From the NCBI GenBank assembly GCA_963969365.1, contig OZ017759.1, positions 1,364,001 through 1,428,000 on the forward strand: a stretch of DNA of 64,000 bases. The letters are read 5' to 3'. Each line of letters opens with the position of its first letter. Within the stretch, counting starts at the first letter, position 1. A program made the position numbers and the translations under genes. Shown here one piece after another: positions 1 to 64,000 of the stretch. The DNA comes from Asterochloris sp. CNOR1. Its lineage: Eukaryota > Chlorophyta > Trebouxiophyceae > Trebouxiales > Trebouxiaceae. The notes under the pieces were generated by a model. The model was not told the DNA's origin and did no database searches. It saw only the letters and a list, made by a program, of their open reading frames with translations.

Positions 1-1015
1 TTCCTGCAGGCAGCTACCGTAGCTAGCCAGTCTGCAGCACATCACTTGGCCCAGTTGCTTCTTACAGCAGCATTTTGGTCCTGATGTTGAGTGTAAGCTC
101 AGCCAGCCAGCAGTTGGAAAGGATACTGTAGCTGACATGCAAGTCTTTCCAAACTTCACTTGTTTCCTGGCACCTTCAGGTCTCAGGCCGACTATGCAAC
201 GCACTACTGTTGTCCAAGCTATCCTCTACCAATGCCTGGTACTGCACCCTTATGAGCAGTGTACTGTTGCTGCTGTGCGCATTGCAGGTAGCAGATCGGT
301 TCACCCATGCTCTGATCTGTTTTTGGCTGTGCGCAGGCACCTCACACCACCTGTGGACCACAGGCTGGGCCTGTGTTTGTCCCCGTCATCAGTTGGGTGT
401 TGCTTCAGGCCATCGTCGCAGGCTGATTGTGGGACACATGAATGCTGTTCAGCCCATACATCTGATAGACCAGGCCCCCGCCGTGTCGTGGCGCCGCCTC
501 AGGCCTTGCCCATGTAAGCCCCACCTGTGTACTGGCGCCTGTTCAGGCCGTGCACCACAACCATCTGTCGGCGCCTGGAGCCTGCAGCCTGAGTCAGCTT
601 CCCGTGACGGCTTTTAGCACCACTCTGCTTGACGCGGGGCGGTCTGCAAACCAGCAAGTGAGGGCTGCCACATGTGGCAGCTGGCAACACTGTGTGCAGG
701 CCAGCTTGACAGACTCGCCATAGGAAGCCCCTGAGAGGTTGCACATGTGCAACCGACAAGATCCCTTGCGGGCTTCTAGATGCCAGGGCAGCACTTGTTG
801 ATGCCAACTCTTGGCGAACTTGCGCAATCTGTCATTGTGTGCATGTGATGCTGAACAAGGTGCCTTGATGTCAGGATGCCACACAGACCGCACCGTTTGG
901 GCCAGTCACGCAGAAGCATCATGTTCTGCATGGCACTGACTCGCTTCAGCCCCAAGCTGTGGTGCGGCGGCCTAGTAGAGGCCTCTGCGCAGCCACTGCC
1001 TTGACGCTGGGTTAC
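1..1015. other. unassigned left edge
   Basis: Short overlapping frames occur on both strands here, but none shows a recognisable domain. Because the PAH-domain gene is transcribed leftward, this stretch may hold its remaining 3' exons and UTR. No repeats or RNA genes were recognised. Confidence 0.3.
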
Positions 1016-1593
1016 CGCTAACATGAACATGCTGTAGCCTCGCTGCAACTCTGGATGGTCTTTGAAGATCTTTCTGACCTGCAGCGCAGGGTCCTGATGA
1101 AGTGCTTGGGCAGGCCCCACCACGACAGGACTGTTGCCTGCGTAGTGAGCTCGGATGAGTGGCCAGTCTAGGGCGTGCATCTGCTGCCAGATGTGGTGAC
1201 GAGGAGGGCTGACGCAAGGTTGCGCCTGTGCAGTCTCAGCACACCTGCTGAGCAACCTCCCTGCCTGACAGCATGCGTGCCTGGTGCTGGTGCACGAGCT
1301 CCAGGAAATTGGCAAACCGCTCTGGGCGCCCCTGCAGCTCTGCTTGCACCTGCAGGGTGCACTCAAAGAGTCAGCTGCTGCTGGTCCCTGGACCACCTGC
1401 TTCTTTGCAGGTCAGGTGCAGAGACCACGTCTTGTGTGAGCCGGTTGTCTACAACGGCGGCTGCCGTGTCAGGGGCACACCCTTCCTCCATGAGTGCAGG
1501 TTGCTTGTAAGCAGCCATCTGCAGATTTGAGTGCCGTGGCAGCCTTCCTGTCAACCGCAGCCGCACCTGGGCCACATAGGCCTCCACCATGTG
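1016..1593 (-). CDS. PAH (Sin3-like) domain protein, partial gene
   Basis: Three minus-strand exons (1593-1567, 1349-1245, 1078-1016) join in one frame and encode a paired amphipathic helix domain like those of Sin3 co-repressors. The first exon gives HMVEAYVAQ. The second gives a helix with RPERFANFLELVHQHQ and ends EVAQQ. The third gives VRKIFKDHPELQRGYSMFM. This matches the PAH pattern of helix 1, the R-P-x-x-(Y/F)-x-x-F-L core, and a final V-x-x-(I/L)-F-x-x-H-P-x-L segment. Donors and acceptors (CTGCAG, CCAG) sit exactly at the domain phase boundaries. Known PAH domains bind repressor peptides in histone deacetylase complexes; the role here is inferred. Upstream coding is plausible to about 1837, where a frame reads MTVTPDMQVQDSVASFLQ, but start and stop were not found. 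The gene may run leftward past 780. Confidence 0.5.
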
Positions 1594-1837
1594 CTGGTGA
1601 GAGACCTGCCTGCGGCGGCGCTTGCAGCGAGCTGGCTGGCGCCGTGTACAGGCTGCTGTTTGACCAAACTGACATATTGGCTGCCTGGCGTGAAGCGTAG
1701 CAGAGGCTAAATGTCTTGCTGCCCTGCAGCTGCCAGGGTCCAGGGCTGCATGCTGGGCAAATGCTGGATCTGCCTGTAGAAAGGAGGCCACTGAGTCCTG
1801 GACCTGCATGTCCGGGGTGACCGTCATGAACTCGCAT

Positions 1838-2119
1838 TCAAACTGTTGGGGGGGAGAGGATCACCGATATTTGCAGTATGAACAACATTTGAACAAACAC
1901 TTGATGCAGCCCACAGATCGGCCTGCAGCAGGGCAAAATAACGTATTGCTACTAGCCGGCACATGCCATTTTACTTCAGTGTCACTGGTTTATGGAAGTT
2001 GACGTCATGCATGGCATCTTTTTCCTCAGGAGGATCAGCCCGACAGGCTAGGTCATAGACTGGTCAGAAGTTGGCACCGCTGCAAAGCCTGCTCTGACAA
2101 TAAATACTGAGGTGTCGGG
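1838..2119. promoter_or_regulatory. divergent intergenic region, PAH gene / purple acid phosphatase
   Basis: This gap of about 280 bp lies between the leftward PAH-domain gene and the start codon of the rightward phosphatase, so it should contain both promoters. No specific element is evident. Confidence 0.3.
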
Positions 2120-5100
2120 ATGTTTCGCCATATCGCCCTTGCTGCTCTGCTGGGCCTGGCAGCTGCCCAGGCACCTGCTCCGCAGATCAGCATCGCAGAA
2201 CCAGCCTTTACACCTCTTGACATTCCACTGAGCCAGCTGGCCAAGACCGTCACTGGTAATCAGCCTGAGCAGATCAAGATTGCTGTGGCCGGCAGCGGCG
2301 GCATCTCCCTGAGCTGGCTTACAGGTCAGCCAGCACATGTGCACGAGCAAAGGCCATCTGCATGCTGCATAGACTGCAGCGGCCACTGCACTGCACCGCT
2401 GCAGCAGCTGGCATGGTGAAGATTCTCATTTTCAGGACTCATCATTGTCAAGATGTCTAACAGAGATTCTACCCCGCGGTCTGACGCTGTGAAGCACTCT
2501 GTCGACTGCAGGCAATGCTACCATCAAGCCCGGCTGTGTACAGCTGCCCAACATAACGGCAGTGCCCTCTGTGGTCCGATATGGCACAGTGGCCGCCAAC
2601 CTTACCCGAAATGTCACAGGCTCGCAAACTGCATACACCCAGCTGTATACACCATATTTTGGTGAGCGCAGATTTGCCCTAGCGCCTCTTGAAGTCTGAT
2701 CCGAAATAGAGTGTGTGCAGCCTTACCGAGCTTTGCAGTGCCTGTGACCTGACTGTGCAATCTTGTCCATTCTGAAGGCTTTGAGCAGAACTACAGCTCC
2801 CCTGTCATCCACTTTGCCAAGCTCACTGGTCTTACGGCAAACCAGACGTACTTCTACACCGTCGGGGATGGTAGCACCGCCAACACCAGCCCAGTTCTCA
2901 ACTTCACAACTCCCCCAGCGCGTGGCGCCTACCCTGTCAGGTTGTATGCCATGGCAGACTTGGGCCAGGTACGCCTTGGATGCTCAAGAGCACCACTTTC
3001 CTCATGATACGTTGCAGCTGCCTTGGAGAAGCTCCTCCAGCCCAGCCCACCTCCTGCAAGCCAACCTCCTGCGCGCCCTCGCAGCCTTTGATGATGGTAT
3101 CTGCCTGAGTATGAGTATGAGGGCACAATATCTGAATGTCTGACACAAGCCTCCCATGCTTTGTGCAGACACCCAACTCATCCACTACTGTGCAACACAT
3201 GCTGACTTCAGCCAGTGCATACTCGAGCTCCGCCCCAGCTATCGTCTATGGTGAGGCACAACATCAGCACACCGGGTTGCTTTCATACGTTAAGTGCTGA
3301 CCAAAGCCATTGTCTCCTGCAGCTGGAGACTTGACTTATGGTGATGACTTTGAGTCCGACGGTAGCAGCAGCAGCGTGAGCACCTGCAAGTGCATTGCTT
3401 TTCGAGTTGTGCTGGTCTGCCATCTGTCAGACATTGGTCCCTGTATGTTCAGTTGAGCCAGCCATGATACATGATGTTGTTGTCTTGCTGTGATGTGGCT
3501 CTGAGCTGCTGCAATGTCACTGCAGAATGTCACCACTCCCCTGCCATCGTTCCAGGTGAGCATGCACCTCAATCTCGTGATCTGCTGGTCTTTCCTTAGC
3601 TTCTGTTCTATTGACAATGCTGCCTGCAATCATGCAGACCTACCAGCCCAAGGAAGACTCTTGGGGGAGGTGAGTGCTGGGCCTCTGGGGGCTCTCATTG
3701 TCACAGGACATGGCTAGCTGCAGGTCCTGCATGCACAGAGCAGGCACAGCGCTGACAGCCAACATGTCTGCCTTCAGATTGGTGCAAAGTCTCACACAGA
3801 GGTTTGCCTTCATGACCACAGCTGGCAACCATGAGGTAGGTTCTGGTGTTCATGCATTGTGCTCTTTCTTCAGTTTTGTTTGCAGTTCCTGATGCATGTC
3901 CGCCGCCGGTGCAGATCCAGCTTCAGAACTCCACAGGCATTGTCCAACCCTTCCAGTGAGCTTGTGCCCGCAGCAGATGCTGAGCCCATCTGCAATCATC
4001 TGCATCCATTGCCACCAGCTCTTTGCGTGCCAGTTGTCTGGCTTAGCATCCAGTTGTCAGGCTTTGCCATAATGATCATGTCACATGCGCTGCAGGTCCT
4101 ACATTCACCGCTGGTACACTCCCTTCAAGGAGTCAGCCTCCAGCAGCCCCTTCTTCTACAGCTTCAACTATGGTGAACAGGATGCCAGAAGTGCATGCAG
4201 CACTTCTCCTCTTGCAAACTTGCCGTCTGATGAGCTCGTACTGTTGGTCAGCCTGTTCGCTCACAACTAGCATTGCTCAGTCTGCCTGCTCCTGGTGCAG
4301 GTGGCGCCCATGTCATCTCGCTGAGCAACTATGTGTGAGCGGTCTTGGCCCTTGAAAAGTCATGCATGTCCCACTTGGTTGGCAAGGCTGACTTGACGGA
4401 GCAAACCATACGATGGCCTGCCAAGCTGACTGGCTATCCTCCTTCACAGGTGGCCCAACTACCAATACAGCTCTGCCCAGTACCAGTGGCTGCAGGCAGA
4501 CCTGCAGAGCATCAACAGGACCCAAACTCCTTGGGTTGTTGTACAATTCCACAACCCCTGGTAAGTCAAGGGGTGTGGAATGGTTTGGGCTGCCAACCTG
4601 TGACCATTTGTACAGACATTTGTAGTATCCTCTTGCTGCCTGCTGCCAACATGTGCCAACATCAACATGTGCCAAAAACCCGCATGGCATTGCTGTGGAC
4701 TGGTGGGGTCGTGTCCATGCCTGGCCTGACACGCGTGCAGGTACTCAACCTACGCTGGCTCGTTCAAGCAAGTAGAGTGCCTGCGTTATGCCTTGGAGCC
4801 TCTCCTGTACAAGTATGGAGTGGATCTCATCTTGAACGGTCACGTCCACGCATATGAGCGCAGCTACAGAGTGAGGGTGTCTCCTGATGGGCCTGAACGG
4901 CCAGATCATGCACTGCTTGCACCAATCCTCATGGTGCCACGTACCCTTTCCAAGTCATGACATTACATGCCTTGTCAGAGCTTTGTGTCTGATGTGATGA
5001 TGGCCGCCTATGAGTGGTACCCTGTCCCCTGCTGCAGGCCAATGACTGGAAGATTGACCCTTGCGGCACCATCAGTATCACCATTGGCGATGGCGGGAAC

Positions 5101-6497
5101 ACTGAAGGCCTCAGCTCCCAGTTTGTGGACACTCCTGGCCAGTGCACCACCCCGGCTGCCACCTACTACTTCAGGGGTGAGCTTGCCATGCCACGCAGAC
5201 TCTGCACAAGCTGCAAGGGCTTTGAGTACCAACCTTGTGATCAATACCAATCCCTGCTGGCTACAGATCTCTGCAACACCCCGCCTGCTGGGTTTGGCGG
5301 CGCTCTCTTTGCTGGTGGCAACCACTCTGGCTTCTGCCCCCTGTCAGGTAAAGCCAATTGCTGCCTCAATTGGGGCTTGACTAGCTGATTGCTTGGCTGA
5401 GCTGCTGCACTTGATGTGCAGCAGTCTGCTGGATCAGAACCACAGCTTTCTGTCTCACGCTGCTCTGATGGAGCCTCAACCTTACTGCTTGACTTGTGAG
5501 GTCCTAACCCCATTCTTATTGCAGGCCAGCAGGCTGCCATCTCTGCCTTCCGTGAGCCCAGCTATGGCTTTGGAACCCTGGACGTGAGGCTGCCCTGCAG
5601 TGCCTGCACATCAGTGGTGTTGCTTGTCTCACTACACTGTTCAGCAAGCAGCAGGCTGAGATGGCGGTGCTGTGCTTGCAGATAATTAATGCAACAACAG
5701 CACAGTGGCAGTGGCACAGGAATGCGGTAAATTTCCGAAGGCCCTACCTTGCAAAATTTGAGGCCGCGGCACCTCACCCAACGCCAGCAGTTCTCATTTT
5801 GGCCTTACACACCAAAAGTCTTGACTGTCTGCTTAAGACCTTTAGTGACTTGGTGACTGCTGCCAAGCAACCCTTGCCCCCCAGACTTGTAACATACTGT
5901 GTTGCCATGTGATGTGCAGGACACTCAGATGGTTGTGGCAGACTCTGTGTACATCACACGCAACACCACCTGCCCCAACCAGGCTCCCACAATCTCCAAC
6001 GCGGTTGCTGCCCAGCCAGTCCTCAACACTACAGTCGGGTGAGAAGACATGCTGCCTTGTAGGCCCCTTGCCGAGCCTTGCCACACTGGTCAAGGCTGGC
6101 TGCGCAGCTGCCTCGCAGAGATGCATGGAGAAGCAGCATGCTGCTGCTCCTCATACATCTACAGGAACATTTGAGTCAGACTTGGTGAATTGCCATGCAT
6201 GTCATGACAGGCCCTGGCCCTGTTTGCGCCTGCAGGTACACGGGCTTTGCGTCTTTCTACCAGGGCTTTGCCCCCTCATACCTCAACAACAGCGACGCTA
6301 ACGGTGCCTTGCCCGTGAACCTGACCCAGCTGACATCATGCCCAGAAAATGCTGCTGCCCCTGCACCTCTCACGGCCTCTAGTTCAGGACCAGCTTTGGG
6401 CCCTGCCTCCTGCAGCAGCACCACCACCAGCGGTAGCTCCCTGGGCGAAAGCTGTGTTGGCAGTGCGTCACCCAATACCGTGGGGTCCTCTGGCTGA
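2120..6497 (+). CDS. purple acid phosphatase, secreted
   Basis: Nineteen exons join to 1899 nt (632 residues). Exons: 2120-2324, 2512-2661, 2778-2968, 3169-3250, 3323-3375, 3526-3555, 3638-3669, 3778-3835, 3915-3955, 4096-4172, 4301-4334, 4450-4560, 4741-4870, 5038-5176, 5267-5347, 5525-5583, 5682-5726, 5920-6038, 6236-6497. Residues 1-16 form a signal peptide (MFRHIALAALLGLAAA). The metal-binding motifs appear in family order: MADLG (Asp179), AGDLTYGDD (Asp212, Tyr215), GNHE (264-267), QFHNPWY (His352) and GHVHAYER (388-395). These are the ligands of the Fe(III)/divalent-metal centre that hydrolyses phosphomonoesters. Many N-x-S/T sites fit a secreted or vacuolar enzyme. Such enzymes usually scavenge phosphate, though substrate and induction cannot be read here. 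The first motif has Ala where many plant enzymes have Gly (GDLG). The last 50 residues are Ser/Pro/Ala-rich. Some of the smallest exons (30-32 nt) are the least certain. Confidence 0.9.
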
Positions 6498-7495
6498 TCC
6501 CGTCACTGCTGCCCTAATTCCAAAACGCCTTGTCAATTCTCCAAATGTGCTTGTCTGACACAACCTTGCAAACTCAACAGGCAGTTGCACATGTTGCTAC
6601 GGGTGACTGACAAAGTAGGTGTGCAGCCCATCAATCCCCCACCAGATTTTTGTCAACAGGACAACTCAGAAACATATTTGTGCAGGGACTATGCCCTGCA
6701 TTGCCCATAGCCTTCTGTCGCGTAACTGAAGTGTCCCGTTCATCAAATGTTGAAGATGATCTATTTATTCTGATGAAAGGCATTCATGCTGTAATAGTTA
6801 TGTCTGGATGTAGAAATTTACAAGGACTGCACATCTCCGCATGCATCAAGAACATGCAACTGCATCCGGGGGGCAGCTTAAGCAGGCTCCAATCATAAAT
6901 GTGGGAGAGCTGCAGCCAACTTATTTGTGGCGCCGCAGCAGCCACCATAGCAGAAGACCGCCAAACAGCATTAGATTGAACACCACAATCGGTATGATAT
7001 ACCTGCATTTGGGAGATGAGCACCATGCAATGAACTTCAGCCCACCCTGTGGCCACCTAGCTGCACATCTGTGATTGTAACTGTGGACTTACTGGCCATA
7101 TCAGATAATCTCGCTCCAGATGTGTTCCAGTAGGCTGGGAGGCTGTGTCACTGGACACTGTGCTCCCTGCTGACCTTCCTCCGCCCTCAGCAGAGCCTGT
7201 GAGGAAGCATCATCTTCGTGATGAGACCTCTGACGCTCCATAGTATCAGCAGGTGGACCCAGGAGCTGCAGCTTGGAGCAGTCTGCTGACGTATGGTGTC
7301 CCGGAAAGGAAGTGGCCACTGCCTGGCAAAGAGGCTACCTCTCGAGATCCACAGCTTCCTCGGGTTCCCCAGCAGCACACTGAAAGGTGACACTTGGATC
7401 CTGCTCAGTGTGCCTCTGCATTAGTCCCATAACCAGCTGCTGGCATCTTGTGCTAAGACTGCACCCTTCATGCAGTGCAGGCTGCATCACCAGGC
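6498..7495. other. intergenic, phosphatase 3' side / HRD1 5' side
   Basis: No coding frame with recognisable similarity was seen in this 1 kb. It should contain the phosphatase 3' UTR and the HRD1 promoter. A TGTAA pentamer, the usual green-algal polyadenylation signal, lies near 6787, rather far from the stop. Confidence 0.35.
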
Positions 7496-10400
7496 ATGAT
7501 CAGCTTTCCCAAGTATGTGTACGCCTCCACAGCAGTGGCGAGCGGCATGGTCTACCATGCCTTTGCTACCAGGCATCAGTGAGTGCCTTGCTGCTAGCTC
7601 TTGAGCTTGTCTACTGAGCCTCTGCATGCGACTGTGCCAGTATGGCGTGCTGAAGGCACTCATTCATTGCTGCCTGCAGGTTCTTCCCCTCAGTGCACTA
7701 CTTGTCTACCAGCAAGATGGCTATCGCTGTGATTGGAAACCTGGCCTTTGCGCTGGCGCTGTGTATGTATCACCTCATCACCAAGGTGGGAGGCTGAGAT
7801 CTGGTTGCTGTCGCCCAAGCATTCTCTCCCGTCACCCACCACATGGCTATGTTTTTGCTTTGGGAGTGACCGTGGTAACACTGCGCAGCAAATGCTGCTC
7901 CAGTAGCACAACATCTTGTGGAGCATCTTTGCTTGACAAAGGAGGCTGACAATTGTGACATCCGGCGTCTGTTCAGCGCCGCCTCAGCAGCCTTGACAGT
8001 TCACGAGCGCAGTCGTCTTGGAGCATATATTGTTAGGTGGTAAGTGGCAATTCCCAATCTTTAAGCGACACAATCCATATGCCCCAGCAGGTCTGGTGCA
8101 GTGCCTGCAAATTGATTCTGCAGAAGAGTATTGCACTCAGAAAGATGTCAGCAGATGCGGCAGCTTGGCCGGCTGGTCCTGCAGGTCTTGTGGCCCAACT
8201 TGAGGAACCATCAATGCAGCAGTCAAAGCACGTACGCTCAGCCATCAGGAAAGCCTGCCAGCAGCAGGCTGGCATGCTTGCCTCAAGCCCTAGCCATGTC
8301 TTGCTCCCTGCAGGTCTTCCTGGGCCGTCTGAGGGAGTCTGAAATGGAGCGCCTGCATGAGCGCATCAGCTCAGCCGTCATGGAGACCTGCCTGGCCATG
8401 ACCATCTTCAGGGAGGACTTCAATGTGGAATCCGTGGCCATGTTTGTCATGCTAACCTTTGTCAAGGTGCAGCCCTTGCGCTGGCATTGTGCCTTACAGC
8501 TCAGGACATGCTTCCCAGGGGATTGAGTCTCTCTGTTGCTTGCAACACCTGAGCATGGAGCCACATTGTGTAGTAGCAGTGTGAGTAGCTCACTGGGCTG
8601 CGCTCCTCTTGTCCGCTATTTCAGCTGTCCCCTGCCCATGCAGGTGTTTCATTGGCTGGTACAAGACCGAGTAGACTACATTGAGACCACGCCGGCTGTC
8701 TCCAGGTGGCAGCATGCACGGATAGTCGCCTTCATGGGTCTCCTGCTGGTGAGCCGTTGTGAAGTGTCCTCCATGCCTGGCTGAGCATGGATGCTCCCGC
8801 ATGCCTGCTCACAGGCGCTGGTGCATGCTATCTGCTTCATGCAGCCCCTGGTAGGACTTAAGGCTGCCCTGCTCTCTCTTGTGCACATGCTCCTGTAAGT
8901 GCTTTGCTTTGCCAGTGTGGCTGCTTGATGTGCTGTTGCCATCCTGAGCAGCACAGCGCAAAAGACCCCATGGCTAAGCCAACTAACTCACATGATGGCT
9001 CTTGTGGGTGCAGGCTGTGGATGCAGCCTTCCTGCAGTACAGTTTGGCCAAGACAATGATGCGCACGGCGTCTGTGCACCTGCTGTTCGCCTTTGAGTAT
9101 GTCATCCAGGCTTCGGTGGTGGTCAGGTATGCTGAATGTGCTAGGAGCCTGTTGAGCAGCTGCTGCTGCCTTATTTCTGGGGCTCAATCGAGCCTCGTGT
9201 GTGGTCTGAGGAGCTGCTGTTGCCAGGTCCCAGCGAGCTAAGCTTCTCCAGCTCTGCTTTTGCCAACATCTGCATTTTTGCTTGGCAGCTGCCTGCCAGA
9301 TGCCACAGCAAGTGCCGCCGCCACCGCCCAGGTCAGCAGGGAGACAGACACGCAGCAGCAGGCAACTGACGAAGCACTGCCTCAAGGTATTGCATGCCAG
9401 ATGCTGTGTCCAGCAGCTGACACATCCTCGTGCTGACATGCGCTGCCCCACCTGCCTGCAGCACATTTATCAAGTACGTGCTGTCCTGCGTCGACACCTA
9501 CATGGAGGGGCGCTGGGAGCAGAAGGGCATCTACGTCTTCTACCTGCAGCTCCTCACAGATCTGCTCCACCTCTTCGTGTACCTGGTGTTCTTCACCATC
9601 ACCTTTGCCAACTACGGCCTGCCACTCCACCTGGTGAGCAGCTGTGCCACCTCTGCGCAGGCAGGCAAATTGAGCCAGGGCGCACTGTACTGGGAGCCTC
9701 CTTGCTGCAGCCATGTTGACGTCATGAACAGGGTGCCAGGTGTTCCGTGGCAGCTGCAGCAATGCCTCCCAGCACTGGCTTGCTTGTGCTCCTCTGCACT
9801 TGGCTACTACCCAGCCATGTGTTGGACCGCCATGGAAGGTGTCACTTGAGCAGGGAGAGCTGGGCAGCCAGCCACCCTGACTGGAAAGCCTGCGACGGAT
9901 GGTAATGGGCTTCATGCCTGCACCACCCCAGAGCGGAAGGCAACACAGGGCAGCTGCTTGCCAATAGAGAGACCCTTGGCATCTTCCAGCAGGTTTCCCA
10001 GCTGCCTGGTGGATGGGGAACAAGACCAGATGCAGAGCAACAGGTACTAACGCAATCTCTCTGAGACGCATGTGCACTGGTGCAGGTGCGGGATCTGTAC
10101 TGGACTGTCCGCAACTTTAGGAACCGGGTAGCAGACTTCCTGCGCTATAGGTGGGACTCGCTGAGCCTCACTGGCGCTAGTTTGGCTGCCATGAGCAGCG
10201 CTTGCCGGGGCAAGCAGACAGTGATTGGTGCTGCATGTGTTGTGCGTCTGCGTAGCTCAGACTGCAAATGCTCTGCAAATGTCTGTCCAAACCTGACTTG
10301 ACAGCAGGTGGCGCAGGCTGGCTGCTTGTCACTGTTGTTGCCACCACATGTCCTGGTTCATGTTGACCTCAAGCTCAGCCTCCAGACGATGCCTGCTGCT

Positions 10401-13400
10401 TGCGTTTGTCAATTTTCTTTCATACATACAGTGGCTCCACCCCCCTTTGCCCTGGCATCAGACGCCAATTGAAGCCCTAATCTGCTGCACTGCTTGCTAT
10501 CAGGCGTGTGACAGCCAACATGGAGCAGCGTTTTGTGGATGCCACGCCAGAGGAGTTGCACCGGGCAGACCACATCTGCATCATCTGCCGCGAGGAGATG
10601 GGCCCCAACACGCGCAACAAGAAGCTGCGCTGCAACCATGTGTTCCACATGCACTGCCTCAGGTAAGACGCAGGAGCGCACTACACCCCTCCAGGTTGTC
10701 AGCACCTTAAAGACCTGCCCAGTCACCATCCTCTCTACATGTGCTGGTCTTGGGTGCCGGAGAATACGACAGCCTCCAGACCCCCAGCAGGCCAGGTCAG
10801 GCAAGAGCTGCGCACCACGAATGTGTCCTGCATGTGCTGCCCTGCGGTGAGGGGCAGAGCGTGCAGGCACAGGCAGCACCAGTTTGGCACCACTAGAACA
10901 CAATGCGCTGCCTGTGGCGAAGGTCTACAGGCGTCACGTCACGCTGCCACCCTGCACTGCAGTGACCTTTGTGGGAGTGCCGCACTGGCTGAGCTCCAGG
11001 TGACGTTGCAGCCGCGCACAGCCAGGGACCCTCCTGCTGATCAGCAAGGCTCTGCTGTGCTGCAGGTCTTGGCTGGAGAGGCAGCAGAAATGTCCAGTTT
11101 GCAGAGCCTCGGTGTTTGAGCCCAGGCCAGCGCAGCCACGTGAGCAGGTACGGCCTCAGGGTGGCAGGGCGCGTGCAGAGCCAGCTGCAGCTCAGGTGAC
11201 AGCTGACATGCTTCATGCTGATGCATCCTCCGCGGCAGGGACGCTGCGTGCTAATCACCACCAGCTTGGACCCACAATCAGCTACCGACCTGTGTGCCCA
11301 CAACTGCTGTCAACTGCCTGGGGCATGCATACGCGCTCACCTTTGTGTCCCTGCACGACTGCTTTGCTGCTGTTTTCAGCTGTGGCCCACCGCCAGCTTG
11401 CTGACTGCCGGAGTCCATGCAGGGTGGGGACGCTGCGCAGCCCATCCCTGGCCAGCACGTGCACCACCGGGGGGGCTTTCGCAATGATCGCCCACTGCAG
11501 CACCAGCACCAGCAGCACCAGCCGCAGCCCCAGGGGCTGCAGCACTTCCCCCTGCAGCCCCACTTCCCCTTCCCTGGCGGCTTTGCTGTCGGCCCTGCGT
11601 TCAATGGGGGTTTCATGGGCATGCCTCCGCTGCCCTGGCAGTACCCTGCATATGTGGCGGGGCAGCAGCCGAACCATGGTGCCGCCCCTGGCGCTGGCGG
11701 CGCTGATTCAGGAGGTCAAGGTGCAGGTGAGCTGCTGTGTGACTGCTGAAGTCTTTGTGCAGATGAGCCAGACATTGGTTGCGTTGATGCACGAGGCCAA
11801 GATGCAGGTGAGGTTTTGTGTGATAGTTGGAGTGTTGCACAGCTATGCCGCTGCCTGAGGTCAATGAGGTGCAGCAGACTGTGCATGGGAATGCTTTAAA
11901 AGTGTCTGAAGCCATTGTACACTCCAGGCGCAGCTGATCTTTGACTTTGCGGCAGAGCGTAGCATTGTGTGCAGTCGGTCTGCAGGGGATGGTGAGATGC
12001 TTCAAGACGCATCGACAGGGAACTAGCCTTGTGGCTGCTGGGCAGCCAAAGGAATCTAGTTCAGGTGCATGTCACTGGAAGGACCGGGCTGTCCAGGTCT
12101 TTGCTGACATGTGGCCTTTGCTTCTGCAACGCTGCTGTTTGTGCCCTCATGAGGCAACTTGGGCTGGCTGGGCCAGTGCTGCCAGCATGGATTTGGCAAG
12201 AGCAATGTGACGCTGTGACATCAAGAGAGGAAGCCAGCCGCCTTCCCTAAAGCAGGCAACCATTGCCTGCAGGCACCAGTGTGGGACAGCAGCAACGCGG
12301 GGGTGATGCAGGAGGTACAGCTGGCGGTGGGCTGGGATCTGCCAGCACAGGTGCAGGCAGTAGCAGTGGGGCTCCCAGTGCTGCACCTGGTGAGTGCTCA
12401 CATCAGCTGGGCGTCCTCCATGAGCAATGCTTTCAGCAAGGGTGCATTACATTGTAGATCTGTGTCCCCTGGGACAGCATCTGAAGGGTGCAGGTCAGCT
12501 CGCAAGTCTGAATCCCCTGCTGCCAGCTGCCCAGTGGTGCAGCCGTCCAGCTTCCTCGGACCTGTCACGCTGACGATTATTGCCTGTCCAGGTAGCAACG
12601 GAGACGGGCAGCCGCCCCCAAACCCAGGCGGCGCCCAGGTGGGGCCCAGCCACGCAGCTCCCGCCCTCCCGCGCCAGCAGCAGCAGCAGCAGGCAGGTGC
12701 CCAGCTGCAGCCGCTGACTGGCCAGGGGGCCATCCAGCTGCAGCCAGGGCAGCAGCCCAACCAGGGGGCCCCCCAGCCCGAGGGGCATGGCGCCTGGGCT
12801 GCTGCCAACTACGGCTACGTCTGGAACCTGCCGCAGTGGGTGCCCACCACCAGCATGGCGCTGTTTGCCCCAGCCATGGGGTACCAACAGTACGCTGGGC
12901 AGTACAACCCGGCCAGCGTGGCCCCTGAGCTGCAGCAGGTGGGGCAGGGCTGAGCTGAGTGTGTCTTGTGCGTCGCGCCGGGCAGTGTGAGCCGGCCATC
13001 ATGGCCGCAGAGCTGCAGCCTATGGGTTGTGGTTGTGCTGTGCAGTCTGCCATCCTTGCATTTTACTGCGCAGTGATGGCCAAGGTGACCCTGGAGCTGC
13101 GGCAGGTGGGTGGTGCTGATGCTGTCTTGCTGCTGCTGCTGTCTTGCTGCTGTGGTCTAGTTGTCCTCTCGGCAACATGTCTGTCGCGCATGAGCAAAGA
13201 TGCACTGCCACATGAGACCCAACATGCCAGCTTCAGCTGCCACATGAGGGTGCTTTGCAGGTGAACTGGCTGGTGATGTTGCAGCAGACATTGCAGCAGC
13301 TGCCGCCAGTCCCCTGTGCCGCCTGTAGGTGCAGGGAGTCAACATGCTGCCGGTGCTGCCGCTGATGATACCACCTGCGATGCCCAGCATTGGCATCCCG

Positions 13401-14806
13401 CCCATGCCAGCTGACGCCACGCCTGAGCAGCACAACCAGCACCAGGCAGCGGCAGCAGCAGCTGCGGCTGCGGCTGCAGCTGCCGCCTCTATGATGTCAC
13501 CCTTTGGCCAGATGATGACGCCGCCCACCATGATTGCTCCAGGTGGGCAGCATCTGTGGCTGGTAGTGGTGCTCTGGGCTCGTTGGGTGCCTTTCATTTG
13601 GAATAACGTATTGCCCTGGATGGGCAGCGCCTTTTCCTTGCCTCAGTCCACGTGCTCTACAACCGTTTCCTTGTGGGCCTCGGGCATCTTCATCAGAGTC
13701 CTCAGGGCCTTGCCTCCGAGCTTGGAGAATCATGCTACATGGCCGTCCTTGCAAGGTTCACTTCAGATCTGCTGGTACCACTCCATGTGCAAAAAATCTT
13801 CTGCACAGACTGCTTCATGCTCTGCGCACTGGCACTGCAGGACTGCAGTGGCAATCCTGGCCCTGCGGCACCCTCCCCCGCAGCAGTGCGCCGGTCAGCA
13901 TCGTGCTCTGCCCACGCTTGCACTGCAGGACTGCCCTGCGCCCCTGGCTCTGCAGGCGGCGCCTCCATCCCACGCAGCGTGCCAGGCAGCATGCCGGCCA
14001 TCAGCCAGGCCAGCAGCGAGTCCGCGGCTGCCCAGACTGTGGCCAGTGCAGCCAATGCGGCGGCGCAGGCGGCGGCACAGGCGGTGATGCAGCAGCCCTC
14101 CTCCGCTGTGCAGGCCTCGGCAGAGACCATTGAGCAGGTCAGCAGCATCATGTCAGTGTATGTGCAGGGTACAGTCTGCCTCATGCCGGCATGGATGATT
14201 CAATGAAGTGCAGTTCTCATGAGCAGCATGTGCAGAACATTGCTTCAAGTCTGCCACTGCCCCATGACCTTGCCCAGTGTGCTCAGATCTGTGGCAGCCT
14301 GTTTTTGGTTGCGCATCTGCCCTGCTCAGCAGAGGAAGCCTTTGTCACAGCAACCTGCCCTTCACCAGTGCACAGATCCCCACCACCTGCTGGGCAGCAA
14401 CCTGCACAGCATTTCCACTGGCCCGCCTTGAATGAGCTAGTGACTTTCACTGACCACCCTGCAGGTGCTGCGGCAGCAGCTGGACATGCTGCAGCACCAG
14501 GTAGACCAGCTGCAGATGGCACGCGAGCAGAAGGAGCAAGGGCAACAGCAGGCGCAAGGGGTCATTGCTGCAAGTAGCAACCCCGCTGCCGTCACAGGGG
14601 GTGCTGGGGCTGGTGCCTCAGCCACTTCCAGCAGCGACCAGGCTGGCGCCCAGACAGCTGCTGGAGCTGCCAGTGGCAATGCCTTTCCACCTGTCATCTC
14701 TGGCAGTGTTCATGCTGGCACTGTGGACAAGGGCAAGGCCCCTGCTGACACTTCTGCCAGGCAATCAGTGTCTGCAGCAGTCGACGGTGGTGAAATTGCT
14801 GAGTGA
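7496..14806 (+). CDS. HRD1: ERAD-associated E3 ubiquitin-protein ligase HRD1 (synoviolin)
   Basis: Fifteen exons join to 2571 nt (856 residues): 7496-7578, 7680-7785, 8314-8466, 8644-8748, 9014-9126, 9462-9633, 10086-10150, 10504-10662, 11066-11147, 11423-11726, 12273-12389, 12592-12938, 13329-13542, 13929-14137, 14465-14806. Residues 1-265 contain several hydrophobic membrane segments typical of HRD1, including VFLGRLRESEMERLHER, FVKVFHWLVQDRVDYIE and VFYLQLLTDLLHLFVYLVFF. A RING-H2 finger spans about residues 291-334: CIIC, then CNHVFHMHC, then CPVC. In the ER membrane HRD1 polyubiquitinates misfolded proteins for retrotranslocation. The long C-terminal region is Gln/Pro/Ala-rich, with a 14-Ala run, a Met-rich IPPMP segment, and a final helix (VLRQQLDMLQHQVDQLQM) with heptad character. 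C-terminal exon boundaries are less certain than the N-terminal ones. A possible in-phase extra mini-exon lies at 11762-11806. Confidence 0.9.
11700..11820 (+). repeat. exon echo: tandem copy of HRD1 exon-10 end and donor
   Basis: The end of exon 10 with its donor (about 11702-11735) is followed by a similar copy at 11783-11815. Both read G-TTGAT-x-CA-x-GAGG with a following CAAG(G/A)TGCAGGTGAG, then a T-rich stretch and TGTGTGA. In the HRD1 phase both copies end in G-Q-x-A-G, so the second could be a duplicated mini-exon. Confidence 0.6.
13447..13488 (+). repeat. polyalanine-encoding GCN repeat in HRD1
   Basis: Fourteen consecutive alanine codons (mixed GCA, GCG, GCT and GCC) sit between QHQ and SMMSP in HRD1 exon 13. 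The mixed codons argue for an old, relatively stable tract rather than a recent slippage expansion. Confidence 0.85.
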
Positions 14807-15217
14807 CCACGCAAGAAGCGCACTGCACCTGGTGTCATGAATAGCAATCAGCTCAAGCTATCAACACCCTGAACTAGCACAATAACATGAAAGCAAAGAC
14901 GCTTGTTGCTATCTTTGAAAGAGGGCAGCTCGAGAGTCGGAAAGGTGTCCACGCAACTGGGCCTTTACATTGACACTGTAGTCATCTCAAAACTGATGGG
15001 TGCATTAAGTCTTGTTCAATTCAGTGGGTGGAACAAAGGGACAAAGCCCAGAGATGAGGGGGACATGCGTTCAGGGGTGACAAGAGAGCCATCAGCTTGG
15101 CTGCATGCAACTTGATAACTGTTCTGGTTTGAGCTTGTGCTCTTCATGGATATATACGGGCGGGTCTCATTCACGGCTTGAGGGCACTCAAGGGACATTC
15201 CCCTCTTGCAGGGCACA
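14807..15217. other. convergent 3' intergenic region, HRD1 / TPPP-domain gene
   Basis: The stop codons of the rightward HRD1 gene and the leftward TPPP-domain gene face each other across 411 bp. A TTACA (TGTAA on the minus strand) near 14964 could serve the leftward gene. No coding signal was seen. Confidence 0.35.
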
Positions 15218-18200
15218 TCACATGGTCATCCGTGGGCGCCTGCTTGTGGTGCTCTCCCTGTTAGTCAGAGACTCCAACGTGATCCTATCCTTCTCGACTG
15301 TGCTGGGCCCACCCGCAGCGTAGACGCCTGCAGAGCATCAAGGAACTTCAGGTTCAAGTGCAGATCTCCTTCCCTAGCGTCAAGAACATGAGATGGCTGC
15401 AGGGGCTGCTGGCACACTGCTGTTTAGCTGTCCTCAGGCAGCTTAAACCAAGGCTAGAGCGGCAAACCTCTGCAGCAGCTGACAGGCATTACCAGCCTGA
15501 CAGACCCTACCTGTCCACAGGCTCTTCTCATCGTGCAGGCGGCAGGTGCCAGCCTGGGTGGCATTCCTGACAGGGCCTGCAGAGGCGGCCACTGTGTCTC
15601 GTATGGCCTCCAGGGGCACGCCCTTGTCCTCTGCCAGCAGGCGCAGGGCTGTTTCAAACTGCTTGAAAGCAATCTTGCGCTCCCCCTGCACCATCATGAT
15701 AATCGGAGAGCTTCAGCATTGCAAGGCAGGGAAGGGGTTGTCAGAGATAGGCGTTTAAACTTAATCCTGCCATTACTCTGCACAGGAAACGAGGTCAGCA
15801 CATTGGCTAGCATTGAATTCCGCCTGAGCTAGTGTGGGAAGTGGTGTACAGGCTCCTTCCAAGGCTTCCTCAGGCAACAGCCTCTAATTTGAGTGTAGCA
15901 CGAACAGGATCTGGCAGAGAAGGCCATGTCAAGCAATGGGTCATTTTTGCAACCTCTAGCTCAAAGCTGAAAGGCATCCACCATGCCTGCCAGGCAATGC
16001 TACTACATCTAGGGCTAGCTGTTGCACCTCATGCAGAAATGTATTAGCCACGCATGCCAGTGGTGCTTGCAGTGGCAGCCCCTGCTTGCATGGGACATGA
16101 GGAGGGCGAACAGCCCAGGGGTGACTGCCTTGCCTTGTTCTTGGCCTTGCTGAAAGCGATGTCCACCGCAGTGGTAGTCAGCTTGCCCCCCACCAGCCCA
16201 CACTCCCTGCACAGCTTTGCAAAGTGGGAGCCGTCCATCTCCACCTGCAAACATGGGCTCCTTGCTTTATGTTGTTGCCAAGTTGCACCAGTCTGTTTGC
16301 TTGCCGCAAATGCTTTGTGTTGAGGACACATGTGCACCGTGAAGAGAAAGTGGCCGGGCTGATCGTCAGCACTGAAGCTCCCAGTACACTCTGTCAATGA
16401 ACACGCATGGCAGAACCAGCACAGCAAGCATAGATGATAAGCATTACGCACAAACTGGAAAAAAGTCTGTAGCAATAGCTCACAGCAAAGGCAAATTCTG
16501 GACCAGAAGCTGTCAAGAGTCACAAACAATCTCAGGAAAGTCTCTGCCACATGCTTTCCTTGACATCTGACATCACCCACCTTCTGCCGCGAGTCTGCTG
16601 GCGAGGCCACCATCGCTCCTGTGCCAAACATGGCAAAGGCCTTGAACACTCGCTGCAGATCCTCCACCGTCGCAGGTCCAGCTGAGCCGCTGCTGCTCTC
16701 AGCAGTGGGCTGCAAGCACAATGCTGGGGTGCATTAGCCAAGCTTGGAGCTTGGCGCTGGGCCAGGACGAACGTGCAGGTCACGCACAGGCAGCAGGAGC
16801 TTCTAAAGCAGCTGCAATGCAGAAAAGGCAGCTGTGATGCATGGAATGCTTGAATGCCGACTCCCAGGCAGGCCGCTTCCAGCAGCGCACTGCAGCAGCA
16901 CACAGAGCCTGTGCCTGGCGTGCAAGGCAGCCCCGACCGGCTACACTGAGGCAGCTACATACCCAGAGTTGGCAGGCCGTGCTCACCGGCGCAGGGCTGC
17001 GGCCCAGGCTGCTGCGTGTGCCAGACACAGACTTGCGCACCCTAGCCCGCGCGGTCTGCGCCCCTGACATGCTCAGGGAGGACATGGGTGACGTCAGGCT
17101 GCTCGCCGTCATGAGGCCTGCACAACATGAGGGCCAGGAATCCAGGTCTGCTCGGATGGGTCAGAGAGATGGGCAGAAGTGAGTACAGGGGTGCTGACAG
17201 AGCGACAGTCTGCTCACAGCCTGAGCGAGGCGGGCATCACGAACGGCTTCTTCATGCTTTGAAATGGGGCCGCGGAGTCATGCAGAAGCTGAGGGCTGAC
17301 CCGGGCTGCAAGCACGCCGGCCTCACCTGGGGACTGGGACGGCCGCGCGGTCAGCGGGGGGTCGCCGGCTGCCGCGCGCTCCTGCTGCAGCTTGATGCCG
17401 CGCACATCGGCAGGCGACCGGTCCAGCAGGGCTCGCAGGCTCTTGTCCTTGTCCACACTGCTGGGGCCGCCACGAGCGTACACACCTGCACGTCGTGGTG
17501 AAGCTGGTCTCTACACCCCACAGCATCACTGCCAAGACAGGCCTGTGAAGCACATGCTGGGCCACCATGGCCATGCACACCTGCAGGTGGCAAAGGAGAT
17601 CACATAGGCAGCATCTACAGGAGGTCACTCAGGCTGAAGGGTGCCTGGACGTCCACGCTGGCTGGGGGCTGCTGCAAGCATGCACACCTGCACATGCACC
17701 TGATACGCCATGTTTGGGAGTAAAGCGGGGGCGCACAGGACCCCTGCAGGCTGTGAGCACGCACCGTGAGGCTGCAGGGGGCGCAGGCAAGGCAGGCAGG
17801 CAGTCTGGTGGGCCGCCATGAGCACAGGCACCTGCACATTTGAGGTGGTAGCTCTGGTGTTGCACAACAGTGATGCATCACACACAGACATGGCAAAGGC
17901 ATGTGGTTGTGCAGCCAGGCTGTGCTTGTTACGCAGTGCTGCATCGGCGAGACAGAGATGTGCTGAGCATCTACCTCAGCAACATGAAGAGAGGCTGAGC
18001 ACGCACCCAAGCACCAGCAGCCTGCATCCTTGCCTTAGCAGCACGCCCCGAGTGCACATACGCAGGGTTCTGCCACTGCCATGCTCCAACCACCGACACA
18101 CCCACCTGTGTAGGTGCTCTTGTCGTCAAAGAGCTTGACATAATCTGCCCGCGTGCCGCTGACTGCTGGGCCATTGTTGCTCAGCACGGCAGTGGCCACC

Positions 18201-21200
18201 TCTCCCAGCTGGCACTGCTTCTTCTCCGCAATGTGGGACAGCGCACTGATGAACTGGTCAAACGTGATGCGGCGGTGGCCCTTGACCTGCAGAAGGGATG
18301 AGCACTTGTCTGGCCGTGCTCTGCCGCCTGACATGCCTGCCTCATGCCCACGCAGGGTACACATCCCAAAGGAGATACACTGCTGCCAGGGCAGCAGCCA
18401 GACAGCTTTGTTGGCAGTGCTCTGCAGGTGCGCATGCCTCACTGGAGCAACGGCAACCTGTTGGAACCATGGCAATTGACCTACAGGCTGGCTGAGCCAT
18501 AGCTCACTGAGTCGAAACTTTGCTTCAACTGACATGGCAGCCCTGACCCACAAGTGCCTTGAAGGACTGGCTAGAATGGCAGGTTCAGCCTCAGGGTGCA
18601 AGACAATGCTGACGCAGGTTCACACAGCACAGCGCTGGTCTGGCCACAGCAGACACGCTGGAGTTGCCACCAAGTCATGTGCACAACTTGCTTGCTCAGG
18701 GCGGTAAGACACTGCCAGACTGCAGCTGCACTCTCAACCCTGCCTCCCACACAATTCCTGAGCACCAGTCAACTGCATCCTCCTATGCAGGCATACAAGC
18801 CCATACCTTGGCCTTGGCAAACACGATGTCCACGTCGATGGGCGTGAAGCGCCTATCCAGCAGGCGGCAGTCGCGGCAGAGCTTGCTGAACTTAGCACCA
18901 TCCATGTCCTCCAGTGCCTGCCTCGCTCCAAAGCTGGCGAATGAAACAAACACCCGCCGCAGGTCCTCTGCAAGCAAGCAGGCCAAAGTCAGCAAGAGAG
19001 TGCAGATACATTGCTGGGTGTGGACTATCTGGCAGCAACCCCGGACACTGGTCCTCTGCAGGTGGGCCTGCAGGGACTTTGAACTGCTGCTTGCCTGCAG
19101 GCGCAGGTATAGCTCATTAGCTGGAGGCGGCCTCTCCCCAAAGCTGGCACGCTACATTTCCTGCAGATAGCCTGGCCTGTCTGATTCTCAACGAGCATGA
19201 TGCATGCTTCCCACCAGGCAGATCCCAGGCAATGTGTCTCAGAGCAGTATACCTGTGATCCCATGCACATGCAGCACCCGTCTCCAACTGGCGATCGCCT
19301 TCTGCCAGGGGCTCATATCTGGCTGGCAGTCCCAGCAGCAATTCAAGAGTCGAGATTGACATTGCTGGCTGCCATCCCCTGTGCAACACACCTGCCTGCC
19401 TTGTGCTCAGGCCAGCAGGAGCTGCAGTCTGGGCAGGCAGCCGCTGCCCCTGGTCACATGAAGAGCATGGACAGACCCTCACTTTCAGCTGGCAGTCCCA
19501 GTTGCGCCCTCAGCTCCAGCCTGGCCCTGCTGACTGCCACGCTCTGGTAATACTCATGGAACTCCGGCAGAGTGACCTTCCCATCCCCGTCTGCATCTGC
19601 CTGGCGGAACTGGTGCTGCACAAAAGCGTCCAGGTCCGTCTGCTTGATGCTGTCCTGCAAGACAAGAATCAGCACCTGTTCCGGATCCATGTGATTACAG
19701 GAGCCCCTTGTGCTTGTTGCTGTCCTGCAGGGCTTGGGCTAGCATGTGGTGGACTGGAAGCATGGCAACCTGAAGGGGTGGACAACCACGGCAGGCAAAG
19801 CCAGAACAGGACTGCTGGTGGGCTGGCGGAGGGACCTGCTGGGCAACAGCAGCTCTGCTGAGGGAGCGACCACAGGTGATGCGTCACCAGCATGCTGCAG
19901 AGACACCACACAAGGTCAGGCCGCGCACCAGCGAGATGCATAAAGGGCGTCACCAGCATGCCCAGATCTGGAGTAACACTCAGGGCTGAGACAGGCGAGG
20001 CGTCACCAGCATGCCCAGGTCTGAAGTAACATGTCATGCAGGTCAGGCCTCACCAGCATGCCCAGGTCTGCGATGACAGCCTGCAGCTCCTCGTACTCCA
20101 GAGCACCACTCCGGTTCTTGTCATACTGCAGCACAGGGCATCAGAGGATCGACCACCTGAGACAGATGAGCTGCCCCCTTGGCCACGCATCCCGCTGCGT
20201 GGCACTGATGGCGCCCAAGCTGGCGGCAGCAGCAGTGGCAAACGAAAAGTGTAAGCAGGAAGAGAGTAAGATGTCACGGTGCTGCTCCAGTACAAGCTCT
20301 GCAGCACAAGGCTAGCGCAACATCTGAGCTTGCCTGAATGAACGCCTGCTGCGAGTGCTCCTTGCTGGCATCATAAGTCTGCACAGCAGCAGACATCCAT
20401 CCCATGAGAGACGCTGCAGACACCCCTGTGCAGTGGCGCAGAGCAGGTCAGCAGGAACACAAGCAGACAGATGCTCCATGCACTGCCTGCCCCCATGGCA
20501 GACAAGAAGCAGGCGGTATGAAGCTGGTGCCTGCAATCCAGCCCCACCACCAGCTGGCATCAACATGAGAAGGGTCGTAGCTTACTGGGGTGAAGGGACT
20601 CTCGCCGTTGCTGCTGCCAGTCTCTGGCTCCAGGCCTGGGCGACAATTCTGAGCATCCTGGATGATGGCCTGCATAGCAATTGGCATGGACTCAAGATTG
20701 AGAAGAGTGCCCGCAGTGCTAAGCATAAGGACCAGGTCAGCAAGAGATCAGGTACAGCAGGCTGTTCAAGCGAAGAGCTCCATTAAAGTAGGTGCCCGTG
20801 GTGATGAAGGGTAGCATGTGCCACCTGTGCACCCCCAAAAGCAGGGGATGCAGCTTGCAGCACAGCAGAAGCTCATCCTCATTCTTTTCTGCCCATGCGC
20901 AGAGCTCTCTGCCCAATGTACCTCATAATTGTGCACCCAAGTCGATAAGAAGTGGAGAAGAAGACCAGAAGTGCAGAAGGAAAGAGTCTCCACCTCGCCG
21001 GCTGCAGCCCCTGCTGCAGGAAAAGGCCTGTGCACCCCTGGGCAATGCTCACACAGGGTCATCCTGGACAGCTCAGCTTGTGCACCACTTGCCTGTGCAT
21101 CATCATGCAGCAGCAGCGCCACCGGCCACTAGCAACCCATGCAGAGGTGCCGACAACCGGCATTAAGCTCCATAGAGGTCTATGTGTAGAGGTCCATGTG

Positions 21201-24200
21201 TGGCAATCTCACCAGTGCATTCACCCCAATCAGGGAAGCCACCTCCTCAGCTGCAGCCTCGCTGGCCGTCAGCTGCCGGATGCCCGCCTCCAGGGCCCCG
21301 CTGCCCAGCTGCTTCAGGCTACGTCGCAGCGCCCGAGATGCGTCTCTGTAGTCGCCATAGGTTAGCTGCCGCCCATTCCCCAGAGTGTCTGTCTCACACT
21401 TCTGCAGGAAGGGGGCAGGGCACAGTGGGCAGGCTGAGCACACTTGCTGCAAGGGCAGGTGCCTGTTGTGACTGGTGCAGAAGGCAACTTGGTAGCTGGC
21501 AGACTGCACCGACGTGGATACTCTGCATGGGGACCGGCAACGATACAGCAACATGCGCAAGTGCCGCAGCTCACGCAGTGATGCTGCTGTGGGCTGTGAG
21601 GGCAACACTGTCTGCTCTGCAGGGACAGGGTTCTGTGCTTGCCAGTTGTGCAGGCCCCTGACATACATGATAGCTTTGGCTGACATCAGCGGCAGATGTG
21701 CCTCAAACAGAAGGCAGCTCAGGAGTGACATGAACAGTCATCTGTGCAGGTCAAGAGCAGGTGCCCACCTGCAGGACTTTGAGCATGGCATTGTGAATGG
21801 CCACAAAGGGCTCCGCGCCCTTGTCATTGGTGGCCATGCGCAGCAGCCAGCCTGCACTCCAAACAGAAGGAAAGCGCCAGGTCAGGCCATACCGTCTCAA
21901 AATGTACAAGCAGCCGAAAACCCTGCTGGCTGAAGGCAGCTGTGTAAAGTTCATCACAGCCGCAGTTCACACTGTGTGAAAGGGGGCCAGCAACTGCATT
22001 AAGGGTCTGGCAGGCCAGAGCCTGACCGCCCCAAATGCTGTTGAGCCAGGGCACCGGATGCCTCGATTGGGGAGTCTGCAGGGGTCAGCATCCACGATGT
22101 CCTGGGACGAGAGGGGTGCTTATACTGAGCAGGTAGACACACCACCAGGTGGCCGCAGGTGTAAACAGGCGGAGGCATCACAGTGCTTACATCAGAATCA
22201 ATCAGGATGCAAACACGCACCTGCGTCCTTTCACGCCATGGCTGCCCCGGCCGGGTCAGTCCCTGGCCAAGCAACAGGTGACTGGGCCGCAGGCAGTCCC
22301 ACAAGCCGAGCTGCACAGGCACTCCTGCCTGCCCCTGCACAACCACACCTTTGCGGTTGCAGGCGTCCACCACCTATGCCCGGCGGGCACCTGCTGCCGC
22401 GTGGCCTCATTGCACGCCAATGCACCCCCTTGCAGGCTCACCTGACGGCAACAGGCGCCCCCCAACAAGCCTTTCCTCAGTCAGCCACATGCCCACAGGC
22501 AGCACCCTCATGGCCCCAGACAGGCCATGCCTGCATCACACCTCAGCCATCATCCACACCTAGCCAGCTGCCTGCAGTGCCTGGCGGCCATCGGCTAGCA
22601 AGGCCAAGGGCACCCCACAGCTGTGGCACATGCTCAGCCCGCTGCCCAGCGCACCTGAGCGGCTGCAGGCGTCCACCAGCTCAATGCCTGCCTCCACATG
22701 CTCCAGCAGCTTGGCCAGGCGCAGGCCGTCAACCTCACTGAGGTGGCCCCCCGCGATGTCCAGCACACGCATCACGTCCTGGCAGAACAGGTCCAGCTGC
22801 TCACAGTTGTGGCGGTCCCCTCGCGCCTTGCGCACCAGCTCGTGCAGCTCCCAGATGGCGCCTGCAGAGGGATGAGATTTGAGACCCCTCCACCACTGTT
22901 CAGGTGGTGCATAATTGCATGTGGTGGGGCGTTGCCAGCACAGCAGATGAACATACCTGGCCCCCATCGCCAACAAGAAGCCTATGGACATGGTCATGTA
23001 AAGTCTCACCGCACTTCAACACGCCTAGCTGGCATCACGCTTGCGCGCACAAGGGGGATTTGTGGCCTGATCTTGTGCCACTTGACTACAGGAGAAGGCT
23101 GCCTCCACCTGAGATGCAAACCAAAGAAGTGGATGGCAGTGCAAGCATTGCAGGACAGGACCCACCCACGATGTGCCCCACAATTGGAGCGGAAGCTGTG
23201 GCCTCCACGAGGCCCGCCCCCTCCACCCCCAGCGTCGACAAGTAGGCAAACAGCTCGGAGACCACCTCCTCGCCGCCTGTCCAGCCTGACAGGATCTGGG
23301 CGTTCTCCTGGGAGGTCTGCAGAGGTCGGGACACGGCATGAGCCCAAGCTGAGAAGTCAAGTAAAGCAGGCAGGCACTGCATACCAGGAACAAGACCTTT
23401 GCAAGTCAGTCCACCAGCAACAGATCATGAACAAGGGTGTTGAGGAAGAAGGTCTTGCGAGGCGCTGAGGAGGCAGCTCACCGATCCAGGGACTAACCCT
23501 GCGCCAGCATGTGAGGACATGCTGGGCGTCACAGGCGCATCGGCATCCTCAGAGGCATGCACTGCGATGGGAGCCAGCACAGGGCTGGCAAACTCCTCGT
23601 CAGCTGCTGGCTCTTCCAGGTGAATCGGCTGTGCAGGGGCAGCCAAGCCGCCGGCTGCTGATGCAAGGAGCGCATCCGTGGCAGCAGGGAACGCTGGGGC
23701 CGCCGGGGTGGAGGGCTGGGCCTCTGTGCGCTGCTCCCTCAGAGAGGTGGCTGGGCTGCTGGCAACAGGGCATGCTGTCACGCCCTGCAGCAAGATGGGG
23801 CAGCAGTGAGTCGTTGGGCAGGCCAGGAGCAGTTGCGTAGGGATAAGTGCTGATGTGGCTGGTTGGCATCAACACTTGGCAGAGCTATGCTCTTTTGGTC
23901 AGCTTGACGATGTTGGCACGGAGAGAAGAATGTGCATCCAGGGCTAGATGCCTGTTGCTGCTGTGGTAGGGACCTCTCATTCTGCCATGCAGAGCTGGCA
24001 GCAGGCTGCCTGGCTCACCCCGTTCTCCCTGAGATCCTGGATGGCCTCCAGCAGGGTGTCCGCATCTGCCTTTGTCTCGACCATCATGTAAAGGTCAGCT
24101 GCTGTCAGCTGCAGCAGCCTCTGCATGAAAAGTGGCCGATATGCTGTCTGTTGCAGTCCCAGGCGCACAAGAGAGGACCACGCAGGCTGCCTATCAAGAG

Positions 24201-24588
24201 CCTATTGCAGGCTGTGCAGCAAGGGCGCATCCTTCTCACATGCGTGAAGCAGAGTTTGACTAAGCTTGTTGATTGGCAATCAGAGATGGTGCTGGAAATT
24301 GCGGGTGCCCTGAGCATAAGTGCATGCTGCTCGCCTTTGGTGAGATGGATTTGAAGGCCTCCTCATACTTGCTCTGACCAATAAATCTGAGCCACTTGTT
24401 CATGTCGCTGGACTTCCAGTCAGCAATCTTCTTCTGCAGACAAGTCAGCATGGACTAAGCAAGCCATGGCTGGACAAATGCCGAGCACCGGCAAAGGCCA
24501 GGGCCGGGGGCGGCTGTGCACAGCATGTGGCACTGATTCTGACCTTGGGAGGCTTCTTTGCGCTGCTGCTGTTGCGGAAAAGTCCCAT
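15218..24588 (-). CDS. multidomain SAM-like / four-helix / EF-hand / double p25-alpha (TPPP) protein
   Basis: Twenty exons join to 2709 nt (902 residues) without a phase break: 24588-24544, 24433-24335, 24120-24019, 23784-23482, 23316-23166, 22861-22655, 21851-21769, 21401-21213, 20669-20586, 20378-20334, 20125-20054, 19654-19483, 18967-18807, 18286-18106, 17485-17327, 17117-16987, 16709-16581, 16244-16134, 15685-15511, 15327-15218. Residues 16-82 resemble a SAM domain (DMNKWLRFIGQSKYEEAF; LLQLTAADL). Residues 83-183 are Ala/Pro-rich. About 184-420 are helical, with a segment resembling the N-terminal bundle of MLKL-like proteins (ending ELVDACSRSG, WLLRMATND). Two EF-hands follow: YDKNRSGALEYEE from 437 and DADGDGKVTLPE at 480-491. 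Two p25-alpha domains follow, about 518-685 and 740-902, each with MDG-x-x-F-(S/A)-KLCR and the GVYA-x-GGPS-(S/T)-V-(D/E)-KD end motif. TPPP proteins bind and bundle microtubules, so a Ca-responsive cytoskeletal or ciliary role is an inference. Splitting into two genes is possible but the phases argue against it. Confidence 0.8.
19868..20062 (-). repeat. exon echo: four copies of EF-hand exon end plus donor
   Basis: On the minus strand the real exon end GACCTGGGCATGCTG followed by GTGAGG (at 20066-20049) is followed downstream by GACCTGGGCATGCTGGTGACG, GATCTGGGCATGCTGGTGACG and a weaker CAGCATGCTGGTGACG. Each copy encodes LGML or ML at the same frame position. The donor has decayed from GTGAGG to GTGACG in the copies. 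Confidence 0.8.
22330..22690 (-). repeat. exon echo: copy of four-helix exon end plus donor
   Basis: The end of the exon at 22861-22655 reads GTGGACGCCTGCAGCCGCTC followed by AGGTGCG. About 300 bp into the intron (22373-22340) a copy reads GTGGTGGACGCCTGCAACCG followed by CAAAGGTGTGG. It preserves VDAC-(S/N)-R and a GT donor. Confidence 0.65.
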
Positions 24589-25769
24589 GGCAGTACCGGC
24601 CTATTCCTGCGCGGATGCAGCGGGGGGTGAGGGAGTCTGGGCCAAACATGGCCGCGGTCAAAGGCTGGTTCATCATGAATGTCATGTGGAGGCAAGGCCT
24701 CTCTGTGCATCACTGCAACAGGCTGTGCTCTATGCATGGCAGAAGCACACAGGGCCGCTCCTGTAGCTTCAGGTTGTCAAAGAGCCGTTGTGAGTTTCCG
24801 TTGAGACTCGCACCTGAGGCCGCAGGTGCTTCTATATTGTCGATCTGACCCTGGTGAAGTGCAACAGCCTCTTGGTATGGTGCGACTGAGAAAGTTGAAG
24901 CTAGAAACACAGGGAACGGTTCAGCTTTGTTTCTTAGCTCTGGGGTCTTCTGGCAATTGAGAGAGCACCGCAGAAGAGCTGCAGACAATGGATTGTCCAG
25001 CTTCAAATTGCTTATCTTCTTTCTTGCAGCCAGCGATTTGGCAACGGCCATCAGCCTTTCATTGATCTTCCCTGCCTGCACACCCTATGCACCCTGCACA
25101 TCATCTGCGGGTCCCCCTTGTTTTGAACTTGCTGTTCGCTCCAGGCCTTAGTTGGCTCTGACGCTCCTTAGCCAGGCAGAAGCGACAGATGCTACCAGCA
25201 AAGAGGCAGCAGTGCTAGCACGAGACTGAAATGGGGAATAGCCCCTCTCTGGAGTACTGGAACTGGCCTTGGGCGCCCTCAGATGAGGTGCGGCGCCCAT
25301 GCCTGCTGCTGCAGGCACACTCTCATACACCACTGATATGCATGCACTGGGGCGCTGCCACTCTCCCGCTGGCGTCAGCTTCACTTCATCGCTCAGGCTT
25401 CATATGCGCCACAAATGGAAAGCATCAGCCAAGCTTGTGCAGCCACCAGCTGCACATGTCACACTAGCTGTCAAAGTGAATTCCTGCTTTACACGTCTTG
25501 ATTCAAGGTCACCAATTCTTGTGAGCCTGCCTCCAGTCTGCACACCAGCAGCAGCACCTAACAACTGCTTCTGCACCCTTCACACAAGTCCTGTTTGCAT
25601 GCTGCCCTCGAAGCAAGCCTATGTGTTGCAAAGCTTTGCAGAGGCTGTGAGGAGTCTGGTTGGCGCGCCTTTCCCAGCCCACTCTGCTTGTCCCAGCACA
25701 GAAGCCTTTGCAGTTGCACATTTGTCGTACCTTGCATGGGCTCGTGCAGGTCAGCACTTCAGCCCTCTC
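24589..25769. promoter_or_regulatory. divergent intergenic region, TPPP-domain gene / ankyrin gene
   Basis: This 1.2 kb lies between two divergent start codons. It has open frames but none recognisable. A frame starting at 25230 (MGNSPSLEYWN) was considered as an upstream exon of the ankyrin gene but could not be connected. It probably holds both promoters and 5' UTRs. Confidence 0.35.
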
Positions 25770-28372
25770 ATGCCGCTTCTCAAAGGAAACATTGAGCTGT
25801 GGAGAGATCATGTTGACGCTCTGAAAGTACCCCGTTTATTGCTGCAGATGGTTGTCGGGCAGTCGGAGCGATGGGCTGCCCGCAGCCTCACACCCCCTCC
25901 GCACAGCTACCAAAAGCTCAAGCGTTCACTGAGGAACAAAGCCCTTGCTGCTGCAGAACATTATTGAGGCAGTGGAGAGTGTGGGGCGCCTGCAGCGCTC
26001 CGACCATATCCGTAAGGCAGTCAACTACGTCAAGATCCTGCTGGAGAAGGGGGCAGACCCGAACGCCAAGGACGAGTGGGGCATTGGCTATGCCATACAC
26101 TATGCCATCTGGACAGGCAACATGGACCTCATCAGGCTGCTGGCAGACCACGAGCACTTCAACCCTGATGTGGATACAGGTGAGGCTTGCATGCAAGAGA
26201 GGTCAAGTGTGTTCCCAGGGACACGAATGCACTTTGTGAGGCTGATCCAAGCCAAGCACAACGTTCTATGCTGCATAGTACGTCTTCTGATGCATGGAGC
26301 CTCAAGTCTCACAGTCCTGAAGCCCCGAGCTGTCTCCAGCAATGATGAATGCAATTGCTTGCTGTAGTGCTGCAGGGCCAGACGGTCATGCCGGCAAGGA
26401 CACAAGCCTCTGCTCTCTTGATAAGTTGTTCACGCAAAACATCAGACAAGCAGTACCCTCTCCCACTCCCCTGTGCTCCTGGCCAGCCCAGCCAACCCCA
26501 CAATTGTGCAGCTGGTGATCTTGGAGACGCATCATGTGCACTGCAGGGCAGCCCTGTTAGGGATAGTGTGCCGTCTCAGACGCAGGCATGATGTTCCTCT
26601 GCACATCCTGCAGCCCTCTGCTCACCCCTGCCGTGGTCATGCTGCAGGACAGCTCCCTGCAAGGGGTTGTGAAGTCTACAACCCTGCCGGGAATGGCAAA
26701 TCTGGCTCACTTCGACCTCGCTCAAGCGATGCACTCCCTCCTGTGCTGTAGGCCAATTCTTCCGAGGGTATGACCAATACACACGGGCCATCCACATGGC
26801 AGCATACGAGGCTCGACCAGACCTGATGCGCCTTCTGCTGGCCAAAAAGGCCAACCCCGAGAACCCGGACCGTAAAGGACGTACGCCTGTGCAGTGCCTG
26901 CTGGCACCCAGCTTCTTTGATGGAGATGCCCTGCATGGGCAAGCGCACCACGCAACCCTGCGGCAAAGGCAGACCCTGCAGGTAGATGCTGTGGTTCTTT
27001 CTGTTGTTGGTCTTCAAAGTTTAAGCTGCTTGACTGGGACGCCCTGCAAGGGCAAGTGCACCACATGATCCTGCAGCAACAGCAGGCCTGCAGGTGATGC
27101 TGCGTTTTTCTGCTGGTCTGCTTCAAATGTGCCAGCTTGAAGGATGCGGACGCGCTGCATGGGCAAGAGCACCATGCCATACTGCAGACATTGCAGTAAG
27201 AGGATGCACCCAGGCCTGCCTGCAGAGTGGAGAAGGGATGTAGGGGTGTTCTGTCTGCCACAGCAGATGTAGTGCAACGCGCAGGAGGTCCCTGCCTGCA
27301 TGCCCTGCCTGCATTGGGTGCATGCAGAGGCAAGACCTGCAGATTGCCAACTTCTCAAAGCAGCAGTTGGGAGTTGCAGCAGCAATGCTTGCCCTTGTGC
27401 AGACAGTGCAGTCAGCAGGCTGCCTTGCGCCAGCCTGAATCCTTCCCTGCACCCCTGAATCAAGCATTGCTATTGCTGTACAGATTCTCATAGAGCGTGG
27501 AGCTGACGTGAACAAGCCCTTCCTGCCAGAGCAGTTGCCGGCCATCCCGTTCAAGGAGCTGGTCAAGCAGTGCCCCACAGCACTACACCTGGCCTGTGAT
27601 CGAGGGGACCTCGAACTAGTCAGGGTAAGCATGTTGACACCCAGTGGCTAGAATTGAAAGCTGCTGCCCAGAGGATGCAGAGCTGTTGGCTCAAGTCACT
27701 CTGTCCCTGCCGTCACATGGCTTTGCACCCAAGTGAGCAACCTTGCCCTTTCCCAGAAGTCGGCTGTGCCTCTTTCGCCAGGGTCCTCCAGCCATCCCCA
27801 AGCATCCCCCCACTTCCCTGCTGCAGGTGCTGCTGGGCGGTAACAGGGTGGACATCAATGGCGAGGCCCACCAGGAGACGGCCGCCAGCCCCCTCCAGAT
27901 TGCAGTGGAGCGTGGGGACCTGGACATAGTCAAGTGCCTGAAGGCCGCGGGCGCCGATGCCGAGCTGGCCCGCCTGACCGTGGCCACGAAGCTGCACAAG
28001 CTCAAGGCGGGGAAGCACAGCCGCAGCTCGAGCGCGCTACAGCTAGGGCATGCGCAGGGCAACGGGCTCCTGCCAGGGGACAAGGGGAAGCAGCCGCTAC
28101 GCAACGGGGATTCCCTGCACCGCGCAACGCGCAGCATGTCGATGAGCGAGCCCCTGCAGGCCCACCTGCAGCGCAGCGGGTCTGTGAGCAGCATGGCCAG
28201 CAGCAGCGATGCGGGTGCAGGCTCCAGTCGCAGCTCCAGCTTCACGAGCGCTGCAGGTGCTGTGCAGAGGGAAGGCGGGGGCCAGCATGGCACCAGGGCC
28301 CCGCCTCTACCTCGCTCTGGGGCTCGCGTCCCGCTCTCCTCACGAGCCCAGACTGTGATGACTGCCTCCTAG
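25770..28372 (+). CDS. ankyrin-repeat protein
   Basis: Six exons join to 1260 nt (419 residues): 25770-25826, 25957-26179, 26752-26981, 27343-27405, 27484-27624, 27827-28372. Ankyrin repeats include YVKILLEKGADPNAKDEWG with AIHYAIWTGNMDLIRLLADH, then AIHMAAYEARPDLMRLLLAK, then ILIERGADVNKPF with TALHLACDRGDLELVRVLLG, and PLQIAVERGDLDIVKCLKAAG. Ankyrin repeats mediate protein binding and no catalytic domain is visible. The last 180 residues are Ser/Gly/basic-rich and low in complexity. The first exon (MPLLKGNIELWRDHVDALK) is chosen because an in-frame stop lies before 25957 and this upstream ATG joins in phase 0. The start is moderately uncertain. The third exon ends with DALHGQAHHATLRQ, a unit copied twice downstream. 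Confidence 0.75.
26918..27215 (+). repeat. exon echo: three copies of the ankyrin-gene DALHGQ exon end
   Basis: Three tandem units of about 125 bp encode GDALHGQAHHATLRQRQ, WDALQGQVHHMILQQQQ and ADALHGQEHHAILQTLQ. All three keep the GCNCTGCA-GGGCAAG-GCACCA core. The first ends in a working CTGCAG/GTAGAT donor and the second in GCAG/GTGATG. The third ends in CAG/TAAGAG, which has lost the donor. They could be serial alternative exons or decayed duplicates. Confidence 0.8.
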
Positions 28373-29123
28373 TGCTTGACTCATTGCTTTCCCCTCATGT
28401 GGGCAGCTGCGTGACACTCTGTTGCCCATTACCTCAATTAACAAGCCTCTATTCCTGTCTGCTGACCCCTTCCTTGCCCAGAACATTTATCAGCAACTCA
28501 TGAACATCATCAAGCAATGACTCCCTGGCAGAGGCAGTTTCAGCCTTGTTGTTAGCCCCTGCAAAGCTCTTGAAGCTGGATGCCTTGAATGGTTAAGTGG
28601 TCGGATGAGCACTGTCTCACGGTGCAACAAACATTGTAAAGTCAAGACTGCACCTTGACAGACCTGTCAATTTTTGCTGCAATATCTCAAATGATGCCAA
28701 GAGGATCTCATGGAGACAGGGTACACCAGCTGGCAGAGCCTAATTCTTGACACATTCACATGCATTCAACATGGTATCAATTTGAGGTTGGGCATGCTCA
28801 TTGTGGTCATGGGAGCCCAACTGAAGGCAACTGAATTGGTCAATTGCAGTCTGCAAAGCAAAGGCTGGAATTGCCTCAAGGGGACTTTTGGTTGGGGTGG
28901 CCAATCGGCCAAAAGGTTGTTCATTTGTTGAGCTCCCTGTCACAATCTTGCAGCAGCCTGATGCCCACGCTGTAGCCTAAGTTGCCACTTGTTCTGTTGG
29001 TAGATATGAAAGAACCCGCCTGAACCATTCTGGGCTCGCCTCCTGTAGGGCAGCCAAGAAATCCTGGGAGTCAGCTGCTTGAATAGGTGCATCACTTACA
29101 AAGCGCGAGCCCAATCCTGCTCA
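28373..29123. other. convergent intergenic region, ankyrin gene / phosphoesterase
   Basis: The two genes meet tail to tail here. A TGTAA at 28635-28639 could polyadenylate the ankyrin transcript. A TTACA at 29096-29100 (TGTAA on the minus strand) lies about 24 nt past the phosphoesterase stop. No coding frame was recognised. Confidence 0.4.
29096..29100 (-). terminator. candidate TGTAA polyadenylation signal
   Basis: TGTAA on the minus strand, 24 nt downstream of the phosphoesterase stop codon. TGTAA is the predominant polyadenylation signal in chlorophytes. The motif is only five bases, so chance occurrence is possible. Confidence 0.4.
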
Positions 29124-32100
29124 TTATCCCATTCCCCACCTCAGCACAGTGCCATCTTGGGCTCTGAGCTCCACAGCAGCTGCGGGGAGAACCTCCACCA
29201 GGCCAGATCCAGCGACAGACCCTTGGCTCAATTGGTAAATCACGCGGCCACTAGCATCGACCAGGACAATGTGCTGATCTGCCAGGGTGACCTTCATGAG
29301 TACCACGCCCACTGCTGCGCCATTGAATGGGTCGTACTCCACCAGCATCTTGCATCCCACCTGGCCTGCAGGACATCACAGCAGCTATGGGTCGAGGCCG
29401 GCACTTGACTTCTGCCAGGGTGGGGCTGCAAAAAGCCAGGCAGGGCAGCACCACACTGTCTCAGGGACTCCAGGGCATCAGACGGCATAATCGGCCCTGA
29501 CGCTGCTGGGGTGTCAGGCCTCAAGGAAAGTGCAGCAACAGTGCTGCAGGCACGCGCCCAAACAGGCAAGCACAACTATCCCAGGCGCAGACTGACCCGG
29601 CACATCTTGCAGGCACAGGAGGCTCTGCCCGCCGATGCGCAGCCACACATCTGAGGTGCCGCTGCTGCCGCTTTCACTGTGGCTGCTGGGGCCTGCTTTG
29701 CGTCCAGAGCTGGCCCTTTCTGCATCTGCCTGGGAGCCCAGCGACTCCTGGAGCTGGTGCCAAACCGGCACTGGCAGGGGTATGCGACTGGGCAAGCTGT
29801 CGCCTGGTGCATTCCAGCTGCAGAGGCGGCTGAGCCAGTCAATGGGTGCTGAGGGGGAGGCTGATCGGAGTCCTGCCGGCCGTGCACGCTGCTGGTACAT
29901 GAAGCAGACTGTGCTGCACGGCAGGCCTGCCGCTGCTGCCACTGATGAGCTGCACATGCAACAATCCTGGTACGCAGAGCCCTGTGACCGCACCTTCGCT
30001 GCAAGTCGAGCCTTAGCTTCCCAGTGAGGTGGTCCACTGTGTACAGCTTGAACCCCTGCTGATCTCCTGCAGCGATGCAACAGAGGTGATCCATCTGCAG
30101 GAGCACAGATGAGGCAGCTCGGCCAGGCAGCACTGGTGGGGCAGCACACTGGAAGCAGCACCAAACTGGCTTTTCAGGCAAAAGGGCAGCACAGGTGAAT
30201 GTAAAAGGCACCCCTGGTGAGGCAACCAATGCAGGCTCCTGAGTTGGCCCAACTAAAACTAGCAAGCAGATCAGCCACCATGATGGAGGCAGGATTTGGA
30301 CTCACCTTCAAGAAAACGTGAGTGCCGGCAGCCATCACGATTGTAGTCACCTGCATGAACGCAGCTGCTATTATATCCGGGGTTGTGGAGCATGCACAAT
30401 GCTTGGAGGTATCTCAAAAAGCCAGCGGTGCAGGCCATGAAATGCAGGACGGAAGTGCCAGCTGCTGGTTGCTGCATGGTGGATACAGCTACACTGCTCA
30501 TGGAAGGGCCTCTCAGGCAGTACGAATCACATTATTTGACATCACTGTATGTCAGGTGGTTGGTTGTAATCATTGAGGCTTGCCCAAGGGTGTGCGGAGT
30601 AGCAAGCAGCACCGCTGAGAGCAAAGTATCATGGCACAAAGAGAGCTTGCTGCTCAGCAGCTTGAAGACGTCCCCTGTGCACCCACCAATGACGCCTGTG
30701 GAGACAAAGGTTGTCTGGCCCACATGCGAGAGGCTGTCATGGTAATCATGGGAGAGGTGAAAATGCCCTGCAAGTATCAAAATCTCTTCAGGTCAGTAAG
30801 AGACATGGCTGCCTTGTGACATGCTCTCTGCAGGGCGCAGCAAAGCAGAGACTCTGTCAGAAAGGACCAGCAGCAACAGGCCTGCTCGAATGAGGATCAC
30901 TTGGACAGCACACCAGGCAGAGTGCCTGCTGGAGTGGGGCACAGCGCTGCCTTGCGTAGCCAGCATCTGACATATTTTGGGCATATCCTGACCAGACGGG
31001 GTGGCAGCAGAATGCATGTGCTTGCTTGCCTGAGAACCAGAGCTTGATGTTTGGGTGCTGGCGGACTAGTTGCATGAAAACGCCTGGGTTGCTGCTGTGG
31101 TTGAGCCAGGCGCAGCGATTCTTGACGTGCACAGTCTGCGGTGGGCAGCAAACGATGCGCAGGGTCAGGGGGCCTGCCGCCTTGGTACGTTCCAGTGGGC
31201 AGACACGACACTGAGCAGCACACAAGGCAGGTGAGCCACCCGTTGCTTCAGCACAGCATCAGTCCAGATTGCCACAGGACATCCCTGCAGCATGGCAAAA
31301 CCCTACCAAGGCCCAGTTCAAGCTCACCAGCAGCACCTGCCATGAGTGGTGCATGTGTGGTCCAGGCACAGGACATCTTTGCACCGCAACACAGCTCTGC
31401 CCGGCCCTGCCAGGGTTCGCCTGCAGCACCCCGACCCAAGACACCATGTGTGGCGCATGCATGACACCAGGCAACAGGCTTGGAGCCTGCCCTGGGCTGC
31501 CTGACATGTGATGCCACAGCGCAGCCCTGCCAGGGCTCACCGGCAGCACTTTCAGGCCCGACCCCATGGGCGGTGCATGCGTGAACATGAGGACAGGGCG
31601 GCTGCCAGCTCTCTGCAGCGTGTCCCTCAGGAAGTCCAGCTGCTTGTCATCAATGTGGACCTCATGCACACTGCAAGGCAGACAGACCAATGCTGCAGCT
31701 GGGCTCACGCCAGGAAGGACATGCCTGGCAGCCAGACAGGGAGGCTGCAGCTGCATGGGGCATGCTGCAGCCAAGACAGGAGTGTGAGACCGAGCTCTGG
31801 ACAGCGCTACACATCAACAAAGGGACCCTGCATCAGGCAGGGCACTCTGCTGGGCGCCTGTGAGCAGGCTCTCAAGAAAGACAGGGCGGGTTGGCAAGCA
31901 GCTTGACATGGTCAAGCTCTAAACGTGGCTAGGGGCGGCAACTGGACAGGGCTTGGTGCGGCCCATCTACAAACAGGCTGACAAGTTGGGGGCCGTCACC
32001 AGATAGAGGTTATGCATCATGCACAACGAGACAAGGCGATGGCTATGGGAGTTGTGCTGCGCAGGCGGCTCAGCACACAGGTCAATGCCCTCACATCCTC

Positions 32101-33522
32101 ACCTGTCGGGGTTGCTGCGGAAGCGTACGGTGGACAGCCCAATCAAGACGGCTGGTCCCACCTCAGCAGCCCAATAGTGGCGCTGCTGGAAGACCTGCAT
32201 GCCCGGCACAAGCCGACAGTCTGCAGCTCAGCCAGCAGGGCAGAAGAGCGTTGCTGGTGACCAAACAGGCCCTATGACATGGCCACAGCAGAGGGTTGCA
32301 TGTCCACACCCTCCCTCCTCTGCCTGGCGAGGCGTTGGCCTCGATGAGCAGCGAAGACCCAGAAAGCAAAGGGAAACAGGACAGGACAGCATGGACATCA
32401 CGGAGACGAGTGGTCAGGCCAAACAGCAGCGGCCATGTATTGTTGGCAATGCCACCTGCGCAGTACCAGCTGTGCTCTTTGCATTGTAGGCCTACCTGCT
32501 TCCAAGCCTCCAGGTTCTGCTCATCAGTCTCAAAGTCTGAGCCCTCCAGATCTGAAGCAGAAGCGGCAGAGGCTTGCAGGCTGCACTGCCAGGCAGATGT
32601 CTAGAGGGGTGGCATAGTGGCACACAGCCTAGCATGCCAAGAGGCCGGTGCAGGCGGCAGACAAAGTCTGAAGACCGCTGAGCATCAGGAGGAAAGAGCG
32701 GACCTGCTGGCTTCTTCCACCTTTTCCTGTAGACTTTGCGGTTCAGGTGCAGGCTCACCATGGTTGCCAGTAATCAGGGCCTGGGGCCAAGGGAAGCCTG
32801 CCAGGTAGTGCCTGGCTGTCTCAAAGCAGGTCAGCGAGCCTGCAGAGGTTACTGCAAAGTCAGTGGTGCCCCCCAATGACCTTGGCATCAGCTCTTGCAG
32901 CCGATGTGACGAGGAACCAGCTCAGAGCGGCAGCAAGCACCCCATGCATCTTCATGAAGGTTGATCCTATTGCCAGCTTGCAGCCCGCTGCAGTGGATGT
33001 CGGTGCGGGGCCATGGCGCAGCAACGTACTGTCCGGAAACGTGCTGGCATTCTGGCGGCATTCTGCTTGGCAGCATACCTGGTCGCACCTCATATCCGCC
33101 CAAGTCCCCCAGCTGCACCAAACGGCCAACAGGGCGGCCTGTGCTGCCAGTGCCACTGCTGCTGTGCTGGCTACCGAGCAGGGCATCGTTTAGATGCTGC
33201 TGTGCAGCCTGGAAAGTGGGCATCTGATCGGGGACCAGATGCAGGTCGCCCACAACTGCAAGACGTAAACTCTGAAGATCCCTGCAAGACCACAGAGGAC
33301 TCAACAAGGGGCACCATTGCATCAGGTGGCATGCAGATGGCAGCGCAGGGCTTGCCTGTCATCAAAGCCTGGTGGTAAACCACTCCCCAGGCTATCAGCA
33401 TGGCCCGAGGCTGCATTTGTTGCCATCCTCCGGCCTGTGGAAGGCCTGCTTGAGGCTGATTGGTGCCTTGGCTTGTGAGCAAGGCGGGAGAAGGCCTGAG
33501 GTCGCTTGGCAAAAGTGCTCAT
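29124..33522 (-). CDS. calcineurin-like metallophosphoesterase, probably organelle-targeted
   Basis: Exons resolved with consistent phase: 33522-33356, 33281-33079, 32839-32759, 32551-32496, 32194-32103, 31670-31541, 31135-31030, 30767-30687, 30350-30306. Further exons follow near 30070-29995 (ends KLRLDLQR) and 29900-29590, and the last ends at 29124 with RVIYQLSQG and AQDGTVLRWGMG. Metallophosphoesterase motifs appear in order: VVGDLH, QLGDLGGYE, ITGNHDLEG, LMFTHAPPM, and FSGHFHLSH split by an intron. These are the GD-x-H, GD, GNH(D/E), H and G-H-x-H ligands of a di-metal centre. The N-terminus (MSTFAKRPQAFSRLAHKPRH) is basic and Ser-rich like a transit peptide, but targeting is inferred. 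The C-terminal part carries a beta-rich extension (FKLYTVDHLTGK; VEYDPFNGAAVGVVLMK). The substrate is unknown. The middle of the C-terminal region (29,590-30,060) is not confidently spliced. Confidence 0.75.
31290..31600 (-). repeat. exon echo: three copies of phosphoesterase exon-6 end and donor
   Basis: The exon end encoding FTHAPPMGSGLKVLP with its GTGAGCCCTGGCAGGGC donor context is followed by a copy encoding VMHAPHMVSWVGVLQ with GCGAACCCTGGCAGGGC. A third copy has CCACACATGCACCACTCATG and GTGCTGCTGGTGAGC. All three stay open in one frame. The catalytic His is present in all, but only the first has the full THAPP motif. Confidence 0.75.
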
Positions 33523-34079
33523 GCAGCTGCCCAGGCCTATGACCGGAGCAGAGCTGCACAACCGCAGCATCCCCTCCCTCAGCCGTGGCTCATCGAGACG
33601 GCTGCATACTTGGCAGACCCACCTTTCCAGCAAGAAGGGAAGTGGCCGGCAGCCTCTCATGTGTGTGTGTCTCTCTCAGCAAATGTAACAGCAGAGTTGT
33701 TCAGGAGGCAGGACGCACCAAGCAACAGGGAATCATGTGGTCAAGCACAATGTCAAATGAGTGGCTGTTCAACACAGAATTGATGTCACAGCATTGACAA
33801 AGGAGAAAAAACAGGTAAAAAGGAAGGCGCGGGCAAATGGCAAGAAAAATGGAAGAGGATACACGAGCAGTGCTTGACAGCACCTGGCAGTATGGTTCGC
33901 AAAATGAGAAGAAGAACGCAGTTCGCTAGTGATGTCACAGGAGGCGGGGTGCTTCAGTCTCTGTTGTTGCTCAAAAGATGCCCATCGCGCTTTGCCCACC
34001 TGTGGTTGAAATGCAGGTGGAGGCTGGGGCAGAATGCCACACAGCCAGCGTGAAGTGGCGCAATGCCCACATGGTGGCC
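33523..34079. other. tandem intergenic region, kinase 3' side / phosphoesterase 5' side
   Basis: This 557 bp lies between the kinase stop (34080) and the phosphoesterase start, both on the minus strand. It should hold the kinase 3' UTR and the phosphoesterase promoter. It is purine-rich around 33,800-33,860. No coding feature was recognised. Confidence 0.35.
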
Positions 34080-37000
34080 TCAAGGGTGGAATCTGGCGCT
34101 CTCCACAGCCTTTGGCAAAGCGAAAAACGAGCACAGCCAGTTGCGCGACTGCTTCCTCTGCTTGACGGGAGCCACAGGGCGCCACTCTGCTGTCTCTGGG
34201 GCCCATCCCGCAGGCTTCTTGCCAAGGGGCTCATACTGCAGCAGAGCATGAATTTCATTGCACTGGAGCAGTGGCTGATTCTGCAGCCACACTGCTTTAA
34301 GATGCAGTGGTGTTGTGGGGTAGCACACAGCGCAGCACCGCAACTTGTTAGCAGGGGCCATGCAGCACAACAGGATGCAGGCTGCTGCAGAGCACCCAGG
34401 GGGCACCAGAGCGCCTTGGGCCGACAAGACCCTTGACTCCAGCGCTGGATGAGACCATGCAGGCCGCCTCAATGCTACCATGAGTGCCTGTCCTCACCTT
34501 GCTGGCGCGGGGTGCACTGTCGATCAGCTTGACACCCTGGACTGAGGCCTTGCCATGGGTCTGAACACTCATCAACAGGTCGTCCTCAGGCCCATCGTTG
34601 CTGCCAAAAGCGTACCTGCTGCTCAGGTTGAGCAGCGGGCGGACCTCCGGCAGGATGAAGCTGCGCTGCCTGTACTGGGCAGCAGGGCAGCCTGCAGGCA
34701 GTGAGCAGTCATGGATTCAGCATGAAGCAACCAGCACAGAGTATGAGAGAACATTTGGCATATGAGCATTTGCAGCAGCAGCTGCCAAAACCTCTCTGAC
34801 TGCAGTCTGCATCGCAGCACAAGACTGCCCTGTCAGTCAAAGCTTGGCCCTGCAGCAGCTGAAGGCACAGCCACCTGACCTGTGCTTGAGCTGGCATCAC
34901 TGGTCTCGGTCCTGAAGCTGCAGGTGTGGCTGCCAGATGGCTCCGTGCCTGTCAAGCTGCGCACTGCTTCTGAACCCTTTGGAGAAGCACCCCACATAAT
35001 GTACTCCTGGGTGGTGTCGCCCGACAGGGCCTGCTGCTGGGTGCTGCGGCCAGCCTGCACAGATGCGTGAAAACTTGTAAGCACTCGACATCCAGGCTGT
35101 AAGGGTGAGACCAGCAAACCCTGGTTTGTGATGAGTAGATGTGCATAGGTTATGCAGGGAAAGCACTGTTGACTGCAAAGCTCTCCAGGACATGGCATTT
35201 GACCAGACACACATGATGGCCTGTGGGATCTCCAGCGCCACAGCGCGGGGGGGGGGGGGGCTGAGGTGTTACCGCGCAGCATAGAGGTGCATAAAGGCTC
35301 ACTCTCTCTGAGCCAGTCGAGGAGGTATTGCCAGACCCAGAGACAAGTAAGAACTCATCCGCCAGCTCCTGATGATGCGTCTCCTGCTCATTTGCAACTG
35401 CCTGGCTGGCTGCAAGGTCCCCCTGGGTGGTCAGTAGCACCTGGATGTCCACTGGACTGCTCATGCGCACTGCTGCAGGCCTCACATCTGCACAGCAGTA
35501 GGAGGGGTCCTCAAGTGGTGCCACAACATGGTGAGCACACCAGGCTTGGGATTCTGCAGACAGGGGAATGCAAAAAGTTGTCAAGGAAGCTGTACTTGGT
35601 GCAAGCACTCAGGGGCGACAGCAGCCCCTGCCACATCATGCAGAGCACGTGTGCAGTCTGCCAGGGGCATGCTGCAGTCAAGCCAGGTGAGGCACAGCAT
35701 GTGACTGTCCCAGGTGGACACAGCAGCGTGCACAGCACAGTAGGCCTCACCCTGCGAGCTGGGCACTGCAGCCCCCCAAGGGCGCCCCAGGTCCCTCTCC
35801 TGCTTCTCAACAATGTCCATCACCGCCACAGCGTCCCGCAGGCTGCGCAGCTTGGGCACCAGCTGCTCAAAGGTGGGTCGGTGCCGGGGTTTGCTCGCCC
35901 AGCAGCACTTTACAGTGCGCACCAACTCTGCGGGCAGCAACACGGAGCACTGTGAGCTGCTGACCTCCTGCTGCCCTGCCTGTGTCCAGTGTCAGCTGTA
36001 CAGTGAGCTGCAGTGTGGTGGCAGCAATCTAAGGCAGGATGGAGGAGGGGTTGTACCCTAGACTGCTGGCGGTGGGTCTGCATAGTCCCCGCCACAGCAA
36101 GCCCGGAGCTGCCGCTGACCTGGGTGCCAGTGCGCGGGGATGGCAGGCCTCCAGCCATCAGCTACGAGGCCTGAGAAGGCCCAGAGACCCTCCCGCTCAG
36201 TGGGGCTCACAGCTGCACCGCTCAACAGAGCGCTGCGTGTTAGCAGCTCGTATGCCAGGATGCCAAAGGAAAACACATCTGCAGCCTGGCCTGCAGGTCG
36301 CTGCCGTAGCACCTCTGGGGGCAGGTAAGCAAACTCTGCTGCAGAGCTGGGTGCTGGTGCCGTCTGCCTGCAGGCAGGTGGAACTCAACCAGGTGAGGCG
36401 GGTGGCAGCACATGTGGTAACAGCAGCTCCTGAATGCCCAGGGGCGTACTGATTTGGGCGCACCAAGAGGCCAATGGGACCCTGACCAAGGCTGTGAAGC
36501 ACAGCTGGAGGCCAGCAGGACAGTGCAGGGAGTCTCTAACGGCCAGCATGGCAGCAGCAACCCCTGTCATCACAGTTCCGACATCGGTTTCAGACGCAGG
36601 CATATGCGCTGCAGGGCCTGCAGCTCACCCTTGGTGCATGCAGTCCAGCAACTCCTGGAGCCCGCAGTCCGTGACTTTCACATGCCTCAGCTTGTGTGCT
36701 GACGTCAAGACAATGTTCTCCAGCTTCAGCCGCCTGCAGCACCAAAGTTGGGGATTAGTCATGCCACTCTGGCGCTCCCAACGCTGCAAAACAAGGGGCA
36801 AGGGGGCACTTGCATCCCATTGAAAATGCGCAGGAGGTGCATGCATGTACCACAAGCAGGAGTCGCAAGGCACGACTGGCATGTGTCGACCGTCAGGCGG
36901 CCTGGGCAGATGGAAGTCCCCATTGGCAGCACCATGAAGAGCTGGGTGACCTTCCCCCTCATGTGCGCTGCCCAAGCGACAGGCATCAAGATGCCATCTG

Positions 37001-39300
37001 GTGACACATCTGAGGGTAGACATTGCGCCCCAGGATAGACGAGCAGTCATGTGACCCTCCGGTTTGTCAGTTTATGAGCAACTGATGAGCAACTCTGTGT
37101 CATGTTCAGCCACAATCATCCAAGTTCCCTGTTGCACTGTTGCAGCAGTCACACACTGCCCGGGCAGCAACTGGGCTGGCCAACAGCATCTCGCCGTCAC
37201 CACTCCCACCTGTGCATGAACACCCTAGGATGCAAATAGGGCAGGTCCCCAGCCACCCCCACACCTGCTCTGATCACAGCTGCACTACACAGAATCCTGC
37301 TGCACACAAAGATGTGCCATCTGCCAGGCAGGACACCTGCCCAGATCACTTCCTGACCTGTGTGTGAGCGACCTTGAGTGCAAGTAGCGCAGCCCTCTGG
37401 CGACCTCCAGCAGCCACTGCAGGACGTCAATGTAGTCATAGATGCGCTCCATGGGGTGACGCTGCTGGTAGTCCAGAAGGTCACGCAGGCTGCCACCCTG
37501 CAGGCACCAGAAAGGGGGCTGAGGCCATCTCCAAGATGGGGCCCCACTCAGGGAGCTGCAGTGTGCTTTGTATTGAGTGTGCTTTGTGCAGAGTCCTGGC
37601 AGTGTGAACAGGGGGCACAGTGGCACCCTGCATAGTGCAGTCAGCGGATAGGGATGACAGGGATGCCACATGCTTGGGCTGCAGACCACTCAGACGGCTG
37701 TGGGGAGCACCGTGCTGAGGGCCTCGCCCTGAGTGTCAGGCTGTGCTGCAGCTTTGGACAAGCCTCTCCATTTCCAAGCCCCCCCCCGACTTCTGTGAAG
37801 TGGCAGCCCTCATGGGGCTGTCTAGTGCAATGAGAGGTGCCAGAGGTGAGCACTGCCAGAAGGGTATTGGACAGTTGGGGTCAGCAGGGTGGTCAGCTTT
37901 GTTCCCGCCAGAATTCAACGACATCCCAGGGGCAAGTACCAAACCTGGTTCTGCCTATGTTGCAGAGCAGCAGTTGGCTAGCAGAGCAGAGCCAGGGGGC
38001 TGGCTCTGCAGTTGCATGAGCAAAGTTCCCTCCTGATTGGAGGGTTGAGATGCCCCTTCATGCCTGTGGGTGGGTCCAGGGGCGAAGGGGCAGGCAGACA
38101 TACTGTGGCCGCTGGCCCACGTGTGCTGGCTGCCGCCCACCAAGGGTCGCCATGCCCAGCTACCGGGACCAGTCCAGGACAAACCCACCAGTTTGCTGCA
38201 GCGTGCAGCAAGCAGCATGCAAGTGGCAGCTCACCATGCAGAGCTCAGACACCAGCGCTGGAGCCGCATCCTCATCAGCAGCATCTGCGACCACCAGCCC
38301 CTCCATCCTGGCCAGCCCTACATGCTCCAGAGATGTGAGCTGCTCAGCCTGGGCCATGAAGGCCTCTGAGTTCTGCAGGGTCAGCAGCATGTCAGTGGAA
38401 GCAATTGCTGATGGTGACAGCTGTTGTGCTGCAGATAAACGGTCAGTTTGACCAGTCACACGTTTGTGCAGCCTGCACAACTCGTTGCTGCCCAGTAAGG
38501 GGGAGCATGCTTGTAGCGTTTGCCAGATGACATTTCGAAGCACACCTGAATGCCTGCTGGGGGCACTGCACAATGTCAACAAGCATGAACAGATGCCTAC
38601 AAAGCAGCAGACCTGAACATGGGCACATGGGTCAGCCAGGGCAGCCCTCCTCCAGAGAGCGGCATTGCGCAGAAGGCTCATGCAACGCCGCAAATGGACT
38701 GCTTCGAAAGGCAGTGCAGGTACAACAACCCACCTCTGCAGGTAGGTTGAACTTCAAATGCTTCACGGCCACGCTGCGTGTCCCACCGGGCCGCCTGAGC
38801 TCATGCTTCTCCACTGTTCCCAATGGGCCCTCTGCAGCAGCCAGATGAGTGGCTCAGCCTGCATGCAGGCTGATGGTAGACTCCAGACTTTCAGGCGCCA
38901 GTGGCAGGCCGTGTCGGACCTGCAATGTTTTCCACTATCCGCAGCTCCTGGGCATCGAGTATCAGCCCGTCCGCATGCTGGGCTGCCTGCGACATCCAGT
39001 GAAGATGGGGGCCTGAAGGCTCGGAGGAGCTTTCAGAGCCCGTGGAAAGGTTCGGTCTGTGGCCAAGCTCCCTGCGCTCATCTGCTGTCGCGGCCTCCTG
39101 TCCCTGTGGGCTGGACACTCTGCTCTCCCACAACTGGATCCTGTCTGAAACAGCGCCATGTAGGCTTGCTGGTCCCATGCTTGCCGTGGGAGGCTCTGAG
39201 GTCTGACCGGATCCAGGTTTCGGCAGAAAAATTGAAGGGTTTCCTTATGGTCGAAAGCGGGATGGTGGATCCCGTATTTCAAACAGCTGCCAAGTAGGTA
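34080..39300 (-). CDS. TKL-type protein kinase homologue lacking the HRD aspartate (candidate pseudokinase)
   Basis: Resolved kinase exons: 38831-38734, 38372-38235, 37497-37358, 36733-36629, 36367-36120, and one starting at 35927. They encode a degraded glycine loop (EGPLGTV), the beta3 lysine (VAVKHLKF), a helix-C segment (SEAFMAQAEQLTSLEHVGL), a hinge (LVSELCMGGSLRDLLDY) and VARGLRYLHS. The catalytic loop is spliced as THR-RLKLENIVL, so the HRD aspartate is Arg. The metal motif is TDCG instead of DFG. PPEVL, ADVFSFGILAYELLT and the final WASKPRHRPTFEQLV follow as in TKL kinases. Loss of the catalytic Asp predicts very weak or no phosphotransfer. The N-terminal region (to about 39300; LWESRVSSPQGQ) and the C-terminal exons (35,600-34,080, Ser-rich, ending QSRNWLCSFFALPKAVE) are only partly resolved. 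No ATG was found confidently. Confidence 0.7.
35247..35260. repeat. 14-bp G homopolymer
   Basis: An uninterrupted run of fourteen G lies in the non-coding part of the kinase C-terminal region. It is the longest homopolymer noticed and a likely site of length variation or assembly error. Confidence 0.9.
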
Positions 39301-39756
39301 TTCTGGCAGTTCGGGATTGAGCAGGATTTCTTGAGTGAGATCCTGCAGGCTTTGCCGAGAGGTCGTTGCATGTGACTGCACACCAGAAACCAGTCCTCCC
39401 CTTGAGCCACCAGCTGGAAACCCCTTATTCTAATGTGAAGTCCTCTCACCAAGTCCCCTCACCCGGACAAGTTCAGTTGAGCAGCGGCATGACTTCCACC
39501 TCAGGCTTTCAGCCATGCAAATCGAGAATTGCAGACAGACAGAGCTGCACAAGACCTCATCCTCATGCTTTGGCGCATATATTGCTGAAGCCAATGCATG
39601 CAGTTTTTAGGTTATTCGAGCTGACCCTACATGTACATGCCTGCCTGCCAAATGGCAGTTTACCAAGTGTCAGGTCCTGCATACAGCAGCAGCAGGGTGC
39701 TTGTAAAGCACCAGTTGCAAAGTAGGCATCGTGTCGGTCATCAGGGGCCGCCCTGC
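39301..39756. promoter_or_regulatory. divergent intergenic region, kinase / SOUL gene
   Basis: This region separates the 5' ends of two divergent genes. Both starts are uncertain, so some of it may be 5' exon. No element was recognised. Confidence 0.3.
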
Positions 39757-42252
39757 ATGATGTCTGCCAGCTCACAGACCAACTCGGCGCCAGTCACCAC
39801 TGCAAAACTGATGGAGGTGACACGACTCGAAGCAGATGGCCCCCTTTCAGTTTCCACCAGTATCAACCCAGCTGACTTTCTCTGCCGCATAGGAGCGCAA
39901 GGAATTCCTAAAACAGGATCTGCAGCACCTTTTTGACGACCAGGCAAGCTCTGCCTCATGACAGCGGGATGGTTATAGTGTTCCAGAGCAGCATTGTCCT
40001 CATGTAACATCATGCATTGAATGCTGCTGTAGGGCATAGATACAACTGCGTATGAGGACAAGGTATGGACCTCTACAGAGGTTTAAAGCTGACAAGGGCC
40101 CAGCTGTGTGCTATGCCACCATGTGTTGAGCTTCATGTGGCATGTCCAGGTCAGATTCGAGGACCCCATCACCCGATATGGGAGCGCCAAAGGTGCACAG
40201 GCTCAGGTGCTTGTAGCCTGCAACTCACGGCTGCCTTCCTCCTCGAAAGGCTCGTTGCTGCGCGATGGACGCCGCCCTCTGCATCACGCTGGGCAGGCTG
40301 TCACTCATGGACATTCTGCAGGCTACATGTTCAACATTGCAATGCTCAAAAAGGTCTTCAACCCCACTTTCCAGCTGCACGACATCCGCCAGACGGCAGA
40401 GCATGAGCTCACCACCAGGTGACCATCGCACAAGGCAGCCCTCCTGTGCTGGGCTCCTGTCAGGGTGTGATCCTGCAGCACTTAGCTCCAATTCTGTGGT
40501 CTCAAAGCCTGCTTTGCACGGTTCCCTTTATCCTGCAAACTGCTGCAGGAGTTGCAAAGCAGCAACTCTGTACCCCCTGGTAGATGGGCTGCTTTCTGAT
40601 GGTGTGGTGTGCCCGAACACCACAGGTCGCAAGACTTGTACCCTGCTGACCAGCTGTCAGTATGTATGCGGCCCTGCCCTAAGACTTGGCGCTGCTTGAA
40701 GGTGGACCATGACCATGGAGCTCACAGTTAACAGGATATCTCCCCTTCGCAAGTTCTGGGACCCAACCCTGATTTTCACTGGAACTAGCATCATGACGCT
40801 CAATCCTGAAACAGGTGAGGCCACCAGCACACCTTCCCTCTGTGCTAGCCTGCCAGGCAGAGCCACAATCTGCAAGTTTGCACCTGGGTGCATGTCTGCA
40901 TGGCACTACCCCTGGGCCACCTAACAGTGGCTGAGCTATCTCTGACGCTGCAGGCAAATTCAAGTCACATGTGGACACCTGGTGGGTGCTTGGTTGCCCT
41001 TGACTGCCGTTCCAGAAACATTCAGGTCCTGCAGTGCTGGTGATCCTAGCTTCCCTGAGCCAGCCAATCTTGTGCTAGCAGTGCTGGCTTCTGCAGCCAC
41101 CGTGAAGTGCAGTCAACCCCTGTAGGGATGCGATCAAAAATCAGAAATACTTGAGTTTGGAGGCTGTGCTGCACCTGCTGAGCCAGCTGGGCTCTCTGAT
41201 GCGGCAGCCAGATCTGGAGAGTCCACCCTACACCATCTTGAAAAAAAAGGCCGATTATGAGGTCAGGAGGTGAGGAGGCCTTGTGGAGCTGGCTTCAGCA
41301 GTGATGGCAGGTGCTGGATGGGCATCCTACTTTGTCTGCAAGCAATGTGAGCTGTGAGCATGCTGTCTGTTGCCGCTTGACCATGCATTGCTCCTCAGGC
41401 TCGTATGTCCATGAAGCCCCTGTCATGGCAGGCGCCTGCTCACCGTGTTGCTTCGCAAGGGCTGCCGCCCCGTTCTCCAAGCCAGCCCTCACCCCCGCTG
41501 GCATGCATTGCAGATATGAGCCGTTCATGGTGGCAGAGGCCAGCATGCTCTCTGGAAAGCAGCCTGACGCGGCAGATGCTGCTGGCGCAGGCAGCGATGC
41601 AGCTCCTAGTAGTGGAGCAGCCGGAGCCCGCTCCTCCTTTGGCAAGTTAGCTGGCTACATCTTTGGGAAGAACCAGGAGGAGCGCAAGATGGCTATGACC
41701 ATGCCAGTACTGTCTGACAGCATGGGGCACATGCAGTTCTACATGGGCAGCCAGCACCAGGTGAGAGGCCCCCTCAGGCTTCAGCAACAAAAAGACTTTG
41801 GAGCTCAGCAGCCTCCAAAGCTGCCTCCTGCATGCCATGCCTGAATGCTGTCAGTATGAACTCATCAGTCCAAACAAGATGCATGCAGCTGCGGCTGCTT
41901 TGGGTATCCTTCGTACGCAATTGCCGGTAGCACCTGCAGCTGTGGCAAACTGACTCCTCTTTGGTCGCTTGTGTAGGATTCAAGCAGCCTGCCTGCCCCC
42001 TTGGAGCAGGAGGTGAGCTTGCTGAGGAAGCCCGGAGGCATTTTTGCTGCGAGGAGCTTCTCTGGCCGGGCAGACCAGGAGGCATCTGAGCAGCAGCTCC
42101 AAATTCTCAAACAAATGGTGGAGCGTGATGGTCTGAGTGTGGCATCTGAAGAATGGCAGTTGGCGCGCTACAATGACCCGAGCACAAAACCCATGTTCAG
42201 AAGAAACGAAGTGATGCTCGAAATCGCTGAATTTGATCTGTGGCAGACATAG
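39757..42252 (+). CDS. DUF2358 + SOUL heme-binding-like protein
   Basis: Ten exons join to 1089 nt (362 residues): 39757-39816, 39893-39943, 40033-40062, 40150-40192, 40322-40418, 40702-40814, 40954-40981, 41126-41269, 41514-41760, 41977-42252. The first half matches the plant DUF2358 domain: FLKQDLQHLFDDQ, GIDTTAYEDK, VRFEDPITRYGSAKGYMFNI, FQLHDIRQT, TGTSIMTLNPETGKFKSHVD. The second half is a SOUL domain: DYEVRRYEPFMVAE, LAGYIFGKNQEERKMAMTMP, the insertion ARSFSGRADQ, and the C-terminal end MLEIAEFDLWQ. Proteins of this pair of domains are found in plants and algae, often in chloroplasts, and SOUL domains bind tetrapyrroles. Exon 1 (MMSASSQTNSAPVTTAKLME) is tentative, and no clear transit peptide is visible, so an upstream exon may be missing. 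Exon 2 ends at a GC donor (GCAAGC). Confidence 0.85.
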
Positions 42253-42321
42253 TGTAAGGATTCTGTGAGCATGGTCAGCAGACTTGGAAGTAAGATTGGA
42301 CTAGTCAGGACAAGCAGGACA

Positions 42322-42326
42322 TGTAA
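42322..42326 (+). terminator. candidate TGTAA polyadenylation signal after the SOUL gene
   Basis: TGTAA lies about 70 nt past the SOUL stop codon. A second copy lies at 42253-42257, directly after the stop. The neighbouring BRCC36-type gene ends only 130 bp away on the other strand, so termination must be compact here. Confidence 0.4.
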
Positions 42327-42381
42327 CTTCTCAAAGTACACTGTGTCAACATAAAGAGACTGTCCAGGCACTGTCTGTTGC

Positions 42382-45300
42382 TCAAAGGGACTGACCCTTC
42401 TGCTGAGGCTGTGATTCACTGTTGCTGCTGTCCAAAACTTGCTGGAAGGGGTCCACAGAGACAGCAGCATTCCAGCTGGGCATTATTTTTGGCCAACTGG
42501 CTGGCGGGGCTTGCGAACTGCGCATGGCAAGACCACGTGGAGGGTAGGATGACTGTGTTTCAAGTGGGACCGTCTGAGAGGGCTGCTCTGCTGTGTAGGC
42601 CTGGGCCACGGGCAGCCTACTGGAGGGAGCATGCTGCTGTGTATCCCCTCCACCCTCTGAAGCTGAGGTTTGCTGCTGCCCTGCGCAGCCCCAGCTGACT
42701 GGAGTCCTGCTGGATGCACCAGGGTGCTGGGCAGGACCGTCCAGCACTCCCTGGCCTGCTCCCTGGCCTATGGGCAGCCCGCTGGAGGGAGGAGGCAGCT
42801 GTGTGGGCCCCCCTCCCAGGCTCATATGCGCTTGGGGGCCCACAGGGTCACTGCTGTGCTGCTGCCCGGGCGCCCTGCGAGCCTGCCCGAGAGATGGGAA
42901 CCCTAGAGACCCAGAAGGGTAATCACTCCCCTGTTGCTCGGGTGCACCATTCCCCGGCGGCTGCATGGCAGGGGCCTCCACTGGATCCAGCACAGGCGTG
43001 GCTTGAAGGTCCTGGTCCATGATGTGCTCCCAATCCAGCCTCAGGGTGCCGCTGTGACCCAGGGCAGCATCCACTGCAGCATGGCTGGCCATAGGCGCAG
43101 AGGGAGAGGGGCCTGCAAGTAGGCAAATCCTGCGTCGGGCCCTTGTTGAGTCTGGGGTGAACGGGGCATCAGTGGGGCCTTGCTGGCCGGGGGCGCTCAG
43201 AGGAGAGGGTTCTGCAAGCAGCGGCTTCTGTTGGGCATCTGCTGTGAGGGCAGCCTGTGCTGCAGTGTGTCTGGCTGTAGGCGCTGAGGAGTGGGGACCT
43301 GCAAGCAGGATGTGGTGATGCTGCTGCTTGAGAGGTAGGGCCTGCTCAAGCTGGAGCAGACAGTGCAGCAGGGTCGCCCAGGATGAGAAATTGCAGGCAG
43401 CATGTTGAGGTGCTGCTTGTTGAGATGCTGCTGCCTGCAGGCTGGGGCGGGTGACATGGTCAGCAATGTGGCCCGCCACGGGCGCCCAGGAGTGAGGCAC
43501 CTGGAGCAGGAGGACTCCAGCTAGATTGTTCTGCTGTTTGAGATTTGAGGGTCACAAGTGGTGCATGCAGCTGCATCCCATGGGACTTACACATTCAGGT
43601 TGCTAGGTGCATCTTGGCAGGCATGGACATCACATGGAGTGTATGCAGATGCAAAATGCACAGCCATTTACCGGGGCAGGATGCTGCTTCCTGAACTCAC
43701 CTGGCACCTGGAGACGAACACGCCTGGAATGCAGTTGTGAGACCCACATCTGCAGCCATTCTGCCTCTCAAGCCTGGGCCATGTGTGCAGGCAGCAGGGG
43801 CTGCTCAAGACCCAGCCCTTGAGCAGTCAGTCAGCATAAGCGGTGGCTGAGCAGCGGCATTGCGCCTGTTCCCCAGTTACATTTCCAGGCTTGTACTTTG
43901 GCAGAAGCAAGCCTGAGCCCCACCTGGGTCTGTGGCCTGGCCAATGTCAGGAGGCAGTTCCTGCTGTTCTCCCGCAAGGCCGTCTGCTGCTGATACAGCA
44001 TCAGCTGCCATGCTGGGCGAGAGTCCCGCAGCCGCATCAAACACCTCCCAGGTCAAATCCTCTGGCCTGCCAGCAGCAGGCTCTGCCTTGCTGGTGGGCA
44101 GGTGAGTGATGACGTCACCGTGCGAGTCGCTGAGGCTCTGGCGGCTGCTGTTGCCTCGGGATGATGCCCTAGACAGACCCTGGGGGCTGAGGCTGGACGA
44201 CATGCTCCGCCTCTGCACAGCTCAAGCCTTGCTGTCAGGGTAGAGATTGCCACTGGTGACAGCATGACAGATCGTCTGGCTTTGGGGTTAGGAGAAGAGG
44301 GAGAGGGATGGAGCAAGTCACAACAGCACACTGCAGTGTCTCTGCCTGCCACAAGCCTGGCGGTGAGGGCAGGCAGTGTCGCTTGTGGCAACACACCACT
44401 AAGCGCGTCTGCACATCATGGGCCTTGCTGGCATGGCCGGCAGTTGAATGCTAGCCCTTCAAGCAGTTGAAATGGTGCAGACAGCAGAGGGACTTTGGTT
44501 GCCTCAGCGGCCCACCTGCAGCTGCTTCTGCACATACCCCTCCAGGCTGGGCACATCTATGAGGGGAGCAAGACTCTGCTGGGCCCGCAGCTGGGCCTCC
44601 CGCTGCTGCTGCATGTCGGCAGCTGCCTCCTCCAGCTGCAGGATCTGCAGCTGCGCCTGCAGCAAGACCAGCAGGTGAAGTGAGGTTTTGTGCTGCTGCT
44701 GCAGAGCTCCAGTGGTGGCCAGCTTCAGCTGCAGCATCCGCAGCTGAGCGACGGGACCAGTGCAAACATGAAGGTGTTGAGATGTGTGCAGCTGCTGCAG
44801 CTCAGGCAGAGCTGTATGCAGGATCTGCAGCTGGTCCTGCACCACAGACACTTATGGTATTGGCATGTGTAGTACCAGGACAGGTATGAGGCTGTAGCTC
44901 AGCTGCACTCCCCTCCAATTGCAGTATCTGCAGCTGAGCTTGTGAGAGAGATACAGTGTGCAATGACCTGTACAATGCCAGACTTCAGTGCAAAGCTGCT
45001 GCAGCCAAGCAGCGGCCTCCTCCACCTGTAGGACCTGCAGACCAGCCTGGGATGCAGTCGACTGTGTCCATGGAGCTGCTGCATGGGTACCTTTGCACAT
45101 GCATTAGGCACATGACAGAGCTCTCCCTTTGCTGAAGACAGCAGCACAACAGCATGTAGATTGCAGCCAGTAGCTTGGTGCCGGCAAAATGCCCTTGTTG
45201 GGGGCGCATGCCGCAACATCTGTGACACATCACAGCCCTCGCAGAGGGATGGCAGGCCAGAAGGCACTGCCATCTTGTCAGGCATGCCACCCCGTGATGG

Positions 45301-48300
45301 GTCCTCCTGCTTGATCTGGCACTGCACACAGCCACCCAGGGAGTCCTCTGCCAGTGCTCACCTGCCTGACCTGACACTGTAAGCTGTGCAGTGTGGGTGC
45401 CAGAACCAGTTCCATCAACTGAGACATGTGCTGCTGGTAGGTGCCAACATGTGACAGCACTGCCACCGGGTCAGGCTGGCCCCCCCTGCAGGCAGAGCAG
45501 CACGAGTGGTTCTGCTGGTTGTTCCATGCCTTGCAGGTGCCACACTGTGTGTGCTGCTGGTCGTTGGCAACCTGGGACAGCACTGCTTACTGGGCTTTCG
45601 GCTGACCTCCCCTGCGGGCACGGCAGACCGTTTGGCAAAGGCAGCAGCCTGACCTGGCTGGCACAGCCCGCCCAGGAAAGTGTTCAGCTAGATGCAGAGG
45701 AGCCTCACCCTTGCTCATATATCAGAGAGACACCTGACATGGATGCAGGGTCCCAACTTTGACCAGCTAAGGGCACTTTGAGAAGACATCACTGGAAGGG
45801 AACTCAGAGGCAGCCTTCTAAGCACAGAGAGATGTAGAGGTGCTGGGCCTGCAGCTTTACACACCTGCACAGCCAGCGCGACTGCCTGCTTCCGCGCTGC
45901 GGTCTCACCCCACTGCCGTGCAGCCTGCTCAGCAGTCAAGCACTGGCAAGCATGCAGGGGGCTGCAATCTCACCCAGCAGCAACTGCCAGTGCCATGGCC
46001 TGCTTCCACGCGGCCTGCTCCTCTTTCAGGAGAATGTTGAGTAGGGCAGTCAGGTCGCTCAACGTGCGCTCCACTCGCCCCTGCACGCCAGGCTGTGCAC
46101 TCAGGTGTGGGTGGCCAGGCTGTGAGGAGAACAACTGCGGCCACGCTGTTCGGCAGAGTACATTGGCAGACGTGGCCAGTCCCTTTGCGATTCTGAACAG
46201 CTAGTGCAGGCCCAGGGCCCTAAGAGCTGCCATGATGACAGAATGGTGTATCTCAGCTGCTGCGGCTCAGCAAGCCATGAGCCACCGTTACTGTGCCGCT
46301 GGGTTTCCACATCAGGCAGGCAGTCATGGGCAGCATTGCCAGAAGCACTGTCGCGAGCAGGAGCGCCGCCAAGTGCAGGTGCACAAAGGCCAGAAGTGCC
46401 GCACTTGCCTTAGATTGTGTGATCGCCAGCGGGATGCCTTGCCGGGTGAAGTCAGATGTGTCTGAGCTGGTGATACCTCGAGCCTCTGCAGCACAGGCAG
46501 GAGGCCTGTTAGCGAAAGCTGCTGGGCATAAAGCAGTGACCTGGTCAATGCCATGCGGGTGTTCTACACCCACTGCCTGTTGTGGCCTGGGCAGGCACAT
46601 TCGACCTCAGAGTTGCCATGGGAGCCTCTGATCCAGTAGATCTGGAGCCACACCAGATACCAAGCAAGACATGCATAAGCCAGCCCCTGCGGCCCCAGCT
46701 GGCAGCCAGACATTGCTCACATTAGCCTCTGCAGTGCACACAAGCTACTGCTGTTCACCCCCCCTAAAGCTCTACAACACACCAAAGCAGGGCTTGAGTC
46801 AGCCAGAGCTCGCAGCGCACCTTGCAGCGGGCTCTGAGCAGCCCAGGCATTGCAAGCCATGTGACGATTGGGGGAGAGCAACGATTGTGTCGGAGCCGCT
46901 GTGAGGAGGCAGCCCCTTCTGGGGTCCAGAAAGGCATTGAAGAGGCTCTCAGATCAGCCTGCAGGGCCTGCAACGCACCTTGTAGGGAGGCTTGAATGGC
47001 CCGGGCAGTTGGGGAGTCCATGCTCTCAGCGATGCCCAGGATCCCGCTCCCACTGCTGCTGCTGCGGGGTGACAGCTGCCAGGGCGGAGTCCGCGCCTGA
47101 CCCGAAGGGACGGACTGGAAGGCTGTGATCTGGATGCTTCCTGCACCCCCGCTGGGCGCCTGCAGCAATGCACACAGGGTGACGTGAACAGTGCACAGGC
47201 CTTGGTCTGCGGCAGGGCCGCCGCGTGGGTGGGGCACCAGAGAGTCCCTGTGCTGCTTGCGGCCGGGTGCAGAGGTTGAGTGCTCACATAGGGGGAAGAA
47301 GGCACCATCAGTGGCCACATGCTGCTCAGTGCTCACATGCATGGCGGACGCCAAGGCTGGCCCTGGCAGGGAACGCACAGTGTGAGGCAGCTTAGGCTGC
47401 ACCATAGACCGCAGGGCGCAATACTCACGTGATGGCGCCTAAGGGCACTGTCCTGGCTTGGCAGGACGTGAAGACCTGCAAGACTCGGTGACCCACCTGG
47501 TTGAAGGCAGAGATGATGATGCCCACAAAGCCCTCGTCCAGCTTCTGGTACATGGCCTGGGTGCGGACATCTACATGTGAAGGCAGCACTGTGATGTGGG
47601 GGTGGCTGTGATACCTGCAGGCACAAGACAGCACGTTGTGGCTGACTCCTTGCCAATGCAGCACAGTGATGCGAGATCAGCTGCAGCACACTTTGGCCAG
47701 CCCTGCTGCCTCTGCACCATTAAAATGTGAGGATGGCTGCGCACCTGAAGGCAATGAACTCGATGGCTGGGCTGCTTACAGGGAGCAGATCCCTAGGGCA
47801 GCTGACTGGCTGGGCCTGCTTCAGCAAGCACTACATCCACCTTGCAGCCCACAAATGCCATGCAGGGCTGGCTGTGGTACCTTTAGGCACGACACTTGTA
47901 CGTCCCTTTGCTCTGTTGCAGGCAGCCAGACCCCACTCAGCACTGTGCAGTGCCCGACGCTTGCGCCAGTCTGTTGCCCGTCAGCAAGTGGCCAGCGAAC
48001 GGGGAACAAAGCTCAACAAGCAGCCTTCTGCACATCGGCTCAGCACAAGTCTGTCGACAACAGGCTCTGTTGTGCTAGTTTGCTGCCCAGCACAGGGACA
48101 ACAATCGGGTAACACAGCTGAACAAGCTGTTTCCAGGAGCCAGCAGGTTGCAGGTCGCTTTAGTAGAAGCCTTTTGCAACATCACACTGCAGGCCTCACC
48201 AGCCTCTGCGGGCACTCACCAGCCAACTACGCGCGTCTTGCGCCCCCCTTTGCGCGTGAACTCCTCTGCAGCCGCTGTGCAGCGCGCCAGCTGCTCTGGG

Positions 48301-49113
48301 CCAGCCTCCACGCGGTCCCGCCGCCGGTCGCTGCGCACTTGGGGCATGGCCACCCACACACGAGCCACGGGGCCTGCACTGCTCATCTGCAGGAAGGGTC
48401 AGGCGTATTTGGACCTCATGTCTGCTGTGCACCTGGGGCTTGGCCTCCTGCACTGCTGACTTGCAGGCAGAGGCGATCTCGCACCTGGGTGGCTGTGCGC
48501 TTGGGGCATTGCCACCCACACTGGGGCACTTTGCTGGCCTGCCTGTTGCAGCAAACCGTTACACACGCATGCCTGCCAGCAGAGGTCTGCCTGCTCTGCT
48601 TTCTTGCCCATGGAATCGCTGCAGTGCTGCAGATGTGCAACTTGCAGCAGCGTCAGCACACCCCAGAGCCTTACAATGGCTGCCCAATTTGATCAGGGGG
48701 CCATCGCTGCTGACCTGCCTGCAGGGCACCTGTGTCACACCACAGCTGGTCTCTGGCGGCTGGACTGTCTGTGCATTTCCTGTCCAGGCAGAGGTGGGTA
48801 CAGCGCCAACACAGTGCAGCATGAAGTTGTGCATGAGGGCATGCATCGGCAGTTGTGCATGGAAGCCAGGCTGGACATCTTCACAGGCAGTATGTGAACG
48901 TGCAGGCAGTGATGGCACCCTGCTGGCACTGCCTGGGCACTCACAACCCAGCCATAATGGTGCGCCTGGTGATGACATTGCAGCACCGGCAATGTAACCT
49001 CCCCCTTGTCTCACCGTGATGTCTCCCAACAATAGACCCATCACCTCCTCTGTCTCAGTTGTCAGGCCATGCTGGGCAACTGTCCAGAACACCTCTGCAG
49101 TGACAGCAATCAA
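42382..49113 (-). CDS. BRCC36: BRCC36-type K63 deubiquitinase (JAMM/MPN+) with long C-terminal tail
   Basis: Exons with consistent phase: 49113-49015 (5' end unresolved), 48386-48220, 47614-47497, 47159-46979, 46485-46409, 46080-45974, 45485-45362, 44656-44516, 44212-43924, 43723-43701, 43500-42382. The MPN domain shows ETEEVMGLLLGDIT, VRSDRRRDRVE-x-x-PEQL, then GWYHSHPHITVLPSHVD (the JAMM zinc ligands HxH and D) and TQAMYQKLDEGFVG, as in plant and animal BRCC36. The sequence continues with SIQITAFQS, TRQGIPLAI, ILLKEEQAAWKQ, TYQQHMSQLMELVLAPTLHS and a coiled coil (LQILQLEEAAADMQQQ), matching plant BRCC36 order. BRCC36 removes K63-linked ubiquitin in BRCA1-A and BRISC complexes. The last exon is an unbroken 373-codon Pro/Gln/Ser-rich frame, much longer than plant tails. 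The start codon was not found: the frame is open above 49113 without ATG, so an upstream exon is probably missing. Confidence 0.85.
43060..43500 (-). repeat. three degenerate repeats in the BRCC36 C-terminal exon
   Basis: Three in-frame units about 180-200 bp apart encode VPHSWAPVAGHIADHV (43500), LLAGPHSSAPTARHTAAQAA (about 43310) and LLAGPSPSAPMASHAAVDAA (about 43125). Each is preceded by a CTCCAG or CTTGCAG acceptor-like sequence. They could be exonised echoes or three alternative exon starts. Confidence 0.65.
44516..45060 (-). repeat. exon echo: five copies of the BRCC36 coiled-coil exon
   Basis: Five tandem units of about 100 bp begin with a (G/C)AGCTGCAGATCCTGCA-type head. They encode LQILQLEEAAADMQQQ (44656, real exon), LRMLQLKLATTGALQQQ (about 44745), LQILHTALPELQQL (about 44840), LQILQLEGSAAELQP (about 44940) and LQVLQVEEAAAWLQQL (about 45045). 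Each preserves the leucine spacing of a coiled coil. Copies differ at their 3' ends, and only the 44656 unit has a clear acceptor plus donor in phase. Confidence 0.8.
45362..45600 (-). repeat. exon echo: two copies of the BRCC36 TYQQHM exon
   Basis: The real exon (45485-45362) contains AVLSHVGTYQQHM. A copy at about 45590-45550 reads GCAGTGCTGTCCCAGGTTGC and encodes AVLSQVANDQQHT. It then diverges. Confidence 0.8.
45850..46080 (-). repeat. exon echo: two copies of the BRCC36 KQAMALAV helix exon
   Basis: The real exon (46080-45974) ends EEQAAWKQAMALAVAAG. A copy at about 45932-45855 encodes EQAARQW and AARKQAVALAVQ and carries its own GT donor (CAGGTGTG). Confidence 0.75.
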
Positions 49114-49420
49114 GTGGTTTTGTTTAAAGGGCCCCAGGATGTCAGCTTCATTCGGATGAAGTGCAGGAGCGAGATGATTTAGGCAGCTAGCTCTCCCCGT
49201 ACACCACTAGTTCAGCACATAATCCTCAGTGGCAAAGCCAGGGGGCTCGGCTTGCCTGAAGTAAGTTCCACCCGTGCCAGAGCCATTCCAGGGGATTTTC
49301 CTTCCACCTCAAGGAGGGAAATCAAACTTCATGTCCGAGATCGCTGCTATCAGACAGTGAGTCATAATAAGCTCTTAGGTCACATCCTGGTGCAAATTAA
49401 GCAGTAAGCTCGCTGTAACA
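49114..49420. promoter_or_regulatory. divergent intergenic region, BRCC36 gene / cpSRP54
   Basis: About 300 bp separates the divergent genes. It likely contains both promoters and possibly the missing first exon of the BRCC36-type gene. A minus-strand frame MTHCLIAAISDMKFDF near 49,365 was examined but gave no usable donor. Confidence 0.35.
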
Positions 49421-52400
49421 ATGCTGCCTTCCTTGCACACAAGAGGCCTGCCAGGCTGCCTGCATGCCAATGCCTTAGGTCGACTCAGATCTCCTGTAAC
49501 ACAGCCAGCCAGATGCATTGCTCAGATCCATGGCAAGCTGCACGTCTCCTCTGGCTGCAAGTCCAGCAGCCTCCTACATAAAAAGTTTGCAGGCTGCAAG
49601 CTGGCAGGCAGGACGCTTCAACAGGTGCGCACCGCACTGTCCAGGTTGCAAGCACACAGAGCTGGCCTGGAGCCAGCATTGGCTTTTCATGGCAAGCATC
49701 CAAGGCTGTGCAGCAGCTCATTGATTGGTTTCATGATTGCAGAGGCCAGGCAGGACCTGCCGCCTCAGGCCTTCAGCCATGTTTGACGGTCTCAGCCGCA
49801 GCCTGGAGAAGGCCTGGGACTCTGTCAGGAAGGATGGGAAGCTGACAGCTGACAACATCAAGACGCCCATGCGCGAGATCCGGCGAGCCCTGCTGGAGGC
49901 GGATGTGAGCACCGCACCTGCCATGCAGGATGAGGTGTCGGTGCATTGCATGCAGTGCACCTGCCATGCAGGAGGGGCTTTGTCATGCAGGCTGGGCCAT
50001 GTGCAGGGGTGTCCAAACCATGCAGGCTGTTTTGCGTGCAGCTCTTTGCATCCCAGGCTGCTGCCGGCCTCAGCTGCACGTCACAGCCCTGGCAGTCCCT
50101 CTGCACACAAAGTCCCGATGTGCAATGCCGACAGACCTGCACTGCAAGTGTCGCTTCCTGTGGCGCTGGACAGTATGAAGTGCAGGGTCCGCTGCAGGGT
50201 GCTGCACATTTTGAACACTTGCCAGGCCACTCAATGATGATGCAATGACTCGGCCGACGAGTTCACTGTAATGTGGTGCAGGTGTCCCTCCCGGTGGTGC
50301 GAGGCTTCGTGAAACGTGTAGAGGAGAAGGCTCTTGGCGTGAAGGTCATCAAGGGAATCCAGCCTTCGCAGCAGCTCGTCAAAGTGGTCAATGATGAGCT
50401 GATCTCGCTCATGGGCAGCAAGCAGGAGGACCTTGTAGACCCCTCGCGAGGCCCCCAGGCAAGCCTTCTTTTCCATGCGCAGATGCCCCCTGTGCAAGAG
50501 CCTGCCTTTACACAGGGAAGGGGGAGTGGCAAGCTGATCATGCTCATGGGCAGCAAGCAGGAGAAGACCCCACGCAAGACCCCCAGCTGCGCAGTTGCAT
50601 CCCTTCTGGGAGGCTTGCCAGCGGCCAGGGGGGCGCTGAGGGCTGCCTCAGCCACCTGCTTTGGAGGTGCACAACACAGCGGCAGGCAGGGAGGAGCCAC
50701 ATGTTAGTCCCCTTGCAAGAGCTCCTAGTCATCTGTACTCGATTTTGCAACACGGTGTGGGAAGCGGTGAGCTGCTTGCCTCCATGACCAGGCAAGCATG
50801 CAGAAGGGCCTCAAGAGCCCTCATGACCGCCCCAGGCCAGCTGTCCTGCCTGAGCAGCAGGCCCACCTGCAATACAGCCGCTGCTGTTATCTGGCCGGTC
50901 CTCGGGTTGTGGGCAACACCACAGTTTGCGGCAATCTGGCTCTGCCCTCTGCACAGCATGCAGAAACCTGACCAATGAATTGGTCATTGCCCTGTAGGTC
51001 ATCCTCATGGCTGGCCTCCAGGGTGTGGGCAAAACCACAGCCTGTGGCAAGCTGGCTCTTGCCCTGAAGAAGCAGAAGCGCAAAGTCCTGATGGTGGCCA
51101 CTGACGTCTACCGACCCGCAGCCATCGACCAGTTGGTCAAATTGGGGGAGCAAGTGGGCGTCAGGGTCTTTGAGCAGGGCACAAATGCCAAGCCGGCAGA
51201 GATTGCGGCCGCTGGCCTGCAAGTGGTGAGCCACTGTGCACAGACTGCTGAGCTGTGGGGCTCTGTGATGTTTGTCAGACTGATCTCCGTAGGTGTTGCG
51301 GCCGCCAGCCACTGGAGGCCCTGGCGTTTGTGGGTGCTTGCAAGCCTGCCTTTCGACCTCGGCTGTTGGCAGGCCGTCTATTCAACCCCTCAACTCTGCA
51401 GCCATGCCATGCCTGTGTTGCCTACAGGCGCTCAAGGGAGGCTATGATTCAGTCATTGTGGACACAGCGGGACGCCTGCAGATTGATGATAGGCTGATGG
51501 GGGAGCTGCAGGCCACCAAGGCAGCCATCAAGCCCACAGACACCCTCCTGGTGGTGGACGCTATGACAGGGCAGGAGGCTGCTAGCCTGGTCAAGGCCTT
51601 CAACGATGCTGTGGAGCTGACAGGTGGGGTGCTGCTGCCAAGAGAATCCTCAAAGCAGCATGGAGTGCTTGTTGCAGCTGAGCAGTGTGCAGCAGCCCGG
51701 CACCTTCAGGCACATCCCTGTAGAGGTCGAGTACTGCTCTGCCCCCGGCAGATTGCGTCTGTGGCTTCTCAGCCACACCAGGGGAACCAGCTACTGCAGG
51801 GCACTGCACGTGGCTCACCTTTGACCAGGACCTCAGTTGCCCTGCAGGTGCCATCCTGACTAAGATGGATGGCGACAGCCGTGGCGGCGCTGCGCTCAGC
51901 GTCAACGCTGTCTCGGGAAAGCCCATCAAGTTTGTGGGCATGGGGGAGAAGCTGGAGGCCTTGGAGCCGTTCTACCCAGACAGGACAGCTAGCAGGATCT
52001 TGGGTGAGACTTTTGCCTTACGAGCTCCAAAAACTGACAAGCTTTTCCCCTAGGGGCTGGACTGAAGCCTCTCTACCTGCCAGAAGGGTGCGGGGTGAGT
52101 CTGGTGCCCTCACAGGCTGGCAAAGCCTCATGGTGGAATCCAGCAGATGTCTTTCCTTTGTCTGGATCTCTGCTGCCCCAACATGACGGCCAGCAGGATC
52201 TGTGTGGCGTTGCCTGATTGCCGGGTAGCATTGCTACCCTGAGTCAGTGTGCATGTGTGTGGGGCTGGGGCAGCGTTCAGAGTGCATCCAATCATGACGC
52301 ACCCCAACCCCCCCTCCCCTAACCCTCCTGAGGCACTTCTTGACTGTCTGATCGTCTTGTGACATGCTGGCTGGTGAAAGCAGGCAAATTTTGGTAAGGA

Positions 52401-54169
52401 GCTCTGAGCTCGTTGCCTTCAGGCATGGGCGGACCTCTGTACTCCACTGGACGTCCTGGCGCTATCCTGCAGGCTTGGGTGATGTCTTTGCCCTGCTTGA
52501 AACGACTTCACCCAGGCAGAGGCAGTGTGCATAGCCTTCAGGCATGGGCAGTGCTCTGTGTTTCATTGAACGTCCTGGCTCTATCCTGCAGGCTTGGTTA
52601 ATGTCTTTGCCCTGCTTGAGACGGCTCCACCCAGGCAGAGGCAGTGTGCCTGGCCGCAGTGCCCAGACAGCTCAGCATCCTTCGTCCGTCCTGCAGGCAT
52701 GGGTGATGTCCTCACGCTGGTGGAGAAGGCAGAGTCTGCCATCAAGGCAGACGATGCAGAGGAGATGACCAAGCGCATGATGCAGGCCAAGTTTGACTTC
52801 AATGATTTCTTGAAGCAGATGAAGATGATGTCCAACATGGGCAGCATGGGCGCCGTCATGAAGATGATGCCAGGTCTGATTTTCTGTGGCGTCCTGCTGC
52901 AGCCATTACGCCTCCCATCGGGCAGCGCTCAGCTGCCTGCGCATTGCCCCTGCTGTGATTCTCAGGGGTGCCCTCCCGGTCAATGCAGCGCACAAGCAGC
53001 TCAGTGTGCAGCATGAGAGCCGCTGCAAGATGATGGCGAGGCTGTTTCTGTTCCGCCTTGTGAGTATCTGGAGGGCTTGCACCAGCCTGCAGTCGCCTTG
53101 CGCAGGCGCTTGAGCTCCCAGTCCTGTGGCATTTGCTCGTCAGGAAGCCTTCCTGACGACCAGCTCAAGCAACATGAGCCCACTTGTCGCTAGGGTGGTC
53201 AACGCTGCACTGTGCGGACCAGCTGGCAAATACGCTGCATCTTCGTCTGCCATATCGTGCCTGGGCTGCCTGGCTGACAGGAGTGTGACATCTGCACAGC
53301 TTTTTGTATATGCCTGCAGTAAGCATGCAGCCGCAGCAATCAAGACATGTTGCAGGCTTGTCAGGGTCAGTGGCCTGCACCCCTTGGGTGCTCTGCCAAT
53401 GCAGGCCTGCTTTGCCTGCAGATATGTACAACATCAATCACAAGCAGCTGGCTGAGGCTTTCACACCCGACTGTTGTTTGAACAGCGCCGAGCTTCCAGC
53501 GAGGCCATGTATGGCCACCGATACCACCAACAATGTTCAACAACTCTGCCTGCAGGCTTCAATAAAATCAATGACAAGCAGCTGGCCGAGGCGGAGAAGC
53601 AGATGAAGAAGTATGAGGTCATGATCAGCAGCATGACCCCTCAGGAGCGTTCCACCCCAGAGCTGTTGGCAACAGGGCCCAGCCGGCGTCGGCGCATTGC
53701 CAGGGGCTCTGGCAGAAAGGAGCTTGACGTCACCAACATGGTGGCCCAGTTCTCAGCCATGCGCAGCCGCATGCGCGACATGAGCAAGATGATGGCCATG
53801 TCTGGCGGGCGAGGTGGGTCCAGGCTGCCAGCTGCACCTGAAAAGTTGGGTGCCACACCCAGTGGCTCAGATAGAGCCCTTGCAGACACTCCTGGCAGCA
53901 GTATTGGCTTTGTGCTAGTCTGCCACTTTTGAAGTGCGCAAAGGTGGCCGAGTCTGCCCAGCTGCTGAGCACTGCATCTGTCAGCTTGGTAGTCCTGTGC
54001 CTGTTGCCTAAGTGACACCCAGTCATGGCTTGCAGGTCTGCCAGCCATGAACGACAAGGAGATGATGTCCGCCATGTTGGAAGGGCAGGGGGCCCGCAAG
54101 GTCAGCCGCGGCAAGGTGCGCCGGAAGAAGGGGCAGAGCAAGGGCATGCGCGAGCTGGCAAGGCTGTGA
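49421..54169 (+). CDS. SRP54: chloroplast signal recognition particle GTPase SRP54
   Basis: Nine exons join to 1692 nt (563 residues): 49421-49624, 49743-49904, 50282-50458, 50998-51225, 51428-51623, 51848-52003, 52697-52873, 53556-53813, 54036-54169. Exon 1 plus the start of exon 2 encodes about 80 Ser/Arg-rich residues resembling a transit peptide ([20 protein letters not shown]). The N domain starts [13 protein letters not shown] and contains [18 protein letters not shown]. The G domain has [36 protein letters not shown] and [14 protein letters not shown]. The M domain has [10 protein letters not shown], Met-rich helices and [12 protein letters not shown]. The [11 protein letters not shown] and LEPFYPDR signatures match bacterial and chloroplast rather than cytosolic SRP54. 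It should deliver thylakoid proteins cotranslationally and, in plants, light-harvesting proteins with cpSRP43. The C-terminus has a basic VRRKKGQSK segment. Exon 3 ends at a GC donor. Confidence 0.93.
50400..50585 (+). repeat. exon echo: copy of cpSRP54 exon-3 end
   Basis: Exon 3 ends with CTCATGGGCAGCAAGCAGGA followed by GGACC and CCCCCAG. About 130 bp downstream (50524-50584) the same run recurs as AAGCTGATCATGCTCATGGG followed by CAGCAAGCAGGAGAAGACC and CCCCCAG. The copy lacks the GCAAGC donor, having GCTGCG instead. Confidence 0.8.
50875..51080 (+). repeat. exon echo: decayed copy of the cpSRP54 P-loop exon head
   Basis: Just before exon 4, 50894-50950 reads GGTCCTCGGGTTGTGGGCAA followed by CACCACAGTTTGCGGCAATCTGGCTCTGCCC. 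It parallels the real exon's GGCCTCCAGGGTGTGGGCAA followed by AACCACAGCCTGTGGCAAGCTGGCTCTTGCCC. The Lys-Thr-Thr codons of the P-loop have mutated, so the copy could not bind GTP. Confidence 0.8.
52430..52735 (+). repeat. exon echo: three copies of the cpSRP54 exon-7 acceptor and head
   Basis: Three units of about 115 bp each carry TCCTGCAGGC followed by a GGTGATGTC-type head: 52465 (CTGCAGGCTTGGGTGATGTC), 52585 (CTGCAGGCTTGGTTAATGTC) and the real one at 52691 (CTGCAGGCATGGGTGATGTC). The first two are nearly identical over CACCCAGGCAGAGGCAGTGTG. Confidence 0.85.
53405..53600 (+). repeat. exon echo: copy of the cpSRP54 exon-8 head
   Basis: At 53414-53460, GCCTGCAG is followed by a frame [12 protein letters not shown]. 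At the real exon (53556), GCCTGCAG is followed by [14 protein letters not shown]. The 23-nt CAAGCAGCTGGC core is shared. Confidence 0.8.
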
Positions 54170-54394
54170 AGAGCATGGTGCCTTTCTATGGCATGCTCAC
54201 GAGCCCTGCAGTGCGGCCAGTCAGGCTGCAGGAGTAGCTGGAGCCCTGTGCAGCATACAACAAGCTCTGCAGCCAAAGCTGAATGTCGCCCTTTGGCTGA
54301 TAGGGGTTATCCACCCTCAAAGTACACTAATGGATTGAACATTTTGTACTGTGAGACAACAATTCATTTGCAGCATTTCATGCACTGATGACAT

Positions 54395-55087
54395 TCATCT
54401 GCTGTACTTGAGCCGCATCTTGGCAAAGTCCTTTGCAACAACCTTTTGCTTTGCTGCCCACTTAACCCACTTTTGAACACTCTCTAAAGTCAACAATGCG
54501 TCAAGGGAATTGAACTCCGCGGCCATGTCTTCCAGGCTGATCATGCGATGTATAGCAGAGTGGCAAGGTCTGCAGATCAACACTGTTGCATTGAGCTGGT
54601 CCCGAGGTACCTGCTTCTTCAGCTTTGCCGTGTGTGCTCCACGTGGTATCAAATGATGCTTCGTGAGGGGCATGGCGCGAGTGCATAGGCGACAGACGCC
54701 CTCCAACTCCTCTTCGTCACTGCTGCCGCCAGCTGCCTTAGCAGTGGCCTCCATCTGTTGCTGGACTTCATTGGAGGGCGCTACCAGGTCCTCATGAATA
54801 GCATCTGCCACAAGATTGGCCTCTATGGTTGAGGTACAAGCACCCAACTCTAGAAGATGGTCTGTTAGCACCGCCTGGGTGTTTTCAGCTGATTCCCTGC
54901 ATCAAGGGGACTGCTCAGGCTGGGGACACGGCCATCAGCAATGATGTGCTTACCTGAAGGCGGCCAGGTTGTCTGCAATGAGCTCTGTCAAGAAGGTGCC
55001 CAGCTCCACTTCTGTTGCCATGAAGCCAGGCAGGTGGACCTCCATGATGGCAGCCAGTTGCTGTGGTGAAACTTTGCTGTTGGGCAT
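54395..55087 (-). CDS. HNH-endonuclease domain protein
   Basis: Two exons (55087-54954 and 54896-54395) join to 636 nt (211 residues), starting MPNSKVSPQQLAAIMEVHLPG. The C-terminal half has an HNH zinc-finger nuclease fold: CRLC, then HHLIPRGAH, then a conserved Asn in LNATVLIC, then CRPCHSAIHRM. The two CxxC pairs bind a structural zinc, and the HH...N...H set is the usual catalytic group. The first 100 residues are acidic and helical with no recognised domain (GGSSDEEELEG linker). Eukaryotic HNH proteins of this small type are known in plants and algae but their function is poorly defined. A bacterial-origin gene is possible, yet the intron and base composition match the neighbours. The gene is convergent with cpSRP54. 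Confidence 0.8.
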
Positions 55088-55887
55088 GTGAGAACTACGT
55101 CAGGGCCTGAAGAGGGCACAGCCTGCTTGATGGCCAGCAAAATCAGAGTAGGAACCCGCTACACAAAGTTTGCAAAAACAGGGGGCTGACATGACCTCGC
55201 CCGCCTAATGTGCTTCTATCTGCGTCACAGCTGTCTTCATCAGGCAGGCAGCCTGCATTGCTGACGGGGATTTGGTCCAGGCTGGCACTGCGGAAATCTG
55301 AAGGTTGCAAAACTCTTGCAGAGCCGGCAACCATCCTCTCAGTAGCATTCCAGCCCTGAGAGGGACAATCTGTCCGTCCTCAGGTGCGTCTCATGCAGTT
55401 ATACTTGGGGTTGAACATCACGAGTGACAGGAGGCATCTCCTGAAGCTGCTGCTGACGAGATGTGTGACGGATGACAAGTTGAGCAGCCACTCCACCAAA
55501 GATACCTATCTGGTGATCTAGACTGACGCCTGTCAGTGTCTGTAAGCCCCATTGAAATACTGCACATTGGCTTGCAGGCACCGAGCTGTGCCATGGTGAG
55601 ACAGTGTGCCATGCAGAGCCGATAGAATGCCTGCAGATGGGCGGCAGCCTGTGCGCAGGGCAACAGTGGGGAGTTTGAAAGACCGGCTGAGCTCAGCAGA
55701 GCTGGTCCTCTGGCCACTCCTGCTGAGCATTAGCAGCCCTCTCAGGTGAGCAGCCAGCCTGCTGCAGACTCCTGGAAGTGCTGTGCCTTGGCCAGCATTC
55801 CCAGGCAGCAGCTGCTGCCGGCCAGTGTGCGCTTGGCTTTATGAGAAGTTTTGGTCAACTGCAGTCTGGCATGCCCTGTGCATTGCC
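55088..55887. other. divergent intergenic region, HNH gene / SDP1 lipase
   Basis: This 800 bp holds minus-strand frames of 60-99 codons (for example 55418-55717) without recognisable domains or clear splice sites. It probably contains both promoters. Confidence 0.3.
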
Positions 55888-58800
55888 ATGCCGCCGTGGT
55901 TCAAGACAATGCTGCAGCAGACGTGATCATCATCATCATCATTTGGTACAATGCCATTCAGCCAATCTGGCTGAGTGCTGCCACTACCTGACTCTCGTTC
56001 TGTAGGCGCTTTGTGGCATTTCAGCTGTTTGTGGGCCGAAGCCTCTGGTCCCTTCTAGCTGACCTGCAGCGGGGGCTATGGGCAGCAGTTGGCTGGTTCA
56101 GCGCGCCAATCCGCTCTGGCAGGGTGCAGCGACTCGGCCGAGGCTGGGTCACCATTCACAGGTTTCACATTCTTGTTGGTGAGTGCTGGCGGCTGCATCA
56201 GGCTTCATCATCAACGTGAGGCAAGGTGCCGCAGGGGCATGTTGTACCTTTACCCAGTGGGTGATGGCGTCTGTATCAGGCCCCAACTCCTTGCCAGTCA
56301 ATCTAAGGCAGGGTGCAGCGAGTCAGCAAAGGTTGGTTCCCACCATTTCATCAGGATCACATCTCTGCTGGTGAGTGCTGGTGGCTCTGTGAGGTCACAG
56401 CATCTGGTTGCCTTCCCCACGGCCCTCAGATGGCGTGCACCAGCTAGGCAGTGCAGGTCCGGGCTGCATGAGCCAGCAGAGCATGCAGCCACACCGCGGA
56501 GCAACTGCTTATGCAGCAGTTTCACTTTGGGGACACCAACAGGCTGCTGGTGTGCTGCAAGCTCGGAGTGTCCCCACCTTCTTGCGTTGCTTGCTGAAGC
56601 GCTGCTGCTGGCCCAGAGTCTCCCACTCAAGTGGGAGGGCGCCGGCGACCATGACGCAGTATGGGCGCCACAGTGTGGACCTGACAGCTGCATGCTTTCC
56701 CCTTGCTTCCGGAGCGTTGGCAGCCCTGACAGTTTGGTCAATGCAATCCTACCACGAGCTGCCTGCTGTTCACTCCCCACACTTCTTGACCGCTGGCAGC
56801 CCAGACAGTTTGGGTGATCATTTCCTGACTTGAGGTGCATACTGTCCACACCCCACACTTCTGGAGCGTTGGCAGCCCTGACACTTTGGGTAACCCATTC
56901 CTAACACGATCTGCATGCTGCTTCCCCTGCAGTCGCTGGAGCGCTGGCAGCGCTACTCCGATATGGGCGCGAAAAGCTGCGCGTCATGAATGACCCGATC
57001 TACCGGCGGCGCTTGGATCTGCAGAGGCAGCTCAAGGTGTCCTGTGCTCTACCTGCGCTCTGAACTGCACACTGCCATGCATTGGGCCTGCAGGGCCCAT
57101 ACAGCACAGTGTGAGACTGAATGCAGCAAGGCAGAGGACCACAGTTGCCTGCTTCTCATGACTGCCTGTGCAGGCACAGCCGTTTACCCTTTGCATGCAT
57201 CAGATGAGGAGAGAGGCATGGCCACAGATGGGCTGGAATGAGGCCAGACACTTCAGGCGCCTACAGGGCTGGGGCACAAGGGCACCTGGGGTGTGCAGGA
57301 GGCCTGGCATGCTAGGGGCCCTCAGCTCCATATGCTCAACAGGCGGAGCCAGGCCTCCCACTGTGCTAGCATGGTAGCTGCCGAGCCTCGACCAAGCTGG
57401 CATTCTTCCTTTGTGTAGGAGGCCAAGCGGTTCGAGGCCTGGCAGGCAGCTGCTCGGGAGCTTAACACGCTCAACGGCCTGAGCCAGGCCTCTCTGAATG
57501 CGCGCTGGAGCAGGGAAACACGGCTGTACGATCGCAAGCTGCTGGCGCAGAGGTTGGAGCATCTGAGGGCAGTGCGCAGCCAGGGGAACATCCAGCGCAT
57601 GCTGTTCGCAATGCGTCAGGACCTGCTACGCAACCTGGGCAACATGACCAACAGGTGAGCTTTGTGGATTGCCTGACAATGAGCTTTTCACACGCGCTGC
57701 TGGTGCAGTGCACCAACACATACTCGTGAGCACCCTTGTCATCAGCCAGTTCTGCTGCTGGTGCAGCCTATAAGCTGCTTCTGTTGTAAACAGAGTGCCA
57801 GCTGCAGCATAGCTGGCCTGACATCACAGCAGCTATGTACTGCTGTTGCATCAAGCAGCATGCAAATGGGGCTACCTGCTGCAGTGAGCTGCATGGGTAC
57901 TTTTCTGCAGTGCCACAGCTCATCAGATGGCTGTGCAGCCCGGCTGACACCAACACAAGAAACCTTGGAAGTTCCACCTCTGCTGTTTGCAGTGAGCTGT
58001 AGGTGTTCTCCACCCTGGTGCCCCAGCTGCTGTTCACAGCACACACCTGGAGCCTCACAAGAGCAATTCAACTGTTTGCATCGAGCTGCACAAGTCCTTT
58101 CACAGGCTCCATCCAGCCAGGAGGGCATGAAGCAGCAAGAAAGATGCAGCCAAGCATTGCACTGAGCTGCTGACTGTTCTCCTTGCTGCAGTGAGCTGCA
58201 TGAGTACTTCACAGAGGTTCCCCAGCCCATCCGAGAGTACATTGAGGAGGTCAAGTCCATGCTGTGGCTGCTGACAGATTTTGAGGACCCCTCCATGCGG
58301 GTCAAGGAGCGTTGGGAGTTCATCAAGCTCACGCGACACGCCTTTGGACGCACAGCCCTCGTCCTCAGTGGGGGTGGGGCCCTCGGCGCTTTTCACCTGG
58401 TGAGGCATACTTTGACAGGCATTGTGCTTCACCAATCTGCCAGGGTGGCCCTAAGGGAGGCTGCAAGCGACCCAGGACTGATAGTTGCATGTAAGTCAAA
58501 ATTTGATTGGCACCCCGAAGCTCATGCGGTACATGACTGGGCAGGCACTCCTGGCACTGAGCGAGGAGGGGGCGTTGAGGAGTTCCCGCCTGGTGGGCAT
58601 CTGGCAGTAGCTGCCAGCTAGTGGGCACAATCTGTGCGAGGCCTTTTTCCTATGGGGCCAAGCACTGGGGCGTTCCACCTGATGAGTGTTTGGTGGGGGC
58701 TGACGGGTGCATGCAGGGGATGCTCCTGCACTGCAGCATGGAGCTCTTGCAGACTCCTCTGGGCGGTCAGCCTTGGTGCCTTGCGGGGCCCTGGTGGCAC

Positions 58801-61800
58801 TCTGCGTGGTAAGAGGCGTCTGAGATGCACAGCCTACATCAAAGTGCCAGATCTGCCCCAGTTCAGGCAGCAAGGGCCCTTACGCAAAGCAGCTGCCTGT
58901 CACAGTCAGTGCTTGCTCAGCCAGGCAATGCCTGGGCTGGCTGTGTTTGGGGACAGTGGCTTTGGCATAAGAGTGCTCCACCTGTTGCGCAGCAGCTGTG
59001 AGCTGGGGCTGACAGGTCTGTGCAAGGCCTGTACTCAACGAGGGCGGGGGCTTTGGGCGATCCACCCAGTGACGGTCCAGCATGTGTGCACAGGCAGATG
59101 GCATGACCAACGGGAAGTTCCCTAGTGTCAGGCCTCTGGCAGCAGTTGCTTGCTGGACAGAGGCTATTGTGCAAATCAGTGCTGCCTTGAGAGATGCAGT
59201 GGATTGAGACGCGCATCACAACAAGCATGCCAGCGGCCGGCTGCCTCAGCTTTTGCTGTCTTAGCCTGGCATCTTGCGACAGTGTAGGATGCCGTGTCAC
59301 CTCTGTCATGGCCTGCTGCAGGGCGTCGTGAAGGCCCTGTATGAGCAGGGACAGCTGCCTAGGGTGCTGGCAGGCAGTAGCGTTGGCGCTATAGGTGAGA
59401 ATGCGTGAGGTGTCAAACATGTGCCGACCCCCTCAGTTGCAGGCCATGTCATTGGGCTGGATCTCTTCTGCTCACTCCTCTTGGCCTTCATACGCGTGAG
59501 CCACAGGTGCCAGACGCTGCTGCACCTATCCCGTTCATGCTAGCCTGGCAGCGCTGTGAGGCACACAAGTACTGTGCTAAAGTTATAAAATGGGGTGGTG
59601 CAGTCAGCTGTGCCTGTCACCCTCCATGCAGTGCTGGTGCTCCTGCATGTGCAGGGGACGGCGTGCACGGTTGCCAATCTTGCTGTGCCAGCTGCTCCTC
59701 GTTCTGCTTACTTTGGACATGTAGGAGCAAATGGCCTGTCGCAGATCATACCTGTCCTGTGCTGCAGTGGCAGCCATCATTGCTGTGCGAGACGAGTTCC
59801 AGCTCCATGACCTGATAGAGAAGATGCACGAATTTGACCTCAGTTTCTTCAGCAACAGCACCAGCAAGGAGTTTCTGAAACACTTCCTGCTCAAGGGAAC
59901 CCTGCAGGTGCGCCCTCTGCGCAACCCCTTGATCAGCTTGTTGGCAGCCAGCCGCGCCTTTATGAAGCAACTCTGGACATCTGACTTCTGTGCAGCCTTC
60001 ACCTTCAAGAGTTGGCTGAGACGCTGGCTCAGACGCGGCTGCATCCACCCTGCAGGATATGGAGGTGCTTCAGAAGAGGCTGCGGCGGCTGCTGGGTGAT
60101 GTGACATTCCTCGAAGCATTTAATCGTTCAGGTATGTGCAGCACTGTCACTGCTCATTGCAGTCTGTGTACATGTAGCGCGACATGCAGGGGTGCCAATT
60201 TGTTGCGTCTATGCAACTAGCTGAACACTGCCAAGCGGCAGGACTGCTGGCTCCGCTGCTGCCTGCAACAGTGATGACCAGCCAGCCAGCCAAAGCAAAG
60301 CCAGGCCAGGTGTCTCAGCTCTTGCCTTGTCTGTGCAGAGATGCTTGCTTCTCTGGCTGGGTATGTCCCGAAGCGATGCAGACTCCTCATTAGTCCAAGT
60401 TTTGCAGTGAAATTCATATCTTCTTGCGCATGCAGGTCGCGTACTAAATGTTGCTGTCAGCGCAGCAGACACAAATGAGCCCCCTCGAGTACTGAACTAC
60501 CTCACAAGTCCCAACGTGGTCATCTGGAGTGCAGTGTCCTGCAGCAGCGCCTTCCCCTACCTGTTCAAACCGCAGGAGCTGCTCAGCAAGGACGAGAAGG
60601 GAAACATGTGTGGGTGAGTTACTGTGCTGGCCACCGTGCAGCAGCATGATCGCCCCTCTGTGCAAGCTGCAGGAGCTGCTGAGCCAGGATAAGAAGGGCT
60701 CCTTGTGTAGGGGAGCCTCTGTACTGTTCAGAGTAGCTGAATGCCTGTGTGTGTCAACCACATGCGCAGCTCAGCACAGATGAGAGTAGGTGCAGATCTG
60801 TGGGTGAGACGCGTGGGTTTCCGGCCCTCAACAGTGCCCAACAGCAGCTGAATGTTTGGAGCAACATCTGAGCCCTTCCTTGGAGCCAAGGAGTTTGCAA
60901 GCGGTGGCAGCATGCTGTATGCACCAAAGACATGCATAGAAGAAGCCATACAGGTCTGATGTAGCTGCCATTGCTTCAGGCTGGCATGCTGGGAGGCCAG
61001 AAGCCTAACACGAGTGTTGCACCCTGTCAAGCCTGCTGCTTCTCGCCTTCACATGTGTCGCTGCAGGTGCATGCCTGAGGTCATGCCAGAGTCGGTGCGG
61101 CGCTCTGGCTGTACCTGTGATGTTGCCACCTGGCACCCTGTGCCCTGCACCTCATAAATGCATGCCTGAAGCCATGCTGAGACCTCCTCACATACCCCTG
61201 CATGTCCTAGAAGGAGTGCCTGGGACTATCCGTCCTGCCTCTGCAGGTGCACACGCTGAGGCAATGCTGTAGTCTGCACAGCAATGTTGTCCCTGCCCTA
61301 AACAAGCCCACTGAGACTCTGCTACTATGGCCCCGCAGGCGCATGCCTGAGACCATGCCTGCGTGTGTCAGTCGCTGCTATGCAACAGGCCCCTCCTGAC
61401 AGTCTGTGCCCCACCACTGCAGGTGCACGCCTGAGGCCATGCCTGAGTCGGCGCGGCGCTGGGCAGACGGCTCCCTCGAGGAGGACCTGCCCATGCGCAC
61501 CCTGAGCGAGATGTTCAACGTCAACTACTTCCTGGTCTCCCAGACCAATCCCCACATCGTGCCCGCACTAAATTTGAAGAAACACTTCAACCGCAAGCTG
61601 GGCAACCTGCTAGAGCAGGAGTGGAAGCACAGGCAAGCATATGGGCGGAAGCTAAGGTTTTGACAGCACTTTGTGTAGCATAGTCAATGGTGCTCACTTG
61701 AAGGGGCAGCCTGCTGGAGCAGGAGTGGAGGAGGCACAGGCATGATTTTGAGCTGCAGGGACGCAATTGGCAGATGCATGCTGACCAAATTGCTGGAGCA

Positions 61801-63361
61801 AAAGTGGAAGCACAGGCTGGCTGCAGTGTAGATGCATTGGGTGCTGGGGGTGGCATGAGGGGGGCTGCACATGCTACGGTTCTCAGCAGATGCATGCTGC
61901 TCAACCTGCTGAGGCAGCAGAGCAAGCACGGGCAACAGGGCGTGCCGTGCAGGCTGCCTGCGCGAGGTGCCTGTGCTGGCGGCAAAAGCACGCCTGCTGC
62001 AGCGGCAGTCGAGGCACAGGTGAGCAGGTGCTGCACTGCATGCGGATGAGGGGAGAAAGAAGCCCACTGTGCAGCTGCTGGCGGCAGCAGGGTGACAAGC
62101 TCTGCTGTCCTGCCTCGCTCCACTTAAAATAGCCTCTTGCTGCTCATCGCAGGTGCCAGCAGCTGCAGCTCATCGTGCCCCGGCCCATCGCGCGGTGGCT
62201 CAAGGTGCTCAGCCAGCCCTGGGAGGGGGACGTGACAATGGTGCTGCCCAGCGCCTACAGCCAGATCAAGAAGGCCATCACCAACCCCACATCTGCAGAC
62301 CTGCAGGAGGCCTGCCTGCAGGCAAGTGACTGGCTGCGGGCATTCGGCCGGCACAACTGGGCAGGCAGCCACCCAGTGATGCCTTATGTGTGCATCTGGC
62401 TGCATCATTGACTGCCAGCATGAGGCGTGAAGGCGGCATCATCGTTCGTGGCTCATGGTCCAGCAGGTTGTGGTCCTGGCCTACTGACTGCAGCAGACCA
62501 GTCTCAAGGGCAGCCTTCCAAGGGTCAGAAGCACCAAAGCAATGGACCTCACCTGCACGGGGAGCAGCCTGCTTAGGCCCAGGCAGCTCATGTAAAGCTG
62601 AATTGGCTGACGCAGTCAGCGCGCGATGGAGCAGCAGGCCAGGACCAGAACGGCATGAGGCACTCACTGGGTTGGGCCTGCAAAGGGCCAGGAGAACACG
62701 TGCTCAGGAAACTGCTGCTGTGAGCTCCCACGCGTGCACCTGCAGGGGGAGCAGTCCACGTGGGCCAAGATGTCGGCCATCGAGTGCAACTGCGGCATTG
62801 AGGTCACCCTCGACCGCTGCCTGCGCAAGCTGGAGGCCCGTGCCCGTCAAGCGCGCATCAACGAGATCCAGCTTCGGCGGATGGCGGGCATGCCACGCTC
62901 TGCTGCAGCAGAGGAGGCTGCAGCTGCTTCAGGGCAGCCCTCTCAGGAAGCCCAGGAAGGTAGGTGGGTGGTCTTGCACTGAAGACATGGATCATGCAGG
63001 GCATACATCAGGAGCATGACTGCGGTGTGTGGCAGGAAGCTCCAGGTCGGCAAAGGAAGCTGCGCCTGCTGCGGGGCAGCCTTTCAGTAGGCTAGGGATG
63101 TTGTCTGGCATCAAGCAAGCCCTGCCTATTGCTAGGCACATTGCAGGAGCATGGCTGGGCGATGTGACCGGGATGGCCCTCCTCAGCTCTGGTAGAGAAC
63201 GATCCCAGTGGGGGGGCCCAGCCCTTGCTGGATGCCTCAAGAAGCTTGGTGTGCAGTCCTCACTGCAGGGACGCCTGCAGGTTGCAATGCTGCAGCAGCC
63301 GCTGTCGGTACAGGCCTCCTGGGCCACGTGGGAGGGTGCGCTGCCTGCCCTTCAGGGTTGA
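55888..63361 (+). CDS. SDP1: SDP1-type patatin-domain triacylglycerol lipase, 3' end uncertain
   Basis: Exons: 55888-55922, 56006-56178, 56933-57036, 57419-57654, 58192-58399, 59322-59394, 59768-59907, 60056-60131, 60436-60613, 61423-61632, 62153-62321, 62746-62959, then either 63036-63361 (713 residues, stop at 63361) or an alternative 63668-63809 exon that runs off the right edge. The N-terminus has a hydrophobic segment ([20 protein letters not shown]). The patatin domain has the oxyanion GGG (243-245, [12 protein letters not shown]), GSSVG with the nucleophile Ser272, and [11 protein letters not shown] (Asp423) completing the dyad. Family blocks [42 protein letters not shown] and [14 protein letters not shown] match plant SDP1. 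SDP1 hydrolyses storage triacylglycerol at oil bodies. Two introns start with GC (61633 and 62322). The C-terminal tail is Ala/Ser-rich. Confidence 0.88.
55925..55942. repeat. (ATC)n microsatellite in SDP1 intron 1
   Basis: Five or six ATC units lie directly after the first donor. Confidence 0.8.
56090..56400 (+). repeat. exon echo: copy of SDP1 exon-2 end and donor
   Basis: The exon-2 end (AGGGTGCAGCGACTCGGCCG ... TTGGTGAGTGCTGGCGGCT) recurs at about 56308-56395 as AGGGTGCAGCGAGTCAGCAA ... CTGGTGAGTGCTGGTGGCT. It includes an intact GTGAGT donor. A weaker copy starts near 56220. Confidence 0.75.
56690..56960 (+). repeat. exon echo: four copies of the SDP1 exon-3 head
   Basis: Four units about 80 bp apart each contain a GAGCGTTGGCAGCCCTGACA-like core: 56711, 56785 (GACCGCTGGCAGCCCAGACA), 56862, and the real exon at 56938 (GAGCGCTGGCAGCGCTACTC). 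All are preceded by a C/T-rich stretch, but only the last has a CTGCAG acceptor. Confidence 0.85.
57690..58225 (+). repeat. exon echo: up to five copies of the SDP1 exon-5 acceptor and head
   Basis: The real exon begins CTGCAGTGAGCTGCATGAGT at 58186. Upstream copies are CTGCAGTGAGCTGCATGGGT (57879), TTGCAGTGAGCTGTAGGTGT (57988), TTGCATCGAGCTGCACAAGT (58076) and a short TTGCACTGAGCTGCTGACTG (58156). The first two retain the CAG acceptor, so they are possible decoys. They lose the reading frame within about 30 nt. Confidence 0.85.
58365..59065 (+). repeat. exon echo: copies of the SDP1 GGG oxyanion exon end
   Basis: The real exon end GGGGCCCTCGGCGCTTTTCA with CCTGGTGAGG (58376-58405) recurs as GGGGCCAAGCACTGGGGCGT with TCCACCTGATGAG (58656), as GGCTTTGGCATAAGAGTGCT with CCACCTG (58970), and as GGCGGGGGCTTTGGGCGATC with CACCCAGTGACGG (59043). 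The series spans most of the intron. Confidence 0.7.
60570..60720 (+). repeat. exon echo: copy of SDP1 exon-9 end
   Basis: CAGGAGCTGCTCAGCAAGGA followed by CGAGAAGGG (60572-60600) recurs as CAGGAGCTGCTGAGCCAGGA followed by TAAGAAGGG at 60670-60698. The copy's donor site has mutated from GGGTGAGT to AGGGGAGC. Confidence 0.8.
61060..61450 (+). repeat. exon echo: five copies of the SDP1 exon-10 acceptor and head
   Basis: Five units about 85-90 bp apart: CTGCAGGTGCATGCCTGAGG (61064), a TCATAAATGCATGCCTGAAG copy (61152), CTGCAGGTGCACACGCTGAG (61243), CCGCAGGCGCATGCCTGAGA (61335), and the real CTGCAGGTGCACGCCTGAGG (61417). Four keep an AG acceptor. The first also shares GAGTCGGTGCGGCGCT with the real exon, then breaks frame. 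Confidence 0.9.
61590..62025 (+). repeat. exon echo: four copies of the SDP1 exon-10 end
   Basis: The real end (CTGCTAGAGCAGGAGTGGAA followed by GCACAGGCAAGC) is followed by CTGCTGGAGCAGGAGTGGAG with GAGGCACAGGCATG (61711), TTGCTGGAGCAAAAGTGGAA with GCACAGGCTGGC (61791), and CTGCTGAGGCAGCAGAGCAA with GCACGGGCAAC (61906). A short fourth copy near 62010 has CGAGGCACAGGTGAGC, whose donor is a canonical GT. Confidence 0.85.
62885..63080 (+). repeat. exon echo: copy of the SDP1 exon-12 end
   Basis: Exon 12 ends [20 protein letters not shown]. The segment from 63040 encodes [17 protein letters not shown], with the shared GAAGCTGC-CCTGCTGC-GGGGCAGCC core. This raises doubt whether 63036-63361 is a true last exon. 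Confidence 0.65.
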
Positions 63362-64000
63362 ATAGACTGTTGCTGCTGCAGATGGGCTGTTCTGGTGCAC
63401 CCACCGCGCTGCATCATGCTGTCATGGCCTGGTCTGGGCATTGACCCCTGTAGTGCTGCGTGGCCGCCAAGCCAGGTGCCAGCAGGGTGATGCATGGCTG
63501 TCAAAATCGCTTACAGGCTGCAGTGCACTGCAGGCCTGGGCGGCCATGCATCTGTGGCTGTGCAGGTGGCAGGCCAGTGTAGAGGTCCTGGATGGGGCAC
63601 TAGCATGCCGCACAGAACTGCAGCATCAACTGTAGACCCTGAAACCGGTCTATCTGTGGCTGTGCAGCTGCCGCTCGTGCCCAGAGCTTGCCAGCAGGTG
63701 GTCTGGCCAGCCCCCGCCGGAGCAGCAGCGGCGTCCTGCCGACCCAGTTCCCTGGCAGGGCCTCCCCCCAGCAACCGCCGACGATGTCCACCAGCGAGAG
63801 TGCCAGCAGGTGTGGGGCTGTCAGAGTCCCACTATGCTGTGATCAGAAGTGTTGCCAATTTGCCCTCAAAGCAGGTGTTGCCGTACAACCCCACCCCTGC
63901 ACCACATGCTGTGCATGCATGGGGCTCTGCACCCCACCAGCAAGGGTGCCAGCATGTGTGGCTTGGCTGACTGACTTCTGGCCTAGCCTCATCAAGCGCT
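63362..64000 (+). other. right edge, possible further SDP1 tail exon
   Basis: A segment at 63668-63809 follows a TGTGCAG acceptor and, in the phase left by SDP1 exon 12, reads a Ser/Pro-rich stretch (SSSGVLPTQFPGRASPQQPP) ending at an AG/GTGTGG donor. It fits as the start of a longer C-terminal tail continuing past the window. Confidence 0.4.

Follow-up and report, generated by a model that had tools for sequence, protein, structure and literature searches.

In the tandem-duplication (AGGT) model of intron gain, reviewed in PMC3443670, an exonic sequence is duplicated locally within a gene, an intron is made and splicing restores the message; both PMC3443670 and PMC4974935 cite Gao and Lynch 2009 as well as Hellsten 2011 for it. 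A related event was described for the potato RdRp gene, where tandem duplication over an intron-exon boundary made a new intron; the duplicated segment covers the 3' part of an intron together with the start of the following exon and brings spare splice signals with it, and the new intron joins the exonic piece of the upstream copy to the intronic piece of the downstream copy (PMC4974935). Tandem duplications of ~100 bp to 10 kb, with a median of ~1 kb and microhomology at the joints, are reported for HELQ-deficient worms, where they arise upon failure of homology-driven repair (PMC8654963). Introners (cf. PMC9860276) are another known system. They insert their own copies into many genes.

Many of the introns analyzed here carry decayed copies of the ends of their neighbouring exons, which we refer to as echoes. 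The duplications resemble that in the potato gene in their extent and in the spare splice signals they bring along, but the outer sites are apparently used here, so that an existing intron grows, and there are many old cases rather than one young one (PMC4974935). Local tandem duplication within genes and restoration of the message by splicing are likewise shared with the AGGT model, which duplicates exonic sequence to make an intron, whereas here existing introns grow (PMC3443670). The worm duplications are likewise direct and tandem, with microhomology at the joints, and their smallest sizes (~100 bp) overlap with ours; however, they come from a mutant and have a larger median (PMC8654963), whereas HELQ/POLQ-type domains are weakly matched in the present genome. 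Introners, too, add sequence to genes that is then removed by splicing, but the similarity seen here does not extend beyond the adjoining exon and intron. A search for homologous introns among genes, as for introners, revealed no such families: it gave 2 BLAST rows of at least 45 bits between blocks in 314 kb, with other-gene introns matching at ~0.2%. Minisatellite arrays consist of serial copies of one unit, which some of our arrays resemble (e.g. 76 bp at 56706-56920), but the copies described here are few, strongly diverged and straddle exon edges. Tandem duplication is a known process that is here unusually visible. Among the matches listed, judged by title and the start of the abstract, there was no genome-wide account of exon-edge copies in introns; the 2009 work of Gao and Lynch, going by its title, may cover related ground.

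The genome, which its genes and introns mark as eukaryotic and which probably belongs to a green alga, comprises 56.4 Mb in 21 contigs. Of it, 314 kb were analyzed, namely the window, i.e. the whole 64-kb stretch of DNA presented above (contig C14, 1364001-1428000), and 250 kb more. The sample forms three blocks of 164 kb on contig C14 (window included), 100 kb on C1 and 50 kb on C5. Gene models were predicted ab initio, and are partly wrong, by a hidden-Markov gene finder trained on the same three blocks, using 710 exons from ATG-starting models with at least 450 coding bases. The finder predicted 78 genes in the three blocks, one with an internal stop; 66 genes with at least 300 coding bases, containing 699 introns, entered the echo tests. 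The model of SDP1, an SDP1-type lipase gene, has Pfam hits to DUF3336 and Patatin; that of SRP54 matches SRP54 and SRP_SPB, that of the ankyrin gene Ank and that of the phosphoesterase gene Metallophos. HRD1 was split by the finder but finds support in the synoviolin N-terminal domain of one model and a RING domain in the next, and the names BRCC36-like and TPPP-like were given in the first-pass annotation by sequence reading.

That annotation had reported copies of exon ends in adjoining introns and proposed comparing exon ends with their own introns, with shuffled introns and with the introns of other genes. Its observation held: when exons of 60 nt or longer in the three blocks were represented by their 60-nt ends and aligned locally, 88/1011 exon ends scored at least 18 against their own adjacent intron, compared with 5/3033 for shuffled introns and 2/1011 for introns of other genes. 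In another run on the ab initio models, 35/631 exon heads and 56/627 tails reached score 18 in their own intron, whereas heads and tails matched other genes' introns in ~0.2% of 6291 and 6251 comparisons, respectively, and the reverse complement of their own intron in 0.6% each. The excess of exon-end copies in own introns is thus confirmed. The per-block counts behind the 88/1011 (52/519, 14/336 and 22/156 at a score of at least 18) imply that regions differ. With 90-nt ends, leaving out introns shorter than 70 bp, we found 112 echoes across 104 introns. Overall, 84/646 introns carried an echo, about one in eight in these 314 kb of one genome; the fraction was 18/138 in the window and 66/508 elsewhere in the three blocks, and the window is therefore ordinary in echo density. 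Across all blocks, 42/684 introns had a minimum p<0.005, against ~4.5 expected.

Self-comparison by BLAST, which uses no annotation, gave 33 direct pairs in the window at E≤0.1, 32 of them less than 400 bp apart; the 9 inverted pairs comprised 5 palindromes at distance 0 and 4 pairs more than 1.5 kb apart. Over the 314 kb, at a minimum of 40 bits and a spacing of 50-400 bp, there were 92 direct pairs and 0 inverted ones, bearing out the earlier description of local duplication in direct orientation. The copies also have a defined geometry. Exon heads were found in the near (upstream) intron in 33/466 cases and in the far (downstream) intron in 2/466, while tails were found in the near (downstream) intron in 51/466 cases and in the far (upstream) one in 4/466; exon middles were copied in 4/315. 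Dispersed copying would not fit an arrangement with heads upstream and tails downstream, whereas tandem duplication across one junction must give it. Periods fell within 60-240 bp for 67/76 echoes, and five near full-length units had periods of 67 (100% identity), 56 (94%), 119 (87%), 391 (83%) and 93 bp (81%).

The SDP1 gene had been described as carrying such copies in at least eight of twelve introns; the copies are present, but the count was somewhat high. We delimited 10 introns (56006-62959) after discarding four predicted exons that lay within introns and were judged false, and after adjusting the ends of two exons visually, and found echoes in 6 of them (five at p≤0.004, one at p=0.013) and none in 4; the null consisted of 522-532 exon ends of other genes, making 0.0019 the smallest possible p. 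The serial arrangement reported for these introns was seen as arrays of head and tail copies, often ~90 bp apart. The exon at 61423-61632 (plus strand, gene model) has given rise to copies of its head on the upstream side and of its tail on the downstream side. Its first head copy, 61067-61143 (+), is 83% identical to exon nucleotides 1-85 (score 33, p=0.0019) and is preceded by an intact CTGCAG acceptor; BLAST pairs 61061-61104 with 61417-61460 at 91%. Three further head copies lie at 61159-61181 (+), which is short and degenerate, 61247-61282 (+) and 61341-61395 (+). Tail copies follow the exon at 61704-61739 (+; 94% over the last 33 nt, p=0.0019), 61776-61815 (+), 61892-61929 (+) and 61993-62019 (+), the last with a score of only 15. 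At the exon 60436-60613, whose donor was placed by eye, a donor-spanning unit of exon tail and intron start (60540-60629, +) pairs in BLAST with 60637-60726 at a period of 97, 72% over 90 aligned nt; the latter segment (+) is a decayed tail copy (score 34, p=0.0019) in which the donor GT appears lost by eye, and a second tail copy lies at 60720-60803.

Elsewhere in the gene, the tail of the exon ending at 56178 is copied at 56293-56366 (+; 82%, score 31, p=0.0019) with the donor kept, as judged by eye, corresponding to the BLAST pair 56118-56194/56307-56386. Nucleotides 16-74 of exon 57419-57654 recur at 57299-57357 (+; 78%, score 28, p=0.0019). The head of exon 58192-58399 is copied at 57885-57927 (+; score 23, p=0.0038), with more head copies at 57993-58027 and 58083-58118, and its tail at 58737-58806 (+; score 21, p=0.013), with weaker copies at 58518-58573 and 59001-59066; parts of the intron after this exon were called exons by the finder and judged false. 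In the intron leading into the exon that starts at 56933, self-BLAST detects a degenerate tandem array with a 76-bp unit (56698-56954, +), and the alignment runs on into the exon; the head of this exon alone, compared with its own intron, was not significant (p=0.24).

A spread of the pattern across unrelated genes had also been claimed, and echoes do occur in several, more thinly than stated. With introns called at a minimum p<0.005 against a null of 300 sampled exon ends, possibly including the gene's own, echo introns numbered 3/12 in the BRCC36-like gene, 1/7 in the ankyrin gene, 1/14 in the phosphoesterase gene, 1/6 plus 0/2 in a second model for cpSRP54, and 0/7 plus 1/11 in the split HRD1 models; the TPPP-like gene had none in 22 introns at this threshold. 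BLAST and sequence inspection placed an array of period 113 in the ankyrin gene (26917-27187, +) and a duplication of period 120 in the phosphoesterase gene (31404-31584, minus strand), both read as donor-spanning. Self-BLAST found an intronic tandem duplication of period 119 and 87% identity away from junctions at 52415-52655 (+), which we ascribe to the same process. A larger tandem duplication, at C14 1321104-1322401, appears as a 933-nt self-match of period 391 at 83%, both copies being partly exon in the models.

We favor the reading, at a probability of roughly three in four, that echoes are relics of ordinary short local tandem duplications hidden by splicing, with no special junction-copying system. 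Duplications, in most cases of 60-240 bp and at times multiplied into small arrays, would probably originate from repair or replication and strike regardless of gene structure. One that falls over a single splice junction would leave the mRNA unchanged if the outer sites are used, as we presume, and the intron would gain one unit, consisting of an exon-end copy and a spare splice site. The spare copy would then drift, presumably neutrally, while the true exon would be held by selection. Since one copy is frozen in junction-spanning pairs and both drift in intron-intron pairs, the former stay recognisable longer, and this asymmetry would make the pairs look like echoes of exons. The copies are local and in direct orientation, occupy the near intron, have counterparts duplicated wholly within introns, and display neither coding constraint nor splice-site preservation. 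Against the tandem reading, its agreement with the observed rates needs ages skewed towards old for which there is no explanation, and intron/junction-spanning pairs are more numerous than random placement predicts: of 94 pairs, 39 were of this kind (19.9 expected), 12 were intron-intron (24.1 expected) and 5 intergenic (4.1 expected). Intron growth, suggested earlier, is a likely consequence, as echo-bearing introns have a median length of 416 bp and the others 198 bp, although longer introns also offer more room for copies.

The twofold excess of intron/junction pairs could alternatively reflect a junction-anchored process, for instance RNA-templated or splice-site-targeted, which would place copies of exon ends, splice site included, in the intron next to them. 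Such anchoring, which the first-pass annotation had proposed, agrees with exon ends being duplicated more often than intron interiors: among 60-nt sources, local duplication was detected for 24/282 heads and 34/291 tails, against 17/282 for acceptor-side intron, 12/291 for donor-side intron and 13/240 for mid-intron. With controls at 0.5-0.6%, however, duplication of intron interiors is about half as frequent as that of exon ends and far above background, indicating that a general local process exists in any case, and direct repeats at a spacing of 50-400 bp also occur in introns and intergenic DNA rather than being restricted to junctions. Relative to exon ends, the observed rates were 0.57 (0.29-0.97) on the acceptor side, ~0.37 (0.15-0.69) on the donor side and 0.51 (0.22-0.91) in mid-intron.

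Whether these ratios can arise without anchoring depends on the age distribution used. A random-duplication simulation with uniform ages predicted mid-intron duplication at ~2.2 times the exon-end rate, compared with 0.51 observed, and did not fit. After this mismatch, ages were limited manually to 0.12-0.5 or to 0.18-0.5 substitutions per site; the four settings used predicted 0.35-1.39 for mid-intron and 0.10-0.66 for the junction-side introns, no single setting fitting all three rates. In a fitted simulation, duplications fell at random, copies decayed neutrally, the exon stayed frozen, and ages were set by the identities of exon-end pairs alone. At 0.25 indels per substitution, approximately the measured rate, it yielded 0.38 (0.16-0.62) for acceptor-side, 0.34 (0.15-0.75) for donor-side and 0.68 (0.25-1.21) for mid-intron, with which all three observed rates are compatible, the intervals being wide. 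At indel rates of 0.10 and 0.18 the mid-intron prediction rose to 1.2 (0.6-1.7), above the observed 0.51, with overlapping intervals. The fit favors old ages, some of the weight falling in bins with chance matches only. Simulations tend to give more mid-intron pairs than observed, a point in favor of anchoring. Most old-age simulations yield intron-internal pairs that are slightly more numerous and less alike than the real ones; mid-intron pairs, with a median identity of 0.84, are no less identical than exon-end pairs (0.82), whereas the four simulations with ages from 0.12 or 0.18 give 0.77-0.81. Because intron interiors are duplicated as well and the unanchored simulation is in keeping with the observed rates once ages are fitted, anchoring on junctions is not needed.

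Duplication of a full tandem unit would predict homology beyond the junction, on the intron side. Among confident echoes (score at least 22, no more than 6 nt from the junction) it was present in 9/32, compared with 27-47%, depending on indel rate, in simulations of full tandem units; at a score of at least 18 it was present in 11/69 (25-43% simulated), and in a broader set in 12/87 (31-44% with full units), both lower than simulated. Copying of exon sequence only would leave ~3% in simulation, below both 12/87 and 9/32, which argues against anchored copying. Some high-identity copies without intron-side homology do suit it: at an identity of at least 0.88 the homology was seen in 1/10, against ~0.7-0.9 simulated, several of these being matches of 20-33 nt, and in block C5 a 59-nt head copy of 92% identity stops sharply at the junction. 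Taken with the rates, this leaves junction-anchored copying unlikely.

The copies are mostly old. Only 2/94 pairs reached 95% identity, both noncoding, though such pairs are the easiest to detect, and the age spectrum is skewed towards old. One intronic 67-bp unit is 100% identical, which implies that the process was recently active at least once; its match extends over 71 nt and so exceeds the period by 4 bp, an overhang of the kind expected from microhomology. With so few young pairs, the earlier description of the process as ongoing is weakly supported. The scarcity of young copies, together with good copies that stop at the junction, would be explained if exon edges were copied by a junction-recognising process of low fidelity, perhaps by way of RNA or an R-loop, whose products would be diverged from the outset; we consider this variant improbable.

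A further possibility is that the copies are by-products of intron creation through tandem duplication of exonic AGGT segments. In five introns the copy junction lies no more than 8 nt from the opposite splice site, the exon tail resembles the 3' end of the intron at a score of at least 12 in 3/565 cases (control 0.2), and the exon head resembles the 5' start of the intron at a score of at least 8 in 10/573 (control 2.5). Two of the best cases, in the ankyrin and phosphoesterase genes, nevertheless look like false exons on tail copies within longer introns when judged by eye against known homologues, and most echoes have their copy deep within the intron (median P/intron length 0.35-0.38). Intron creation of this type may account for a few introns, and as an explanation of the echoes in general it is very improbable.

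A functional role of the copies, in which they would act as decoy splice sites or supply alternative exons, had been put forward as well. In its favor, some copies keep the AG or GT, and the finder sometimes called copies exons. Among copies no more than 3 nt from the junction, AG was kept in 14/28 heads and GT in 16/37 tails at a score of at least 18, and in 12/17 and 8/17, respectively, at a score of at least 22. Combined, the dinucleotide was kept in 30/65 (score at least 18) and 20/34 (at least 22), no more than the ~64% that identity predicts, the position of the junction in the copy being extrapolated. Differences between copy and exon were almost even across codon positions 1, 2 and 3 (0.20, 0.19 and 0.24), and 209 of the 289 gaps were single-base and thus break the frame, so that the copies do not look coding. 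These results run against decoy sites or new exons, making functional retention highly improbable, and they agree with the earlier description of copies that reach the junction and subsequently degenerate, losing frame or splice site. Repeat pairs within the same exon numbered 3, and the period was divisible by three in 2 of them, too few to assess an in-frame filter.

Accidental resemblance, low-complexity words in common and assembly error can be set aside: CTGCAG-like words abound in the genome and chance may account for a few short matches of high identity, but the shuffled and other-gene controls refute this as a general account, and the ~80% identity of the copies is unlike collapsed or repeated reads.

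Loss of HELQ or POLQ as a cause of the duplications is not suggested, as both domain families give weak matches on contig C16. There, POLQ_helical and HTH_61 match weakly at two loci, near 393,000 and near 2,220,000, with one of the four matches over the cut-off; on these domain matches, the loci are perhaps POLQ- and HELQ-type genes.

If echoes are indeed relics of tandem duplication, a single genome shows how splicing hides small junction-crossing duplications while introns lengthen by one unit after another and thereby keep a record of them. With the exon frozen, each duplication has a reference copy, which could allow rates of mutation, indel formation and duplication to be estimated from one genome. 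The copies also mislead gene finders, and several were apparently called exons here. False exons appear to be present in our predictions, some sitting on the echo copies themselves; predicted exons on or beside copies, judged false by eye against known homologues, are those at 58545-58592, 58737-58808, 27094-27115 and 31328-31420 in the window. Automatic annotation of such genomes may contain false exons on echo copies too. The splice consensus, for which the figures may be inflated by the C-A-G preference with which the predictor started, is very strong at the 3' splice site in the three blocks (CTGCAG/G, with T, G and C each at ~95% at positions -5 to -3), and donors of the predicted introns in these blocks are mainly G/GTGAG.
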